Both the position numbers and the translations under genes were made by a program. The notes beneath the pieces are model-generated. The model saw nothing but the letters and a program-made list of their open reading frames with translations, searched no databases and was not told the DNA's origin. Below are positions 1 through 64,000 of a DNA stretch of 64,000 nt, in pieces. Position 1 is the stretch's first letter. Every line of letters starts with the position of its first letter. Source of the stretch: an unicellular cyanobacterium SU2. Lineage in GTDB: Bacteria > Cyanobacteriota > Cyanobacteriia > Cyanobacteriales > Microcystaceae. The stretch covers positions 62,001 through 126,000 of the forward strand of contig NEED01000069.1 of assembly GCA_002110465.1 (NCBI GenBank), written 5' to 3'.

Positions 1-733
1 CGTAAAATAGACCTCTAACCTTTAATGTTCCATTTTTTCCTATTTGATTGTTACGAATTTTTAGCCCTTCAATTTGAGAATTATTAGGGATAACACCTAG
101 GACTTCTGTATGCCAATGAATTCTGATTTTGGGATGGTTGAGGACTCGATGTTGCAGGGTTTTACTAGCTCGCATTTCCCCTCGACGGACTAGGAGATGA
201 ATTAGTGAGCCATATTTAGTTAAATAAAGGGCTTCTTCTGCTGCCGTATCTCCGCCTCCGACAATGGCAAGTTCTTGATTTTTAAACATTGGGGTTGCTC
301 CGTCACAGATAGCACAGGCAGAAATTCCCCGACTCCAAAACTTGTCTTCATTAGGAATTCCCAAACGTTTAGCCGTCGCCCCTGTCGCAATAATCAGACT
401 ATGGGTTAATATTTCTCGTTCGGTTGAACGCACTTTGAAAGGGCGTTGACTTAAATCCACTTCCACCACATCTTCGGCATAACATTGGGTTCCCCAACGT
501 TTTGCTTGCGCCCTCATCCGTTCCATTAATTCAGGGCCGGTAATGCCTTCAGGAAACCCTGGAAAATTTTCTACCTCTGTCGTGGTCATTAGTTGTCCAC
601 CGCGAACGCCTCCGACCTGAAACCCTTCAAAAAGAAGGGGTTTTAATTTAGCCCGTCCTGCATAAATCGACGCTGTATAACCTGCAGGACCTGAACCAAT
701 AATGACTAAGTTTTCTATAACTGTATTAACCAT
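1..733 (-). CDS. trxB: Thioredoxin reductase, C-terminal part outside window
   Basis: FAD/NADPH-dependent flavoenzyme that reduces thioredoxin in the cytoplasm. I translated this stretch directly: it starts with ATG at 731-733 ([18 protein letters not shown]), giving the FAD-binding GSGPAG motif within the first 20 residues, followed by the [15 protein letters not shown] segment, the redox-active CAIC disulfide and the second nucleotide-binding motif [10 protein letters not shown]. About 244 residues are visible and the frame is open to the left edge, so the gene continues outside. It follows leuD by 22 bp on the same strand and probably shares its transcript. Whether a C-terminal thioredoxin domain is fused (NTRC type) cannot be seen. 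Confidence 0.93.
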
Positions 734-755
734 CTTTAAATTTCGGTAAGGTAAC

Positions 756-1349
756 TTAAGAATTCCAGGCTAAGTAAGGTAATTGACTGGCAGTTTCCCG
801 AATTTGATCTATATTTTGCACGAGTTGTCCGCAGCTATCCCAAGTTCCCCCTAGGAGCATTTGCCGAGATCCTTCTCCCATATTAATCGGAGCCACCCAG
901 TCCTGGGCGTGAATTTTCATGTCGGTCAAATCGAGGGTAATTTCTTGTTGAGGGTTGTTTTGAATTAAGGTTTGTAGTTGTTTAATCTGGTCTGGTTCGC
1001 CTGTCACACAAGGAATCCCGTTAGCGATACAATTACCAAAAAAGATCTCAGCAAAACTTTCTCCAACAATGGCTTGAATTCCCCATCGAATGATTGATTG
1101 CGGGGCGTGTTCTCTCGATGAACCACAGCCAAAGTTAGCGTTAACAACAAGGATTTTAGCGTCCTGGTATTGAGGAAGATCAAAAGGATGTTGTCCTTTG
1201 AGTTGGGCGCGATCATCAGCGAAAACTTGTTCTCCTAAACTGTCAAAGGTGACGCAACGCAAAAACCGCGCAGGAATGATGCGATCAGTATCAATATCAT
1301 CTCCTATTACAGGTATTCCCGATCCTGAAACTGTTTGTACTTGGCTCAT
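756..1349 (-). CDS. leuD: 3-isopropylmalate dehydratase small subunit
   Basis: Small subunit of isopropylmalate isomerase; with LeuC (not in this window) it converts 2- to 3-isopropylmalate in leucine synthesis. The 197-residue length is normal for LeuD. Diagnostic segments are the N-terminal [13 protein letters not shown] and the swivel-domain signature [13 protein letters not shown] with the nearby [13 protein letters not shown]. It is preceded by the methyltransferase gene (19 bp gap) and followed by trxB (22 bp gap), so the three genes form a tight minus-strand group. A usable ribosome site (GGAGATAATC) lies just upstream of the ATG. Confidence 0.95.
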
Positions 1350-1368
1350 TGATTATCTCCTATGGTAT

Positions 1369-2193
1369 CTATTTACGAGCAATAACAAAGAAAGTCGTGA
1401 TGTCCTGCCAAACACCTTTATCTGTGGCTAAGGATTCAATTTCTTGATCATACGCTTTTTTTAATGTTTTTAGTTGTTGGTCTGATAGCAATGATAGGGG
1501 ATTTCCTTTGGGATTAATCCACATTCTATTACCTTGCCACCACTGTTTGGCTTCTTCTAAACTAATATGAGATCCTAACTGTTCTGTGATAATTTTAATT
1601 TCCTTAAATCCCGCTTTTTCTAATAAATCATAGCATTTGTCAGGAGTTCCTAATTCTTGATTCCAATGGGGAAGTTTTATTTCATATATTTTAGCACATA
1701 TATTAACAATAATTGGAGTCAAAAAAGCTTCTTCTGAATAACAAGAAAAAGAAATAATTCCTTTGTTTTTTACCCAAGAATACCATTGATTTAAGGTGGC
1801 AGAAATATTAGTAAACCAAGGAAGTGCTGATGAACATAGAATCAGATCAAAACTATTCGGTAAAAACGATAAATAATCAACATCTGCTTGCCTGATTTCA
1901 ATATTTTTCAAGCCAAGTTTTTTGATTTTTTTCTTGGCTGTATCCAACATTCCTGGGGAAAAATCTACCCCAATAATTTTACCTGTATTTTCTAACTTTT
2001 TAGCTGCTTCAATGGCAGCAATTCCTGTTCCTGTGGCAACATCTAAAATAATTTGTCCTTTTTCGATAGGTGTTAATTCAACTAGTCGTTTTCCCCGATG
2101 ATAGCTATAGTCAGTATCGTAGTTATTTTGGCGATTGTTAAAAAAGGTAGTAACTTGTTTTTTATATTGATCATAATTAATGCGATCGCCCAT
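1369..2193 (-). CDS. Class I SAM-dependent methyltransferase
   Basis: Probable methyltransferase of the UbiE/BioC-like Rossmann group, acting on an unknown small molecule. Motif I is clear (ILDVATGTGIAAIEA), followed by the acidic strand GVDFSPGMLDTAKKK and the motif IV-like FDLILCSSALPWF. The longest open frame begins at a TTG at 2217, but an ATG eight codons in (MGDRINYDQYKKQ) resembles the usual N-terminus of such proteins, so I start there (about 274 aa). It is the first gene of the putative group with leuD and trxB; no functional link to leucine synthesis is visible. Confidence 0.8.
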   Translation of the reverse strand: MGDRINYDQYKKQVTTFFNNRQNNYDTDYSYHRGKRLVELTPIEKGQIILDVATGTGIAAIEAAKKLENTGKIIGVDFSPGMLDTAKKKIKKLGLKNIEIRQADVDYLSFLPNSFDLILCSSALPWFTNISATLNQWYSWVKNKGIISFSCYSEEAFLTPIIVNICAKIYEIKLPHWNQELGTPDKCYDLLEKAGFKEIKIITEQLGSHISLEEAKQWWQGNRMWINPKGNPLSLLSDQQLKTLKKAYDQEIESLATDKGVWQDITTFFVIARK

Positions 2194-2281
2194 TAATTTA
2201 TTCCTAAGAATTGACAATTTTTGAGTTTTAAATCTCCCCCACTCTCTTGATAAGAATGGGGAAATGAATAGGGATTATTAA

Positions 2282-3628
2282 TTATAAGGCTCCGGCTGCC
2301 GTTTGGTCTAATACTCCAGAACCTAAATGACTGGTTAAATTAATCGCTTGTAACACAGGCTTTCCCTTGATTCCTTGAGGATAATCAATCACACTAACGC
2401 CTCCATTTCCCTGTTTAACATTCCAAAAATTAGTAGTTTTTAGCCCTAATAAATAGCACAAAATAACTTTATTAATAGCATCATGGGCAACCACAATACC
2501 GGTTTTAGATTCAGGAGACTGGCTATAATTTTCTACCATTTGATTCCAACAGGCGATCGCCCGATCCCATACTTGTTGTAAATTCTCTCCTTCTGGCATT
2601 TGTACTGTTTCTGGGGACTCTTTCCATTCAGTTAATAACCCTGGAAAATCTGCTTCAATTTCTGATTCTAATTTCCCTTCCCATAGTCCATGACAAATTT
2701 CTTGGAGTTGGGGTTGTAAGTCTAATTTAATATCCCCATGATATTGAAGAATAATTTCGGCGGTTTCTTTTGGTCGTAACATAGGACTACTAACCGCGAA
2801 ATTCAAGGGGACTTCTTTGAGAAAATCGGCTGCTTTTTGACCTTGTTTTTTCCCATTTTCATTAAGAGGAATATCCCTAATTCCTTGGAATCTTGATTCT
2901 CGATTCCATTGGGTTTCTCCATGACGAACTAATAAAAAGCGTAAATGATTATTATCAGAACGAGGGGGAGGAATTGGGATGCCTAAATGGGACGTTTGAT
3001 TGAGAGATTCGAGTTGAACAGAATCCCCCCAATTGCCGCTAAAATTTAAAATATTAATACAACAATTAGACTGTTGAATTGAGTGATAACGATCTGGAGA
3101 CATTCCAATAGCACTCATAATTAAACAGCGATTGATACCATTATGAGCAACAATTAAAATAGTTTTTCCCTGATGCTGAGGAAGAATTTCTTGCCAAAAT
3201 TCCTTAGCTTGTTCGTATAAAGAAAGAACTGGAAAATGCTCTTTTTTTCCTTCAGATGTAGAGAGAACCATCTTAAATTCGTGGGGACGTTCTTTCCAAC
3301 ACCGATATTCAGTCTGAAATGTTTTGGCTACTTCTTGCTTGTGTTGCTTTTCCCACAGAGGAAGATCTATTTCCATAAGTTGATTGGTAGCAGACAAACT
3401 CGGTGGAGAAGTCAAACAACTGTGGATAATCTCGGCAGTGGCTTTCGCCCGTTGCAAAGGGCTACAATACATTGCATCAATGGGGAGTAAACTCAGGCTA
3501 TTCCCAACTGTTTGAGCATCCTGGCAGCCTTTTTCAGTCAAGACTGATTCGTTGTTGCGGCCTTGTATCAGCTTTTGGGCATTATAGTTGCTTTGCCCAT
3601 GACGCACTATAATAACGCGAGTAGCCAC
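2282..3628 (-). CDS. Tandem double-domain histidine phosphatase (phosphoglycerate mutase family)
   Basis: A 448-residue protein made of two histidine-phosphatase domains in tandem. Each has its own catalytic motif: VRHGQSN near residue 8 and VRHGETQWN near residue 232; each also has the later catalytic His (IVAHNGINR and VVAHDAINK). Single-domain members are about 200 aa, so this is a duplication or fusion. Cyanobacterial relatives are usually annotated as phosphoglycerate mutase, and some members of the superfamily are metal-independent phosphoserine phosphatases; the substrate cannot be decided here. The start codon is GTG. It diverges from the membrane glycosyltransferase at 3712. Confidence 0.85.
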   Translation of the reverse strand: MATRVIIVRHGQSNYNAQKLIQGRNNESVLTEKGCQDAQTVGNSLSLLPIDAMYCSPLQRAKATAEIIHSCLTSPPSLSATNQLMEIDLPLWEKQHKQEVAKTFQTEYRCWKERPHEFKMVLSTSEGKKEHFPVLSLYEQAKEFWQEILPQHQGKTILIVAHNGINRCLIMSAIGMSPDRYHSIQQSNCCINILNFSGNWGDSVQLESLNQTSHLGIPIPPPRSDNNHLRFLLVRHGETQWNRESRFQGIRDIPLNENGKKQGQKAADFLKEVPLNFAVSSPMLRPKETAEIILQYHGDIKLDLQPQLQEICHGLWEGKLESEIEADFPGLLTEWKESPETVQMPEGENLQQVWDRAIACWNQMVENYSQSPESKTGIVVAHDAINKVILCYLLGLKTTNFWNVKQGNGGVSVIDYPQGIKGKPVLQAINLTSHLGSGVLDQTAAGAL

Positions 3629-3711
3629 TATATTCTATCCTCTTTATGGGTTACCAGTTTCTAGATTACAGGTTACTGGGACTAATTAGATTAAATTTTA
3701 TAATTTATAAG

Positions 3712-5307
3712 ATGACAATTCTCAAAAAATGGTTTTCTCAGTTAAACTTAAATTTTATTACCCATAATCACTTTAACCTATTATTAATTGCTAGCTTTGC
3801 TGTTATTACCTTAATCGGTATTCTGAATCATTCAATGTGGCGTGATGAGGTCAATGGATGGTTGATTGCTAGGGATAGTATTTCTTGGGAGAATTTTTTT
3901 TATAACATTAACTATGAAGGTCATCCAATTCTTTGGTATCTCTGTTTATGGGGACTTAATCAATTAACCCCTAATCTTGTAGCAATGCAAATTTTTCATT
4001 GGCTTATTGCTATCGGATGTCTTGCTTTGTTTGTTGTCTATTCTCCTTTCACAAAACAGCAAAAGTTATTATTTTCTTTGGGATATTTACCCTTTTATGA
4101 GTATACTTTGATTAGTCGAAATTATTCTTTAGGAATCTTAGCTATTTTTGGTTTCTGCACCTGCTTTGAAACGCGCCATAAAAGTTATATTCTCCTGGCT
4201 CTAATTTTAGCCTTTATGGCCAACACAAATGCCTATTGCTTAATGATTTCCATTGCTTTAGCTTTAACCTTAGTCATTGACTATTTTACTCAAAATTCTT
4301 TTCCATATAAAGTCAAACCTGGAACTCAAAATATTATTGGTGCTTTGGTAATTTTTTGGCTAGGAATTATCTTGGCTGTAATCATGTTATTTCCTCCATC
4401 AGACAGTACCCTACAAGGGGGAGCAAGTCAATGGTTTTTTGAGTTTGATTGGACTAGATTTAATCAGTCATTAACAAGGATATGGAGAAGTTATATTTTA
4501 GTTTTAATTCCTAGCGATAGTAACCCCCTAGATCTGGCTATTTTTGCAGTTTTATCTTTAGGTTTATTAGGGTTTGTCTCGACACTTTTAATCAAAAAAC
4601 CAATTGCATTATTTTTCTATCTAATTGGGAGTTTACAATTTTTGGCTTTTACCTATCTAAAGTTTTTAGGGTCCCAAAGACACTACGGACATTTATATAT
4701 TATTTTGATTGCTTCTTTATGGATAGGAAATTATTACTCTGATTCTAAATTACTGCTTAATGTATTTCGTAATTTACCTCAAAAATTCTCTAAAATATGG
4801 TCGAGTTGGTTCAAGTTTGTCACGGATAATAAAAACAGTTTTTTGATGATTATTTTATATTTGCAGTTAATTGCGGGGATCGTTGCTTTTAGTCGAGATT
4901 TATTAACTCCTTATTCGGCGAGTCGTGCGACTGCTAATTTTATTCAAGAAAATAATCTAGAATCAATGATAATTGTCGGGAGTGAAGATTTTACTGTTGC
5001 GCCTATCAGTGGTTATCTTAATCAAAAAATTTACTATCCAGAAAGCAAAAAATTAGGAAGTTATGTCTTGTTTAATCAGCAGAGAAAAATTGTTGATGAT
5101 ACAGAGATATTAAACCAAATGAGTGACTTGATCAAAAATCATGAAAATGCGAATCAAAAGAGTATGTTGTTAATCTTAAACCGCCAATTAAATGAAACAA
5201 GTAACAATCTAAATATTGAATTTATTGCTGAATTCAAAAAAGCGTTTATTTATAATGAAAAGTATCATCTTTATTTGGTAAGTAAAACTACATCATACAA
5301 TCAATAG
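3712..5307 (+). CDS. Polytopic membrane protein, GT-C glycosyltransferase-like
   Basis: Integral membrane protein of about 531 residues with many hydrophobic segments. After the first transmembrane helix comes the acidic luminal-type motif MWRDEVNGWLIARD, then EGHPILWYL, an arrangement typical of GT-C enzymes that use polyprenyl-linked sugars. No sugar or acceptor can be assigned. The frame is open from an ATG at 3646; I prefer the ATG at 3712 (MTILKKWFSQLN) because the upstream 22 residues look like translated intergenic DNA, but neither has a strong ribosome site. It is followed 22 bp later by a second GT-C protein, suggesting cotranscription. Confidence 0.7.
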   Translation: MTILKKWFSQLNLNFITHNHFNLLLIASFAVITLIGILNHSMWRDEVNGWLIARDSISWENFFYNINYEGHPILWYLCLWGLNQLTPNLVAMQIFHWLIAIGCLALFVVYSPFTKQQKLLFSLGYLPFYEYTLISRNYSLGILAIFGFCTCFETRHKSYILLALILAFMANTNAYCLMISIALALTLVIDYFTQNSFPYKVKPGTQNIIGALVIFWLGIILAVIMLFPPSDSTLQGGASQWFFEFDWTRFNQSLTRIWRSYILVLIPSDSNPLDLAIFAVLSLGLLGFVSTLLIKKPIALFFYLIGSLQFLAFTYLKFLGSQRHYGHLYIILIASLWIGNYYSDSKLLLNVFRNLPQKFSKIWSSWFKFVTDNKNSFLMIILYLQLIAGIVAFSRDLLTPYSASRATANFIQENNLESMIIVGSEDFTVAPISGYLNQKIYYPESKKLGSYVLFNQQRKIVDDTEILNQMSDLIKNHENANQKSMLLILNRQLNETSNNLNIEFIAEFKKAFIYNEKYHLYLVSKTTSYNQ

Positions 5308-5329
5308 AATGAACTATTAAAAAATTAAA

Positions 5330-6895
5330 ATGCTTAAGTTAAAACAACGAGTTAAAATAGCAAAAAATGAAACAGGATGGTTAATATTATTATTCTGTTT
5401 TTCTCTATTTTTATATTTAGTTGGATTAGGAGATTTACCGTTAAGAGATTGGGATGAAGGCTATTATGGAACCGTAGCCAAAGATATGTATAAAAGTGGT
5501 AATTGGTTGTATCTTACCTATTACGATCAACCTTTTTTACTGAAACCACCTTTAATTATCTGGTTGATTCACATTAGTTATAAACTTGGAGGAGTTAGTG
5601 AGTTTACTACCCGTTTTCCCTGTGCTTTCTTAACAGCTTGTGGAGTTCCTTTATTGTATTTAATAGGAAGAAATATTTTTTCTAGTCGTCTTCCTGCTAT
5701 TTTTAGCACCTTGGTATACTTAACATTATTACCTGTCATTCGTCATGGAAGACTAGCCATGTTAGATGGACCAATTAATACTTTTTTTCTGATTTCTATT
5801 TTCTGTTTAGTTCAATCTTTTGATCAGCCAGTTTGGGCAATTGGGGTGGGAATCGGATTAGGATTAATTGCTTTTACTAAAGGAAGTTTAGCTATTGCTT
5901 TGGGGGGGATTTTGGGAGTTTTTTGTTTACTCACTAAACCCCAAAAAATCCTTGGAAATTGGGCTTTATGGGGAGGATTTATCTTAGGATTTACTCCCGT
6001 GATTTTGTGGTATTGGCTTCAAATTTTACAATATGGTGATAAGTTTATTGAAGTTCATTTTCTACAACAAAACTTTGATCGCTTATCTACCGCAGTAGAA
6101 GGAAATCAAGGGTCATTATGGTATTATATAATTGAGTTAATAAAATACAGTTTTCCTTGGCTCTTATTTTTGCCAGGAGGATTAATTTTAGTAATCAAAA
6201 AGTATCAGCAAAGTTGGGCTAAATTGGTAGTAACAGGATTTTTCTTATTTATGGGAATTATCTCCCTGATGGGAACTAAATTACCATGGTATATTATGCC
6301 CGTTTATCCCTTCTTTTCCTTGGCAGTGGGAGCTTATTTAGCTGAAATTTTGCAGAATTATAATCAGTCTTATCCCAAGATTTTAGGAATTTTATTATAT
6401 ATTAGCAGTTTAGCTGCACTAGGAGGAGGAATCTATCTTACTGTAGAAACAAATGACTTTCAAATTTTAACATTATCTATTATGATAGTGATTACATTAG
6501 CTTTTTCGGCTGTTAACATTTTAAGAAATAATTCTAATTTTATTCCTACACTTTTTGTTGGATTATATCTAAGTCTTGGAGTATTTATGATATCTAACTT
6601 GTGGATTTGGGAATTAAATGAATCATTTCCTGTCAAACCTATTGCTACTATTATTCGAGAGAATACTCCCCCTAATACTGTGATATATACGTCTTATGCT
6701 TACAGTCGTACCAGTTTAGATTTTTATAGTGATCGTCAAGTAATTGCTAAAAATAAAGAAGAATTAGAAAAATTAGCAGCTACTTCATCTTATTTACTTT
6801 TAGATAATTCAACTTGGGGAAATTTAAAATTAAATGATAGTCAAATTTTAGAAAAATCAAATGATTTCATTTTAGTTAAAACAGCAAATAATTAA
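5330..6895 (+). CDS. Glycosyltransferase family 39 / ArnT-like membrane protein
   Basis: 521-residue membrane glycosyltransferase of the PMT/ArnT (GT39) type. Seen: N-terminal helix, then the DWDEGYYGTVAKDM motif with the catalytic-type Asp/Glu pair, LKPPLIIWLIHISYKL, and about ten further hydrophobic helices; the C-terminal 90 residues are soluble. Family knowledge: such proteins move a sugar from a polyprenyl carrier to lipid A, protein or polysaccharide on the outer face of the membrane. The acceptor is unknown. It sits between another GT-C-like gene and a CPBP protease, all on the plus strand with short gaps. Confidence 0.85.
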   Translation: MLKLKQRVKIAKNETGWLILLFCFSLFLYLVGLGDLPLRDWDEGYYGTVAKDMYKSGNWLYLTYYDQPFLLKPPLIIWLIHISYKLGGVSEFTTRFPCAFLTACGVPLLYLIGRNIFSSRLPAIFSTLVYLTLLPVIRHGRLAMLDGPINTFFLISIFCLVQSFDQPVWAIGVGIGLGLIAFTKGSLAIALGGILGVFCLLTKPQKILGNWALWGGFILGFTPVILWYWLQILQYGDKFIEVHFLQQNFDRLSTAVEGNQGSLWYYIIELIKYSFPWLLFLPGGLILVIKKYQQSWAKLVVTGFFLFMGIISLMGTKLPWYIMPVYPFFSLAVGAYLAEILQNYNQSYPKILGILLYISSLAALGGGIYLTVETNDFQILTLSIMIVITLAFSAVNILRNNSNFIPTLFVGLYLSLGVFMISNLWIWELNESFPVKPIATIIRENTPPNTVIYTSYAYSRTSLDFYSDRQVIAKNKEELEKLAATSSYLLLDNSTWGNLKLNDSQILEKSNDFILVKTANN

Positions 6896-6929
6896 AATCA
6901 AGAAAGCAAAAAAAAGGAACCTATTACTT

Positions 6930-8528
6930 ATGTCAATAAAACGATTAATTCTGTCAATTTTAACAATTATTTCTTTGATTCCTGTATTATTTTCATTAGT
7001 TAATAGTATAAACCAGCCCCAAGTCCAAGCCAATCTTCAACTATACCAAACTAATTTAATTTTACAAGCTTCGGAATTTTCGTGGGAAGAATCAAACATT
7101 AATAATGATCAATCCAATTTTGATTTTGCCGAAGTCAAACAAGTATTAATAGGCAAAAATCCTTATACAGTTGCTTATGATCAATACAAAATATCCCTTG
7201 AAAGTTATCAGAAAAACTTAGAAAAGCTAGAAAATCAATTAACAGCAAATACGGAGAATTCAGTGACGCTCAACACTGATAACTCTACGCTAACTTCAGG
7301 GAATAATCTTTTAGTCTCTGAAAACCAAGAGAAATTAAAAACTGAAATCAAAACTCAAAAGCAAGAAATTGAAAAAGTACAATTAAAATTAGGAATTTTA
7401 AAAACACAACAGGGAGATTCATTAAAAGCAATTGAAAACTGGAAATTATTATTAACTTCAGATGACAGGAATAACTTTAAGTCTCAAATAAGACCAACGG
7501 CTGATATTTTAATTAACTTATGGAATGAAAATCCTAAAATATTGCCCAATGCAGAATCCCAAATACAAAATAATTTAGAAGGTTGGTTTCGTTACCAAGC
7601 TTTAAACAAGCTTTATACCCTTCAAGATAGACAAGCTGACTTAATTTCCTTAGAAAACCAACAAAAAGAAAAAGCTAGTGAAGCCATTATAAAATTAACG
7701 TTAGTCAGTATTATTCCTGCATTATTGGGACTCATTGGATTTAGCTTACTTATCTTTTTATTAATCCAGTTATTACTCAAAAAACAAGAGTCTATTTTAG
7801 CCATAGGTCAAACCCTTTCTTGGGAAACCCCTTGGGATGGGGAAATAATTTGGCAAGTCTTAATTGTGGGATTTTTCTTCTTTGGTCAAATTTTATTTCC
7901 TATTGTCTTTAGCTTTCTCCCCTTTAACCCAATTAACTTCAGTTTACGGGAAAAGGCATTTTATGTATTAGCCAGTTATTTATCCCTAAGCTTAGGGGGA
8001 ATTGTGGTACTTTATTGGTCTATTAAATCCTATTTTCCCTTACCGAAAGATTGGTTTAAATTCCAGATAAAAAGTAATTGGATACTGTGGGGAATTGGAG
8101 GATATTTAGTCGCCTTACCTTTGGTGATTATTGTCTCTTTAATTAATCAACAAATATGGGATGGTCAAGGAGGTAGTAATCCCTTATTATCTCTAGCCTT
8201 AGAAGCCCAAGATACAGTGGTTTTAGCTATCTTCTACTTTACCGCTTCCTTAGCGGCTCCCTTCTATGAAGAGATTATGTTTCGGGGATTTTTATTACCG
8301 TCTTTGACTCGTTATATTCCAGTTTGGGCTGCTATTGTAGTGAGTAGTTTTATTTTCGCCCTCGCTCACTTAAATTTATCAGAAGTGCTACCGCTAGCCA
8401 TTTTAGGGATGGTTTTGGGAGTCGTTTATACGCGATCGCGCAATCTTTTATCTTCGATGTTAGTTCATAGTCTGTGGAATGGGGGAACACTTTTGAGTCT
8501 GTTTTTATTAGGCAGTAGCGGCAATTAA
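6930..8528 (+). CDS. CPBP family intramembrane glutamic endopeptidase with N-terminal extracytoplasmic domain
   Basis: 532 residues. The N-terminus has a hydrophobic anchor (RLILSILTIISLIPVLFSL), then about 230 polar residues with coiled-coil heptads (ENQEKLKTEIKTQKQEIEK), then a C-terminal block of helices carrying the CPBP motifs: EEIMFRGFLLPSL (EExxxR), FALAHLNLSE and HSLWNGG. The family is related to Rce1 prenyl-protein proteases and bacteriocin-immunity proteins; the conserved Glu pair and His residues are all present, so activity is plausible. A strong AAAAAGGAA ribosome site precedes the ATG. The long N-terminal region is an extension over the bare CPBP domain. Confidence 0.85.
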   Translation: MSIKRLILSILTIISLIPVLFSLVNSINQPQVQANLQLYQTNLILQASEFSWEESNINNDQSNFDFAEVKQVLIGKNPYTVAYDQYKISLESYQKNLEKLENQLTANTENSVTLNTDNSTLTSGNNLLVSENQEKLKTEIKTQKQEIEKVQLKLGILKTQQGDSLKAIENWKLLLTSDDRNNFKSQIRPTADILINLWNENPKILPNAESQIQNNLEGWFRYQALNKLYTLQDRQADLISLENQQKEKASEAIIKLTLVSIIPALLGLIGFSLLIFLLIQLLLKKQESILAIGQTLSWETPWDGEIIWQVLIVGFFFFGQILFPIVFSFLPFNPINFSLREKAFYVLASYLSLSLGGIVVLYWSIKSYFPLPKDWFKFQIKSNWILWGIGGYLVALPLVIIVSLINQQIWDGQGGSNPLLSLALEAQDTVVLAIFYFTASLAAPFYEEIMFRGFLLPSLTRYIPVWAAIVVSSFIFALAHLNLSEVLPLAILGMVLGVVYTRSRNLLSSMLVHSLWNGGTLLSLFLLGSSGN

Positions 8529-8593
8529 GAGCTAACCCGATGATCTAAAATAGACTTAAACAGTTAAATAAGATTTCTAAAACTATAAGAGAA

Positions 8594-9400
8594 ATGATCC
8601 TCCGATTTGAGCAACACCCCATATCTAAAACCCTAGGGACTGTTGCAATTCTAGGACTGAGCTTATTCGCGATTGTCTTTCTACAAAAGTCTACTCTAAA
8701 GCCAGAAGAAGAGACTCTGACAAAAGAAGAGTATCAACAACAAGAACAACTAGAAAAACTGCAACTTGATGTATTTAAAGGCATTCCCACCCTAGGGTTT
8801 GATAATCTCTTGGCAGATTGGCTGTATTTACGGTTTATCCAATATTTTGGCGATGTAGAAGCCCGTGATCAAACGGGATATTCCCTCAGTCCCGACTATT
8901 TTGAGTTAGTAGTAGACAATGATCCTCGCTTTGTTGATGCCCATCTTAGGTTATCAGCCTCTACTTCAATCTTCGCTGGAGAACCGACAAAAACCGTTAG
9001 TTTATTAGAAAAAAGCCTGGAAAATCTGCCACCAAAGGTCGTTGCCCCCGTTTATCCTCCCTACTATCTTTGGACCTACAAAGGTGTTGATCAATTGTTG
9101 TTTTTAGGAGATGCACAAGGGGCAAAACAATCTTATCGAATGGCCGCTGACTGGGCTGAACTTTACCCCGATGAAGCTAGTCAAAGACTCGCCGCACGAC
9201 AGCGAAAAACCATTGAATTTTTAGAAAAGAACCCTCGCAGTAAAATTCCTCAAATTGGCGCATGGACAATGGTTTTATCAAGTGCAGCTGACAAAAAAAC
9301 CCAAGAAAGAGCAATAGCAGAGATTAAAGCCCTAGGAGGACAAATTGAGATCAGTCCTAATGGGCAACTTCGTGTCAGTGTTCCAGAAGGGGTTGAATAG
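8594..9400 (+). CDS. Membrane-anchored conserved cyanobacterial protein, TPR-like
   Basis: 268 residues: one N-terminal transmembrane helix (about residues 16-31), a charged linker with many Glu and Gln, then an alpha-helical region. Phrases such as GFDNLLADWLYLRFIQYFGD and DPRFVDAHLRLSASTSIFAGE are helix pairs resembling degenerate TPRs. I do not recognise a catalytic motif. It is probably an extracytoplasmic or lumenal scaffold conserved in cyanobacteria. Located between the CPBP protease and hemC with gaps of 65 and 103 bp; its connection to either is unknown. Confidence 0.65.
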   Translation: MILRFEQHPISKTLGTVAILGLSLFAIVFLQKSTLKPEEETLTKEEYQQQEQLEKLQLDVFKGIPTLGFDNLLADWLYLRFIQYFGDVEARDQTGYSLSPDYFELVVDNDPRFVDAHLRLSASTSIFAGEPTKTVSLLEKSLENLPPKVVAPVYPPYYLWTYKGVDQLLFLGDAQGAKQSYRMAADWAELYPDEASQRLAARQRKTIEFLEKNPRSKIPQIGAWTMVLSSAADKKTQERAIAEIKALGGQIEISPNGQLRVSVPEGVE

Positions 9401-9503
9401 ATTAACATTAGTGGGAGTCAATATCTTGTGTATAATTGGTTGAGTGTAGCCGATAGGATAAATAACCGCTCTACACCTAACTTTTAATTAGCAAATAATC
9501 TCT

Positions 9504-10466
9504 ATGGCCGTTTCTAGTCCGACTCGCCCCATTCGTATCGGTTCCCGTAAAAGTCAGTTAGCCTTAGTGCAAACCTATTGGGTACAAAAAGAACTACAAC
9601 GTCACTATCCCCAACGCCAATTTGACGTAGAAACCATGAGTACCCAAGGGGATAAAATTCTTGATGTTGCCCTGGCTAAAATAGGCGATAAGGGGCTATT
9701 TACCAAGGAATTAGAAGTGGCTATGGAGCAAAATCAAGTTGATTTGGCAGTACATTCCCTCAAAGATCTCCCCACTAATTTACCAAAAGGCTTAATGTTA
9801 GGGTGTGTGACTGAAAGGGTTAATCCAGCTGATGCCTTGGTGGTTAACGAAAAGCATCAAGATAAACAATTAGAAACCTTACCCGAAGGGGCAGTCATTG
9901 GTACATCTTCCCTCCGTCGCCTAGCCCAACTACGCTATCATTTCCCCCATTTAACCTTTAAAGATGTGCGGGGTAATGTTAATACTCGTCTCAGGAAACT
10001 CGATGAGGGAGAATACGACGGGATTATCTTAGCGGTAGCCGGGTTGCAGCGTTTAGACATGGGCGATCGCGTCCATCAAGTGATCAAGAGTGAGATTTCC
10101 CTCCATGCGGTAGGACAGGGGGCGTTAGGAATCGAATGTCGAGAGGGGGATGAAGAAATTTTAGAAATTCTCAAAGTCTTAGAACATGAACCTACCCGCG
10201 ATCGCTGTTATGCAGAACGGGCATTTTTACGAGAACTCGAAGGAGGCTGTCAGGTTCCCATTGGCGTTAATACATCGATTGAAGGAAACACCCTAACGCT
10301 AACAGGGATGGTAGCCAGTCTTGATGGTCAAACGCTGATTAAGGATACTATCAGTGGACAACGAGAGTCCGCCGAACAATTGGGGGTAGACTTAGCGAAC
10401 CGTTTACGAGATGCGGGGGCAGGTGAGGTGTTAGCCGCAATTTTTGCTGAAATTGAACGGGGATAA
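9504..10466 (+). CDS. hemC: Porphobilinogen deaminase (hydroxymethylbilane synthase)
   Basis: Polymerises four porphobilinogens to hydroxymethylbilane in tetrapyrrole (haem and chlorophyll) synthesis; cytosolic. 320 residues, normal length. Seen: the N-terminal [14 protein letters not shown], the active-site stretch [12 protein letters not shown], the [11 protein letters not shown] arginine motif, and [12 protein letters not shown] whose Cys249 carries the dipyrromethane cofactor. Start ATG at 9504 gives the expected N-terminus. Followed by a small TPR gene after 83 bp. Confidence 0.97.
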
Positions 10467-10549
10467 GCTGCTACATCCCAAACTATACCCAGTTTCAATG
10501 CACAACAGCTTATAATGTATTTCGTCTTAAACCTTGACCATAAACTTTG

Positions 10550-10975
10550 ATGACTGAATCTATAGAAACCGCCTTTGAGCAAGGATTAGAACGGTATAAA
10601 GAAGGGGAATCTCCTGAAACCCTAATTCCTTACTTTAAAGAAATCTGCGATCGCGCCCCCAAAAATAGCACCGCCTGGGCTTGTTTAGCTTGGCTATATC
10701 TCCTCATGGACAAACCCGAACGCGCCCTCAAGGCTGCTAACAAAAGCGTTAAGATAGATGATAGACCCCCTCAAGCGAGAATTAACCTCGCCCTAGCTAT
10801 GTTAGACACGGGGGCTAAAGGAGTTCGTTCCCACATCGAAGCGGCTGAACAAATGATGTCTCTTGATGAAGGGATTCGTGAAGATATTAAAGAAAATATC
10901 GAAGATGGCTTAGCCCGTAAACCAGATTGGAAAAGCCTCCAGCGCGTCAAAAATTGGTTGTTCCCTGTCGAATAA
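10550..10975 (+). CDS. Small tetratricopeptide-repeat protein
   Basis: 141 residues from the ATG at 10550 (a TTG three bases earlier is unlikely). Helical repeat content is visible in NSTAWACLAWLYLLMDKPERALKAANKSVKIDDR and the next unit, one to two canonical TPRs; the C-terminus ends GLARKPDWKSLQRVKNWLF. Likely a protein-protein interaction module. Its stop is separated by a single base from the ATG of the M48 protease gene, so the two are almost certainly cotranscribed and possibly translationally coupled, which suggests a shared task in membrane or protein quality control (inference). Confidence 0.75.
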   Translation: MTESIETAFEQGLERYKEGESPETLIPYFKEICDRAPKNSTAWACLAWLYLLMDKPERALKAANKSVKIDDRPPQARINLALAMLDTGAKGVRSHIEAAEQMMSLDEGIREDIKENIEDGLARKPDWKSLQRVKNWLFPVE

Positions 10976-10976
10976 T

Positions 10977-11852
10977 ATGAATTTATCAAAAACTCTTTTA
11001 ATTGGTCTAAATGCTGACGATTTTCGTCATCCCTTAGATCGACAAGCGACTAATACCCTCAAACAACTCCCTGGACTCGATATAGCGGTACGGAGTTTAT
11101 TGGGGTCTGTGGCTGAACAGTTTTTTTATCTCAATAATATTGCCTCAAGTGTTCGGGTGAGTGAGAAGCAACTTCCCCATCTTCACACCCTACTAATGGA
11201 AGCTTCTCGTATCCTTGACTTAGAACCCCCTCAATTATACGTCCAACAGAATCCGATTCCTAACGCCTATACTTTTGCCATGCAGGGAAAACAACCTTTT
11301 ATGGTGATTCATACTTCCCTGATTGAAATTTTAACCCCCGAAGAAATTCAAGGGGTGATTGCTCATGAATTAGGACACCTCAAATGTGAACATGGGGTGT
11401 ATTTGACCTTGGCTAATATTATGGTGTTAGCAGCACAATTATTGCCTAATTGGGGAACAGCGATCGCTCAATCTTTACAAGGTCAATTGTTAGAGTGGTT
11501 GCGCTGTGCTGAATTTAGTTGCGATCGCGCTGCTTTGTTAGCCACCCAAAATCCTAAAGTCGTGATGTCAGTGTTGATGAAACTCGCTGGTGGTTCTCCT
11601 ACCCTAGCCCCCCAGTTAAATCTCGATGCTTTTATCGAACAAGCTAGGGATTATGAAGCCATTAGCGACACCTTTTTAGGGGAAATACTGAAAACAGCAC
11701 AAACCGAACAGCTAACCCATCCTGTCCCCGTATTGCGAGCTAAAGAGATTGATCGTTGGGCTAGTTCTCAAGAATATCATCAGTTGTTAGAAACGGGAAA
11801 AACGCAGTATAATCAAAAAAGTGATCCCAAGGGCGGATGGCGAAATTGGTAG
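10977..11852 (+). CDS. M48 family metallopeptidase
   Basis: Zinc-dependent peptidase of the HtpX/Ste24 superfamily, 291 residues. The zinc site HELGH is at residues 130-134 with a downstream EFSCDRAALL motif supplying the third ligand (Glu). Unlike HtpX it lacks an obvious pair of N-terminal transmembrane helices; short hydrophobic stretches are near residues 40-55 and 145-158. The reading frame ends inside tRNA-Leu: the last eight codons (PKGGWRNW) and the TAG stop are encoded by the 5' part of the tRNA, and the TAG is part of its D-loop GGTAGACGC. The final residues are therefore constrained by tRNA sequence rather than protein function. Confidence 0.88.
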   Translation: MNLSKTLLIGLNADDFRHPLDRQATNTLKQLPGLDIAVRSLLGSVAEQFFYLNNIASSVRVSEKQLPHLHTLLMEASRILDLEPPQLYVQQNPIPNAYTFAMQGKQPFMVIHTSLIEILTPEEIQGVIAHELGHLKCEHGVYLTLANIMVLAAQLLPNWGTAIAQSLQGQLLEWLRCAEFSCDRAALLATQNPKVVMSVLMKLAGGSPTLAPQLNLDAFIEQARDYEAISDTFLGEILKTAQTEQLTHPVPVLRAKEIDRWASSQEYHQLLETGKTQYNQKSDPKGGWRNW

Positions 11853-11912
11853 ACGCACCACACTCAAAATGTGGCGGCTTCGGTCATGGGGGTTCGAGTC
11901 CCCCTCTGCCCA
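11831..11912 (+). tRNA. tRNA-Leu(CAA)
   Basis: 82-nt class II tRNA. Acceptor stem GGGCGGA pairs with TCTGCCC (one G-T wobble), discriminator A at 11912. The anticodon stem CCACA/TGTGG encloses loop CTCAAAA, anticodon CAA. A variable arm follows, then T-arm GGGGG-TTCGAGT-CCCCC. CCA is not encoded. The gene overlaps the end of the M48 CDS by 22 nt on the same strand. The sequence immediately 3' is a diverged copy of the right terminus of the mobile element that uses tRNA-Val, so this tRNA has probably served as an integration site. Confidence 0.95.
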
Positions 11913-11916
11913 TTTA

Positions 11917-12080
11917 CTTTAAACCCTGATGATGAAAAGGTTTTAGAATGCCTTACTCCCTCTCAGGGACGCTTTTTACTCAGTCTTTACTCAATCTTAC
12001 CTGATTCGGTGGGGGTAGCTGAGTAACTTAACCTTAGTTTTGTGATGTTATTATGTACATTCCCTCAAACAGTTATTTTA
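11917..12080 (+). repeat. Diverged copy of the element right terminus behind tRNA-Leu
   Basis: About 164 bp that align with 17424-17590, the sequence just 3' of the tRNA-Val core. Shared runs include CTCAATCTTACCTGATTCGG and GTAACTTAACCTTAGTTTTG. The three heptamers TTACTCA (11976 and 11987) and TGAGTAA (12020) have exactly the same spacing (11 and 33 bp) as at 17483, 17494 and 17527. The copy begins within about 5 bp of the tRNA 3' end, as expected for an attachment-site junction. No second tRNA-Leu 3' fragment was found in the window. Confidence 0.85.
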
Positions 12081-12091
12081 CAAAGACTTGC

Positions 12092-12125
12092 GGTCAGCTT
12101 CGCTGTGACTTCGGCAACGCTGACC
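12092..12125. repeat. REP-like palindrome
   Basis: GGTCAGC and GCTGACC arms enclose a loop of about 20 nt containing TTCGCTG and TTCGG. It lies just past the 3' end of the 1001-residue membrane protein gene. There is no T-run for an intrinsic terminator, so it is more likely a dispersed intergenic repeat or an RNA-stabilising hairpin. Confidence 0.4.
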
Positions 12126-12132
12126 TTGATTT

Positions 12133-15100
12133 TCACACATTGTCTATCAAATCGTCTACCAAGTTTTCTACAGGAATTATATATCCTTGAAAGTCGGGAT
12201 GCTTTCTAAATTCAAAGTTTTCTGTGATTGTAATAGCAACCCGTTGTTCTAAATATTCTCGTTGTTGTTGTCTCGTCCCTTTTTCTAATAACCAGTCAGG
12301 AGGATTATCAAGACAATTATTCAGTAATTCAGCATTTTCTGAAAAAGATTTTATCTCTATTTTGAACATCTCAGGTTTCTGTGAATCATCATTTTCGTAC
12401 AAATACTGTCTTAAAGTTCCTAGTCGAGATTTATTTAAAATTAATATATTTTTGTCTATAACTTCAGAGTTGATAAATAAAACTGGGATTTTGAATTGTT
12501 TATATAAATAATATCCGTGAAAACTTTTTAAATTAACTGATCTAAAATCGGGATCAAATTTATGTTTGTACTCTTCAAGCGCACGCCAATCATCTATGAT
12601 TTTCCAAGAAGCAATTATCAATGTATCTTCTATTACTATTGTTTGACTTAAAGTATCAAAAATATTATCTAATAATATATTGTCTAATAAATTTTTATCT
12701 AGTGTTTCACAGTAATTTGCAATCTCTTGAATGATTGTATTATTTTCAAAATCTGCTAATTCCCTACCAACGCTATTACCAAAAGTTTTGGCTGTACGAG
12801 AAACTATATTCATCCAATTCTCAAAAAATATAGTTTTATCTTCAAGAAAATTACTTCCATAATCTTGTTTGAATTTATTATTATCAAGTTCCTCTTTACG
12901 CAGATGTAAAAACTCAAATATTTTTCTAACATAAGATAGCTCTGAAAATCCTTCAGAAACTCCATCTTTAAAGTCTTGAACTTTGTTTGAACTAATGTTC
13001 TGATTTCTTGTCAAGATAATGATTCTTTTTTCTGCTTTAACTTTTAATTCTTGTAAAAACGGAATAACTCCTTGTTCTATAGAGTCAGCAACCTTAGTTA
13101 AATCAAAATCTAAATTTCTGAATAAGTTATCATCTTGTTTAATTTCTTTTGCTACTTTAATATATTCATCAGTCCAATTACTTATTATAAATAAGTCATA
13201 AGAATCTAAGTTATCAAAGAGATTAAAATTTTGAATGGTTGATTGATAATTGGTTTGTGGAATTTTATAAAATTCTTTAATTAATAAGAGTAAGAAGTAT
13301 TTTTCTACATAAATTCCACTTCCATGATGATCATCCCATCTGTATTTGAATTGAAGTTGAAGTCGATCAATCTGACAATAAAAATGAATTATTTCTCCAA
13401 GTCCTGATGGTACAATATTACGGTTAGTCCATATAGCATCTGAATCTGAAGGTTGATTAAAGTTCCATAAACATTTAATGTAAGAAAATTGTTGTTTAAA
13501 AATGCAATAAGCTGCTGTATAAAACATGATAATTTTTAGGTTGTTATGTTTAAATTGGTCAGTTGCATTTCTAATGATTTTTTCGACTAATTCTATTTCA
13601 AATTGAACATCATTTTCGTTTTTAATACTTTCCGGTTTTTGAGGATTAATCCGTATTAAATAATTGAATTTATTAATCCAAGTAGTGAGTCTATCTTGTG
13701 TGTAAATGTCATTGCTTTCTGAGCGTAAATCGTAAATAGTATCTAAGATTTTAGTATTATCGGTTTCTAATTGAAGAATATATATATTTCGATAATCAGA
13801 TAAATTATTACTTAATGAACTGATAGAAATACATATTCCTTGTATTGCTGTAGAGACTAAGTATTTAAAAATTTCTATCTCGTCGTTAATGATTATGTAT
13901 TTAATAGACTTCCATAAATTCTCATCAAAAATTCCTAAATAAGATAAATTGAATTTATTTTCCACGTTAAATACTATATTTGTGTACCACCCTATAGAAG
14001 TCAAATAAGCTGAACTGTCTTTATTTGAAATTGAAATTACTCTCGTATCAGCTAAATCATTTAAAAGTTTTTTTATAAATACCTCATTGCCAGTATTTAC
14101 AGTTATTTCTCGAATAATATCCCTAATACCATAAACACTATAAAGACTTATTTCATGATTCTTTGAGTTAACAGCAGTTTCATGAATTCTTATAAATTGA
14201 TTGACTGCTGTTGTTAAAGTTATTAACTCTTCATTTGGATTAAAAAATAGTCTAAATGAAGCTTCTTTGGGATTTTTTTGATATAAATCATAAAAGTCTG
14301 AAGAAGCAAGCAACCGTTCAAACAATTCTAGATTTTTCCCTTTGATTTCAAAAAGAGTAATAATTGAATCTTGTATTTTTTGCAAACCAGTTAAAACAGT
14401 TTTATTAGTCTTTTTATCACTGACTTCAACAACGAGAATATCTCCAATTGCTTCAAATGATTCAATTAACTTATTTTGTATGATTTCTAGCTTCTTGTTA
14501 TTCTTAATCTTAAGTAATTTCTCAACATTAAGATTTTTGTCAATATCCTTATAAATCTGATTAAGTAAATATGATGTATTAACTGAATAATCTTTGACAA
14601 TTTTAAAAAATGAGACGAGTACAAATAAAATCATCAAAAACCAAATATAGACTAAATATAAAAGAATAATTTGCCATAAAAATTCTGGATCATCTACTAC
14701 AATAAATTTTAAGCTAACTGAAAAAGCAATATTAACAATGAGTAGAATAGGTAATATTTTGACTTGCCATTGTTGATTAAATTTATTAATAATGACCGAT
14801 GACTTATATCTTTCAGAAATTCTAGAAATTACATCAAAACTAATCGGTATTGCAATAGCAATAACAGCAGCTTGAACAGCAATGATATCTGATAAAAATC
14901 CTGTGCTTGGCGTAACTTGAATCAATTGAATGTCATCTATCTTAAGAGATAAAAAGGAATCAATATAACTTTGAAAATTAGGTGATGTTAACCCATTCAA
15001 CTCAAATAACATTTGATGAACTTTTAAAAATCCTACCCAATCACCTATAAGTATCCCTACAAGAACAATTAAGATAGAAATGAATCTTTGTCTGTCGAAA

Positions 15101-15138
15101 ATGACTACATCTGTGATAGTATTAAAAATATCTTGCAT
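12133..15138 (-). CDS. Large membrane protein of unknown function (1001 aa)
   Basis: Not recognised. The first 200 residues hold about four hydrophobic helices: SILIVLVGILIGDWVGF, DIIAVQAAVIAIAIPISF, VKILPILLIVNIAFSVSL and ILLYLVYIWFLMILFVLV. The remaining 800 residues are soluble, alpha-helical, Lys/Asn/Ile-rich, with no nucleotide-binding, nuclease or protease motif that I can see. The membrane arrangement vaguely recalls DUF2254-type proteins (weak). Codon use is very AT-rich compared with hemC or icd, as expected for acquired DNA. It is the only gene in the 3.9 kb between the element-like end behind tRNA-Leu and the core at 15771, apart from hicBA, so it is probably cargo. A defence or stress role is possible but unsupported. 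Confidence 0.7.
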   Translation of the reverse strand: MQDIFNTITDVVIFDRQRFISILIVLVGILIGDWVGFLKVHQMLFELNGLTSPNFQSYIDSFLSLKIDDIQLIQVTPSTGFLSDIIAVQAAVIAIAIPISFDVISRISERYKSSVIINKFNQQWQVKILPILLIVNIAFSVSLKFIVVDDPEFLWQIILLYLVYIWFLMILFVLVSFFKIVKDYSVNTSYLLNQIYKDIDKNLNVEKLLKIKNNKKLEIIQNKLIESFEAIGDILVVEVSDKKTNKTVLTGLQKIQDSIITLFEIKGKNLELFERLLASSDFYDLYQKNPKEASFRLFFNPNEELITLTTAVNQFIRIHETAVNSKNHEISLYSVYGIRDIIREITVNTGNEVFIKKLLNDLADTRVISISNKDSSAYLTSIGWYTNIVFNVENKFNLSYLGIFDENLWKSIKYIIINDEIEIFKYLVSTAIQGICISISSLSNNLSDYRNIYILQLETDNTKILDTIYDLRSESNDIYTQDRLTTWINKFNYLIRINPQKPESIKNENDVQFEIELVEKIIRNATDQFKHNNLKIIMFYTAAYCIFKQQFSYIKCLWNFNQPSDSDAIWTNRNIVPSGLGEIIHFYCQIDRLQLQFKYRWDDHHGSGIYVEKYFLLLLIKEFYKIPQTNYQSTIQNFNLFDNLDSYDLFIISNWTDEYIKVAKEIKQDDNLFRNLDFDLTKVADSIEQGVIPFLQELKVKAEKRIIILTRNQNISSNKVQDFKDGVSEGFSELSYVRKIFEFLHLRKEELDNNKFKQDYGSNFLEDKTIFFENWMNIVSRTAKTFGNSVGRELADFENNTIIQEIANYCETLDKNLLDNILLDNIFDTLSQTIVIEDTLIIASWKIIDDWRALEEYKHKFDPDFRSVNLKSFHGYYLYKQFKIPVLFINSEVIDKNILILNKSRLGTLRQYLYENDDSQKPEMFKIEIKSFSENAELLNNCLDNPPDWLLEKGTRQQQREYLEQRVAITITENFEFRKHPDFQGYIIPVENLVDDLIDNV

Positions 15139-15225
15139 CTTGATTGTTGAAAAAATATCTAGTTAAAGTATGAGATTAATTACGTTTAGGTACTTAAGAA
15201 GTTACAATGCGATTAAATTATTTGG

Positions 15226-15450
15226 CTATAACAACTTAATAAACTCATTAAGACTCAATTCACAATCTCGTAAAATCTGAGCAAATAATCCTCTCCCAAT
15301 GGTTTCTTTTCCATGAACAGGAATAACAGTTCTTCTACCATCAGGATGAATCAAAAAATGATGACTACCTTTAATTCTAGCGACGCTAAAACCAGCTTTT
15401 TTCAAAGCTGAAATCATTTTCTTTCCTGTGACGGCTGGAATATTACTCAT
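15226..15450 (-). CDS. hicA: HicA-type mRNA interferase toxin
   Basis: 74 residues, a double-stranded-RNA-binding-fold toxin that cleaves mRNA when not bound by HicB. Seen: ALKKAGFSVARIKGSHHFL with the catalytic His in GSHH, then HPDGRRTVIPVHGKETIGRG and LRDCELSLNEF, all typical of HicA. Its ATG overlaps the last four bases of hicB (ATGA), giving the order hicB then hicA. Such pairs often stabilise mobile DNA; here the pair lies just outside the core repeat at 15771, so it may be cargo of the tRNA-Leu element or resident. Confidence 0.9.
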   Translation of the reverse strand: MSNIPAVTGKKMISALKKAGFSVARIKGSHHFLIHPDGRRTVIPVHGKETIGRGLFAQILRDCELSLNEFIKLL

Positions 15451-15662
15451 CGCTTAATTTCTAGTCGTTGTATCCCCACAAATTCTAAGGGTTCAAATTC
15501 TTGATTTTCCATTTCTAAACAAAGTTCAATGGCTTCTTGAATACGTTCGATTAATTCATCATAGCTTTTAGCTTGGGTATGACATCCTTTTAATGTGGGA
15601 ACAGATGCAACTAAATAACCGTCTGCATCTTTTTCAATGATTACATTAAAGTATTTGGTCAT
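15447..15662 (-). CDS. hicB: HicB-type antitoxin
   Basis: 71 residues with the partial RNase-H-like HicB fold: MTKYFNVIIEKDADGYLVASVP, LKGCHTQAKSYDELIERIQEAIEL. There is no C-terminal helix-turn-helix, as in the short HicB forms, so autoregulation would need another DNA-binding element. It neutralises the HicA encoded by the overlapping downstream gene. Ribosome site AAAGGAAAC lies before the ATG. The promoter must lie in 15663-15770, the stretch that abuts the left core repeat of the mobile element. Confidence 0.9.
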   Translation of the reverse strand: MTKYFNVIIEKDADGYLVASVPTLKGCHTQAKSYDELIERIQEAIELCLEMENQEFEPLEFVGIQRLEIKR

Positions 15663-15770
15663 TGATGTTTCCTTTTTAAGTAATAGTTTTTTAGGCTTTT
15701 GACATCACGGGGGATGGTGAGGATGTCAAGGTGTCAATCTCTACGAATATATTATAAACTTTGTCAAAAA

Positions 15771-15876
15771 ATATGGACGTAACTGGACTCGAACCCTAAG
15801 CCTAGCCTAATTCTACTCATTTAGAGGCTCTATTGCTCAGTCAGACAACACTTAGTTTTCTGGTTTGAGTAAAAAA
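15771..15876 (+). repeat. 106-bp inverted repeat, left arm (left element terminus with att core)
   Basis: Perfect reverse complement of 17317-17422 (paired positions sum to 33193). The outer 25 bp are the tRNA-Val 3'-end core; the inner 81 bp are the element left terminus. It contains TGAGTAA at 15866, and a second TGAGTAA at 15877, 11 bp on, lies just beyond the repeat and overlaps the recombinase start. The repeat ends at the A of the recombinase ATG. Confidence 0.95.
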
Positions 15877-17288
15877 TGAGTAACGAAAACAGCAATAAAA
15901 ACAGCAGTAAATATACTGGCTATTCTGACTTACTAGCTTTCTATCACCGTAAGAGAAAAGAGTACCCAAAAGGAATATCCCCTAAGCTTCAAAGTAATAA
16001 ACACTTACTGCTACAGTTTACTGACCCAACTACAGGAAAAAGAACTACTAAAAGCTGTAATGTTAGTTTCTCAGAAGAAGGAGTAATTTTAGCACTCTCA
16101 AAAGCACATAAAGTAAAGAAAGCACTAGACAATTGTAAAACATCTTCAGAGTTCTGGGAATGGTATGAACTAGAAATACTAGGAAAAAATGAAATAAAAA
16201 ACGACTTAAAAACTTACAGAGAAATATTTAAAAAAATAGAGGATGATTATTTTAATGGTTATCATAAGAACACTGGCAGAAAAAGAAGTAAAAATATTGC
16301 TAATGATTCTAAAACATTTCATGATTATTATGGTTTGGTGTTTAATAAATTTGAGAACTTAGATAATTACCCTAAATGGGAAGACTTAAAAACAGTATTA
16401 TTTTCTTGGGAACAGGGTACTAAACAATTTAAAAATACTTATAGTGTTTTAACAAGAATAGCTAAAATGAGTCATAACAAAGATGAATTACTAGAGCAAT
16501 TAGAGAATATAAATCCTAAGCAAACTATTTTCAAAAAGAAGCAATCAATAAGTTTTAAAGAGTTTTCAGAATGGTATGAGAAAGCATATTTAGAAATAGA
16601 AAATTTAAACAAAGAAGTAGATAGAAAAGCTAGAAAATCCTGGTTATGGGTATCAGCAATGTGTGTAATTTATGGTTTACGTCCTAGTGAAATTGCTGCC
16701 AGTAAAAATTTAACAGAAAATATTACTATTGATGGGGTAAACATACCAGCATTAAATAGTCCGAATAATAAAGACTTACTTTTGTATATTGATGATTTTA
16801 CTTATTTTGGTACTTCTATTAAAACAGGAAAAAGGTTATGTCTACCAGTAACTAAAGATGAAAAAATAATAGAAAAATTTAAAATAAAAAATCCTTTATT
16901 ACCTGAGTATCATCCTAATCCACAAAGTAAACCAGAAAGCATTGCTATTGGATTTATTAGTCAATTTTCTTCAAGGCTTAAAAATTATAATTGTCCTATT
17001 AGTCAAAAATATGCTTTTAGACATTTATACAATCAGTTAGGTGAAATGTATGGAATACCTCAAGAAATAAGAGCTAGAAGTTTAGGTCATTCTGTTGCTA
17101 TAAATGATAGTGTTTATAAAAACAGAAGTAATATCCAAACAACAATAGACTTATTAACTAATCACTCTAAACAACCTTTAAGTTTAGAACTAGCAAAAGA
17201 AGCACTAAAAAACAATGGTTTTGATTTAGAAGATAATTCAGTAAAAGCAATACTAAAAATTATTTATCAAGTTGACTCAATAAATTAG
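15876..17288 (+). CDS. Tyrosine recombinase / integrase
   Basis: 470-residue site-specific recombinase that should cut and rejoin the tRNA-Val-derived core. Catalytic residues: Arg269 in YGLRPSE (box I), Arg382 in KYAFRH with Tyr instead of the usual His three residues before it, His405 in SLGHS, and nucleophile Tyr414 in NDSVYKN. The N-terminal 250 residues are Lys/Asn-rich and probably contain the arm-binding and core-binding domains. The start is ATG at 15876; no strong ribosome site is present because the upstream sequence belongs to the element terminus. A TGAGTAA heptamer overlaps the start codon, so the enzyme could repress its own synthesis by binding there (inference). It is flanked on both sides by the same inverted terminus, which is unusual. 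Confidence 0.92.
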   Translation: MSNENSNKNSSKYTGYSDLLAFYHRKRKEYPKGISPKLQSNKHLLLQFTDPTTGKRTTKSCNVSFSEEGVILALSKAHKVKKALDNCKTSSEFWEWYELEILGKNEIKNDLKTYREIFKKIEDDYFNGYHKNTGRKRSKNIANDSKTFHDYYGLVFNKFENLDNYPKWEDLKTVLFSWEQGTKQFKNTYSVLTRIAKMSHNKDELLEQLENINPKQTIFKKKQSISFKEFSEWYEKAYLEIENLNKEVDRKARKSWLWVSAMCVIYGLRPSEIAASKNLTENITIDGVNIPALNSPNNKDLLLYIDDFTYFGTSIKTGKRLCLPVTKDEKIIEKFKIKNPLLPEYHPNPQSKPESIAIGFISQFSSRLKNYNCPISQKYAFRHLYNQLGEMYGIPQEIRARSLGHSVAINDSVYKNRSNIQTTIDLLTNHSKQPLSLELAKEALKNNGFDLEDNSVKAILKIIYQVDSIN

Positions 17289-17316
17289 TATATTTTTTGC
17301 TTTAAAAATTAGTTAC

Positions 17317-17422
17317 TTTTTTACTCAAACCAGAAAACTAAGTGTTGTCTGACTGAGCAATAGAGCCTCTAAATGAGTAGAATTAGGCTAGGCTTAGGGT
17401 TCGAGTCCAGTTACGTCCATAT
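17317..17422 (-). repeat. 106-bp inverted repeat, right arm (internal att site)
   Basis: Perfect inverse of 15771-15876. The core 17398-17422 is shared with the 528-bp repeat that begins here, so this is the point where left terminus, core and right terminus meet, as in a circular attP junction. TTACTCA at 17321-17327 mirrors the heptamer at 15866. Confidence 0.95.
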
Positions 17423-17925
17423 CCCTTAAAATCTGATGATATAAAGGTTTGACAGTGCCTGACCACCCATTGGGGACGCTATTTACTCAGTTCTTACTCA
17501 ATCTTACCTGATTCGGTGGGGGTAGGTGAGTAACTTAACCTTAGTTTTGTGATGCTATTATATACACTGCCTAAAACAGTTCCAAAATAGGCACTAATAA
17601 AAGCAGTAAAAAAAAGAGTAATCAAAACAGTAATCAAAAAACTATACTAAATTCCTTCTCTTGTGTGAGAGAAAGAATAATAAATTTACTTCCCAAAATA
17701 ATATACTAAATTGCTTGTCTCCTGTGAGAGTGTATTTATATTATTTTTATTTCCAAAAATAGTTTTATTTTTACTTCTTAAAATAGCAATAAATTTACTT
17801 ACCAAAATAGAAGCGTTTTTTCACCTCTATTTGAAAATATAAACTATAACGTGATGAAATAAAGCCCTAGGAGAATGCCCCTAAAAGCTTTTGAACTGTC
17901 GAGTGTGTACCTGAAATATCAAAAT
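17398..17925 (+). repeat. 528-bp inverted repeat, left copy (right terminus, internal)
   Basis: Inverse of 21569-22096 (paired positions sum to 39494); equal length, and no mismatch noticed on comparison. It starts with the tRNA-Val core, carries TTACTCA at 17483 and 17494 and TGAGTAA at 17527, then several AT-rich direct motifs such as AATAAATTTACTT (three copies) and CTATACTAAATT / ATATACTAAATT. No coding potential is apparent. The first 170 bp are also found, diverged, behind tRNA-Leu. Confidence 0.95.
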
Positions 17926-18426
17926 AATCCTACTGCTAAAAAAAACAGTAATAAATTTACTCTTTAAAAAACTACTTTATTTGTTAGTAATTTTTAATAA
18001 TTATAGACAGTGTCTTTCTACCGAACGTTAGTTTTAGTGTCTAGTCCCCATAATACATAAATTTTTATTATGCAAGTGATAAGTAAACTAAATGTATTTA
18101 AGGGTCAATTCATGTGGGCTGTAAAACTGCAAAGACAGTCTGTGTATTTAGGTGAATAGAATCCTTATATTATCAGTGTTTTAGCTATTCTGGTAATTAG
18201 GCAGGTTTATAACTGCTTGACCATCTAACGAAATAATCAATGTTTTGGGGTTCATAATACAAGATTACAACTGTAGTACCCTACGAGGATGCGCTGTAAG
18301 CCCCTTATTTTCTAAAGCTAACCCATACCATCATTTGTTATTTCTAAGCTAGAGTCAACTATATAGAGTCGACCTACTAAACAAGTTGGGTATGATGAAA
18401 GTATCCAAAATGTTACAAGCTGAATT
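17926..18426. other. Noncoding stretch between right terminus and first cargo gene
   Basis: About 500 bp without a credible reading frame. It contains the 343-bp block also found between tRNA-Thr and tRNA-Pro. The last 110 bp (18315-18426) should hold the promoter of the small gene at 18427; I see no clear -35/-10 pair. Confidence 0.6.
17972..18314 (+). repeat. 343-bp conserved noncoding block, copy 1
   Basis: Aligns in inverted orientation with 44308-44650 at roughly 85% by eye over its whole length. Long identical runs include AGACAGTGTCTTTCTACCG and CAAAACATTGATTATTTCGT (reverse strand). No open frame is shared by both copies, so the conservation points to an RNA or a DNA-level function such as a replication or transfer origin of the element family. 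It lies between the internal right terminus and the first cargo gene. Confidence 0.85.
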
Positions 18427-18708
18427 ATGAGAAGTTACGATTCACCAGTACCGATGCAATACATGACAGTCTTCAATTCTGGCCAGAAGTCAACCTACTC
18501 CACACAAGAGAAAAAAGCGCACCAACCTTTAAAGCAGTTTTTAGAGGAGCATAATATCACTCGAAAACAGTGGCAATCATTAGTAAATAAAAGAGTGTGT
18601 TCATTAATTAAATTACATGGTCGTTTTTACACTTGTTTGTTTGATTGCTATGAAGGCATTCCAATAGAGCAACTATTAGTGAGAAAACGTTGCTTATCTA
18701 GAGAATAG
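18427..18708 (+). CDS. Small cargo protein of unknown function (93 aa)
   Basis: Not recognised. The basic C-terminal half, HNITRKQWQSLVNKRVCSLI, looks like a short helix-turn-helix-like region, followed by a beta-rich GRFYTCLFDCYEG. It could be a small DNA-binding or excisionase-like factor, since such proteins often accompany tyrosine recombinases (speculative). The gene is followed by a good intrinsic terminator at 18778, supporting real expression. Confidence 0.55.
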   Translation: MRSYDSPVPMQYMTVFNSGQKSTYSTQEKKAHQPLKQFLEEHNITRKQWQSLVNKRVCSLIKLHGRFYTCLFDCYEGIPIEQLLVRKRCLSRE

Positions 18709-18777
18709 CTGATATAATTGAATTAATTTTCCGAAATATAAGTATTTTTATTTGATTTTGAGTATTGTTCCTTTTTA

Positions 18778-18812
18778 CCCACTGCAAGCCCATGTAGTGG
18801 GATATTTTTTTT
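18778..18812 (+). terminator. Intrinsic terminator
   Basis: Stem CCCACT/AGTGGG with a 12-nt loop, followed by ATATTTTTTTT. It ends the transcript of the 93-residue gene and lies 11 bp before the next ATG. Confidence 0.75.
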
Positions 18813-18823
18813 AGAGAAAAATA

Positions 18824-19168
18824 ATGACTAAAACTAGAGCTTTTTTTATTACTGTTCGGAACACTAAATATAGAATTGTTTTTGAGCAACCAAATAACAT
18901 AATAAGAACAGAAACAAATATAAGACTTGAAATAATAAAGGTCTACCAAAGCATCTATAAAAGTATTTTTGAGTTTGAAGTATTCAGAGAAGAAATAGAA
19001 AAAAGAGTAAATGAAATACTTTGGAAAATAAAGGATAATCCAGACAAGTTTGCTAATGATGCTTTTAGACAAAAAGAATTAAAAGACCCCTTCAGAATAC
19101 CAAGGAAAAAAAGAGTAACTCTAAGAGAACAAATAAAAGTAGTAGACATAAATACATCTACTACTTAA
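18824..19168 (+). CDS. Small cargo protein of unknown function (114 aa)
   Basis: Not recognised. Charged alpha-helical protein; the middle (RLEIIKVYQSIYKSIFEFE, EEIEKRVNEILWKIKDNPD) predicts long amphipathic helices, and the C-terminus is basic (RIPRKKRVTLREQ). It is convergent with the 230-residue gene, with 25 bp between stops. An overlapping minus-strand frame (18698-19072) was judged a shadow because its composition is dominated by Phe, Tyr, Ser and Ile. Confidence 0.5.
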   Translation: MTKTRAFFITVRNTKYRIVFEQPNNIIRTETNIRLEIIKVYQSIYKSIFEFEVFREEIEKRVNEILWKIKDNPDKFANDAFRQKELKDPFRIPRKKRVTLREQIKVVDINTSTT

Positions 19169-19193
19169 TTTAACAGTTAAAAGTGTTTTATTT

Positions 19194-19886
19194 TTAAGCT
19201 ACAGTAGTGTTAGTCCATTGCTTATAGAATGTTCTGTTTCCTACTTGTCTTTTAAACCAACCTTTAGTTTTTAATAAACCTGCTATTTCTTGATTTGATA
19301 TTACTAGATTATTGTAGTCTAGTACGTTTTTTAATTCGTTAAAAGTGACAGTTCTTTTTAGTGCTTTCATTCTCTCTAGATAATCGTTCAAAATATCTAT
19401 AGCTTTAACGTTATTAATTTCAGTAGTTGTAGTTACTGTATCGTCTTTTCTTAAGTCATATCTTTCTTTGTAAATTAAGTAATCAATTAACTGATTTATT
19501 ATCTTTTCATCCCAAGCTAATTGATAAAAAACAGTTTCATAGTCATTCCCAGTTGTACTTAATTTGCTTTTTGTACAGCAATTATCTTTGTATTTTTCTG
19601 CGGGCTTATAGTAGGAATTTTTATATTGGGTATAATAATCATTTTTTATTTGAACTCCTAGATTATTAAGTAATTCATTAACTTTTCGTCTTGTAAATTT
19701 TTTGATAAAAATATCGTTTAACTTTTCTGCTATCTTATCTGCTGTCAGGTAGTTATCGTTCTCAGGCATCAAGTTAAACTTTGCTTTTACTATTTCAAGA
19801 CCTCGATTATAAACATGACTTGTAATAGCTTTTTCTGTGTGTAGTTCTTCGAGATATTTAATTAAATCATTTCCTCTATCAGACAT
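19194..19886 (-). CDS. Cargo protein of unknown function, possible winged-helix DNA-binding protein (230 aa)
   Basis: Not recognised by family. Two segments resemble winged-helix units: residues about 45-75 (LTADKIAEKLNDIFIKKFTR, then VNELLNNLGVQIKN) and the C-terminal 60 residues (TFNELKNVLDYNNLVISNQE, then LLKTKGWFKRQVGNRTFYKQ). The latter reads like a classical recognition helix plus wing. A regulatory or replication-initiation role inside the element is possible. It diverges from the 82-residue gene across a 143-bp intergenic region that holds a promoter for the latter. Confidence 0.55.
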   Translation of the reverse strand: MSDRGNDLIKYLEELHTEKAITSHVYNRGLEIVKAKFNLMPENDNYLTADKIAEKLNDIFIKKFTRRKVNELLNNLGVQIKNDYYTQYKNSYYKPAEKYKDNCCTKSKLSTTGNDYETVFYQLAWDEKIINQLIDYLIYKERYDLRKDDTVTTTTEINNVKAIDILNDYLERMKALKRTVTFNELKNVLDYNNLVISNQEIAGLLKTKGWFKRQVGNRTFYKQWTNTTVA

Positions 19887-19965
19887 TGTTATTTCCTCTA
19901 GTTTAATTACTTGAAATTATTGTAATTGCTTTGCATTAATATGTCAATTTTTTTGCTTTTATTTG

Positions 19966-19993
19966 TTGACTTATTTTCTGGTTATGCTAATAT
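19966..19993 (+). promoter_or_regulatory. Sigma-70-type promoter of the 82-residue cargo gene
   Basis: TTGACT, 16-bp spacer, TAATAT with an upstream TGC extended -10 (TATGCTAATAT). It lies 36 bp before the ATG at 20030, giving a short leader. It is in the divergent spacer, so the 230-residue protein could control it. Confidence 0.55.
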
Positions 19994-20029
19994 AAAAAAG
20001 AACGAAACTACTGTAAGACTAATAGAGCC

Positions 20030-20278
20030 ATGATTGTTACAAAATTACCTCAAAGAAAAAGCAAGGTAGACCAAAGATTTCTAGATTCTAAAGGAAATAT
20101 AGCAAATATAGTAATGGTTCCTCCAGAATGTATGATGCCTATTATGGGTTTACTTCTTTGGTACAACCAAGACTTAAAGATGAGTGACTTTATTCCTAAA
20201 CCTGAGAATTACCAGTCATTCATAGAGAATTTATTCATTGAGGATAAAGAAGGAAATGAATTAGGTTTAGCAAGCTAA
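20030..20278 (+). CDS. Small cargo protein of unknown function (82 aa)
   Basis: Not recognised. The N-terminus is basic (TKLPQRKSKVDQRFLDSKGN), then PPECMMPIMGLLLWYNQDLK, then an acidic C-terminal helix. It is preceded by a plausible promoter and followed by a strong bidirectional terminator, so it is probably expressed as a single gene. Confidence 0.5.
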   Translation: MIVTKLPQRKSKVDQRFLDSKGNIANIVMVPPECMMPIMGLLLWYNQDLKMSDFIPKPENYQSFIENLFIEDKEGNELGLAS

Positions 20279-20297
20279 AGAAGTAAAAAAATAAGTA

Positions 20298-20337
20298 AAC
20301 CCCTATCCATTAGTTTTATTTGGGTAGGGGTTATTTT
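20298..20337. terminator. Bidirectional intrinsic terminator
   Basis: Stem AACCCCTATCC / GGGTAGGGGTT with a 13-nt AT-rich loop. It is followed by ATTTTTAT on the plus strand and by TTTACTTATTTTTTT on the minus strand. It separates the convergent genes ending at 20278 and 20361. Confidence 0.85.
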
Positions 20338-20360
20338 TATTGCTTGTTGAGACTACTTTT

Positions 20361-20759
20361 TTATGCCCAATTTTTCCATCTAATTTCTAGAATTTCTTTT
20401 TCTTTTAAAGTAATCTCTTGACCATTATTATTTTTTGCTATGAACTCCCATTCACTTTCTTTATCTGTTACTTTTCTGGCTGAATGGAAAGTTAAATTAT
20501 TAAGCTCTTCATTACTTAAAGTAAAACCAGATATAAGACCATGTTTTAATCCTTCTAGATAAAGAGATGCAACTTTAGAACTAACTCCTATTGCTTTATT
20601 TTTTGCATATTTAGTATAGTCAAACATTCTAGGCTGATTGTTCTTTTCTATGTCCTCATCAATTAAATCTAATAAAGCAATCAACATAGATTCATATTGA
20701 CTAGGAAATCTCATAGTTTTACATTGCCCTAGATTTTTCCATTTAGAAGGTCTTGCCAT
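20361..20759 (-). CDS. Cargo protein of unknown function (132 aa)
   Basis: Not recognised. It begins MARPSKWKNLGQCKTMRFP, a style common in small plasmid or phage proteins (compare ribbon-helix-helix or copy-control proteins), then SQYESMLIALLDLIDED. The N-terminal FPSQYESMLIALL could be a ribbon-helix-helix-like element. It lies 17 bp downstream of the GGKRKGAGRK protein gene on the same strand, so the two form a small operon. Confidence 0.5.
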   Translation of the reverse strand: MARPSKWKNLGQCKTMRFPSQYESMLIALLDLIDEDIEKNNQPRMFDYTKYAKNKAIGVSSKVASLYLEGLKHGLISGFTLSNEELNNLTFHSARKVTDKESEWEFIAKNNNGQEITLKEKEILEIRWKNWA

Positions 20760-20776
20760 TGTTCTTTCCTCGTTAA

Positions 20777-21037
20777 TTAATTATTTAGTAAATTTTCTGG
20801 TACTTCTGAGAGAAACTTTCGGAGCATATCCCATCTTGGATTACTACTGGTATCACCAGCTAAATCACTTTCATGTTTGTACTGTCTCAGAACAGTAATT
20901 AATTCAATCAAATCACTGTTACTTGGCAAGTCTTTGGGAACTCGACGAACTACTGTAGAAATACCAGTAATTTTTCTACCAGCACCCTTACGCTTGCCTC
21001 CCCAATTACTCTTTTTTTGAGTATTATTTCTACTCAT
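20777..21037 (-). CDS. Small basic protein with GGKRKGAGRK motif
   Basis: 86 residues from the ATG at 21037 (MSRNNTQKKSNWGGKRKGAG), preferred over one 21 bp upstream because an AGAGG ribosome site lies 11 bases before it. The WGGKRKGAGRK motif occurs at the N-terminus of many small proteins of cyanobacterial plasmids, phages and transposable elements; it is presumably a nucleic-acid contact. The rest (LPSNSDLIELITVLRQYKHE) is helical. It forms an operon with the 132-residue gene. Confidence 0.6.
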   Translation of the reverse strand: MSRNNTQKKSNWGGKRKGAGRKITGISTVVRRVPKDLPSNSDLIELITVLRQYKHESDLAGDTSSNPRWDMLRKFLSEVPENLLNN

Positions 21038-21058
21038 GAAAATAAAACCTCTAAACAC

Positions 21059-21288
21059 TATCTATGAATAGATTGTAACAAGTAATCAAGATTCTGTAAA
21101 CAATTAATATAAGTCTTATTTTTATTACTTTTTTTCTTAAAATCCATTCTCGTAGAGATAAGTAAAAATAATAAAAAACATAAGTAAAAAATATATTGAC
21201 TTTTATCTATCGTTATTACTGCTTTTAGAAGCAAAAAAAGTAGTAATACTTTTGCTTATAGTTATTATTCACTTTTATCTATATCAAG
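21059..21288. promoter_or_regulatory. AT-rich noncoding region with iteron-like repeats
   Basis: Contains two direct copies of ACTTTTATCTAT (near 21201 and 21271) flanking an imperfect palindrome ATTACTGCTTTT / AAAAGTAGTAAT. Such spacing is seen in replication-initiator or operator sites. No open frame. It may also include the promoter of the two-gene minus-strand operon. Confidence 0.4.
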
Positions 21289-21627
21289 GATGAAGCAAGA
21301 CCTAACGGCTGTCTGTCAATCCGTGGTGTAGCCAGGCTTTGCGATGTATCCCCTTCTACTATTTCTGAGGGTGTTCGGAACCCACAGCATAAATTGACTG
21401 AAACACTGACCGCACAAGGTTTTGAGGGTGTTCGGATAGTTTCTGAAGGGTTTTCCCCTGAAGCTGCGGTACTTACCCTAGAATATTTTGCTTACTTCTT
21501 GGATTACAGTTGTAATTTAAAATGTTCTCTACCTATTCAAATTTCAAATTCTACCTACCTAAACCAACATTTTGATATTTCAGGTACACACTCGACAGTT
21601 CAAAAGCTTTTAGGGGCATTCTCCTAG
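21289..21627 (+). pseudogene. Truncated helix-turn-helix protein remnant
   Basis: The open frame has no credible start: it is closed upstream by a TAG near 21256. It encodes GCLSIRGVARLCDVSPSTIS, which reads as a helix-turn-helix, then KLTETLTAQGFEG and GFSPEAAVLTLEYFAYF. I recall similar N-terminal regions in cyanobacterial KilA-N/Rha-like accessory proteins, where a longer C-terminal part follows (family assignment tentative). Here the frame drifts into the 528-bp inverted repeat at 21569 and stops there, so both ends are lost. The junction suggests the repeat was placed into or beside an older gene. Confidence 0.6.
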
Positions 21628-22096
21628 GGCTTTATTTCATCACGTTATAGTTTATATTTTCAAATAGAGGTGAAAAAACGCTTCTATTTTGGTAAGTAAA
21701 TTTATTGCTATTTTAAGAAGTAAAAATAAAACTATTTTTGGAAATAAAAATAATATAAATACACTCTCACAGGAGACAAGCAATTTAGTATATTATTTTG
21801 GGAAGTAAATTTATTATTCTTTCTCTCACACAAGAGAAGGAATTTAGTATAGTTTTTTGATTACTGTTTTGATTACTCTTTTTTTTACTGCTTTTATTAG
21901 TGCCTATTTTGGAACTGTTTTAGGCAGTGTATATAATAGCATCACAAAACTAAGGTTAAGTTACTCACCTACCCCCACCGAATCAGGTAAGATTGAGTAA
22001 GAACTGAGTAAATAGCGTCCCCAATGGGTGGTCAGGCACTGTCAAACCTTTATATCATCAGATTTTAAGGGATATGGACGTAACTGGACTCGAACC
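21569..22096 (-). repeat. 528-bp inverted repeat, right copy (right terminus adjoining tRNA-Val)
   Basis: Inverse of 17398-17925. Its outer 25 bp include the 3' end of the intact tRNA-Val. Heptamers: TGAGTAA at 21994 and 22005, TTACTCA at 21961. This is the natural tRNA/right-terminus junction. Confidence 0.95.
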
Positions 22097-22148
22097 AGTG
22101 ACCCCATCGATGTCAACGATGTACTCTAACCAACTGAGCTATACGTCC
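22075..22148 (-). tRNA. tRNA-Val(GAC)
   Basis: 74 nt. Acceptor GGACGTA/TACGTCC with discriminator A (T at 22075 on the plus strand). Anticodon arm CATCG-TTGACAT-CGATG gives anticodon GAC. T-arm contains GGTTCGAGTCC. CCA is not encoded. Its 3' end (22075-22096) is the recombination core of the adjacent mobile element and stays intact after integration. It is divergent from icd. Confidence 0.96.
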
Positions 22149-22289
22149 GCACAAGTTCTTACTATAACATACAATTTTCTAAAAGTGCAACTCACCCAAT
22201 TAACTTACATAGATTTCCTTAAGAGATGGGGTATTTAACCCATTAGGGGAGTGTAATAAAAAGACGACACCTGAGTATCAATATAGTCT

Positions 22290-23717
22290 ATGTACGATAA
22301 ACTAACTCCTCCGACCACTGGTTCTAAAATTACTTATAAAGATGGTAAACCCATTGTTCCCGATGATCCTATTATTCCCTTCATTCGAGGCGATGGAACA
22401 GGGGTTGATATTTGGCCAGCAACTGAAAAAGTCATTGATGCTGCCGTTGCCACTGCTTACGCAGACAAACGCAAAATTAATTGGTTTAAGGTCTATGCAG
22501 GGGATGAAGCGTGTGACCTGTATGGAACCTATCAATATTTACCCGATGATACTCTCAAAGCCATCGAAGAATATGGTATCGCTATCAAAGGCCCTTTAAC
22601 CACTCCCATCGGTGGGGGTATTCGTTCGCTTAACGTAGCATTACGGCAAATTTTCACCCTTTATGCTTGCGTTCGTCCTTGTCGTTATTATCCGGGGACT
22701 CCTTCCCCCCATAAGTCTCCTGAAAAACTCGATGTCATTGTCTATCGGGAAAATACTGAGGATATTTACCTGGGAATTGAATGGCGAGAAGGGACAGAAA
22801 TTGCTCAAAAATTGATTCAACTCCTCAATGATGAGTTAATCCCCGCAACTCCTGAACATGGCAAAAAACAGATTCCCCTTGATGCAGGAATTGGGGTTAA
22901 ACCCATTAGTAAGATGGGTTCTCAACGGTTAGTCCGTCGCGCAATGGAACACGCTTTACGCCTCCCTAAAGCAAAGCAAATGGTGACTTTGGTGCATAAA
23001 GGGAATATCATGAAGTATACCGAGGGAGCCTTTCGAGATTGGGGTTATGAACTGGCTACCAGCGAGTTTCGGGATGTCTGCGTTACGGAACGGGAATCTT
23101 GGATTTTAAGTAATAAAGAAGGTAATCCTAACATCAGTATCGAAGATAATGCCCGCAAAGTCGAGCCTGGTTACGATGCCTTAACCCCCGAAAAGAAACA
23201 AGAAGCGTGTGATGAAGTCAAAGGGGTTCTAGAAGCAATTTGGGAGACTCACGGGGAAGGAAAATGGAAAGAGTTGATCATGGTGAATGATCGCATCGCT
23301 GATAGTATTTTCCAACAAATTCAAACCCGTCCCGATGAATATTCTATTCTGGCAACTATGAATTTAAATGGGGACTATCTCTCCGATGCTGCTGCTGCTG
23401 TGGTTGGTGGTTTAGGCATGGGGCCAGGTGCTAATATTGGGGATACTTGCGCTATTTTTGAAGCGACTCACGGAACCGCCCCAAAACACGCCGGTTTAGA
23501 CCGCATTAACCCTGGTTCAGTGATTTTATCAGGGGTCATGATGTTAGAATATATGGGATGGCAAGAAGCGGCAGATTTGATCAAAAAAGGCATTGGAAAC
23601 GCGATCGCCAACCGCCAAGTGACTTATGATTTAGCGCGTTTGATGGAACCTCCCGTTGATCCTCCGTTGAAATGTTCCGAGTTTGCCCAGGCAATTATTG
23701 ATCATTTTGGGGATTAA
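22290..23717 (+). CDS. icd: Isocitrate dehydrogenase (NADP+)
   Basis: 475-residue homodimeric isocitrate dehydrogenase producing 2-oxoglutarate, the nitrogen-status signal and GS-GOGAT carbon skeleton in cyanobacteria. Seen: [15 protein letters not shown], the substrate-binding [28 protein letters not shown], and the metal/nucleotide segments [11 protein letters not shown] and GTAPKHAG. Length matches cyanobacterial enzymes, which are longer than E. coli Icd. The ATG at 22290 gives the expected [11 protein letters not shown] start. Divergent from tRNA-Val with a 140-bp upstream region likely to hold NtcA-type control; I did not find a clear GTA-N8-TAC site. Confidence 0.96.
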
Positions 23718-23733
23718 TATTCATAAGAATAAA

Positions 23734-23763
23734 GGTGGGCAATGCCCACCATACTTTGTTTTT
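23734..23763. terminator. Intrinsic terminator after icd
   Basis: GGTGGGC-AAT-GCCCACC hairpin followed by ATACTTTGTTTTT. It lies between the convergent icd and WecG/TagA genes. Confidence 0.7.
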
Positions 23764-23773
23764 ATCGGATTAG

Positions 23774-24580
23774 CTAGTCATTTTGAGGCTCAACGGATTT
23801 AGGGTTAAATGATTCTTGAATTCCCTTAAGATACTTATTTGATGTTGATGCTAATTTTTGCTGAAAGATCAACCAAAAGAAGGGAGTCGATTCAATTAGA
23901 TATCGTTTCCAAAGACGTTGAGGTTCGGATAGAAGACGATGTAACCATTCAAGTCCGGCCTCACTCATCCATTTAGGTGAGCGAGGTTTATACCCTGCTT
24001 CAAAGTCAATAGTTGCTCCAATCGCTAGGAAAATCTTAACATTAGGAAGCTGATTTTTGTGTTGACTAATCCATTTTTCTTGCTTAGGAGCTCCTAAACC
24101 AACAGCAAGAACTGTTGCTCCTGAGTTATGAATTTTCTTTAGGATCTTTTGGCATTCTTGATCATCTTTCTCAAAACCAAACGGGGGAGAGTAACAATCA
24201 ACGATAATATTACGCCCCATTTTTTGATTGATTTTATGTTGAGCTTGTTGGGCTATCCCTTCTGCCGCACCAAGTAAAAATATTTTAATGTTTGGATTAT
24301 TTTTATTATATTCATAAAAAGCAGGAAATAAGTCCGATCCAGAGATTTTTTCTATCAGAGGAGTTCCTAAAAATTGAGAAGCGTATTGAACAATCTTACT
24401 GTCACACACTCGGTAGTCAGACTGTCGATAAGCTTCTTGTAATTCAGCATCTTTGCGTAACTTCATTAAGTGGTCTACATTTGGCGTTACCACAAATCCC
24501 CCCAAGCGGTTGAGATTGTCCAAAAGTTCCGACATAGACAGGTCATGAATCGCAACATCGAGAATGTTAATTGTCTTCAT
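23774..24580 (-). CDS. WecG/TagA/CpsF family glycosyltransferase
   Basis: 268-residue GT26 enzyme; family members transfer N-acetylmannosamine or related sugars to polyprenyl-linked intermediates at the inner face of the membrane. Seen: FVVTPNVDHLMKLRKD, YRVCDSKIVQYASQFLG, GLGAPKQEKWI and the C-terminal SEAGLEWLHRLLSEPQRLWKRY, all characteristic. The last 25 residues are a polar tail. Probably part of surface polysaccharide synthesis with the GT2 enzyme on the same strand at 24909, although a 328-bp gap separates them. Confidence 0.9.
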   Translation of the reverse strand: MKTINILDVAIHDLSMSELLDNLNRLGGFVVTPNVDHLMKLRKDAELQEAYRQSDYRVCDSKIVQYASQFLGTPLIEKISGSDLFPAFYEYNKNNPNIKIFLLGAAEGIAQQAQHKINQKMGRNIIVDCYSPPFGFEKDDQECQKILKKIHNSGATVLAVGLGAPKQEKWISQHKNQLPNVKIFLAIGATIDFEAGYKPRSPKWMSEAGLEWLHRLLSEPQRLWKRYLIESTPFFWLIFQQKLASTSNKYLKGIQESFNPKSVEPQND

Positions 24581-24908
24581 CTGAGCATAGAAAGTGGTTT
24601 TGTCCTAGTCCTTCTATTATCAGGGATAAATTTATAAGTTAGTGTTAAAGTTTTGTATAACTTGTGTATATTTTCACAAGTTTACTAAGTTATACATTCT
24701 TGTGATCTTGTCAGCAATGAGACTAGATACAGCGCATCGTGTCAGACTCTATTGATTAGGACGTACTATAGTCGCAGCAAAGTACACAGGGATTAACACC
24801 CTGCTTAATTTCTGTGAAACTTCACACTACACACACAGAGAAAGTGTAAGTTTTAATTGTTATAGTTCGTAAAAGTATCGTTAAATATAGACAGATTAAC
24901 TGCAAATT
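24581..24908. other. Intergenic region, 328 bp, no gene
   Basis: No open frame of note. It contains TTTCACAAG / CTTGTGA near 24672-24697, a possible operator-like dyad, and repeated ACAC motifs (24824-24838). It separates two minus-strand glycosyltransferase genes and probably holds the promoter of the WecG/TagA gene. A small RNA cannot be excluded. Confidence 0.4.
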
Positions 24909-25922
24909 TTAGGCAGACGGGGGGATACTCGACGCAGAGCTTTTATATTCAATCAATGCTGTCTTCTTTCCTAACAAACGACTTCGATGAAAAGCTATCT
25001 GACCTTGAACGCTGGCAAACTTCCCTAAAACACAAAATATACTGTAAAGCCCAGCCTGTTTAGCACTCAATCCCTGTTGTTGTTGACGATGATAAATGCG
25101 ATACATTAGTACAGGATAACCCCCTAACAAAAGTAAACTCCAACCAGTGGTCAAAGGAGATAATCCTAAAGAAATTATCGGCAAAACCATTCCCCAACAC
25201 CAAATACTGCGGCTTTCTTTTACATAATGCTTTTCAGGCGTTTTTCCATGTAACCAAGCTCCTTCCCCATAAGCGTGGCCAGCGCGAACACTACGTTTCC
25301 ACCACTGACTAAACTGGGTCATTTGAGCATCGTGTAAGGTCATGTCTCCATCAAGACGAATAATTTTCCATCCCTTTTGACGTAGTCTTAGGCAAAGCTC
25401 TGGTTCTTCTCCAGCGATAATTGAGGGATTAAAGCCTCCCACTTCTTGAAAGGCCTTAACTCGCATCATAGAATCTCCCCCACAGGCTTTTGCTTCTCCT
25501 ACAGGCGTATCCCACTCGAGATCACACAAGGTATTATAAATAGATTGATCGGGATAGCGTTCTCGTCGCCGACCACAAACAACACCAACTTGTTCTTGTT
25601 TTTGCAATTCTTTTTGTGCTAAGTCTAACCAACCATCAACAATTTCGCAGTCTCCATCGACAAATTGAACAAATGTCAGGTTAGGATTAATTTCTAAGAG
25701 GCGATTAAACCCTTCATTTCTGGCACGAGCGGCAGTAAACGGAATAGACAAATCTAATTCAACCACCTCAACCCCTAGCGATCGCGCTAATTCTACACTA
25801 CCATCGGTTGACCCCGAATCAACATAAACTAAAGAAGACACCTGATTGACTGCTGATTCTAAGCATCGACGTAGGCGTTCTCCTTCATTGCGTCCAATGG
25901 CTACTAATCCAATTTGGCTCAC
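24909..25922 (-). CDS. Family 2 glycosyltransferase
   Basis: 337 residues, GTG start. N-terminal GT-A domain: VAIGRNEGERLRRCLESA, VYVDSGSTDGSVELA (nucleotide binding), VQFVDGDCEIVDGWL (DxD-type motif), GGDSMMRVKAFQEVGGF and the acceptor-side EPELCLRLRQKGW. A hydrophobic helix pair near residues 245-275 anchors it to the membrane. Family members build exopolysaccharide or glycolipid; the sugar is unknown. Confidence 0.85.
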   Translation of the reverse strand: MSQIGLVAIGRNEGERLRRCLESAVNQVSSLVYVDSGSTDGSVELARSLGVEVVELDLSIPFTAARARNEGFNRLLEINPNLTFVQFVDGDCEIVDGWLDLAQKELQKQEQVGVVCGRRRERYPDQSIYNTLCDLEWDTPVGEAKACGGDSMMRVKAFQEVGGFNPSIIAGEEPELCLRLRQKGWKIIRLDGDMTLHDAQMTQFSQWWKRSVRAGHAYGEGAWLHGKTPEKHYVKESRSIWCWGMVLPIISLGLSPLTTGWSLLLLGGYPVLMYRIYHRQQQQGLSAKQAGLYSIFCVLGKFASVQGQIAFHRSRLLGKKTALIEYKSSASSIPPSA

Positions 25923-26275
25923 CTTAACCCCTCCATCAAAAAACGACGACAGTTATTCAGTCTAAGTATATTGCACACAAAAATTACGATAGCAATGTTG
26001 GTTCAATCAAAGTAGAAAAGAATACCCAAAGTGTATACGGAGCAATCAACCGAGTCAATTATTTCCATCGGAAAGGCTGACAGTCTTGCCAGACAATGAA
26101 TTTTTCGTGTCTGAGATAAAGATACCCCCAACCTATACGCAGAACATAGAATTTAGAATGAACAATCTTGTCGTGAGGAAGTTTGAGGGATTTATGTTGT
26201 CCTAACCTTAATACTTAGTAGTGTAGATTAATGTAGGAACTAACTATTAACTATTAACTACTAACTATTTACTAT
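25923..26275. other. Intergenic region, 353 bp, no gene
   Basis: No coding frame. Its right end, 26239-26280, is a degenerate heptanucleotide tandem array of the form TAACTAT/TTACTAT (about six units) that runs into the stop codon of the LivM-like permease gene. Otherwise nothing recognised. Confidence 0.5.
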
Positions 26276-27412
26276 TTACTTTCCGAGCGTAAGTTCTTCT
26301 TTTTTCCCTAAAATCCCTTGAGGTCGCCAAACCATTAATATCATTAAAATCAACCCAATAACCATCACCCGAAATGCTCCTGCTTGGCTTTGTGTAAGCA
26401 TTCCTAATTGAGGTAAAATAAATCGAGTCAAAGAATCATAAGCCCAAAAAATTATCGCACCTAAAATAATTCCAGCATTATTTCCAGCTCCTCCCAAAAC
26501 AACAATAATCCAAGCGTTAAATGTCAATAAAGGTTCAAAACTTTTGGGATAAATTGTGGTTAATTGCCAAGCAAAGAAAGCTCCAGAGATACCAGCGATT
26601 GCGCCTCCCAACATAAACGATTGTAACTTATACCATAAAACGTTTTTTCCTAATGCTTTGGCAATATCTTCATCTTCCCTAATAGATTTTAAAATCCGTC
26701 CCCAAGGAGAATGAACCAAAAATTCTAACCCAGCATACACAATGGCTAATGCCAATAAGGCTAATAGCATTAATCCGGCTTTATAGGTATAGTTAGATAA
26801 GGCAACTGTCCCCGGAATATAAACAGACAAAATCAATAATGTCGTCAACACTCCCCAAATAATCAAACTGATGGGTTTTCTGGGTTGAAAACTTTTTCCT
26901 TGAATTTGATGGTATTGTCGCCATTGTTGGGAAAGGCTACGCCATAACACCCATTCTGCATAAATTGCCAACAAAGTTAAGACTACGATTAAAAGTAATT
27001 TTATGAAAAAATTGGGTTCAAAATCCAAGGGAAGAGGATAATTTTTGACTCCAAACGTTCCTCCTGTCAACCATTCTTCATTATTGGCAATGAGGCGAAT
27101 TAATTCTGATACGCCAATAGTAACAATGGCTAAATAATCTTCCCGTAATCGTAGGGTTGATAATCCAATTCCTAATCCCAGGATGGCTGCGAAGATCGCT
27201 CCCATTAAAACAGCAATGATGACAGGAAAATCGTTAAGGGTCAATAGAGCCGTCGTATATGCCCCCAAAGTCATGAAAGCAACGACTCCGAAGTTAATCA
27301 GACCTGTAAACCCCCATTGTAAGTTTAATCCTAAGGCAAAAATTCCATAGAGAGCGGCTGAGGTAGCGAGAAAGACAATATAACCACTGATGGCGAATAA
27401 TTGATCCATAAA
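26276..27412 (-). CDS. Branched-chain/neutral amino acid ABC transporter permease (LivM/NatD type)
   Basis: Inner-membrane permease, about 378 residues from the ATG at 27412 (MDQLFAISGYIVFLATSAAL). The frame extends to a TTG at 27511, but those 33 residues are polar and unlike family N-termini. Seen: ALGLNLQWGFTGLINFGVVA, TLRLREDYLAIVTIGVSELI and ISGAFFAWQLTTIYP, GNNAGIILGAIIF, all LivM features. Partners (LivH, LivF/G, binding protein) are not in the window, so it is a scattered subunit, as is common for the N-I neutral amino acid system of cyanobacteria. An insertion near residues 150-180 is present. Confidence 0.85.
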   Translation of the reverse strand, partial: FMDQLFAISGYIVFLATSAALYGIFALGLNLQWGFTGLINFGVVAFMTLGAYTTALLTLNDFPVIIAVLMGAIFAAILGLGIGLSTLRLREDYLAIVTIGVSELIRLIANNEEWLTGGTFGVKNYPLPLDFEPNFFIKLLLIVVLTLLAIYAEWVLWRSLSQQWRQYHQIQGKSFQPRKPISLIIWGVLTTLLILSVYIPGTVALSNYTYKAGLMLLALLALAIVYAGLEFLVHSPWGRILKSIREDEDIAKALGKNVLWYKLQSFMLGGAIAGISGAFFAWQLTTIYPKSFEPLLTFNAWIIVVLGGAGNNAGIILGAIIFWAYDSLTRFILPQLGMLTQSQAGAFRVMVIGLILMILMVWRPQGILGKKEELTLGK

Positions 27413-27653
27413 TCGATGACTGATGAATTTACGAGTTGAAGCAATTGGGATTGTACCGCGATCGCGGTTAATTAATACAGTAAATTTTTTGCTTAAGAAA
27501 GTATTGTTCAAACGTTTAGTAAGTTTTTAAAAACTAAAGAAAATTTCAAAAAACTTAGTTGAGCTTTGAGATTCAGTTTATTTGACCAGGAACTCAAACC
27601 GTGGATAATTAGACAGAGAATTAAACAAACGTTAATCTTGATTTTTTTCATCT

Positions 27654-29024
27654 ATGTCCTTTTTGCGCCCCCAAGCTGGAAGACCCAGTGCAATCAATCT
27701 TGTTTTTGTGGGTTTTATGGCCATTTCAATCCTGTTAGCAGGTTACACAGGAAGAATGGAAGCAATAACTCAAGCCAGCGTAGAGTCAGCCAAAAGTGCT
27801 GTTGAATTAGCCATTGGGTTAATTGGGGTGATGGCCCTTTGGCTAGGGTTAATTCGGGTTTTAGAGGCTGGAGGATTGATGTTAACCTTAGCCGAGTGGC
27901 TTAAACCTCTAATGATTCGATTGTTTCCTGATGTTCCCCCTACCCATCCGGCTATGGGAGCAATGTTATTAAATATTTCTGCGAATATGTTGGGACTCGG
28001 AAATGCGGCTACTCCTTTTGGCCTTAAAGCGATGAGTGAACTCAATAAACTGAATCCTCTTCCAGGGACAGCTACCAACGCCATGTGTCTATTTTTAGCC
28101 ATTAACACCTCTAGTGTTGCCCTATTTCCTTTAGGCGTTATTGGGGTTAGGGCGGCTGCAGGAAGTAGCCTTCCCGCCTCTATTTGGATACCAACTTTTT
28201 TAGCAACAACAGTTTCTACAGTGGTGGGAGTTTCGGTCTCGGTATGGTTAGGCCACAGAAATAGGGATTACTTGAAATCTATCTCCCAATCTTCTTCAGA
28301 AGGGTCTGTAATTGAACAAACGAAAACAGAAATAATTGAGACAGATGACCCAATGGAAATGGAGGAAAATCCTAATTTTGATCATCTCCTATATTCTCCT
28401 GGTTTAGTCTCTAAATTCCTAGCTTGGGGGTGTGTTGGTGGGTTTTTAGGGGGAATTTTGTATCGGATAATTAATAGTGATAACTTGGGTGAATTTATTA
28501 GTCAGGAATTTCTTGCTCATTGGTTACTTCCGGGGTTGATGTTATTGATTGTGGTCTATGGTGTGGGACGGGGCGTTAAAGTGTATGAAGCCGTTACTGA
28601 GGGGGCTAAACAGGGGTTTGATATTGCTATCCGAATTATCCCGTTTTTAGTGGCTATTTTAGTGGCGATTGGAATGTTTCGTGCATCAGGGGCGATGGAT
28701 GGAGTCACACAATTTTTGAGTCCCTATACAGACTGGATTGGCCTTCCAGTGGATGTGTTACCAATGGCGTTATTACGTCCTCTGTCAGGTAGTGGGGCTT
28801 TTGGTTTAATGAGTGAGGCTATAGAACGCGATCCTAACTCCTACAGTGCTTTTGTTTCTTCGGTGATGATGGGGAGTACGGAAACCACTTTTTATGTGTT
28901 AGCGGTTTATTTTGGCTCAATTGGAATTATTAATATTCGTCATGGATTAGTCGCTGCTTTATTAGCCGATGTCTCAGGTATTTTATCGGCTTGTTGGTTT
29001 GCTCGAATTTTTTGGACTGGATAA
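27654..29024 (+). CDS. Nucleoside-recognition (Gate) domain protein, SpmA-SpmB fusion
   Basis: 456-residue membrane protein in which the two halves correspond to spore maturation proteins A and B. Half one has SAKSAVELAIGLIGVMALWL and LNISANMLGLGNAATPFGLK with SELNKLNP; half two, after a polar linker near residues 205-240, has AVTEGAKQGFDIAIRIIPFL, LPMALLRPLSGSGAFGLMSE and MMGSTETTFYVLAVYFGSIG. The fused form occurs in non-spore-formers and is thought to be a transporter; substrate unknown. Divergent from the LivM-like gene. Confidence 0.85.
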   Translation: MSFLRPQAGRPSAINLVFVGFMAISILLAGYTGRMEAITQASVESAKSAVELAIGLIGVMALWLGLIRVLEAGGLMLTLAEWLKPLMIRLFPDVPPTHPAMGAMLLNISANMLGLGNAATPFGLKAMSELNKLNPLPGTATNAMCLFLAINTSSVALFPLGVIGVRAAAGSSLPASIWIPTFLATTVSTVVGVSVSVWLGHRNRDYLKSISQSSSEGSVIEQTKTEIIETDDPMEMEENPNFDHLLYSPGLVSKFLAWGCVGGFLGGILYRIINSDNLGEFISQEFLAHWLLPGLMLLIVVYGVGRGVKVYEAVTEGAKQGFDIAIRIIPFLVAILVAIGMFRASGAMDGVTQFLSPYTDWIGLPVDVLPMALLRPLSGSGAFGLMSEAIERDPNSYSAFVSSVMMGSTETTFYVLAVYFGSIGIINIRHGLVAALLADVSGILSACWFARIFWTG

Positions 29025-29159
29025 ATCATCCTGTCAATGCTCAAAACCTTACACACAATTTTAGCTATTGAACTTCTCCTAAATCTTCATGCTTCGTACT
29101 ACCAGTTGGGAGTTGATAGTAAGGACGAAAGGCTTGCATCCAATCGATCTCTGGCTCTT

Positions 29160-30023
29160 TTATAAAATATCAAGTTTTTCATGAACAGTGTCGGGAATAA
29201 CAAATTTATGTTCTGTTCGCTTTTGTCGAATCGCTAATGTCGTTTGATTTTCTTTAAACGAAGGAAAAGCTCTAAATATAAATTTAGTTAATCTATTTTT
29301 TAGGGTGGGATTTTTAGATTCGTCGACAATGCTAAAATAGTATTGACGATTGATTTTATATCCCATTGATTCAAGCATTTCTATTATTTCAGGTCCTGTA
29401 TACTCCCGCCAATGACCATTAACAATTTCAGGGTGTTTGGGATCTAATTGGTTAAAATAGTTACTAACTGGTTGAAGAATTGATTTACCGAACAAAAATT
29501 TTAATCTTTTTTTGTAATAAGCTAGGTTAGGTAGTGAAAGATAAAAAAGAGAATCTGGAGAACCAATACGATTGATTTCTTTGATTAAAGGAAGAGGATT
29601 GAAATTCAAGTGTTCAAGAACCTCACACATAATAATTACATCAAAAGCTCCATCTTCAAAGGGCAATAAATAATCTTGAAGTTTGACTTGTGCAATTTCA
29701 ATTTGATAGCGACTAAACCTTTCTTGTTGTTCAGGCATAGACATATAGGCAGGTATATCAGCCGCACAAACGCGAAAACCCAATTTAGCTAAGCATATAC
29801 TGACAAGGCCAAAAAACGCTCCAATTTCTAATATTTTTTCAACTTTATTTTCCTCAGCAAACTTTACCACATCACAAATAGTACGAATGTACTCATGTTT
29901 GTGAGATAATAGATACTTGGGTGTCTCGCTACGTTTTTCGGGATTATTATTTAGATCAAGATCAAAATACTTAAATTCTTCGATTACAGAATCAACAAGC
30001 AACTCGATATTTTGATTTGTCAT
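29160..30023 (-). CDS. Class I SAM-dependent methyltransferase (287 aa)
   Basis: Methyltransferase of the Methyltransf_11/23 type. Motif I ILEIGAFFGLVSICLAKLG, post-I acidic CAADIPAYM, and motif IV FDVIIMCEVLEHLNFNP followed by LIKEINRIGSPDSLFYLSLP. C-terminal positively charged region FRAFPSFKENQTTLAIRQKR. Such enzymes in glycosyltransferase neighbourhoods often modify sugars, but the link here is only proximity. Downstream on the same strand, a short open stretch at about 29060-29165 in another frame could be the remains of another gene's end. Confidence 0.78.
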   Translation of the reverse strand: MTNQNIELLVDSVIEEFKYFDLDLNNNPEKRSETPKYLLSHKHEYIRTICDVVKFAEENKVEKILEIGAFFGLVSICLAKLGFRVCAADIPAYMSMPEQQERFSRYQIEIAQVKLQDYLLPFEDGAFDVIIMCEVLEHLNFNPLPLIKEINRIGSPDSLFYLSLPNLAYYKKRLKFLFGKSILQPVSNYFNQLDPKHPEIVNGHWREYTGPEIIEMLESMGYKINRQYYFSIVDESKNPTLKNRLTKFIFRAFPSFKENQTTLAIRQKRTEHKFVIPDTVHEKLDIL

Positions 30024-30150
30024 TTTTTTGCTTCCAACAAATGCTAAGAGTTCAGGGAGAGTGTCATTGAGATAGACACTCCAAACTCAAGTTAAGCTTT
30101 AATGCCCTTTTGTTAACTTGATCTAAGAAAACAAAGACAACACCAAAACC

Positions 30151-31407
30151 TTACCCTCTATGATATTTTTTAAACGCTAAAGTAACATTATGTCCGCCAA
30201 ATCCAAAGGAATTAGACAGAGCGGTATTTACTTCCCAAGAACGACTGTCGTGAGGCACATAATCGAGGTCGCATTCAGGGTCAGGGTTGGCTAAATTAAT
30301 AGTAGGAGGAACTTTATTGTTGGCGATCGCCATCACAGTTGCTACGGCTTCTATACCTCCAGACCCACCTAATAAATGGCCTGTCATCGACTTAGTCGAA
30401 CTAACCGGAATCTTGTAGGCGTGTTTTCCTAAAGCCTTTTTAATCGCTTTAGTTTCTGTCACATCATTAGCCGAGGTACTGGTTCCGTGAGCATTAATGT
30501 AACTCACTTGTTCTGGAGTCAGTTCCCCATCAGCTAGAGCTAATTCCATCGCTCGGGTTGCGCCGCGACCATCGGGGACAGGGGAGGTCATATGGTAAGC
30601 ATCACAAGTCATGCCATACCCAACAATTTCGGCGTAAATTTTTGCCCCCCGATCCAGGGCGTGTTCAAGTTCTTCAAGAAGGAGAATTCCTACCCCTTCT
30701 CCCATAACAAACCCATCGCGATCGCGATCAAAAGGACGGCTTGCGGTTGCTGGGTCATCATTACGAGTTGATAAAGCCCTAGCCGCTGCAAATCCTGCTA
30801 TCCCCAAGGGGGTAATGGCCGCTTCTGTTCCCCCGCAAATCATCCCCTTCGCATAACCCCGTTGTACTAAGCGAAAGGCATCTCCTACCGCATTAGAACC
30901 TGCTGCGCAAGCTGTCACGCTACAGCTGTTAGGACCCTTAGCCCCTGTATGGATAGCCGTCAGTCCCGCAGCCATATTAGCAATCATCATCGGAATCATG
31001 AAAGGACTACAACGACTCGGACCACGGTTAAGATAAATTTGTTGTTGATCTTCAAGTACCTTAAGACCACCAATCCCCGTCCCAATCATGACTCCTATTT
31101 GGTCTGCGTTGAGGTGATTAATCACTAACTGGGAATCGGCTAAGGCTTGTAAACTTGCCACTACCCCAAATTGTGCAAAACGGTCCATCCGTTTAGCTTC
31201 TTTTCGGTCTAGGTAATCGTGGGGGTCGAATCCTTTGACTTCTCCGGCAAAACGGCAGGCGTGTTGGCTCGCATCAAAATGGGTAATTAAACCTATCCCG
31301 TTGCGGCCAGTCATTAATCCGTCCCAATATTCCGTCAGGTTATTGCCAATAGGAGTAATTGCACTTAGTCCCGTTACGACAACGCGCTTTAATTGTGAAT
31401 TGGTCAT
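30151..31407 (-). CDS. fabF: Beta-ketoacyl-ACP synthase II
   Basis: Condensing enzyme of type II fatty acid synthesis; 418 residues, a full-length KAS II. Catalytic Cys167 in SVTACAAGSNA, His in SYINAHGTSTSANDVTE and His in SMTGHLLGGSGGIEA, with the C-terminal SNSFGFGGHNV loop. It follows acpP by 91 bp on the same strand, the conserved acpP-fabF pair of cyanobacteria. Confidence 0.97.
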   Translation of the reverse strand: MTNSQLKRVVVTGLSAITPIGNNLTEYWDGLMTGRNGIGLITHFDASQHACRFAGEVKGFDPHDYLDRKEAKRMDRFAQFGVVASLQALADSQLVINHLNADQIGVMIGTGIGGLKVLEDQQQIYLNRGPSRCSPFMIPMMIANMAAGLTAIHTGAKGPNSCSVTACAAGSNAVGDAFRLVQRGYAKGMICGGTEAAITPLGIAGFAAARALSTRNDDPATASRPFDRDRDGFVMGEGVGILLLEELEHALDRGAKIYAEIVGYGMTCDAYHMTSPVPDGRGATRAMELALADGELTPEQVSYINAHGTSTSANDVTETKAIKKALGKHAYKIPVSSTKSMTGHLLGGSGGIEAVATVMAIANNKVPPTINLANPDPECDLDYVPHDSRSWEVNTALSNSFGFGGHNVTLAFKKYHRG

Positions 31408-31498
31408 GATCTTCGCTTAAATATATTAGGCTAACTCTGCCCCGCAGGTTGTGGGGAGAGTAAGGGATGGGGATAGCAACTTTTCTTAATTGGTCGGA

Positions 31499-31747
31499 TT
31501 AGGGGGTGGCAGCCACTTTTTCACTGATATGTTCGACAGCTTTGCCAACTGTATCAATTTGCTCAGCGACCTCATCAGGAATTTCAATATCAAATTCTTC
31601 TTCTAATGCCATAACCAGTTCAACAGTATCTAGGGAATCTGCTCCTAGGTCATTGGCAAAACTTGCCTCTGGGGTTACTTGTTCTGGGTCAACTTCAAGT
31701 TGATCAACAACGATACTTTTAACTTTTTCAAAGGTGTCTTGGTTCAT
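31499..31747 (-). CDS. acpP: Acyl carrier protein
   Basis: 82 residues, acidic. The phosphopantetheine attachment Ser is in [18 protein letters not shown]. It carries acyl intermediates for FabF, encoded just downstream. A conserved upstream region of about 285 bp (31748-32033) is available for control; I see no known riboswitch in it. Confidence 0.97.
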
Positions 31748-32033
31748 TAATCTTAATTTATGCCGCTAATTACCCCATCTGATTTTATTGTCGTGGGGAG
31801 GAAATGGGGCGGGTTATGCCATTTCCTGAAGTTTGTGTCACTGGTGAATTGAAGTGAGCATTTTCCATCTTATCGGTAAATGGTCAGTCAGGGAATAGCT
31901 ATTTCTCCCAGTTTTTGATGTGTCCTTTTTTTGTTGAAGGGGAGTAGGATAGCTTGGACCATCTTTCAGTTGAGGGGGAGAGGGGAACAGAAGGTTTAAC
32001 TGCCCTATAACGACTACTTTTGAGCGAGATAAT

Positions 32034-32852
32034 TTAATATAGTGCCAACATCAACTCTTGCTGATATTTCTTCGTTAATGGATGCTGATTTCCTAATAAA
32101 TTAAAAATAGAAATCATGGCTTTTCTTGCCCCATCCTCACGATACTGACGGCTTTGCTCAACCATCTGTAAAAATAATTTTAATGCTCCCTCATAGTCCT
32201 CTACTAAAGTTAATTGCGCCGCTTTAGCAAATGACGTGTCTAACTCACTTTTTATCGGTTCTTTAATAATTTCCTTAAAGTCTATTAAGGCTTGCATCCC
32301 CTGAGCTTTGGGATAATGGTTTTTATCTGTTGTCCTAATAGTTTTAAGCAGTTTTGCCGCATCTTCTAAATGATTAATACGAATTAAAAAACTAGCTGCT
32401 TCAAGAACTACCTCAGAATTTTCGGGATATTTAGCAAATAATTCGTCAAAAATTTTTTTAGCTTTAGAGGCATTCTGACTAGCGATAGCATCCCGAACTT
32501 CTTCTAGTTTTAAAACTAAGTCTGATTGGAGATTAAACTTGCCGAGTAATTCCCGTATTTCTGCTTCTGGTAATACGCCAACAAAGGCGGAAATTATTTC
32601 ACCATTAATCGCAATTTTAACGTCAGGAACCCCTTCAACCTTATACTGTTGAGCGAGTTGTGTCTCTTGATCAATATCAATTTTAGCTAAAATAAAATCA
32701 TACTCTTGAAGTAAATTTTCTAGGATAGGTTTTAGCAATTTACAAGGACCACACCAGGTGGCAAAAAAATCGATCAAAACGGGTTTTTTATAGGAGTTTT
32801 CAATAACTTCTGTCTTGAAATTGTTGCTATTAACCTCAACGGCATATCCCAT
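32034..32852 (-). CDS. CnoX/YbbN-like thioredoxin-TPR co-chaperone
   Basis: 272 residues: thioredoxin domain (residues 1-110) with intact active site FFATWCGPCKLLKP, then TPR-like helices (KKIFDELFAKYPENSEVVLE, AAQLTLVEDYEGALKLFLQM). E. coli CnoX joins a thioredoxin fold with TPRs and protects proteins from chlorine stress; unlike E. coli, CxxC is complete here, so reductase activity is plausible. It lies alone after acpP. Confidence 0.85.
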   Translation of the reverse strand: MGYAVEVNSNNFKTEVIENSYKKPVLIDFFATWCGPCKLLKPILENLLQEYDFILAKIDIDQETQLAQQYKVEGVPDVKIAINGEIISAFVGVLPEAEIRELLGKFNLQSDLVLKLEEVRDAIASQNASKAKKIFDELFAKYPENSEVVLEAASFLIRINHLEDAAKLLKTIRTTDKNHYPKAQGMQALIDFKEIIKEPIKSELDTSFAKAAQLTLVEDYEGALKLFLQMVEQSRQYREDGARKAMISIFNLLGNQHPLTKKYQQELMLALY

Positions 32853-32935
32853 GTTTGGTTTTCCTTATTTTGAAAAAGTCCTCCTATATTTTAGAAGATT
32901 AGCTAGAAAACAAACAATTAAACCCTCTCTTCCTA

Positions 32936-33523
32936 TCACCGTCCCCACAGTGCTAATCCCCCGCCTCTTCCTCTAGCAGCAATTAGATGATCTTGAATTA
33001 AGAAATAGGAAAAAAAAGCTTGTTTACTAATACTTTCTGGATAAAATTTAGCTTCTGTTTGTTTCCCTCCCCTAATATTCCCTTGATAAAGACATATTTT
33101 CCCTATTTTTAGAGTAATTTGTGTAAAGTCAAACGCTAAAATATTTTTGGGATTCAAAAATTTAGCTGGCCCCCTCAAGATTAATTTTAATTGACCCAAG
33201 GTAATACAATTTTCCAAGCTGGCTGTCGTTGTTTGAGTCGAATCTGTTTCTGGGGTATAGGTAAGCTCAATTTTTGCCCAGCGAGGGAGATACCGTCCTG
33301 AACGCAGGATAATTCCCGCACGATTTTGAGCTTTTTTAGTGCCGGTAACAAAACACAGTCGCCAAGTTCCTTTTAATTGTTCTGGCGTATAGGAGGGTTT
33401 AGTTTTTCTGGCGATTTTATCGGCTTCTAATAAAGCAGCAACTAAGGTATCGGGAGGAGGTTTTTGAGGTTGATGACTAAGGATAAAGGATTTAGCTTGG
33501 TCTAGAAGTAATAGGAAGTCCAT
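32936..33523 (-). CDS. PAP/fibrillin-like plastoglobulin-related protein
   Basis: 195 residues. The LKGTWRLCFVTGTKKAQNR, then SGRYLPRWAKIELTY, ILRGPAKFLNPKNILAFDFT and a basic, Gly-rich end RGRGGGLALWGR fit the lipocalin-like PAP/fibrillin family found in plastids and cyanobacteria, associated with thylakoid lipid bodies and photoprotection. It lies 6 bp after the stop of the 548-residue gene, likely cotranscribed with it. Confidence 0.7.
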   Translation of the reverse strand: MDFLLLLDQAKSFILSHQPQKPPPDTLVAALLEADKIARKTKPSYTPEQLKGTWRLCFVTGTKKAQNRAGIILRSGRYLPRWAKIELTYTPETDSTQTTTASLENCITLGQLKLILRGPAKFLNPKNILAFDFTQITLKIGKICLYQGNIRGGKQTEAKFYPESISKQAFFSYFLIQDHLIAARGRGGGLALWGR

Positions 33524-33529
33524 CTAGCT

Positions 33530-35176
33530 TTAATCAAATTGGGGCATTAACTGTAAGACTCCCATAGCTAATGCTTTGGGGTCAAGAGATTTCGCTTCAA
33601 AAAGTGCCAACATATCTTGTAATTGAGGATTTCCTCGAGAAGTCCCTGTAACGCCCATAGCGATAATTAAGCCACAATATCCTTGTGTTTGTTCACAACG
33701 ACGATCCCATTTTTGGCGGGCTTGGGTATGGTTAGAGTCATCGCTGGTAAACTCCCCAAAAATATACAAACTACCATGTTTTGATTGTAAAATCCCTAAA
33801 TCGTAAGAAACTTCTCCCCAGGGATCTTCTCCAGGGTTAAAACAAATAGCTTCTAGTCCCCCTTCTTCTTGTAACGTTTCAATCATCTGTTTGGCTTTAG
33901 GCCGAGATGTTTGGACGACGATCACAGGGAGTCCTTCTCCTTCTCCTTGAGATCTAGCTCCTTGGGAGTGATAATAGGTCTTAGAGCGATTTTGTAGGGT
34001 TTCTACTAAATCCCAAGGAATCATCCCTAAACTTAAAAAGGCGTTATCAGGAATCAAATCATCTCGAATCGGCAACTGAAGTTTTTGGAGATGTTCTTCG
34101 TCTTCGTCTTCTGACGTTTCTAACATCTCAATAAACTCCTGGGCTAACTCAGGAAGAGTCGAAACCTTAATCGTTATTCCTTGGGATTGCTCAGAGGTTG
34201 TGGGTTCACAAACACGATAGGATTGCTGTAAGGTTCCGATGGGATCTTGGACTAACTCCTTCTGATGGTCTTCATAAAAACGTAAAAACCCCTGTAACGT
34301 ATAGGAAACAATTTTGGCTTCTTCTCCATCAAGAAAGGGACGAATTCCTTCATAGGGATGAACACTACCAAATACAGGACGAACTTGATCACAGTCTAAA
34401 TCCTCTAAATTGAAGTCTTCATCATCTTCGAGGTCTGAAACCGCATCTTCAATGGGTTCAAAGTTTAAAAACCAACAATCTTGCCCTAAAAATGCTTGCT
34501 CTAACTGTTCATGGGATTGATTACTCAAAGCCGCCGCTCGAAATTGTTTGAGGGACTCTAAGGATCGATAAAGAATAATTCCGTATTCTTGTCCTAACAT
34601 CCCCATGGTACAAGCATAAATGGTTTCTACTCCCCAATGATTAATCTCCAAGGCAATAATGTCGTAATCTGCTAATAAATCCCAAGGGGCTGCCAGCCAA
34701 AATGTGCGAGCAATCTCCATCAATAATGGTTCTTCTTCAGGAGGTAAGGCAGGGGGACGAGTATGGTCGGCAGATTCAAAACTTCGGAAGAGTTCGTCAA
34801 TTAATGGCAATTGGGGAACATAATCGATGGCGATCTCTAGATTTTGTAAAGCCCCTCGCAGGAAAAATTGTAGTTCTCGGTTACGGACAACAATCTTTTG
34901 GGGACGGGCAGGTTGGGCGGGACTGTGGGGATTCTCAATAGCTCGTAGCAAAGTACGGACAACGGCTTCAGGTCCGGCATCGGGAGAGACAATATCCATA
35001 GCGCGAACGAATCCTTCGGAACCATCAACCCAGAGGATACATTCTTCTTGGCCTTCTTTTTCTGGATCTGACGAGCCTCTAAAACCGACCACAGAACGGC
35101 GATCGCCTTCCCAAACACTGGGAATTTGGGCAATGTTTTGAAGCCGACGCTTTGTCGTTTGAGGCAAATGATTCAT
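33530..35176 (-). CDS. Conserved cyanobacterial protein (DUF6930-like, 548 aa)
   Basis: Start NHLPQTTKRRLQNIAQIPSV, then WEGDRRSV; long acidic stretches (DLEDDEDFNLEDLDCDQ near residue 255, SEDEDEEHLQKLQ near 360). No catalytic motif recognised. I remember similar N-termini in uncharacterised cyanobacterial proteins; the DUF number is from memory and should be treated as tentative. The gene overlaps no other and is cotranscribed with the PAP/fibrillin-like gene, which may hint at a photosynthetic or stress role. Confidence 0.65.
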   Translation of the reverse strand: MNHLPQTTKRRLQNIAQIPSVWEGDRRSVVGFRGSSDPEKEGQEECILWVDGSEGFVRAMDIVSPDAGPEAVVRTLLRAIENPHSPAQPARPQKIVVRNRELQFFLRGALQNLEIAIDYVPQLPLIDELFRSFESADHTRPPALPPEEEPLLMEIARTFWLAAPWDLLADYDIIALEINHWGVETIYACTMGMLGQEYGIILYRSLESLKQFRAAALSNQSHEQLEQAFLGQDCWFLNFEPIEDAVSDLEDDEDFNLEDLDCDQVRPVFGSVHPYEGIRPFLDGEEAKIVSYTLQGFLRFYEDHQKELVQDPIGTLQQSYRVCEPTTSEQSQGITIKVSTLPELAQEFIEMLETSEDEDEEHLQKLQLPIRDDLIPDNAFLSLGMIPWDLVETLQNRSKTYYHSQGARSQGEGEGLPVIVVQTSRPKAKQMIETLQEEGGLEAICFNPGEDPWGEVSYDLGILQSKHGSLYIFGEFTSDDSNHTQARQKWDRRCEQTQGYCGLIIAMGVTGTSRGNPQLQDMLALFEAKSLDPKALAMGVLQLMPQFD

Positions 35177-35372
35177 ATAACTACTTTAATAAACGGTCGT
35201 GGTTTTAGTTTCCCACAAAAAAAAGAGTTTCTCGTTGTTTATTTTACTAGAGTGATTTTTAACAGAATTCCCAAACTTAGTCACTTAAAAATTTACACGA
35301 ACAAGTCAGGGACTTACAGGGATCAAACTTATTCGCTCTTAGGAATGTTCTTCTCCTATTTTAAGCTATCTT

Positions 35373-37628
35373 CTAGATGACTTGATACACAAAAGTTAAC
35401 GTTGCCCAGGTACTTACATCTAAGACATAGCTATCGGTGGTAGTTCCCACGAGATCACTCGATACAGCACTAACTCTATCTAAATCTTCTAGAATCGATT
35501 GGGAAACTTTGAGGGGATCATTTAGGGTGAGAATTTGTCCGTGATCAGATTTAAACCCTGGTAAGTGTCCCAAGGTTTCAAACGTTTTTTCAAAAGGGTA
35601 TTGAGAGCCAATAATTATGATTTGCTCCCACCCTGGGTTACTAGCGACTGTCCAGTTGAGTCCTCGAGACGAGGCAGGAACCACTCTGGTTTCTCCTGGG
35701 GATAGGGAGACTTTTTCTTGGGTTTGATTTTTTCCGTAGGGAGGTAAGTAGGCGATGGTTTGCCCACTGGCATCTACACCTAAAATCAAGTAATAAATTG
35801 GGCGATCGCTCCGATTAGTTAAGTGATATTGTAAACGACTTCCTTGGGGCAGTTGGGGTAAATCCTTGAGATCTGAGACAGTCAAGGAAGGGGGTTTGTG
35901 CGCTAGGGTTTCAGTTTCACTAGAGGGGGAGAAACTTGTTTTTGATGAAATTTGGCGCAGGGCTTGCCGCTGCAGCACCAGGCTAGGATCTTGGTCAAGA
36001 TTTTCGAGACTCGCACCTAATCCTAACAAAGAAGATCCTTCATTGAGAGTTAACCGCCACCATTTAACCGCCAACAGTTTCCTTAAGGCTGGTTGGAGCC
36101 TTTCTACTGCTGATTTGATGGCTTCTCCCGACTGACCAAAGGTATTAGGAACTCGAACGCCCCCTACCAGAAATAATCCATAACCTCCGATGGTTTCTGA
36201 TTCAGATGAATCCTCGTCTTCAGGGGGTAATGTTGCTTGTTTTCGACCCAAAACGCAGTCAGCCCCTGGTTCTCCTGCGGTGATTACTGAAGAGACCATT
36301 TTCATCGAGGAAAAAGCACTGGTGGCATCAACCCGTTCAATTCTCTGTAGGTTTCGATCAAGGGCTACGGTGATTCCTAACGTTTTGGGAATCAAACGCA
36401 AGGACTCTTGAAGCAATTGTCCTTTTTTGAGTGGAGATGTTTCGGTCTGGTTTTCTGATGTTTGAACAAGTCGAACTTTACCGGTTAATCCATCACGTGA
36501 TCGTAATTGGACAGTAATCGGGGATGAGAGTTGCTGATCAACAATCCTCAAACAAGAGTTGAGTCCGTAGTGTTGTAAAACCGATATGGGGAGTCCTGTT
36601 AGTTTAATGGTAGCTGTCGTTTTATCCTCTACCTCTGTAATTATTCCCTCAGCCCCCTGAGAGTTGGTGGGTAGTAAATAGTAAGTAAACAGGGGTTGTT
36701 TGTCCTGGGGTTGCACTTTCGGTTGTTGTTGCTTTCCCCTGATAGGAAGCATATCTTCACTGGTTCTTTCTGAGGCTACTATCACCTTACGGTTGGGGGT
36801 CACTTGCCAGAGATATTGGGTGAGGACATAAGTAAATAACCCGACACTAAAACCATTTCCGGTAATTTCTGTCGCTACTTGCTGATCTTGTGCCGCTTTT
36901 AGTAGTGTGCCAGGAATTTGAGATGGTTTGATTTTAATATTTTTAGCTTTAAGTTGTTCTTTTAATTGACTTTGAAAGTCTATTTCTTCTGGACTAGGTT
37001 GCTGGCCTTCAAAAGGAAAAGTCCGGCCATGTAGATTGCCTTGTAGTTCTTGCCCACCATAGTGATAACTGGTGTCCAAGACCATCGTTAGTTTATCAGT
37101 CTCTAGCGATCGCCCCAATAGTAGTAGGGTTTCTTCAAGGAGATCGTTAGTCGTGGGGTTGTTTTTGGTCGATAAAATTCCATCTTTGGGAACTAACCCT
37201 CGTTGTTGGGTTGGAGAGATTGAACCTTGATTAGGGTCTCCTTTTACATAATTTCCGTAGCCACTGAAATGAAATAGCACTACATCCCCAGGTTTGGCTT
37301 GTTGGATCAGATGTTCAGTAAATGCTCTTTCTATTCCCTCACGGGTTGCTTGCCCTCCCGTTAGAGTCAAGATATCTCCATTAGCAAATCCAAAGCGATG
37401 GACAAGTAGTTCTTGTTGTCGCTCTACATCAGTGACACATCCTTGTAAGTTGAAATGATTATTATAGTCATTAATCCCTACCAACAATGCCAATTTACGA
37501 GGGGTTGGCGTGGCTAAGGTTTGATAATAATGCTGAATTTTTGGCTCTCTCAAGAACCATTCTATCCCTGCCTGACTCACTCCCCAGGTAAGCAAGGTCT
37601 TTAAAAAAGTCCGCCGATCCCATTCCAT
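35373..37628 (-). CDS. Pseudo-orthocaspase (caspase-fold, DUF4384-like C-terminus) with Tat signal
   Basis: 751 residues. N-terminal twin-arginine signal DRRTFLKTLLTWGV, so export in folded form. Caspase-fold p20 region begins RKLALLVGINDYN. The two catalytic positions are replaced: the loop normally ending GHG reads HFSGYG (Tyr124) and the DxCHSG loop reads VLDTSYHYGG (Ser187 aligned with Cys). This is the Tyr/Ser type of inactive orthocaspase known from cyanobacteria. C-terminal part (residues about 590-720) is a DUF4384-like beta domain, LQYHLTNRSDRPIYYLILGV, ending GRPGF-type LGHLPGFKSDHGQIL. Probably a regulatory or scaffolding protein rather than a protease. Confidence 0.82.
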   Translation of the reverse strand: MEWDRRTFLKTLLTWGVSQAGIEWFLREPKIQHYYQTLATPTPRKLALLVGINDYNNHFNLQGCVTDVERQQELLVHRFGFANGDILTLTGGQATREGIERAFTEHLIQQAKPGDVVLFHFSGYGNYVKGDPNQGSISPTQQRGLVPKDGILSTKNNPTTNDLLEETLLLLGRSLETDKLTMVLDTSYHYGGQELQGNLHGRTFPFEGQQPSPEEIDFQSQLKEQLKAKNIKIKPSQIPGTLLKAAQDQQVATEITGNGFSVGLFTYVLTQYLWQVTPNRKVIVASERTSEDMLPIRGKQQQPKVQPQDKQPLFTYYLLPTNSQGAEGIITEVEDKTTATIKLTGLPISVLQHYGLNSCLRIVDQQLSSPITVQLRSRDGLTGKVRLVQTSENQTETSPLKKGQLLQESLRLIPKTLGITVALDRNLQRIERVDATSAFSSMKMVSSVITAGEPGADCVLGRKQATLPPEDEDSSESETIGGYGLFLVGGVRVPNTFGQSGEAIKSAVERLQPALRKLLAVKWWRLTLNEGSSLLGLGASLENLDQDPSLVLQRQALRQISSKTSFSPSSETETLAHKPPSLTVSDLKDLPQLPQGSRLQYHLTNRSDRPIYYLILGVDASGQTIAYLPPYGKNQTQEKVSLSPGETRVVPASSRGLNWTVASNPGWEQIIIIGSQYPFEKTFETLGHLPGFKSDHGQILTLNDPLKVSQSILEDLDRVSAVSSDLVGTTTDSYVLDVSTWATLTFVYQVI

Positions 37629-37751
37629 TGTTTTTTCGTCTGCCGTTAGTGGGAATAAATGTTTGATTATAGTTTAATCGTTAAGGGGTGTTAGATAACA
37701 GAAAAACTCTATTTTCCTCAATCTAACCCCCTCATTCTCAATTCTTCAAGT

Positions 37752-38918
37752 TTATTTACTCATGGCCTTAATCAGTTCTTCTGCTACTTCTGGGCGAGAG
37801 AATTGCGGTGGTGGCATTTCTCCTCGACGTAGCATTTCCCTGACTTTGGTTCCTGAAAGGTGAATGCGTTCTTCTTTAAGACTAGGACTGGTTTTTGTGG
37901 TAGCCATTTGTTGAGTTCGAGTGCAATAAAAAGCGTGTTCAAACTTCATGGGAATAATACCCATTTCCTCTGGCTCAAATTCATCAAAAATATGTTGTGC
38001 GTCGTAGGTTCCGTAATAGTCTCCTACTCCAGCATGATCTCGACCGACAATAAAGTGAGTGCAACCATAATTTTTCCGAACTAGGGCATGGAATATGGCT
38101 TCCCGTGGACCTGCATAACGCATTGCTGAGGGATTAATGGCTAAAATCACTCGGTCTTGAGGAAAATATTTATCCATCATGATTTCGTAGCAACGCATCC
38201 GTACTTCGGCGGGGATGTCATCACTTTTGGTGGCTCCGACTAACGGATGTAGAAAGAGTCCATCAACAATTTCTAGGGCGCACTTTTGAATATATTCATG
38301 GGCGCGGTGAATGGGGTTACGGGTTTGAAAGCCGACGACTGTTTTCCATCCTTTTTCAGCGAAGGCTTTGCGTGATTCAGCCGGATCAATTTGATATTTA
38401 GGGAATAAGGGATGATCCTCCCGTTGTAACAACCAGACAGGACCCGCTAAGTTAACTGCCCCTTGCTCATAAACAACTTTAACCCCAGGGTGTTTCGTTT
38501 CGTCAGTTCGATAAACGTTCACGGCCTCGTGAGCCTTATTATAGTGATATTTTTGGGTTAATTCTAAAACCCCAACGAAGTTTCCTTCGGGATCATCTAA
38601 GCGAATCCAATTTCCTTCTTTGAGGGAGTCGGCTATTTCTTCGCTGACGGATAAGGTAATTGGAATTGACCAGGGTAAGCCGGTGGTCAGACGCATATCT
38701 TCAACGACGGTTTCGTAGTCAGCCCGTTCCATAAAACCTTTTAGGGGACTGAAGCCACCAATGGCTATCATGACTAAATCCGAGGTCGCTCTTTTGTCTA
38801 AGCGAATTTTTGGTAAATGATCCGCTTGAGCTAAAAATTCTTCTCGTTCTGCTGGTGTTGCAATGCGATTGATTAAATGACCGCCGTGGGGCGCAATTAT
38901 ATCTGTGTGTGTACTCAT
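37752..38918 (-). CDS. sat: Sulfate adenylyltransferase
   Basis: ATP sulfurylase, first step of sulfate assimilation (sulfate + ATP to APS). 388 residues, the dissimilatory/cyanobacterial homomeric form. Seen: [14 protein letters not shown] (QxRNP and HxxH), [29 protein letters not shown] and ISGTKVR-type [17 protein letters not shown]. The next genes leftward and rightward concern sulfur transfer (MoeB-rhodanese at 39403). Confidence 0.97.
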
Positions 38919-39322
38919 AACAACAATTTTGTTAATGGCTGCCAGGATTTATCCTACCAAGCTTTGGTAAGGTATTTACCAGTGAGCTGATAAATCTTTG
39001 GTTGGCTAAGGCTGTTAATATAGCACTATCGATTTCGGTTAAGATAATAGATTCTAGTACCAGGCAATAGGGAACGGACAATAGACAATAGTAAAACGTT
39101 CTCATGTATTCTTGTACTGCCATAGTTCATAAAAATTAATTATTGATCCCCAAATTATCCCTATCGAGGGGGGTGATTCGCTTACATTTTCCATTAAGGC
39201 AAATCATCTTTTTTCTAGATAAATTGAAAGTAATATTAACTTGAATGTGGCTTTTTCTAGCGATCGCGTCTAATGGTTCCTTTTTGGAGCTTTTTTACTC
39301 CCATAATCAAAAAATTATTCAT
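38919..39322. promoter_or_regulatory. Upstream region of sat, about 400 bp
   Basis: No credible gene: a 63-codon frame at 38932-39123 has no family resemblance or ribosome site. This stretch should hold the sat promoter. It includes TAAGGCAAATC- and GCGATCGC-containing segments but no recognisable riboswitch or LysR-type site that I can defend. Confidence 0.4.
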
Positions 39323-39356
39323 AAAAAATCTATCCCTCAATTATTGGAGATAGATT
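39323..39356 (-). terminator. Intrinsic terminator of moeB-rhodanese gene
   Basis: On the minus strand AATCTATC pairs with GATAGATT around a 14-nt loop and is followed by TTTTTT. It lies 47 bp after the stop of the MoeB-like gene. Confidence 0.75.
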
Positions 39357-39402
39357 AATTAACCACTAAGATTATTTAAAAATCTAATTGCTCAAACTCA
39401 CA

Positions 39403-40575
39403 TTAATATTGAGGAATATTGGAGTCAATTTCTACACTCCAGGCTGTAATTCCCCCTTTAACATTAGTTCCCACAATCCCTTGTTCTTTGAGAATACCTA
39501 ATGCTTTTGCTGACCGTCCTCCCATCTTACAATGGGCAATGACTTTATGATTTTGGGATAATTCGCGGATTTTTTCCACTCCTTTTCCGTCTTCAATATC
39601 AGGTAAAGGAACTAGAATTGACCCTGGAATTCGGGCAATTTCGTACTCGTTAACATTGCGAACATCAATTAAGACAAAAGCATCAGCACCATGATCCATT
39701 AAGTCCTTTAATTCCTTAACGGTAATTTCAGGAATAGCCGCTTTTTCCTCGGCTTCTGCTGCTTGTGCTTGGGGAATACCACAGAATTGTTCGTAGTCAA
39801 TGAGTTTCTCAATGACAGGCCGTTCAGGGTTAGGCCTTAACTTTAACTCACGGAACTTCATATCCCAAGCATTGTAAAGCAACAAACGACCACTCAGGGT
39901 ATTTTCTGCCCCTAGAATAATCTTAATGGCTTCAGTGGCTTGAATTGTACCAATGATACCTGGAAGTACCCCTAAGACACCGCCTTCTGCACAAGAAGGA
40001 ACCATTCCTGGTGGTGGGGGTTCAGGGTATAAGTCACGGTAGTTCGGACCTCCTTGGTAATTAAAGACTGTTGCTTGTCCTTCAAAACGGAAAATTGACC
40101 CATAGACATTGGGTTTATTGAGTAACACACAAGCGTCATTGGTGAGATATCGAGTTGGGAAATTATCTGTCCCATCGATGACCACATCATAGGGTTTGAG
40201 AATTTCTAGGGCATTCTCCGAAGACAAACGAGTTTCATATAAATCAACTTGACAATAGGGGTTAATCTCTAAAATTCTGTCTTTTGCAGACTGAATCTTT
40301 GGTTTTCCAACCCAAGATGTCCCATGAATAATTTGACGCTGTAGGTTAGAACTATCGACAATATCAAAATCAACAATTCCAATTCGTCCAATTCCTGCGG
40401 CGGTTAAATACAGTAGTAAGGGTGATCCAAGTCCCCCAGTCCCGATACAGAGGACACTGGCCGCCTTGAGGCGTTTTTGGCCATCTAGTCCAACTTCTGG
40501 CAGAATAATGTGACGAGAGTATCGTTGAAACTCTTCTTTATTGAGTTCGATTTCTTGTAAATTGGGATTTAGCAT
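39403..40575 (-). CDS. moeB: MoeB/ThiF-type adenylyltransferase fused to rhodanese domain
   Basis: Activates the C-terminus of a ubiquitin-like sulfur carrier (MoaD, ThiS or CysO-like) by adenylation and loads sulfur through the rhodanese domain. 390 residues from the ATG at 40575 (MLNPNLQEIELN); the frame extends 9 codons to a GTG. Seen: nucleotide site CIGTGGLGSPLLLYL, DFDIVDSSNLQRQ, the catalytic-Cys region VPSCAEGGVLGVLPG, and C-terminal rhodanese with FVLIDVRNVNEYEI and active Cys in AHCKMGGRSAKAL. Downstream a JAMM protease (42244) and sat are close by, suggesting a sulfur-carrier pathway. Confidence 0.93.
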   Translation of the reverse strand: MLNPNLQEIELNKEEFQRYSRHIILPEVGLDGQKRLKAASVLCIGTGGLGSPLLLYLTAAGIGRIGIVDFDIVDSSNLQRQIIHGTSWVGKPKIQSAKDRILEINPYCQVDLYETRLSSENALEILKPYDVVIDGTDNFPTRYLTNDACVLLNKPNVYGSIFRFEGQATVFNYQGGPNYRDLYPEPPPPGMVPSCAEGGVLGVLPGIIGTIQATEAIKIILGAENTLSGRLLLYNAWDMKFRELKLRPNPERPVIEKLIDYEQFCGIPQAQAAEAEEKAAIPEITVKELKDLMDHGADAFVLIDVRNVNEYEIARIPGSILVPLPDIEDGKGVEKIRELSQNHKVIAHCKMGGRSAKALGILKEQGIVGTNVKGGITAWSVEIDSNIPQY

Positions 40576-40831
40576 AGGCGTTGCCTGACTAATTAAGCGC
40601 ACGTTGGTTTCTTGAGGGGCGCGAATAAATTATTTTAGCAGATCTCTTTCAACCGATATCCACTATAGGTAAAACCTTGGCTTCCAATCCCATTTTATTA
40701 ACTTTAATTAACATTTCCTGGGTTAACCATTTGAGGGGTTAAACTTTATCGGCTCTAAAATCTGGTCTAAAATCCTACAATTAAGATCTATTTTAATCAA
40801 CTTTTATCCTTAATTGAATTTGCTTTATTCT

Positions 40832-42217
40832 ATGAATATCCACGATGAAAAACTAACCTTTCGCACAAAATTTTTTTATGGAGTTGGAGAATTAAGTGGG
40901 TCCCTTCCTAGTAATATTTTGATTTTCTTTTTCTTATTTTTTTTGACAGATGTGGCTGGGTTAAATCCTGGTTTAGGCGGCATCATGATGTTATTAGGGA
41001 AGGTCTGGGATGGCATTAATGATCCGGTCATTGGATGGTTAAGCGATCGCACTAAGTCTCGTTGGGGAAGGCGTTATCCTTGGATGATATTTGGGGCGGT
41101 TCCTTTAGGGATAACTTCTATTTTATTTTGGGTGGTTCCTCCTACCAGTAATCAGACACTTTTGTTTATTTACTATGGGACAATTGCTTTTTTATTTTAT
41201 CTATCGTTTACGGCTGTTCTTTTACCCTATGGTACTTTATCTGCTGAGTTAACCCAAGGCTATGATGAACGCACTAGCTTGATTAGTTTTCGCTCAGCTT
41301 TTAGTATTATTGGCAGTATCTTTTCTCTGGCTTTAGCACAAATTATTTTTGCCAATATTTCTGATACAAAACAACAGTATTTAATACTAGGATTAATTTG
41401 TGGATTGCTGGCTAGTCTAACTATTTATGTTAGTATTTGGGGAACTTATAATCGTTATCATAAAGTTCAAAAAAAACATACAGAAATCAATCAAACTTCT
41501 ACTTTATCTCTTCATAAACAATTATATCTAGCCTTTAGTAATCGTCCTTTTCTATGTGTGATTGGAATTTATCTTTGTTCTTGGTTGAGTGTCCAAACTA
41601 TTGCCTCAATTCTTCCTTTTTTTGTTATTAATTGTATGGGTTTATCAGAAACACATGTTACTCAAATGGCTATAACGGTTCAAGGAACAGCATTATTGAT
41701 GATGTTTGTTTGGAATTTTATGAGTAAAAAGTTTGATAAAAGATTAATCTATTTTTTGGGAATTCCTTCTACAATTTTGGCCGAATCAGGACTATTTTTT
41801 CTACAACCAGGACAGGTGACTTTACTGTACATTATTGCTGTGATGGCTGGCATTGGAATTGCGACGGCTTATATTGTTCCTTGGTCAATGTTACCAGATG
41901 TGATAGATTTAGATGAATTAAATACCGGAGAAAGACGAGAAGGCATTTTTTTTGGAGTGGTGGTACAATTACAAAAAATTGGGGTTGCTTTGGCTCTATT
42001 TTTTGTCGGTCAAATTTTGGATTGGGCAGGGTATATTCGGTCGAGTGAAGGAGTACAACCAGAGTCAGCTTTGTGGGCAATTCGGATTATTATTGGTCCA
42101 ATACCTACCTTAATTTTATTAATGGGATTAATTTTTGCTTATTTTTATCCTATTACACGACAAGTTCACCAAGAAATATTACTTAAGCTAAGTGTACGTC
42201 ATGAGGATTTAAAGTAA
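40832..42217 (+). CDS. MFS transporter, GPH (glycoside-pentoside-hexuronide:cation) family
   Basis: 461 residues from the ATG at 40832 (MNIHDEKLTFRTKFFYGVGE); the longer frame starts with TTG. Twelve hydrophobic helices. GPH signatures: YGVGELSGSLPSNILIFFFL, KVWDGINDPVIGWLSDRT and RWGRRYPWMI between helices 2 and 3, then LPYGTLSAELT. Family members are MelB-like symporters of sugars with Na+ or H+; the substrate is unknown. Divergent from moeB and convergent with the JAMM gene. Confidence 0.9.
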   Translation: MNIHDEKLTFRTKFFYGVGELSGSLPSNILIFFFLFFLTDVAGLNPGLGGIMMLLGKVWDGINDPVIGWLSDRTKSRWGRRYPWMIFGAVPLGITSILFWVVPPTSNQTLLFIYYGTIAFLFYLSFTAVLLPYGTLSAELTQGYDERTSLISFRSAFSIIGSIFSLALAQIIFANISDTKQQYLILGLICGLLASLTIYVSIWGTYNRYHKVQKKHTEINQTSTLSLHKQLYLAFSNRPFLCVIGIYLCSWLSVQTIASILPFFVINCMGLSETHVTQMAITVQGTALLMMFVWNFMSKKFDKRLIYFLGIPSTILAESGLFFLQPGQVTLLYIIAVMAGIGIATAYIVPWSMLPDVIDLDELNTGERREGIFFGVVVQLQKIGVALALFFVGQILDWAGYIRSSEGVQPESALWAIRIIIGPIPTLILLMGLIFAYFYPITRQVHQEILLKLSVRHEDLK

Positions 42218-42243
42218 TTTATCAAAATTAAAGCCTATTGTAA

Positions 42244-42723
42244 TTATGAATTAACCTTGATGATTTGAAGGGCTTCAGGTCGGAAATTTTTTGTATTATC
42301 TAATTGCCAAGTTTTAAGATCAATAACGTTATTGGAAGTTACTGAGACAATAATATAGGAATATTCAGCCCAAGCGATCGCCCGATCAAATTCTGAGGGA
42401 ACGGCTATGTAATCAGGATGAGAATGGTAAACCCCAATGATCTGTAATTGGCGACTGCGGGCTTCTTTTTGTACGTTAAAAACCACTTCTGGGGCAATAC
42501 TAAAACGGTTTTGTTTGCTTAAAATTTTTTGGGTATCATGAGTAGTTTTAGGGAATAACTCATTTTCTTCGGGAGTCCAACTATTTTCTGCTGGAAAAAC
42601 TTCAATTAATGTCTTTTGCTTATCTTTGATTGTACCAAGAAGTAAGCCACAACATTCTTCGGGATAGATTTTTAAGGCGTGTTTATGAATCTGATTAAGG
42701 TGATCTAACGTAATAACAATCAC
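42244..42723 (-). CDS. JAMM/MPN+ (Mov34) metalloprotease
   Basis: 159 residues, GTG start. Zinc site: Glu23 in PEECCGLLLG; His100 and His102 with Ser110 and Asp113 (GVYHSHPDYIAVPSEFD), the complete JAMM motif HxHx7Sx2D. Relatives such as Mec+ of actinobacteria cleave cysteine from the C-terminus of the CysO sulfur carrier. With a MoeB-rhodanese enzyme 1.7 kb away, a role in sulfur-carrier processing is plausible; no CysO/ThiS gene is in the window. Confidence 0.88.
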   Translation of the reverse strand: MIVITLDHLNQIHKHALKIYPEECCGLLLGTIKDKQKTLIEVFPAENSWTPEENELFPKTTHDTQKILSKQNRFSIAPEVVFNVQKEARSRQLQIIGVYHSHPDYIAVPSEFDRAIAWAEYSYIIVSVTSNNVIDLKTWQLDNTKNFRPEALQIIKVNS

Positions 42724-42952
42724 AGAATTAAATTTTAATTTTAATCTTAATTTAAACGATTTGAGTCAAGCTTAAAGGTCTTGAGTCTTAGATTAATTAT
42801 TTAGTTTAGCGTTCATCTTCCCACAGTTTCTATGGCCTTGACCCCTAATGGAGAAGTCAACCCGTCAAAGATTTTGGTATGGTTAAAATCAGTAAATCTC
42901 TTGGCTATCAGTTGGGAGTATGGGAGTATGATTTCGGAGGTAATGGAAATCC

Positions 42953-43276
42953 ATGGATAGTAATGACTGGATGAAGCAGTTATTGTTAGTAGGAATCGGA
43001 ACAACCTCACTAGTCGCTGAAAAAATCAAAGAAGTGAGCGATCAGTGGGTTAAAGACGGTAAAATCGATTCAGAAGAAGCTCAAGGATTTGTTGACGATC
43101 TAATGCAACAGATTAGAACAGGACAGGGTAATTTTGAAAGTACCATGGAACGTCAACTGCGAAATATGTTACAGGATTTAGGGGTTCCTCGTCAGTCGGA
43201 AATGGATGAATTACGGGGACGTATTGATCGCCTAGAACGTCAAATTCGAGATTTAGAAAACAAAATGTGGCGTTAG
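42953..43276 (+). CDS. Phasin-like / coiled-coil small protein
   Basis: 107 residues: amphipathic first helix ([20 protein letters not shown]), then [20 protein letters not shown] and a C-terminal coiled coil ([20 protein letters not shown]). The pattern fits the poly(3-hydroxyalkanoate)-associated phasin superfamily (PhaF/PhaI-like), which is widespread in cyanobacteria, also those without PHA. Role: granule or membrane surface scaffolding. The downstream FKBP gene starts 30 bp after its stop. Confidence 0.7.
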
Positions 43277-43305
43277 GTAAGCCCAGTAAGATTCAAGGAA
43301 AAATT

Positions 43306-43848
43306 ATGCGAGAAATTTACATCAGTTTTGGAATTATTGCTGCTTTTAGCTTATTGTTGTTGGTAGGATCTCTGTTTAATACCTCAGACAAAACACAGGC
43401 GATCGCCCAAAGCGCACCTTCGGAGATCGTCTCTCCAACGAAAGGAGAATTGTCACCGTTAGCCTTAGACACTTCAAGCAAGGAAATCAACAAAATGGAC
43501 TTAGAAAACGCTGTTACAACTGATTCTGGACTGAAATACATCGAGATTGAAGAAGGGACAGGGGAATCTCCAACCAAAGGAAAAACCGTGACGGTTCACT
43601 ATACAGGAACCCTAGAAAATGGCAAAAAATTTGATAGTTCCCGCGATCGCGGTCAGCCTTTCCCATTTAAAATTGGTGTTGGACAAGTCATTAAGGGATG
43701 GGATGAAGGGGTGATGAGTATGAAAGTTGGCGGTCGCCGCACGTTAATTATTCCCCCAGAATTAGGTTACGGGGCAAGGGGGGCTGGGGGTGTTATTCCG
43801 CCCAATGCGACCCTAGTATTTGATGTGGAATTGTTAGGGGTTAAATAA
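43306..43848 (+). CDS. FKBP-type peptidyl-prolyl cis-trans isomerase, exported
   Basis: 180 residues from the ATG at 43306 ([20 protein letters not shown]), an N-terminal signal anchor; the longer GTG frame overlaps the previous gene and is unlikely. FKBP domain of about 105 residues: [60 protein letters not shown] with the canonical active-site aromatics. It speeds proline isomerisation in the periplasm or lumen. Follows the phasin-like gene closely. Confidence 0.92.
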
Positions 43849-43855
43849 TCTGTCG

Positions 43856-43873
43856 GGTGGGCATTGCTCACCT
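43856..43873. terminator. Hairpin between convergent FKBP and DUF3493 genes
   Basis: GGTGGGC-ATT-GCTCACC imperfect hairpin. The plus-strand tail is CTAATTTTGAGACTTTTG, a weak terminator. It resembles the hairpin after icd. Confidence 0.45.
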
Positions 43874-44153
43874 AATTTTGAGACTTTTGTTCTAAACGAA
43901 ATAACCAGATCATTAAAGCAACAACCCCTATCTGTAGAGCAAAATTGGGCAAATTTCCCGCCACATTACGTCCTGCCGCTAACTGTGCCAGAAAGACTAG
44001 AGCCCCAATAAACCCCGATGCACCAAAGGCAATATAAAAAAACTGTCTCAACCCTTTATAAGGGGCTTGGGCCTCAGCTTTAAGCCTGGCATATTTTTCA
44101 GGATCTCGTTGAGATAGGGGAGGGCGTGGATTTTGATTAGGGGATTTAGCCAT
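43872..44153 (-). CDS. DUF3493 (LPA3-like) membrane protein
   Basis: 93 residues with two transmembrane helices (FFYIAFGASGFIGALVFLAQ and ALQIGVVALMIWLF) after an N-terminal RPPLSQRDPEKYARLKAEAQ and PYKGLRQ. This is the DUF3493 family, which includes plant LPA3 connected with photosystem II assembly. Function in cyanobacteria is not established. Confidence 0.8.
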   Translation of the reverse strand: MAKSPNQNPRPPLSQRDPEKYARLKAEAQAPYKGLRQFFYIAFGASGFIGALVFLAQLAAGRNVAGNLPNFALQIGVVALMIWLFRLEQKSQN

Positions 44154-44220
44154 TAAAAGGTTTTGATAAGAGTCATTGCTGTTTAGTCTAACATTTGCGA
44201 TATACTAAATAGTTGGCAAT

Positions 44221-44292
44221 GCCGATGTAGCTCAGTGGTAGAGCATTCGATTCGTAATCGAACGGTCGGCGGTTCAAATCCGCTCATCGGCT
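44221..44292 (+). tRNA. tRNA-Thr(CGT)
   Basis: 72 nt. Acceptor GCCGATG/CATCGGC, discriminator T, anticodon arm TTCGA-TTCGTAA-TCGAA giving anticodon CGT; T-arm GCGGTTCAAATCCGC. CCA is not encoded. A 343-bp relic of the tRNA-Val element begins 15 bp after its 3' end. Confidence 0.95.
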
Positions 44293-44307
44293 TTCAATTA
44301 TTACCGA

Positions 44308-44650
44308 TAGAAAACAAGGGGCTTAGAGGGCATCCTCGTAGTGTACTACATTTGTAATCTTGTATTATGAATCCCAAAACATTGATTATTTCGTTAGATG
44401 GTTAAGTGGTTATAAATACCTGGCTAATCACCAGAATAGCTGAAACACTGATGACATAAGGATTATCCCTACCTAAATACATAGACTGTCTTTGCCGTTT
44501 CACAGCCTACATGAATTGACCCTCAAATACATTAATTTTGCTTATTACTTCAATAAAAAAATTATATATTATGAGATCTAGACACTAAAACTAACGTTCG
44601 GTAGAAAGACACTGTCTATAAGTTATTAAAAATTACTAACAAATAAAGTA
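44308..44650 (-). repeat. 343-bp conserved noncoding block, copy 2
   Basis: Reverse-complement homologue of 17972-18314, roughly 85% by eye. It fills nearly all the space between tRNA-Thr and tRNA-Pro, whose 3' ends both point toward it. No recombinase, core repeat or open frame remains here, so it is a relic or a minimal member of the same element family. Confidence 0.85.
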
Positions 44651-44691
44651 AGGTCTTCTCAAACTTTTGTATTATCAGGGGTTAGGCTAAG

Positions 44692-44765
44692 TCGGGATGA
44701 CAGGATTTGAACCTGCGGCATCCTGCTCCCAAAGCAGGCGCGCTACCAAGCTGCGCTACATCCCG
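44692..44765 (-). tRNA. tRNA-Pro(TGG)
   Basis: 74 nt. Acceptor CGGGATG/CATCCCG, discriminator A, anticodon arm CCTGC-TTTGGGA-GCAGG giving anticodon TGG; T-arm GCAGGTTCAAATCCTGT. CCA is not encoded. Its 3' end faces tRNA-Thr across 399 bp of element-derived DNA. Confidence 0.95.
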
Positions 44766-44805
44766 TAACGTGCCTGTTTATTATAACTTAAAGAGTTGAC
44801 ACTAA

Positions 44806-45333
44806 TCAATCAGGATACCAAAACATCCCTTTGATCCCTTCAGGATCTAGAACAAATCCTAGGCGACGATAAAAATCTACCACCTGGGGATCGGCAAACA
44901 AGGTGATGTTACTAATGTCTTCATTTCTGAGTTGTCGAATCATATATTTAATTAAAGCTTTTCCGAGTCCCTTATTTTGGCAACTCGGATGGACAACCAC
45001 GTCCCAAACCGTGGCATTAAAGGCGTGGTCAGAGGTTGCACGGGCAAATCCAACCAAACGCCGTCTATTGCCCTTAACTTCCCACATAGAGACGACCAGA
45101 AAACTATAAGTTAAGGCTCGCTTAACTTTCCGTAAAGGACGACGCGCCCAACCAACAGCATCACATAATTCTTCGAGTTCGTAGAGATCAATGTCCCGTT
45201 CGGTACTTAAGAAAATGCGCCGTTGACTGTCTGTCTCGCCTTTTACATCTAGGAGTTCTCCGTTGAACTGAGAAGTTGGGGCAGAGGTAGCTGAATCAGA
45301 GGGGTTACTAAACAATCGTTTCCAAAAGACCAT
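44806..45333 (-). CDS. GNAT-family N-acetyltransferase (Ycf52-like)
   Basis: 175 residues. GNAT acetyl-CoA site [20 protein letters not shown] and the C-terminal [20 protein letters not shown]. Length and the opening [11 protein letters not shown] match the cyanobacterial/red-algal plastid Ycf52 group. The acceptor (protein N-terminus, Lys or small molecule) is not known. Located 40 bp upstream of tRNA-Pro on the same strand. Confidence 0.85.
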
Positions 45334-45479
45334 GCCGATTAGGCTAAGCTTTGATGTTCTCTATAATTTATACTGGATTTAGGCCATTCGGGTAATTTTG
45401 AAATGGATACCAGATTGTGAATTTTTCCTTAGACCATTGTACCGACCAAACGGCTTTCCCATCAGGTTAGGATAAAAAT

Positions 45480-46400
45480 ATGCCAACCATCGACATTTTG
45501 GGAGTTCCTCACGCCTATGAGCTAATATCCCCTTCTCCTAAACCATCTACTCCTGTTTTGATTTTTATTCATGGATGGTTATTAAGCCGTCAGTATTGGC
45601 TGCCAGTGATTGAGAAATTAGCCTCTGACTATCCTTGTTTGATGTATGATCTGCGGGGGTTTGGTGATTCTCAACCAATTTCACAAACACTAAATCAACA
45701 GCCAATCATTGATCACACAACAGCCGTCCAACAAGCCAATTCAAGATTGGATCACCCTAGGTCTCTTTACAGTCTTCAAGCCTATGCTCGAGATTTGAGG
45801 ATTTTACTAGAGAAGTTGGCTATTGAGCGAGCTTGGCTCATTGGACATTCTTTAGGGGGTAGTATTGCTCTGTGGGGGGCTGATGTCTGTCCTCAACAGG
45901 TTCAGGGGGTAATTTGTCTGAATGCAGGAGGGGGAATTTACCTTAAAGAAGAATTTGACAGGTTTCGTTCAGCGGGAGAACAATTAATCAAACGTCGCCC
46001 TAACTGGTTGTCATATGTTCCTCTGATTGATGTACTGTTCTCTCGTATTATGGTAGCTTGTCCCTTAGAGAAACGTTGGGGACGACAACGGGTAATAGAT
46101 TTACTTAGGGCTGATGCACAAGCTGCCTTAGGGGCGTTGCTCGATTCGACAACCGAATCAGAAGTTCACCTCCTACCTCAAATTGTTGCTCGTTTGCAGC
46201 AACCTGTATATTTTTTGGCTGGGGATAAGGATAAAGTCATGGAACCCCAATATGTTCGCTATTTAGCCAGTTTTCATCCCCTTTTTGATGTACAAGGAAA
46301 AAATGTTCTTGAAATTGCTAATTGTGGTCATATGTCCATGGTGGAACAACCAGAAATATTAAGCGAAAAAATGTTGCACATTCTTATGACTCATGAATAA
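45480..46400 (+). CDS. Alpha/beta hydrolase
   Basis: 306 residues. Oxyanion-type FIHGWLLSRQYW, nucleophile elbow IGHSLGGSIALWG (Ser124), likely acid in LAGDKDKVMEPQ and catalytic His in IANCGHMSMVEQPE. An insertion near residues 66-100 (QTLNQQPIIDHTTAVQQ) is polar. Substrate unknown; esterase, haloperoxidase-like or lipase-like activity possible. Confidence 0.88.
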   Translation: MPTIDILGVPHAYELISPSPKPSTPVLIFIHGWLLSRQYWLPVIEKLASDYPCLMYDLRGFGDSQPISQTLNQQPIIDHTTAVQQANSRLDHPRSLYSLQAYARDLRILLEKLAIERAWLIGHSLGGSIALWGADVCPQQVQGVICLNAGGGIYLKEEFDRFRSAGEQLIKRRPNWLSYVPLIDVLFSRIMVACPLEKRWGRQRVIDLLRADAQAALGALLDSTTESEVHLLPQIVARLQQPVYFLAGDKDKVMEPQYVRYLASFHPLFDVQGKNVLEIANCGHMSMVEQPEILSEKMLHILMTHE

Positions 46401-46418
46401 TTCCACCTTAAATTTGTA

Positions 46419-46679
46419 TTAGAGAATCTCGATTTCTGCTTCAGGATGATTTATTTGTTCTAAAGTTTGCCATCCTGCTTGCCAAAGGGATCTATCTTTA
46501 AGCTGTTTAGCATTGATCCAAAAACGTACTTTGGGGTCACAAGAGGCAATCATTTCTGCAAATACCCATTTGCCTTGATTTTTGCGATTAACAACTTGAA
46601 AATGTCGCCATCCCCAGGTCTTTTGCTTAGCTGTCCATTTTGAGCCTAATAAATGTGGAAATTTTTGTTTCTTTACCAT
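46419..46679 (-). CDS. Trp-rich small protein (TIGR02450-type)
   Basis: 86 residues with eight tryptophans. Seen: LLGSKWTAKQKTWGWRHFQV, KWVFAEMIASCDPKVRFWIN and LKDRSLWQAGWQTLEQI. This matches the family TIGR02450, conserved in cyanobacteria and some proteobacteria, without known function. It lies 28 bp from an IS630 relic on the same strand. Confidence 0.8.
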   Translation of the reverse strand: MVKKQKFPHLLGSKWTAKQKTWGWRHFQVVNRKNQGKWVFAEMIASCDPKVRFWINAKQLKDRSLWQAGWQTLEQINHPEAEIEIL

Positions 46680-46707
46680 CGGTCTTAAATATATAGAAAA
46701 ACAGCCT

Positions 46708-47315
46708 TCATTCCTTTAAATCTCGATGACAACAACCTTTAAAAGTTAAAGGGATCAAAATTTTCCCATCGTTTAAAGCACCAATCCAACTTGCCCTTTC
46801 TCTTTTCTTTCCACATTTTAGAGCATAGCATCTTTCTCCCCTCGGACTATAACCATAACCATAGTCCTCTCTATTATCAAAGCCCGCTTTATCTACATAA
46901 ACTCTTCTTTTTTTATCAATTTTTGAAACTTTTTCTCTGAAAGCTTCTCGTTCTGTTTCATTTCTTTCCTGATATCCATAAGTTTTTTTTCTGGTTATTC
47001 CTAGTTTTTGGCAGGTATAACTAATATTTTGCTGAGTGATATTATGCCTCCACAATTCAGCCATCCTCGTTTGAGTTTTATCCTTATTTTTCTTGACAAA
47101 GAGCTGAAACTTTTCTTCATCTTCAATGATACTATGTCTTTCTTGTTTATTAGCGCGCTCGCCCTGAACTATCCTGTTTCTTTGTCTCTTTTTAACCATA
47201 AATCCAAAGTATTGCGACTAATTTTTAATAAACCACAGACATTCACTTTTTTATATCCTCTTTTTATGACTTCAATTGCTTCCTTTCGTAAATCATAGCT
47301 ATAAGGTGCTGACAT
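46708..47315 (-). pseudogene. IS630-family transposase relic
   Basis: Starts MSAPYSYDLRKEAIEVIKRG at 47315 with the N-terminal helix-turn-helix ending TLDLWLKRDKETG, then a frameshift, and continues in another frame (47199-46708) with EDEEKFQLFVKKNKDKTQTR, YGYQERNETEREAFREK, the DDE region VYVDKAGFDNREDYGYG and GERCYALKCGKKRERASWIG. It ends early at CCHRDLKE, so the last third with the final Glu is missing. No terminal inverted repeats found. Confidence 0.85.
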
Positions 47316-47415
47316 GACTGGTAGCGATGACTTGATTACTTCGTTGCCATTATAAATAATGTCCTAACCATCATGCATAGTGCTATAGCTTGACCTTGGC
47401 TCAGGATAGCTATTG

Positions 47416-49245
47416 CTAACTGTTTGTGCTTAAAATGTTAGCCAACTCAAACTTAGATAATAAACCTTGTCCATTTGACCAACTGGCTACTAATAATTGA
47501 GTGTCTCCCACTCCAATAATACTGGTTATATTTAAAGGGAGTTCAAAAGCAAAAATTCTAAACCCTTCTCGATCTAATAATACAACCTCTTTGTAACCAT
47601 CCCCAACAATATATCCCCAAGATTGAGCAATAATAAATGTGGGGGCAAAATTCAAAGGAATACGAGTCACTTTAAAAGGTTTGAGGTTGATCAAAATTGC
47701 TAAAGATGGATTATTAGCATCAATTCCCAACAGTTCGTAGGGAGAATTGGGACTTGAAGTCAGCAAGAATAATATTAATGGTAAAGAAAAGCCTTTAGTC
47801 ATTAATCCTCTACGATTGAAAATATAAAAATAGGTTTTACTTTTATCGTAAGAATCATAGCAAAAAAGAGCGATTCCATGACGGTTATCTAAAGGGATTA
47901 ATTGGGGTAAGTAAGAAAATTGAATAGGGGAATTAATAGAAGATAAATTAGGAAATTTAAAGAATTCTAAGTAATTAGAAGCCTCTTCTTTATCAGTCTG
48001 GTAGGCTAACGCCAGCCAACGTCCTTGTAAATCAATTGAATGGATAAACTGATTGGTAGAAATAGGAGAAAAAACTTGCTGGATTTCTGGGGAAGCTTTC
48101 CCTAAACTAAGGGAAACATTAAAACAGTAGAGGGTATATTGAGCAGAAGAATTAGAAGAAGCTGAGCGTGTGAGAACAAAACAACCTTGGGGACGGACAT
48201 TCAATTCTACAATGGGATCAGCTAGAGAAAATAGTTCTTGTTCAATCAAAATTCTTTTCAGACTAGCATCACTATAGATGCGACAATATAAACGATTTCC
48301 CACTGCTAAAAAAACGTTTTCTGATTGTACTGCTAAGTGAAAAACTGGAGCGGTTAAGGGGGTTTTATCAAGCCTTTTAACCTGATTAGATTTTGGGAGA
48401 AGAGAAGGAGGACTTAGCACCCGTTGTCGAGGTTCAACAGTAAGCAAATTAGCGCAATGACGCAACCTTGTTATCATAGCCTGGGCTGAGGTAAAACGCC
48501 GCTTAGGTAACTTCTCTAATGCCTTTTGAATAATAACTTTTAGAGAATTAGGAACCGTATCAGGAATAGCGACTCGTTGGTTGAGGTGAGCTAACATTAA
48601 ATCCCCAGGAAGCCCCGAAAAGGGTCGTTCTCCTACAATTAACTCATAAAGCATAATCCCGACTGAATAGAGATCTGTCCCATAGGAATATTTACCATAG
48701 ATTCTTTCGGGAGCCATATAAGCAGGAGAACCGGTATAGCCATCCCCTTGACTTAAGTTTTGCGCCTCTTGAATGACACGAGCAATCCCAAAATCGCTAA
48801 TACGTGCAGTCCAGCCTTGAGCGGTCACATTTAATAAAATATTTTCGGGTTTAATATCACAGTGAATAATTTTATGTTGATGGGCGTGTTCTAACCCCAA
48901 TAAAATATCAATAATTAAGTCAAGACGACATTTTAAAGTCAGTTCTCCTTCGGCATTCATCAAATCTCGTAAGGTTCCCCCTTCACAATAATCCATAACC
49001 AGATAGCGTCCCGTGCCATGGTGTTCGATCGCCTGACAAGAGACAATATTAGGATGACGTAAACTTACTAAGTAGGAGAATTCCCGTAAAAATCGATGGG
49101 TGGGAAATCTTTGAAGATTAAGATCTTTAAGGGCAACAAATTTTCCTGTCTGACGGTTAACCGCGCAATAAACACGGCCAAATTGTCCTTGTCCTATCTG
49201 TCCTAAAATACGATATCGAGAACGATGATGAAAAATAGGTGTCAA
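47416..49245 (-). CDS. Serine/threonine protein kinase with C-terminal sensor region
   Basis: 609 residues, TTG start. Hanks-type kinase domain (residues 10-265): IGQGQFGRVYCAV, Lys40 in FVALKDL, catalytic loop HCDIKPENILL (Asp130; Cys instead of Arg, a non-RD kinase), DFGIARV, GSPAYMAPERIYG. Residues 285-609 form a beta-rich region resembling a degenerate propeller (LQGRWLALAYQTD, LGIDANNPSLAIL). No transmembrane helix, so probably cytosolic. Divergent from the small membrane protein at 49304. Confidence 0.9.
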   Translation of the reverse strand: MTPIFHHRSRYRILGQIGQGQFGRVYCAVNRQTGKFVALKDLNLQRFPTHRFLREFSYLVSLRHPNIVSCQAIEHHGTGRYLVMDYCEGGTLRDLMNAEGELTLKCRLDLIIDILLGLEHAHQHKIIHCDIKPENILLNVTAQGWTARISDFGIARVIQEAQNLSQGDGYTGSPAYMAPERIYGKYSYGTDLYSVGIMLYELIVGERPFSGLPGDLMLAHLNQRVAIPDTVPNSLKVIIQKALEKLPKRRFTSAQAMITRLRHCANLLTVEPRQRVLSPPSLLPKSNQVKRLDKTPLTAPVFHLAVQSENVFLAVGNRLYCRIYSDASLKRILIEQELFSLADPIVELNVRPQGCFVLTRSASSNSSAQYTLYCFNVSLSLGKASPEIQQVFSPISTNQFIHSIDLQGRWLALAYQTDKEEASNYLEFFKFPNLSSINSPIQFSYLPQLIPLDNRHGIALFCYDSYDKSKTYFYIFNRRGLMTKGFSLPLILFLLTSSPNSPYELLGIDANNPSLAILINLKPFKVTRIPLNFAPTFIIAQSWGYIVGDGYKEVVLLDREGFRIFAFELPLNITSIIGVGDTQLLVASWSNGQGLLSKFELANILSTNS

Positions 49246-49303
49246 AGTAACATAATAGAATGGTTATCACTTATAATTTTAAGTTGAATTTCAACGGATA
49301 ACT

Positions 49304-49474
49304 ATGGCCTTTTTTCGTCAATATATTGCCCCTTTTTTCATTGTTTTGATCTTTTTGGTCGCCCTAGTGGCCGTTAGTGCCCGCGCCTTTTTGCCTTCAG
49401 ATATGGCTGCTCCGGCTCCTGTTGATGATGTAGGATTTTCTATAGAAACAGTTCATCTAGGAAAAATGACTTGA
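49304..49474 (+). CDS. Small single-helix membrane protein (56 aa)
   Basis: A short gene found by reading: MAFFRQYIAPFFIVLIFLVA, then LVAVSARAFLPSDMAAPAPV and a 16-residue acidic tail. One transmembrane helix (residues 8-30). Its TGA overlaps the TTG start of the downstream GNAT gene (TTGA), a sign of translational coupling and an argument that it is real. Function unknown. It diverges from the kinase gene across 58 bp. Confidence 0.65.
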   Translation: MAFFRQYIAPFFIVLIFLVALVAVSARAFLPSDMAAPAPVDDVGFSIETVHLGKMT

Positions 49475-49953
49475 ATGAGTCGTCAACCATTGATTATCAA
49501 TTACGACGGGGGTCTGTTAAGGATCGGGGGTTACTGGTCAAGTTTATGCAGGTGACTTATCAGGAATTGTTCCCCCAACAATCTGATTTAAGTCACCTCA
49601 AAACCACTGTTAATCAGTATTTATCGGCTAAAACGCCTCTCTGGTGGGTGGTAGTGAAGGGTCAAGAACATCAAAGTTTAAAGCCGGTGGCTTGTCTCTG
49701 GATGGGGAATGCCATTGATCAAGTAACGGGCGATCGCTATGGACATATTTTCTTAATTTATGTAAACCCTGACCATCGCCGTCGGGGTCTGGCTACCGCC
49801 TTAATTCAACAAGCAAAAAAATGGGTCTTATCAAGGGGCAATCACCGATTGGGATTACAAGTCTTTGATATTAATCAACCCGCCCTAGGTCTGTACCATC
49901 ATTTAGGATTTCAAACTCAATCTCGTTTAATGTTTAAAGAATATTTTGATTGA
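49471..49953 (+). CDS. GNAT-family N-acetyltransferase
   Basis: 160 residues. Acetyl-CoA-binding segment IYVNPDHRRRGLATALIQQA and C-terminal GLYHHLGFQTQSRLMFKEYF. The start is a TTG that overlaps the stop of the small membrane protein; there is no in-frame ATG before residue 26, and an ATG at 49475 is out of frame. Such RimI-like enzymes acetylate protein N-termini or small amines; target unknown. Confidence 0.8.
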   Translation: MNESSTIDYQLRRGSVKDRGLLVKFMQVTYQELFPQQSDLSHLKTTVNQYLSAKTPLWWVVVKGQEHQSLKPVACLWMGNAIDQVTGDRYGHIFLIYVNPDHRRRGLATALIQQAKKWVLSRGNHRLGLQVFDINQPALGLYHHLGFQTQSRLMFKEYFD

Positions 49954-51247
49954 TCAGCGTCTCCAAATACTTCTTGTTGAGGTTACTAAATGTTACTGAT
50001 TTAGTTCTTTTGGTAAATTTTTATGCTGATTTTAATGATTTTTGACTTTTTTTATGTCTATAAATTTAATACTATTAAAAATCTAGTACAATTAGCTAAG
50101 AATTGTTTTAAGGGTAAGACCAATAGAATTAATATTAATGACTGACGATACTTTTTTAGAAAATTCTGTTTATATCAATTTCAAGAAGATGAACATGGTG
50201 TAGTCATTGCTGAAGACAAACGAGAAGACTTAGAAGAGTTTTTAGGGCTACATTATCCCACTTCAGATATTCCTAAACAAGCTAGAAAATTATACTACGT
50301 TTACCCAGTGTTTATCCTCCTGCGACTAACTATGTTTCTCAAGCGAGTGGATTATTAGCAATTTCTATTTTTGTTAATCAACTTTCTTATCATATCCTTT
50401 TGTTTCGACCTCAAATCATTCAAACCATTACTTGGGGTGGTAATCCGAATAAACCTATTGTTGTTGAAGATAATAGTATCCGATTACTTCCCCGTAAATC
50501 TTTTGCCTGTTGGAAAGAAACCGTTAGAAATTAATCTTTCCCTTGGAAATTAATCAAAATTGAGGCAGCACAATTATTAAGAAATACTCTGAAGTAACAA
50601 GCCATAATTTTTTATGCCACAAAAGATGTGCGGAATGTTGGTTACTATTGTTGTTTTAACTGCATCAGTTTTAGAACATCAAAAAAATAGAGCATTGGGC
50701 AATCCAATATGAATGTCAGCCCTTAAAAACCTATGCAACTAAACTAGAAAAGCAACTGATGAATTTTGATGGAAATTCTCTTTTAAAAACCATTCAAGAA
50801 TTTCCCAACGTTATAAGTACCTAAACTTAATTAATTGCACACTTTAATTTCCTACAATGCTTATATAATCAGGTTTTTAGTCTAGCTTGATGTGCAATTA
50901 ATTTTATGTACTCACTTACAATTGCTTGCATCAAGAAAAACATTAAAAAGTTAGGCGTGCTTGAGAGGCTGTAATTTCTCATCTGTTTCTCAACGAAAAT
51001 TAATTTTTTGACGCTTCAATAGAATAAGAAGTCAAAATCTATAGTGGTGATGATTTATCTTTACTCATATCTTGGACCTTCAATTAAACTAGCTAGTGAA
51101 TAGTCGCAGACAACTAATAACACAAGAAATCATCAAATATTAGTAAATTAATACATAGTCTATACTGAGAATTATCTGGAGCTTAATGAACAATCAAGTC
51201 AAGTTTTAACCCAGTAATAATAATGATATTGAGGAGGTTAAATCACT
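49954..51247. other. Gene-poor decay region, 1.3 kb
   Basis: Besides the phytochrome remnant there is a second possible fragment at 50690-50824 (EHWAIQYECQPLKTYATKLE, MNFDGNSLLKTIQEFPNV), resembling the C-terminal tails of cyanobacterial hybrid sensor kinases; it lacks a start. At 50831-50841 and 50891-50901, TTAATTGCACA forms an inverted pair. The last 200 bp lead into the SDR gene, whose ribosome site is GAGGAGG. No other gene seen. Confidence 0.6.
50152..50597 (+). pseudogene. Phytochrome-like photoreceptor pseudogene (GAF/PHY remnant)
   Basis: Two frames together read as parts of a phytochrome. The first, from 50152, gives HGVVIAEDKREDLEEFLGLH and YPTSDIPKQARKLYYV, the GAF entry of the chromophore domain (PASDIP-type motif). 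After a deletion of roughly 140 codons, the second gives LPSVYPPATNYVSQASGLLA, HILLFRPQIIQTITWGGNPN and PRKSFACWKETVRN, the PHY tongue (WGG, PRxSF). There is then a stop and SFPWKLIKIEAAQLLRNTLK. The chromophore-binding Cys region and the kinase are missing. Inactive. Confidence 0.88.
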
Positions 51248-52012
51248 GTGAAAGGAACAGCTCTTGTGACAGGTGGTGCCATTCGCTTGGGGCGAGGGTT
51301 TGCTATAGGATTAGCACAATTAGGCTACAATATCGCTATCCATTACAATCAATCCCACTTGGCGGCTGAAGCAACCCTCGAAGAAATCCGTAGCTTTGGC
51401 GTTCAATGTCAGGGATTTCAAGCCGATTTTACCAAAGAAACTGATCTTAAACCAATAATTGCTGCTGTCGGCGATCGCTTTCCAGATTTGAATGTTCTTA
51501 TCAACAGTGCCTCGGTTTACGAGTCAGCCTCCCTCACCGAGACAACCCCTCAGTTATTTGATCAACAATTTACCGTTAACTTGCGAACCCCCTATTTCCT
51601 CACTAAAGCCTTCGCTCAATTTTGCCAGTCGGGGAATATCATCAATATTATTGACAACAAAATCGCTTTTAACCAATATCACTATTGCGCTTACCTCCTA
51701 TCCAAAAAAGCCCTAGCCGAATTAACAAAACTAGCCGCGATGGAACTTGCCCCTCAAATTCGTGTCAATGGGATCGCTCCAGGAGTCACCCTATTCCCAA
51801 CAACTAGAACTGAGGATTATAGGGCTTGGCGCATTCGCGGAATTCCTTTGCAACGTCAAGGCAAGATTGATTATCTTTTACACGCCCTAAAATATATTCT
51901 AGAAAATGAATTTGTCACTGGACAAATCCTCACGATTGATGGTGGAGAATCCCTAACTAATATTGGCAAAAATTCCGACAACTATCTCGGTTTAGCAGGA
52001 GAAACCTCATGA
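51248..52012 (+). CDS. SDR oxidoreductase, pteridine reductase/FolM-like
   Basis: 254 residues, GTG start with ribosome site GAGGAGG. Nucleotide site VTGGAIRLGRGFAIGLAQLG: the TGxxxRxG form is typical of pteridine reductase/FolM rather than the TGxxxGxG of other SDRs. Active-site LLSKKAL after Tyr (YxxxK) is present, and the C-terminal ILTIDGGESL is usual. The gene overlaps folK by 4 bp, so a role as dihydromonapterin or dihydrofolate reductase in the folate/pterin pathway is likely. Confidence 0.85.
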   Translation: MKGTALVTGGAIRLGRGFAIGLAQLGYNIAIHYNQSHLAAEATLEEIRSFGVQCQGFQADFTKETDLKPIIAAVGDRFPDLNVLINSASVYESASLTETTPQLFDQQFTVNLRTPYFLTKAFAQFCQSGNIINIIDNKIAFNQYHYCAYLLSKKALAELTKLAAMELAPQIRVNGIAPGVTLFPTTRTEDYRAWRIRGIPLQRQGKIDYLLHALKYILENEFVTGQILTIDGGESLTNIGKNSDNYLGLAGETS

Positions 52013-52440
52013 ATCATGTTCTGCTCTCGGTTGGCTCTAATATCAATCCAGTTAAGAATTTCCGCGCTGCATCGACTATTCTGGCTCAAGAACAGATTTT
52101 AGTAGACTGTTCCCAGGAAATTGTCACCAAACCTCATGGTTATCCCCATCAACCTGATTTTTTGAACGGAGCCTTTTATCTGAAAACGCCTTTAGACCGC
52201 CTTACGTTCAACTGTTCTCTCAAAGCCATTGAAAAGCTGTTAGGACGGGTGAAAACCACCATTAAGTCGGGACCGCGTACCATCGACCTGGATATTGTCG
52301 TGTGGAATGGCCAGATTGTTCGAGATGAATTTTATCACCATGAGTATGTCCGTGTCCCCATCTGGGAACTGGCACAAAAACATGGGATTATCTTTCAAAA
52401 AGAGATTATTGACAGTTCTAAAGGGGCAAATAACCCCTAG
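52009..52440 (+). CDS. folK: 2-amino-4-hydroxy-6-hydroxymethyldihydropteridine pyrophosphokinase
   Basis: HPPK, transferring pyrophosphate from ATP to 6-hydroxymethyl-dihydropterin in folate synthesis. 143 residues, slightly short. Seen: LLSVGSNINPVKNFRAAS, the FLNGAFYLKT segment and the signature GPRTIDLDIVVWNG. Overlaps the FolM-like gene by ATGA, so they are translationally coupled. Confidence 0.92.
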   Translation: MNHVLLSVGSNINPVKNFRAASTILAQEQILVDCSQEIVTKPHGYPHQPDFLNGAFYLKTPLDRLTFNCSLKAIEKLLGRVKTTIKSGPRTIDLDIVVWNGQIVRDEFYHHEYVRVPIWELAQKHGIIFQKEIIDSSKGANNP

Positions 52441-52474
52441 AAACCTTAGGGTTTGCAACAATTAAGTCAAAGAT

Positions 52475-54775
52475 ATGGTAAAAAAGGCAAATTCGAGTTC
52501 AAGCACAATCTCTGAAAAGCGAAAAGGGCGATCGCTTGCCTTACCGCAATTTCATCTAGCCACCCTAGTCTTATTAATGGGTGTTGGCCTGTTGAGTGCC
52601 TTATCAGTGAGTTGGTTACTGGGCAACCCTGCCATAACGAACCTGACCACGATCGCTCATCAAAATCAACTCAATCCCCCCTGGTTTGTTCGTGTCCCTG
52701 ATGCCCCCTATCGGCACGTCTTAACCGGAATTTTTCTGGCCTTATTGGCGATTATTGGGATGATTGTCCAAACTGTCCCGAAACCGACTCGATGGGCTAA
52801 AGCGATCGTTGCTGGTATTTTAATCGTCTTGGCCATACGGTATATACTCTGGCGGGTTCTGGCAACCCTGAATTTAAGCGATGCCGTAACGGGAATTTTC
52901 GCCCTCGCCTTATTATTAATCGAAATACCCTTTATTTTGACCGGTTTACCCCAACTATTTTGGGCTTCATGGGCTAGTGACTATAGTCGGCAAGCTGATC
53001 GCTATGAAATCTTAGTTAAACAGGGGGATTACCTACCCAAAGTAGATATTTTCATCCCTACCTACAATGAGTCGCAATCGATTGTAAGGCGCACTATTTT
53101 GGGCTGTCAGGCTATCGATTATTCCCCCAAGACGATTTATATTCTCGATGATGGTCAGCGATCGCAGATTCAATCCCTCGCCCAAGAATTGGGTTGTGAA
53201 TACATAACTCGTAGCGATCGCCGTCACTATAAGGCAGGTAATTTAAACCATGCTTTGCAACAAACTCACGGTGATCTCATTGCGGTATTTGATGCGGATT
53301 TCGTTCCAACTCGCAATTTTTTACAACGAACAGTTGGCTTTTTTCAACAACCTGATATTGGTCTGGTTCAATCCCATCAAAACTACTATAATCCTGATGC
53401 CCTAGTGCGGAATTTAGGATTAGCCAATTATTTAACTTCCCATCGAGAAAGCTTTTCTCGCTACGTTCAACCCACTATTGACAGTGTAAGAGCCACTATT
53501 TGTGATGGTTCTGCTTTTGTGGTTCGTCGGCGAAATCTCGAAAAGATTGGTGGTTTTGTCACGGAATCTTTGTGTGAGGATTACTTTACCGGAATGGTGT
53601 TAGATGCTCAAGGTCATCGAGTTATCTATCTTGACGAAAATCTCAGTGCTGGTCTGGCCGCAGAAAGTCTCAACGATTATATCAGCCAGTATCAACGCTG
53701 GTTGAGAGGAAGTTTGCAAGCTTTTTTCATTCATGCTAATCCCTTGACCCTTTCTGGGTTAACCTTGTCCCAACGAATTGCTCACATTGCCAATCTTTCT
53801 TACTGGTTGACCGGTTTTCCCCGTCTGCTGATTTTATTTGTCCCCATTCTGTGCGGATTCGCTAATATTTTTCCTCTGATTATTACTCCTGACGATTGGC
53901 TTTATTTCTTGTTTTTGCCCCATTTATTGGTGTTATTATCCATGAATTGGTTGAGCGATCGCTCTTCATCGGTTTTTCTGTCTGAAGTTTATACGGTTGT
54001 TCATGCTATTCCTTTTAGTTTAACGGCAATTCAAGCCTTACTCAGACCTTTTTCCCGTGGCTTTCAAGTTACACCAAAGGGCTTTTTTTCTAAAAGATTT
54101 AGGGTTAATGCTTGGCTGACAGTTCCCTTGGGAGTGTTTTGGGTTAGCAATGGGGCAACGTTGATCAGCTTTCTTTGGCAGCATATTGATAGGTCTGAGA
54201 AAATAACCTCTTCATTTTCTGGGCTATCTCAAGGAGTAGTCGGTATTGTGATCTTTTGGTCAGTTTATAACCTAATTCTCTTAGGATTAGCTATTCTAGC
54301 TTGTATCGATGCCCCTAAACCAGAAAATTATGAGTGGTTTAAATTTCAACGACCGGTCATTTTGGGTGGGGAGGAGAGTCCGGTTAGGGGAGTCACCTAT
54401 TTAGTCTCAGAAAAAGGTGTTCGGGTTCGATTAAATGCTCAATCTCGACAAAAACAAAACCTTTGTGTGGGGGACGTTGTGAGTATCGAAATTCAGATCA
54501 ATGAATGGCCAGGAAATCTTAAAATACAAGGGTCAGTGATTAAAATAGTTAGAAATCAGGAAACTTCTCAACAAGAAATTGATCTGACCTTTGAGTCGGT
54601 CACTTCCCAACAGTACCGCCATATTGTACAGTTATTATTTTGCCGTCCTGGCCAATGGACTAGACGAAATCATCCTAATGAATTGCAAACATTTGTTGTT
54701 TTAGTTAAGCGAATGTTTCGACCTCGCTTTTTCTTGAGGAAGGATCAAGAGATTGATGCTATTCCTATTCGCTAA
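52475..54775 (+). CDS. Cellulose synthase-like family 2 glycosyltransferase with PilZ domain
   Basis: 766-residue membrane enzyme of the BcsA type. Order: two N-terminal helices (to residue 50), two more (80-160), then cytosolic GT-A domain with IPTYNESQSIVRRT, ILDDGQRSQIQ, FDADFVPTRNF (DxD), ICDGSAFVVRRRNLEKIGGF, LCEDYFTG (TED-like) and YQRWLRGSLQ (QxxRW). Four to five more helices follow. The C-terminal PilZ-like domain (ESPVRGVTYLVSEKGVRVRL, NLKIQGSVIKIVRNQETSQQ) should bind c-di-GMP, although a classical RxxxR is not obvious. Exopolysaccharide, possibly cellulose; no bcsB here. Confidence 0.88.
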   Translation: MVKKANSSSSTISEKRKGRSLALPQFHLATLVLLMGVGLLSALSVSWLLGNPAITNLTTIAHQNQLNPPWFVRVPDAPYRHVLTGIFLALLAIIGMIVQTVPKPTRWAKAIVAGILIVLAIRYILWRVLATLNLSDAVTGIFALALLLIEIPFILTGLPQLFWASWASDYSRQADRYEILVKQGDYLPKVDIFIPTYNESQSIVRRTILGCQAIDYSPKTIYILDDGQRSQIQSLAQELGCEYITRSDRRHYKAGNLNHALQQTHGDLIAVFDADFVPTRNFLQRTVGFFQQPDIGLVQSHQNYYNPDALVRNLGLANYLTSHRESFSRYVQPTIDSVRATICDGSAFVVRRRNLEKIGGFVTESLCEDYFTGMVLDAQGHRVIYLDENLSAGLAAESLNDYISQYQRWLRGSLQAFFIHANPLTLSGLTLSQRIAHIANLSYWLTGFPRLLILFVPILCGFANIFPLIITPDDWLYFLFLPHLLVLLSMNWLSDRSSSVFLSEVYTVVHAIPFSLTAIQALLRPFSRGFQVTPKGFFSKRFRVNAWLTVPLGVFWVSNGATLISFLWQHIDRSEKITSSFSGLSQGVVGIVIFWSVYNLILLGLAILACIDAPKPENYEWFKFQRPVILGGEESPVRGVTYLVSEKGVRVRLNAQSRQKQNLCVGDVVSIEIQINEWPGNLKIQGSVIKIVRNQETSQQEIDLTFESVTSQQYRHIVQLLFCRPGQWTRRNHPNELQTFVVLVKRMFRPRFFLRKDQEIDAIPIR

Positions 54776-56311
54776 TTATAAAAATTCAGCCTTGATATTA
54801 AGTTTTTTGATTGCTTTACTAAGTTTATTAGAAGGACGAAAGACAAATATTTTTGATTGATTATTGTCAACAACTGACTTAAGAAAGTCTGGTTTAGGTG
54901 GATAACTTAAAGGGAGGATTTTAACATCATCATTGAGAAAGTAACTCAAAGAAATCAATTCCCCAACATTAAGATAAGAATTTCCGCGATCGGTAATTAA
55001 TAAGGGAGATGAATGAGTATTAACGAGAGCAACTATTTTATTATTAGAATAACTGGTTCCTTTTGCCCATGAAGTCTCAGAAAGTGCGTTTTTTGTATTA
55101 GATATTATACTAGCGGTTAAAACTAAAGCAATGATAATAGTCCCAACTTTATAGCTTCTTTTCAATATTTCAGAGAAAAAATAAGCAACAGCAAGCTGTA
55201 CTCCTAAAAAACAAGGAAGTAAATAACGAGTAATAGTAGATCTTCTCGCCTCAAATAATATATCTGGAATAACTAATAATAAAAAAGGAACAAAAATAGA
55301 TATCAAAATATATAGTTTGGCTGTTTGATTAGCCCTAATAAAAACAGTATAGATGGCAGCTAAAATCAATAAAATAAATAATAATCTTTCTAAATAAATA
55401 ACAAAATTATCAATTCCAAAGTTAAGATCAATGAATAAAGATGTAAAACTTAGCATCCAAAATTTTAGATAATAAACTATGGTTTGTTTTCCTTGTACCC
55501 AACTAGAACTATTAGAAGCATTTTCAAAATTGTTAATCAAGACAATAATCCAAGGACTATAAAGAATTATCCAACTAAGAATCGCAGATAAAAACTTTGG
55601 TAAAATTGCTTTCCATTGTTTATTTAATATTGTTTTGAAAATAATAAAGATACTTTGACTAATTAAAGTTAAGAGAAAAAATAAATGAGTGTAAAGTCCA
55701 ATAACGCCAGTAATACTGTACAAAACCCAATTTTTATAACTGGGTTTCTCGATAGCTTTAAGCAGTAACAAACTACTGGTAATAATCAATAAAGTGAATA
55801 AACTATACTGACGTGCGGTTTGATCATATAAAATATTAACAGGAGATAAACTGAGTAAAATAACTGAAAAAATAGCCGTTACTTTTGAATTAAATAATTT
55901 AAAAGACAATAAATAAATCAATGGGAGTGAAAAGAGACTAATTACAATAGGTAAACTTCGATAAGCAGTTAAAGAACTTCCAAAACTTTTCACCCAATAA
56001 CGAGTAATTAAAAAATATAAAGGTGGATGCTGAGGAACCTCTTTTGCTAGGGCATTAACGGTATCAATAGAGGTACTTTTTGGTTTAATATTTTGGAATT
56101 TTAGAATCTGATTCGGGTTTATTATTTTATCGACGAAAATTTGATCATTAACCTCACCTACAGTAAATCCCGATGAGCGAATTGATGTAAAAAATTCATC
56201 TAGCCAGTAAACTTTTTGTTCTAAATTAATACACCTAAAAACAATCCCTAATGAGATTAAAACAATAATTAATATTAAAATCAAACGATTTTTATTTTTA
56301 AGAATTTTCAT
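54776..56311 (-). CDS. GT39-like membrane glycosyltransferase
   Basis: 511 residues, about eleven hydrophobic helices. The motif after helix one is YWLDEFFTSIRSSGFTVGE (LDE acidic motif) and then EVPQHPPLYFLITRYWVKSF, both typical of DUF2723/GT39-type mannosyl- or arabinosyltransferases. C-terminal 70 residues soluble. Substrate unknown. It converges with the cellulose-synthase-like gene (stops adjacent) and is 2 bp downstream of dnaB on the same strand. Confidence 0.8.
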   Translation of the reverse strand: MKILKNKNRLILILIIVLISLGIVFRCINLEQKVYWLDEFFTSIRSSGFTVGEVNDQIFVDKIINPNQILKFQNIKPKSTSIDTVNALAKEVPQHPPLYFLITRYWVKSFGSSLTAYRSLPIVISLFSLPLIYLLSFKLFNSKVTAIFSVILLSLSPVNILYDQTARQYSLFTLLIITSSLLLLKAIEKPSYKNWVLYSITGVIGLYTHLFFLLTLISQSIFIIFKTILNKQWKAILPKFLSAILSWIILYSPWIIVLINNFENASNSSSWVQGKQTIVYYLKFWMLSFTSLFIDLNFGIDNFVIYLERLLFILLILAAIYTVFIRANQTAKLYILISIFVPFLLLVIPDILFEARRSTITRYLLPCFLGVQLAVAYFFSEILKRSYKVGTIIIALVLTASIISNTKNALSETSWAKGTSYSNNKIVALVNTHSSPLLITDRGNSYLNVGELISLSYFLNDDVKILPLSYPPKPDFLKSVVDNNQSKIFVFRPSNKLSKAIKKLNIKAEFL

Positions 56312-56313
56312 TA

Positions 56314-57651
56314 TTAGTGATAATTTGAGGGATTTTGCATATTAAGAAATTGCGTAAATTCTGGCTGAAATAATAATTTAACAGGACCGGTTGGCCCGTT
56401 ACGATGTTTGGTAATGATTATCTCTGCAATTCCTCGATCTACGGTATCAGGGTTATAATACTCATCACGATACAACATCATAATTAAATCCGCATCCTGT
56501 TCAATGGCGCCACTTTCCCTTAAATCTGACATCATAGGACGTTTATTATTTCTGGCTTCAACAGCGCGACTTAACTGGGATAAAGCAATAACAGGAACAT
56601 TGACTTCGCGGGCTAATCCTTTCAAAGAACGGGTAATTCTAGACAATTCTTGAGTCCGATTCTCACTTCCACCGCCTTCCATTAATTGTAAATAATCAAT
56701 TAAAACTAACCCTAACTCTCCCCTTTTTTCAGCTTGTAAACGCCTTACCTGAGAGCGAATTTGCATCACGGTTATATTAGCAGCATCATCAATATAAATA
56801 GGCATTTCGGATAAGGTTCCTAGGGCTAAGTTTAACTTTTCGTATTCATTTTGAACGAATCTTCCCGTGCGTAAACGATTCCCTTCAATTTTGGACTCAG
56901 CAGCTAATAATCTCAAGGAAAGTTGTTCCTTTGACATTTCTAAACTAAAAATAGCTATAGGTAACTGACTATTCTTAGCAATATTAGCAGCCATCGCTAA
57001 GCCAAAAGCTGTTTTCCCCATAGAAGGCCGTCCCGCAATAATAATTAAATCAGAACGCTGTAACCCTCCTGTCATCGCATCTAAATCATAAAAATCGGTT
57101 TTAATCCCAGGTAAAGACGTTTTTTGATGGCGTTTTTCCAATTCATTGTAGGTTTGCACTAAAGTATCAGCAATGGGAATTAATCCTTCTTGAGGACGCT
57201 TTTGCGTTAAGCCAAAAATTTTCTTTTCTGACTCATCTAAAACTTGGTCTAATTCCTTGGTACTTTCAAACCCTAAGTCTACGATTTCATGACCGGCTGA
57301 AATTAATTGACGGCGTAAGTATTTCTCCATTACCATTGCACCATAACGGTCAATATTTACCGCCGATACTGTTCGATCTAACAATTGGGTTAACTGATCA
57401 ATACCCCCTATTTTATCTAACAGTTGATGATCTTCAAGATGACTTTTTACTGTTAATAAATCAACTGGTTTTCCTTGGGCGTGAAGCTTCAAAGCTGCTT
57501 CATAAATTTCTTTGTGAACTTGGACATAAAAAGCATCTGGGGTAATTAAATCCACTACTCGCCCCATTGCATCTCGATCTAGTAAAATACCGCCTAAAAT
57601 CGATTCTTCTGCTTCAATATTTTGGGGAGGTAGGGCATTATTATAAACCAT
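56314..57651 (-). CDS. dnaB: Replicative DNA helicase
   Basis: 445-residue hexameric helicase that unwinds DNA at the fork. N-terminal primase-interacting domain (PPQNIEAEESILGGILLDRD), Walker A GRPSMGKT at 207-214, Walker B ENGLVLIDYLQLM region, and SQLSRAVEARNNKRPMMSDL with RESGAIEQDADLIMMLYRD. No intein, although many cyanobacterial DnaB proteins have one. It is cotranscribed with the GT39-like gene downstream. Confidence 0.97.
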   Translation of the reverse strand: MVYNNALPPQNIEAEESILGGILLDRDAMGRVVDLITPDAFYVQVHKEIYEAALKLHAQGKPVDLLTVKSHLEDHQLLDKIGGIDQLTQLLDRTVSAVNIDRYGAMVMEKYLRRQLISAGHEIVDLGFESTKELDQVLDESEKKIFGLTQKRPQEGLIPIADTLVQTYNELEKRHQKTSLPGIKTDFYDLDAMTGGLQRSDLIIIAGRPSMGKTAFGLAMAANIAKNSQLPIAIFSLEMSKEQLSLRLLAAESKIEGNRLRTGRFVQNEYEKLNLALGTLSEMPIYIDDAANITVMQIRSQVRRLQAEKRGELGLVLIDYLQLMEGGGSENRTQELSRITRSLKGLAREVNVPVIALSQLSRAVEARNNKRPMMSDLRESGAIEQDADLIMMLYRDEYYNPDTVDRGIAEIIITKHRNGPTGPVKLLFQPEFTQFLNMQNPSNYH

Positions 57652-57737
57652 ATTTTTTGATTGATTTAAGATATTAAAGAGCTAAATTATATTATACTAA
57701 AATCTCTTACAAGTACACAAATACTGAATAGACAAAG

Positions 57738-57773
57738 AAAAAAAAGTGCGCTACTTAAATAATCGTAACGCAC
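57738..57773 (-). terminator. Intrinsic terminator after tal
   Basis: On the minus strand GTGCGTTAC pairs imperfectly with GTAGCGCAC around a 10-nt loop, followed by eight T residues. It lies downstream of tal and upstream of dnaB. Confidence 0.8.
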
Positions 57774-57800
57774 CCAACTAATTAAACTTTAAAAACAGAC

Positions 57801-58973
57801 TTAAGCTTCAACTAAACAAACAGCAGATCCTAATCCGGCAGCCATTTCTTCGGCCGTAATTTTACCATCATGGTTAGCATCGATCGCATCAAAAACCACA
57901 TCGGTTCCTGCCCATTCTTCACGGGTAATAAACCCATCTCCATCTAAGTCATAATTACGGAAGATATCAACTGCCGCATTACAGACTTTTTCTTCTCCTT
58001 CTAAACGGGCTAAACGATCTTTAAGCAACTCTTCTAACGCTTCTAATGCCTTAGTAAAGCCCTTAATTCCTTCGTCTAGCTTTTCAAAAGCCATCTTGTC
58101 GTCTTGGTGCATTTTGTCAAAAGTGGCTTTATCAATAGAAATTTTTTCAATCTCCATGTTAGCAGCCGCTTCTGGGTCGAGTTTACGAGGTAACTCCGCT
58201 TCTGTGGACTGTAATTGTTCTAAAAGCTTAGGAGAAATGGTCAATAAATCACAGCCAGCTAATTCAGAAATTTCTCCAATGTTGCGGAAACTTGCTCCCA
58301 TGACTTCGGTTTTATAACCGAATTTTTTGTAATAGTTGTAGATCTTAGTCACAGAAAGTACCCCAGGATCTTCGGTGGGGGCATATTCTTTGCCGGTTTC
58401 TTTTTTATACCAGTCAAGGATACGTCCTACAAAGGGAGAAATTAGGGTAACACCTGCTTCTGCACAGGCGATCGCTTGGTGAAGACCAAACAGGAGTGTT
58501 AAGTTACAGTGAATTCCTTCTTTTTCTAAGATTTCTGCTGCTTTAATTCCTTCCCAGGTAGACGCTATTTTAATCAAGATGCGATCGCGTGATACCCCAT
58601 TAGCTTCATACTCAGAAATTAAATAACGAGCTTTTTCTAAGGTTGCTTCGGTATCATAAGATAAACGAGCATCTACTTCAGTAGAAACTCGACCAGGAAT
58701 AATTTCGAGGATTTTTAACCCAAAAGAAACCGCTAGGCGATCAAAGGCTAAGGTAGCCACGTCAGAAGCTGAGGCATCTTTCCCTAATTTCGCCCGTGCT
58801 TGTTTAAGGGTGTCATCTACAATTGCTTGATATTGAGGCATTTGAGCCGCCGCCGTAATCAATGAAGGGTTGGTAGTGGCATCACGGGGCGTAAAAGTTT
58901 CAATCGCTTGAATATCCCCTGTATCAGCAACGACAATAGTAAATTCTCGTAATTGTTCGAGTAAATTGGTCAT
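57801..58973 (-). CDS. tal: Transaldolase with C-terminal EF-hand pair
   Basis: 390 residues. Transaldolase domain to about residue 325, with the Schiff-base Lys135 in [12 protein letters not shown] and [13 protein letters not shown]; it exchanges C3 units between sedoheptulose-7-P and glyceraldehyde-3-P in the oxidative pentose phosphate pathway. The C-terminal 60 residues form two EF-hand loops: [12 protein letters not shown] (342-353) and [12 protein letters not shown] (365-376), both with full Ca2+ ligand patterns. Such a fusion is known for cyanobacterial Tal and could make the enzyme calcium-responsive (inference). Confidence 0.95.
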
Positions 58974-59122
58974 AATTGCTCCTTATGAGATTCCTAATCA
59001 ATTTTTAAGATAGGGAGTGAAAGCTAAATGAACGTTAACAATGCCATTTCCTTTAACCTTATCAGGGGCAACCCTTCTACAGGAGTTAACTTCAGAAAGT
59101 TCTAATGATTGTTAGAAAAATT

Positions 59123-59530
59123 TCACCGTTGAGATTCTAAACGAATCACCCTCCCCTCTCCATCAGTCCGATACACCCAGGTTTGGGAACTATCAGATAT
59201 AACTATCCGCCATCCTTCAACCAATGCTTGGGTACAAAATTCATCGGGTTTTGCCAGTCCTAAACAGCCATCTGACCAAGTTTTTGCCTCAGAGTCTTGG
59301 ATGTCTAGATTTGAAGCTTCTATTGCGGTGACTTTCTCTACTTCTTGACGAACTGCATTGATAACCGTTGTTGGCGGTTCATTGTTAGTGATCATTGGTT
59401 TAGAGGTTTCTACAGAATTATTTGATTGAGGAGATGAAGAAATAGTAGGAGGAAGTTGGTCACTACAGCCTCCAAAACTCAGCCAGATTAATAAACAGCA
59501 ATACCCAAAGAATTTTTGGATTTTTTTCAT
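59123..59530 (-). CDS. Small lipoprotein
   Basis: 135 residues. Signal peptide KKIQKFFGYCCLLIWLSFGG with lipobox LSFGGC, so it is anchored by an N-terminal lipid. The mature part is polar and ends with a conserved cyanobacterial pattern CLGLAKPDEFCTQALVEGWR and WVYRTDGEGRVIRLES. Function unknown; similar domains occur in periplasmic proteins. Divergent from the ECF sigma operon. Confidence 0.75.
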   Translation of the reverse strand: MKKIQKFFGYCCLLIWLSFGGCSDQLPPTISSSPQSNNSVETSKPMITNNEPPTTVINAVRQEVEKVTAIEASNLDIQDSEAKTWSDGCLGLAKPDEFCTQALVEGWRIVISDSSQTWVYRTDGEGRVIRLESQR

Positions 59531-59710
59531 TTATTTTAACCCTATCAACCCAATTTTTTTGAGAAATCCAATTAATATTATTTTTACCTCTCCTAACTCA
59601 ATTTGATAACCTCTTAAGATCTATCTTATCGTTTTTTGATAATTTCTTGAACCTTTTAAACAACGTCTCAGTCTAAACCCATGAATTAACTGGTGAGGTA
59701 ACGCACAACC

Positions 59711-60277
59711 GTGTTAGCAGACAACCAAGCTGGTACAACAGACAAAGATTTAGTGCTGCGGTGTCAGCGAGGAGATTCTACCTCATTTCGACAACTGTAT
59801 CGACGTTATCAGCAACGAGTTCGGTCTACCCTGTATCAATTATGTGGCCGTGAAATGCTTGATGATTTAGTACAGGAAGTCTTTCTCCGAGTTTGGAAAG
59901 CATTACCTCGACTGCGAAACCCTAATTACTTCTCTACCTGGTTGTACCGAATTACCTGGAATGTAGCCACTGATAAAAGGCGGAAACTAGCTAAAAGTCC
60001 TTCTTTTACTGATGATAGCTCAACTTTAAAGATGACTCCTTCTCCATCATCAGAAACCCCCGACTTAATGCGATTACACTATCAGGACTTAGTTCAACAA
60101 GGGTTACAAACCCTCAGTTTAGAACATCGAGCGGTGTTAGTGTTACATGACTTAGAAGATGTTCCCCAAAAAGAGGTAGCGAATATTTTAAAGTTACCAG
60201 TAGGAACTGTTAAATCCCGTCTATTTTATGCGCGAAACAAAATTCGTCAATTTCTTCAGAAACAAGGAGCATTATAA
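59711..60277 (+). CDS. ECF-family RNA polymerase sigma factor
   Basis: 188 residues, GTG start. Region 2 (DLVQEVFLRVWKALPRLRNP, FSTWLYRITWNVATDKRRK) and region 4 (LEHRAVLVLHDLEDVPQKEV, LPVGTVKSRLFYARNKIRQ) are both present; region 3 is absent, as in ECF sigmas. The stop overlaps the anti-sigma ATG (TAATG), so the two are coupled. It should direct RNA polymerase to an envelope-stress regulon. Confidence 0.92.
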   Translation: MLADNQAGTTDKDLVLRCQRGDSTSFRQLYRRYQQRVRSTLYQLCGREMLDDLVQEVFLRVWKALPRLRNPNYFSTWLYRITWNVATDKRRKLAKSPSFTDDSSTLKMTPSPSSETPDLMRLHYQDLVQQGLQTLSLEHRAVLVLHDLEDVPQKEVANILKLPVGTVKSRLFYARNKIRQFLQKQGAL

Positions 60278-60675
60278 TGTCTGAATCTCCCCGTGATGAG
60301 CATCAAAATGTAATCTCCTTCCTTAAACAATATCGTCCCTTACCTCCACCTGAAAACCCCTCCCTTGAAAAGCAATTAATCCATCAGGTTTCTCAAGAGT
60401 CTCAAGACAAACGTTATAAAAATCGTCTTTGGATTTTATTAATTCCTGGTGCAGTGGTTGCTAGTTTAGCAGCCATGGGCAGTAATTATCGTTGGTTTCA
60501 ACCCTCTTACCAATGGGGAGGGAGAGGAAATGTAACGGAACTAGAAACCTTTATGGTAGAAAGTTGGCAAGAAACCCTAGGGGAAATGCCAAGCACTCAC
60601 CCTTATCGGCCACTATATTCCGAGTGGTTGTTATTAGGATCTCCCGAAAAAAAATATTTAGTATCGAGTCCCTAA
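60277..60675 (+). CDS. Probable anti-sigma factor, membrane-anchored
   Basis: 132 residues with a single transmembrane helix (LWILLIPGAVVASLAAMGSN, residues 49-68), an N-terminal cytosolic part (HQNVISFLKQYRPLPPPENP) and a periplasmic tail. Its place directly after the ECF sigma gene, with 1-bp overlap, and its topology support an anti-sigma role. No zinc motif (HxxxCxxC) is seen, so it would not be a ZAS-type anti-sigma. Confidence 0.72.
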   Translation: MSESPRDEHQNVISFLKQYRPLPPPENPSLEKQLIHQVSQESQDKRYKNRLWILLIPGAVVASLAAMGSNYRWFQPSYQWGGRGNVTELETFMVESWQETLGEMPSTHPYRPLYSEWLLLGSPEKKYLVSSP

Positions 60676-60735
60676 CCTCTCTTGTTGTTTTACCAATTTA
60701 TTAACCGACTGCAATTAATTTAGGAGATATTCGTC

Positions 60736-61266
60736 ATGAAATGTCATCGCAGAAAATTTAATCGCAAAATGCTCATGGCATCTTTGTTAACGCTTCCCTT
60801 ACACAGTACCGTTGCTTTTGCTGACCCCTTAGTAGAATCAGATTGTTCTGTCGGTTTGTGTGAATCGCAAAACTATGCTCAAAGACGTGGTGAAGGAAGA
60901 CAAGCAGGCCGAGGCGGTCCAGAAAAATTAATGGAACAACTGAACCTCACAGAGGAACAAGTCAACGAACTTAATTCCATTCGTCAAAAATATCGTCCTC
61001 AAATGGAACAATTGTGGGAAAAAATGCAAACAATCCGTCAAGACTTAAGACAAATGATGCAAGGTAATACCTCCACCGCAGATATTAGGGCTAAACATCA
61101 AGAAGTGATTAGCCTCGATCAACAAATACATAATCTACGCTTTGAAAGTATGCTAGAAATGCGGGAAACTCTCACCCCTGAACAACGGGCTCAATTTGCT
61201 GAGTTAATGGAGGAACGCCGCGCAGCTCGCAGAAATGGCCGTCGAAGAAATCAGTTCACGCCTTAA
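60736..61266 (+). CDS. Spy/CpxP-like periplasmic LTXXQ protein
   Basis: 176 residues. Signal peptide (MLMASLLTLPLHSTVAFADP) and a mature helical region with two LTxxQ motifs: LNLTEEQVNELNSIRQKYRP and ETLTPEQRAQFAELMEERRA. Spy and CpxP are periplasmic chaperones or stress sensors, sometimes metal-responsive. As third gene after the ECF sigma and anti-sigma, it may be both a target and a feedback sensor. The C-terminus is highly basic (RRAARRNGRRRNQ). Confidence 0.85.
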   Translation: MKCHRRKFNRKMLMASLLTLPLHSTVAFADPLVESDCSVGLCESQNYAQRRGEGRQAGRGGPEKLMEQLNLTEEQVNELNSIRQKYRPQMEQLWEKMQTIRQDLRQMMQGNTSTADIRAKHQEVISLDQQIHNLRFESMLEMRETLTPEQRAQFAELMEERRAARRNGRRRNQFTP

Positions 61267-61273
61267 AAACTGT

Positions 61274-61401
61274 TTGTCAAGAAAATATTTGAAGGAAGGT
61301 GCGTTAGGCCAATTCCCATTCTGGCGACACAAATTAAAATTTTACCAGTTTAGGTACGCTACCCTTGTCTTAATACCATTATCCTTTTATTTTCTTGACA
61401 A
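61274..61401. repeat. MITE-like segment with 14-bp terminal inverted repeats
   Basis: TTGTCAAGAAAATA at 61274 and its exact reverse complement at 61388 bound 128 bp with no open frame. It could be a small nonautonomous element or a chance feature; target-site duplications were not identified. It lies in the 332-bp gap between the Spy-like and NERD genes, where no gene was found. Confidence 0.35.
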
Positions 61402-61598
61402 CTTTTTATAATCATCAAATATTAATTAATAAAACATAAATCCTTCAATATACTAGCATAATTATCTTTCTGCCAAAAATAACGGCTCTTCTTAGACGTC
61501 CTTAGACCGCCTTAGTAATTTGAGAATTAGTTTTGGGAATTTTATGAATATAACCAATCAAATTGGTTGATTGTACTTCATGCTGATCTAGGTGAATT

Positions 61599-62189
61599 AT
61601 GGCTAGAATGTTTCCTGAAAACCTCAATTTTTTTGACATTTGTAGTCAGTCTAAGCAATTTTTATATAAGTTATTTAAAAATAAATTATCTGATGAATTC
61701 ACGGTTTTTCATTCAGCTAAGTGGCAAGTCACCAATTTTCAAGGTAAGACACAAAAGCGTCAGACTGATTTTATTATTGTTTCTCCTAAGTTAGGAATTC
61801 TTATTTTAGAAGTTCAAGAAGGAGAAATAGAATATAATAATCATCAATGGTATATGAATAAACAGCTGACTCAAGATCCCTTTAGTCAAGCTTGCGATAG
61901 TAAATATAGCTTGCTAACACTTCTAAAAAACCGACCTTTTTGGCTGAATAAGTCGATTGTCATTGGTCATGCTGTCGCTTTCCCAGATCTAACAATTAAT
62001 CATAATTTAGGAGTCCACGCTCCCTCAGAAATTATTTTAGATCAACCTCAATTATTTCGGTTAGAAGATTGGACGAAATCAGTGATGATTCATTGGCAAC
62101 AGAAGTCTGATGATCAGGGGGAATTAGGGCAACAAGCAATTCCTGAATTAATTAATGTTTTTGAGGATTCAGTTGCTCTATCATTTTGA
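61599..62189 (+). CDS. NERD-domain protein, probably truncated
   Basis: 196 residues. The nuclease-related NERD motif is seen in DEFTVFHSAKWQV, then KRQTDFIIVSPKLGILILEV with EGEIEYNNHQWYM and DPFSQACDSKYSLLTLLKNR, and a helical end. In many cyanobacterial proteins an SF1 helicase follows the NERD domain; here the frame stops just where it would begin (PELINVFEDSVALSF). Either a stand-alone NERD protein or a truncated helicase gene. DNA processing is the probable role. Confidence 0.65.
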   Translation: MARMFPENLNFFDICSQSKQFLYKLFKNKLSDEFTVFHSAKWQVTNFQGKTQKRQTDFIIVSPKLGILILEVQEGEIEYNNHQWYMNKQLTQDPFSQACDSKYSLLTLLKNRPFWLNKSIVIGHAVAFPDLTINHNLGVHAPSEIILDQPQLFRLEDWTKSVMIHWQQKSDDQGELGQQAIPELINVFEDSVALSF

Positions 62190-62308
62190 GGGTTATGAAG
62201 GGTTTGACTACTTTCAACAAACATGACCCTTGAAAATGTAATCGTCACAGTGTCAAAATAAAGACTGGGCAATTCAACAAGATTCACTTTGGGACGCGAG
62301 GCTATCAG

Positions 62309-63181
62309 GTGTCGATAAACTTTCAAGAAATTATTGCTAAGTTACATGAATTTTGGAGCGATCGCGGATGTTTAATCGCTCAATCCTATGATACAGAGAA
62401 AGGGGCAGGAACCATGAGTCCCCACACCTTCTTACGAGCTATTGGCCCTGAACCTTGGGCTGTTGCCTATGTAGAACCCTGTCGCCGACCAACGGATGGC
62501 CGCTACGGGGAAAACCCTAACCGCTTTCAGCACTATTTCCAATATCAAGTCTTGATTAAACCTTCTCCCGATAATATCCAAGAAATTTATCTTGACTCCC
62601 TAAGAAAGTTAGGAATTCACCCGGAAGATCACGATATTCGCTTCGTAGAAGATAATTGGGAAGCTCCTACCCTAGGGGCTTGGGGTGTAGGTTGGGAAGT
62701 TTGGTTAGATGGGATGGAAATTACCCAGTTTACCTATTTTCAACAGTGTGGGGGAATTGATTGTCGTCCCGTTTCCATCGAGATTACCTATGGGTTAGAA
62801 CGGTTGGCCATGTATCTCCAAGATGTGGAAGCCATTACCAAAATTCAGTGGAACGATCAGGTGAACTATGGAGAAATCTTTCTACAAAGTGAAGTAGAAC
62901 AGTGTACCTATAACTTTGAAGCCTCTGATCCCGAATTATTGTTTGAGCTGTTTGCATTATACGAACAAGAAGCCAAACAACTCCTCGAACGGGGGTTAGT
63001 GTTACCGAGTTTAGATTATGTGCTTAAATGTTCCCATAGTTTTAATTTATTGGATGCACGAGGTGTAATTGCTGTCGCTGAAAGAACCCGTTATATTGGC
63101 CGTATTCGCAATTTAGCGAGGGAAGTCGCCCAATTATATTTACAGCAACGGGAAACATTAGGATTTCCTTTGGTTAAATAA
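62309..63181 (+). CDS. glyQ: Glycyl-tRNA synthetase alpha subunit
   Basis: 290 residues, GTG start. Catalytic subunit of the alpha2beta2 enzyme (beta subunit GlyS not in window). Seen: [20 protein letters not shown], motif 2 region [40 protein letters not shown], and the motif 3 area [20 protein letters not shown]. Cyanobacteria use this bacterial-type enzyme. Confidence 0.96.
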
Positions 63182-63676
63182 TTAATCCACTTAATAAGAG
63201 ATATTAGATTTAGGTTATATCATTATAGTTTTAACCGTGATTCTTTTGAATTTTCTTTGTCGAGATAGTAATAAATTTTGAAATCGAAAGCTGTTCAAAG
63301 CTAAACTAATAACTAATAAAAGACTAAAGCCTTATTCTACAAGAACAAAGCCCGCCTTCGCGGACTAATTATTAGGTTGCGTAGGCAACCTTTGTTTGTA
63401 TAGCTCAACTGTTCAGCGTTCAAGCCCATTGTTTGTGAAAGTTTAGCATAACTCACAAATATTAAATAAATAAAAAAATAAGCATTCCCTGTGCCATCTT
63501 TTTCTTAATCTGGCAGTATTCATTCATTTTTTGCATCTTATCAATTCATTTTTTGTATCAAATTGGTGATAATTCATAGAGATTTCTCTAAACTTAAGCT
63601 AAGATAATAAGTCCCTTCAGAAGTTTATAACGAGCTTATGAAAGTCTAATGCTATAAGTGTGAGGATTTTACCCAT
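63182..63676. other. Intergenic region, 495 bp, with hairpins
   Basis: No coding frame. It includes hairpin-forming DNA at 63346-63394: CCGC-CTTC-GCGG and AGGTTGC-GTAG-GCAACCT, as in dispersed intergenic repeats. The remaining AT-rich 280 bp should carry the promoter of the porin gene. Confidence 0.5.
63346..63394. repeat. Double-hairpin REP-like repeat
   Basis: Two stem-loops in tandem (CCGC/GCGG and AGGTTGC/GCAACCT) with GC-rich arms in an AT-rich spacer. The style is that of dispersed cyanobacterial intergenic repeats; copies elsewhere in the genome cannot be checked here. Confidence 0.4.
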
Positions 63677-64000
63677 ATGTCTGCTTTAAAACCCAAGAGA
63701 TTCTATATAATTCCAGAATTGTTAGGATTTTTGTTATTAACGACTTCTTCGGTCTTCGCTTCTCCCGCAACAGAAGTGACAACATCTCAACCTGAAATCA
63801 TATCTCCAACAGAGGCGTTAGGAGTGCTCCGCAACCGTCCTAAACTGAGTACCCCCCTGAATCGGACTTCTAGTCAAAAGTTTAATAACTCTACCTCTCA
63901 AGTCACGAGTGTTTCTGAATTACAGGATGTATCCCCTACTGACTGGGCCTATGAAGCTTTACGCAGTTTAGTGGAACGTTACGGGTGTATTGTGGGTTAT
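63677..64000 (+). CDS. Iron-uptake/carbohydrate porin (SLH-OprB type), N-terminal part
   Basis: 108 residues up to the window edge, open frame. Signal peptide: FYIIPELLGFLLLTTSSVFA followed by SPATEV. Mature part: low-complexity Ser/Thr, then SVSELQDVSPTDWAYEALRS with LVERYGCIVGY, which is the SLH-domain entry of the cyanobacterial outer-membrane porins (SomA/OprB-like). The beta barrel lies outside. Start is ATG at 63677. Confidence 0.85.
   Translation, partial: MSALKPKRFYIIPELLGFLLLTTSSVFASPATEVTTSQPEIISPTEALGVLRNRPKLSTPLNRTSSQKFNNSTSQVTSVSELQDVSPTDWAYEALRSLVERYGCIVGY

Follow-up and report, generated by a model that had tools for sequence, protein, structure and literature searches.

A tRNA-targeting element of a unicellular cyanobacterium carries a second, inverted attachment site and may isomerise as a circle

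Introduction

The invertible segments of P1 and Mu turn around between inverted repeats that hold recombination sites, with serine invertases exchanging the ends of tail-fibre genes. Textbook integrative elements avoid inversion of their own circle, an outcome that an inverted attachment site (attP) inside such an element should bring about. The 2-micron circle of yeast measures about 6.3 kb. This plasmid contains two inverted repeats of 599 bp and occurs as two isomers in equal amounts (PMC3147054), and its recombinase can start double-rolling-circle amplification. In CTXphi, the sites attP1 and attP2 lie in opposite orientation on one circle (PMC3089051). DIRS1-type tyrosine-recombinase retrotransposons contain an internal stretch that reads as the inverse complement of each end, its halves overlapping where the circle is joined (PMC3266345). 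In the open-access literature, we found no description of a bacterial element that combines an inverted internal attP with an isomerising layout. Here, we describe such an arrangement in the unicellular cyanobacterium SU2, within a stretch of 64,000 nucleotides (contig NEED01000069.1, positions 62,001 to 126,000) that we call the window, and compare it with relatives in other genomes.

A tRNA-Val element with two predicted attachment sites

A 25-bp core derived from tRNA-Val, ATATGGACGTAACTGGACTCGAACC, was found three times by repeat search, twice in direct orientation and once inverted (Table 1). The search confirmed the original prediction that two perfect inverted repeats meet at the inverted core: the first, of 106 nt (15771-15876/17317-17422, 100% identity), brackets the integrase gene int, the second, of 528 nt (17398-17925/21569-22096, 100% identity), brackets the cargo, and the two overlap exactly on the inverted core. 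Because these repeats are exact at such length, a chance origin can be dismissed. Read from left to right, the order is left core, L, int, L', core', R', cargo, R and right core. The inverted core had been taken for an attP, and the junction expected upon excision bears this out: the 609-bp R-core-L sequence obtained by joining 21569-22071 to 15771-15876 equals the reverse complement of 17317-17925, letter for letter. Judged by its sequence, the internal inverted core with its flanks is a complete attP.

The predicted excised circle is 6301 bp long. Where a tRNA-targeting element has a single attP per excised circle, this one would hold two, identical, opposite in orientation and facing each other, with int and cargo parted by them. 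With tRNA-targeting elements it shares the direct core repeats, one of which completes an intact tRNA 3' end, and an int gene of its own that adjoins one attachment site and starts where the L arm ends. Anchoring in the tRNA gene, also part of the original prediction, is upheld by the direct cores, the intact tRNA-Val(GAC) and the insertion-free state of tRNA-Val in six same-genus genomes. Positions 15742-15795 match the 3' flank of tRNA-Val in the insertion-free same-genus genome G036 (locus L117), and the left boundary is fixed by this agreement with insertion-free genomes of the genus. The element itself is known from one assembly, which comprises 82 contigs.

Table 1. Coordinates of the tRNA-Val element and associated features in the window
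Feature	Position	Strand	Basis
Host DNA normally 3' of tRNA-Val; left insertion boundary	15742-15770		Match to insertion-free G036
Left outer core, copy of tRNA-Val 3' end	15771-15795	+	Repeat search
L arm of attP copy A	15796-15876	+	TGAGTAA sites at 15866 and 15877
int, encoding a divergent tyrosine-recombinase-like integrase of 470 aa	15876-17288	+	Invariant residues in homologues; no profile match
L' arm and inverted core of internal attP (copy B)	17317-17422	-	100% inverted repeat of 15771-15876
Internal inverted core	17398-17422	-	Repeat search
R' arm of copy B	17423-17925		100% inverted repeat of 21569-22071
Cargo of 3643 bp with six small ORFs	17926-21568		No confident family match
R arm, outer right end	21569-22071		Repeat search
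Right outer core, inside tRNA-Val 3' end	22072-22096	+	Repeat search, ARAGORN
tRNA-Val(GAC), intact, target gene	22075-22148	-	ARAGORN
R-arm scar of a related element, adjoining tRNA-Leu(CAA)	11890-12074	+	83% to 17397-17581 over 185 bp

The cargo ORFs encode products of 93, 114, 230, 82, 132 and about 85 aa, for which no confident family was found in Pfam, NCBIfam or PHROGs; the same collections revealed no partition gene family in the element. Neither a reverse transcriptase nor an RNase H was recognised in this cargo or among the scanned cargo proteins of the relative L056. Elsewhere in the window, the scar of a related element listed in Table 1 carries sites of its own for the heptamer TGAGTAA.

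A divergent integrase and candidate arm-type sites

Searches of Pfam, NCBIfam, PHROGs and PDB sequences returned no match for the int product, be it PF00589 or a solved recombinase. Of the catalytic set R...K...HxxR...H/W...Y of tyrosine recombinases, the protein contains R269, K316, R382, H405 and Y414, which together with G404 are invariant across 56 homologues; the His of the second box is replaced by Tyr379, at a position that is not conserved. The original label of tyrosine recombinase is thus supported by invariant catalytic residues but by none of the four collections, and we describe int as tyrosine-recombinase-like on the strength of the residues shared by all 56 homologues. In a profile-profile comparison, the box I region alone aligned (E 0.03). 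A two-sequence AlphaFold model was poor (mean pLDDT of 43.5) and confident at residues 15-100 only, a segment modelled as a helix, three strands and a further helix that would suit an arm-binding domain. No relatives were found among viral contigs, plasmids or phage records.

Within 283 bp of attP, there are five occurrences of the heptamer TGAGTAA where 0.07 would be expected (p about 0.001), and none in int or in the cargo of the element. The two sites of the L arm (Table 1) are spaced 11 bp from each other, and the second of them overlaps the start codon of int, while the R' arm holds the motif or its complement TTACTCA at 17483, 17494 and 17527; the 11-bp spacing is found in two pairs of sites. 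From these features we infer that the heptamers are candidate arm-type integrase sites. Copy B has every one of them except that overlapping the int start codon, and in L056-type elements copy B lacks two of the heptamer sites. Since the heptamers are read as arm-type sites and copy B is without the one at the int start, copies A and B would not be equivalent.

Relatives with and without the double inverted repeat

The closest integrases are encoded at loci L035 (61%), L036 and L037 (56%), L038, L039, L040, L042 and L043. No inverted L arm lies behind int in L035-L040, L042 or L043, and wherever the far end of these closest relatives was found, it consists of a direct core at the 3' end of a tRNA. 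L041, an int-only element of about 1.64 kb, has a 61-bp inverted L arm on both sides but direct cores. Ordinary tRNA elements (L036, L037, L042, L043, L052, L075 and others) belong to the same integrase family as the element in the window and resemble it in an int that adjoins the left core, in an L-arm plan with TGAGTAA-like sites and in direct cores at tRNA 3' ends, whereas they have neither the internal inverted attP nor the R repeat. Relatives lacking the internal core had been named beforehand as a possible refutation; they do exist, but they point to a variable state within the family and not to a spurious layout.

More than 20 elements with the double inverted repeat, belonging to two integrase lineages, are distributed across two single-contig genomes, G319 and G238. 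G319 has 26 integrase matches, and its L-arm and R-arm matches fall as nested inverted pairs: in 15 whole elements, the L pair around int spans 49-93 bp at 95-100% and the R pair around the cargo 107 to about 990 bp at 80-99.8%. The copy number in G319 is unusual. Near-identity of layout with the element in the window is reached in L067 (5.1 kb, tRNA-Asn), and G238 holds a further nested element, L097. The second integrase lineage, present in both genomes, displays the same layout in L174, L176, L177, L180 and L182, and in part in L179 and L183; with the window included, the double-attP layout spans three integrase lineages. A single clade of the window integrase and the first G319/G238 lineage was not rejected (p 0.10) and one with the second lineage added was rejected (p 0.005), in tests whose deep forks are unresolved and blurred by module swapping; a single integrase family may have acquired the layout on more than one occasion.

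No homologues of the window cargo proteins were found in the other fetched loci, and a cargo-specific switch is disfavoured because the layout occurs with unrelated cargo. Elements of 17 kb in G319 look virus-like: they contain a match to an S74 tail-fibre chaperone (PF13884, 2.9e-8) and an ATPase; homologues of the latter in ordinary elements fit the AAA, RNA_helicase and DUF5906 models, though below the cut-off.

Orientation of cargo and int

Scored against L056, cargo orientation is 12:11 among 23 integrated relatives, a ratio across elements and not within one population, with L055, L056, L059, L060, L062, L065, L068, L070, L071, L174, L177 and L182 one way and L057, L058, L061, L066, L067, L069, L072, L097, L176, L179 and L180 the other. 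Each scored element sits at its own target and therefore represents a separate integration event; the G319 and G238 elements share descent, so that the ratio counts copies and not independent flips. The int start, by comparison, lies at the outer end and reads inward in all 24 elements (the 23 relatives and that of the window), a polarity that has a p of about 1e-7 under equal use of both attP sites. The original prediction had allowed either segment to flip; the cargo flip agrees with the near-even orientation of the relatives, while a freely flipping int cassette is contradicted by a start codon that is at the outer end in 24/24 and flipped in 0/24. From this pattern, it appears that the cargo inverts and that the int cassette keeps its direction relative to the host.

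Inner and outer cores

The inner core equals both outer cores in the window and in L056 (tRNA-Gln), L067 (tRNA-Asn), L069 (tRNA-Leu) and L174 (tRNA-Ser), and three equal cores also occur in L176 and several other non-tRNA insertions. A different pattern is seen in L055, L057, L065, L070 and L072, whose two outer cores match while the inner one differs. Several inner cores are the core of another element: that of L055 is found in L057, that of L059 in L056, that of L065 in L058, and those of L177 and L180 in L176. Under the simplest interpretation, both attPs of an element bear the core of the site that it leaves, and integration elsewhere changes the outer core only, which would make the inner core a written record of earlier integration sites. 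For both attPs to bear the core of the departure site, exchange between A and B would be required.

One further locus, L068, in which the left core equals the inner core and the right core differs, was considered as a trace of inversion by the integrase and withdrawn: G238 has the gene of its left flank in intact form and the right flank is foreign there, which identifies L068 as a chimera of two loci. Together with the swapping of cargo and int modules seen at L174, in the second integrase lineage, this chimera shows that homologous recombination also acts.

Proposed mechanism and alternatives

On balance, we think it somewhat probable that the circle of this tRNA-targeting element switches between two isomers by way of its inverted attPs and that integration goes through copy A only. 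Excision between the outer direct cores would yield a 6.3-kb circle in which int is split from the cargo by a pair of identical 609-bp attPs, copy A lying beside the start of int and copy B beside its end. Recombination of A with B would invert the cargo relative to int and keep both cores matched. Integration would then proceed through copy A only, which would explain why the int start is always outer while the cargo lies either way; A alone may be chosen because it is the only copy with candidate arm-type sites that extend into the start codon of int. The integrase itself would catalyse the inversion, and isomerisation would serve the circular stage, as 2-micron-like replication or copy-number control, and not cargo expression.

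Homologous recombination across the R arms could also be the cause of the cargo flip. The inverted attP would in that case be a passive by-product, duplicated by aberrant replication or by the collapse of a head-to-head dimer, with copy B having no role and gene conversion keeping the copies alike. R repeats of 300-990 bp are enough for RecA and L repeats are short, which fits the 12:11 of the cargo beside the 24:0 of int; recombination between elements is documented by the L068 chimera and the cargo/int swaps; and R arms are homogenised, being more alike within elements than between them (0.907 vs 0.876, p 0.0002), with no position-specific signal in these arms that would separate integrase from RecA crossovers. 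Copy B, however, keeps complete, target-matched cores, and in L056, L069 and L070 perfect L arms and cores stand beside R arms diverged to 80-92%, which favours a core-centred process. A useless inverted attP would, moreover, destabilise the element's own circle, and the layout is found in three integrase lineages. We consider a passive origin rather unlikely.

Quite improbable, in our view, is a fold-back of single-stranded DNA, in which A and B pair to give a duplex attP usable by the integrase, as the two inverted dif-like attPs of CTXphi do (PMC3089051), or to regenerate the ends in the manner of the internal circle junction of DIRS1. Joining of one strand only would fix the polarity of int, in keeping with two opposite attPs and a 24:0 count, and DIRS1 likewise has internal regions that are complementary to both ends, with an overlap at the circular junction (PMC3266345). 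Yet no rolling-circle Rep, filamentous-phage or reverse-transcriptase gene was recognised, the near-1:1 cargo orientation requires a separate explanation, and A and B lie hundreds of bases apart, with R arms diverged in several G319 elements.

We give very little credence to phase variation, by which inversion, as with an invertible tail-fibre segment, would switch the expression of cargo from promoters located in R or in the int region. Cargo is indeed found either way, and that of G319 includes the tail-fibre-like S74 protein; but the two cargo halves of L056 are read outward, up to the R arms, a flip alters no promoter-gene join, and the window cargo has no gene in common with that of L056. 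An assembly artefact, by which reads from the attL, attR and attP of an ordinary element were joined wrongly, is scarcely credible even for an 82-contig assembly in which reads from excised circles could coexist in culture, because such a join would not leave int between two copies of L and the cargo between two copies of R, and this objection, raised with the original prediction, fails against the many same-layout elements of single-contig genomes, which have different sequences and target-matched cores.

Comparison with known systems

The element can be set beside several known systems. From the invertible segments of P1 and Mu, the element differs in that the site is its own attP and the whole cargo flips. 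With CTXphi it shares two opposite attachment sites per circle; those of CTXphi are 90 bp apart and rely on host XerC/XerD at dif, with no integrase of its own, whereas here the sites flank int, the integrase is the element's own and the target is a tRNA gene. The internal region, as L'-core'-R', recalls that of DIRS1, although the present element is bacterial, has direct cores in a tRNA gene and has L and R ends that are not mutual inverted repeats.

The 2-micron plasmid offers further parallels. In both cases, a pair of inverted repeats close to 600 bp long, each with the site of the circle's own tyrosine recombinase, divides a circle of about 6.3 kb (predicted for the window) and parts the recombinase gene from the other genes; the nearly 1:1 isomers correspond to the 12:11 count, taken among integrated relatives and not in one population. 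The 2-micron circle is an autonomous eukaryotic nuclear plasmid with partition genes and without integration into tRNA genes, whereas the element in the window is integrated in a cyanobacterial chromosome, uses as its site an attP with putative arm sites, and has copies A and B that differ at the int end; its int family is unrelated to the 2-micron recombinase (Flp/FRT). We tentatively raise the possibility of a 2-micron-like bacterial element, in part virus-like, whose integrase flips half the circle while it is being replicated, so that ordinary replication becomes double-rolling-circle replication and the element is amplified before re-integration. The arrangement is conserved, target-matched and present in multiple copies in one complete genome. 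To our knowledge, recombinase-driven inversion or amplification has so far been known mainly from the 2-micron plasmid, and these elements could offer a tractable bacterial model for such inversion and perhaps for amplification.

Related insertions at tRNA genes

Scars related to the R arm of the window's element (the attP flank that is duplicated around its cargo) lie directly behind tRNA 3' ends in the window and at six further loci of the same genome. The tRNA genes that they adjoin are those for Leu (two), Ala, Pro, Arg, Thr, Gly and Met—as if at least eight other tRNA genes of this genome had served as targets for related integrases. Between tRNA-Thr and tRNA-Pro, the window also contains a 343-bp stretch with 88% identity, in inverted orientation, to cargo-side DNA at 17973-18314, a remnant of another relative. 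The DNA between the tRNA-Leu scar and the element encodes a 1001-aa protein whose family is unknown, together with a HicA/HicB-like pair; these may be part of another insertion.

Features of related insertions
Feature	Location	Context
R-arm scars	window 11890-12074; L130, L132, L133, L136, L137, L138	behind tRNA 3' ends
1001-aa protein, HicA/HicB-like pair	window 12133-15662	
Cargo-side match	window 44308-44650	
Minimal int-only element	L041:9580-11253	at tRNA-Leu; both ends with inverted L arm; cores direct
Identical int-bearing stretches	L085:5104-10846 and 14159-19901	G297:C4
L056 cargo	L056:3063-16711	
L068	G319:6584900-6598700	

Module exchange and cargo

The int-only element at L041 is a possible intermediate form. 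At L085, two identical int-bearing stretches (at least 5.7 kb each) form a direct repeat about 9 kb apart, which may reflect tandem insertion by an ordinary element of the integrase family. Among relatives that share the layout of the window's element, L174 and L056 carry nearly the same cargo (96-99% identity) joined to widely different integrases: int cassette and cargo are swapped as modules. As seen at L068 and L142, the two ends of the L068 element derive from different loci, so the chromosome seems to have undergone rearrangement through dispersed copies. The 14-kb cargo of L056 is virus-like, with two halves transcribed outward, and encodes an S74 tail-fibre protein and an AAA/SF3-like ATPase; no capsid or tail genes were recognised among the cargo genes scanned. 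It possibly represents a virus or satellite group not yet described.
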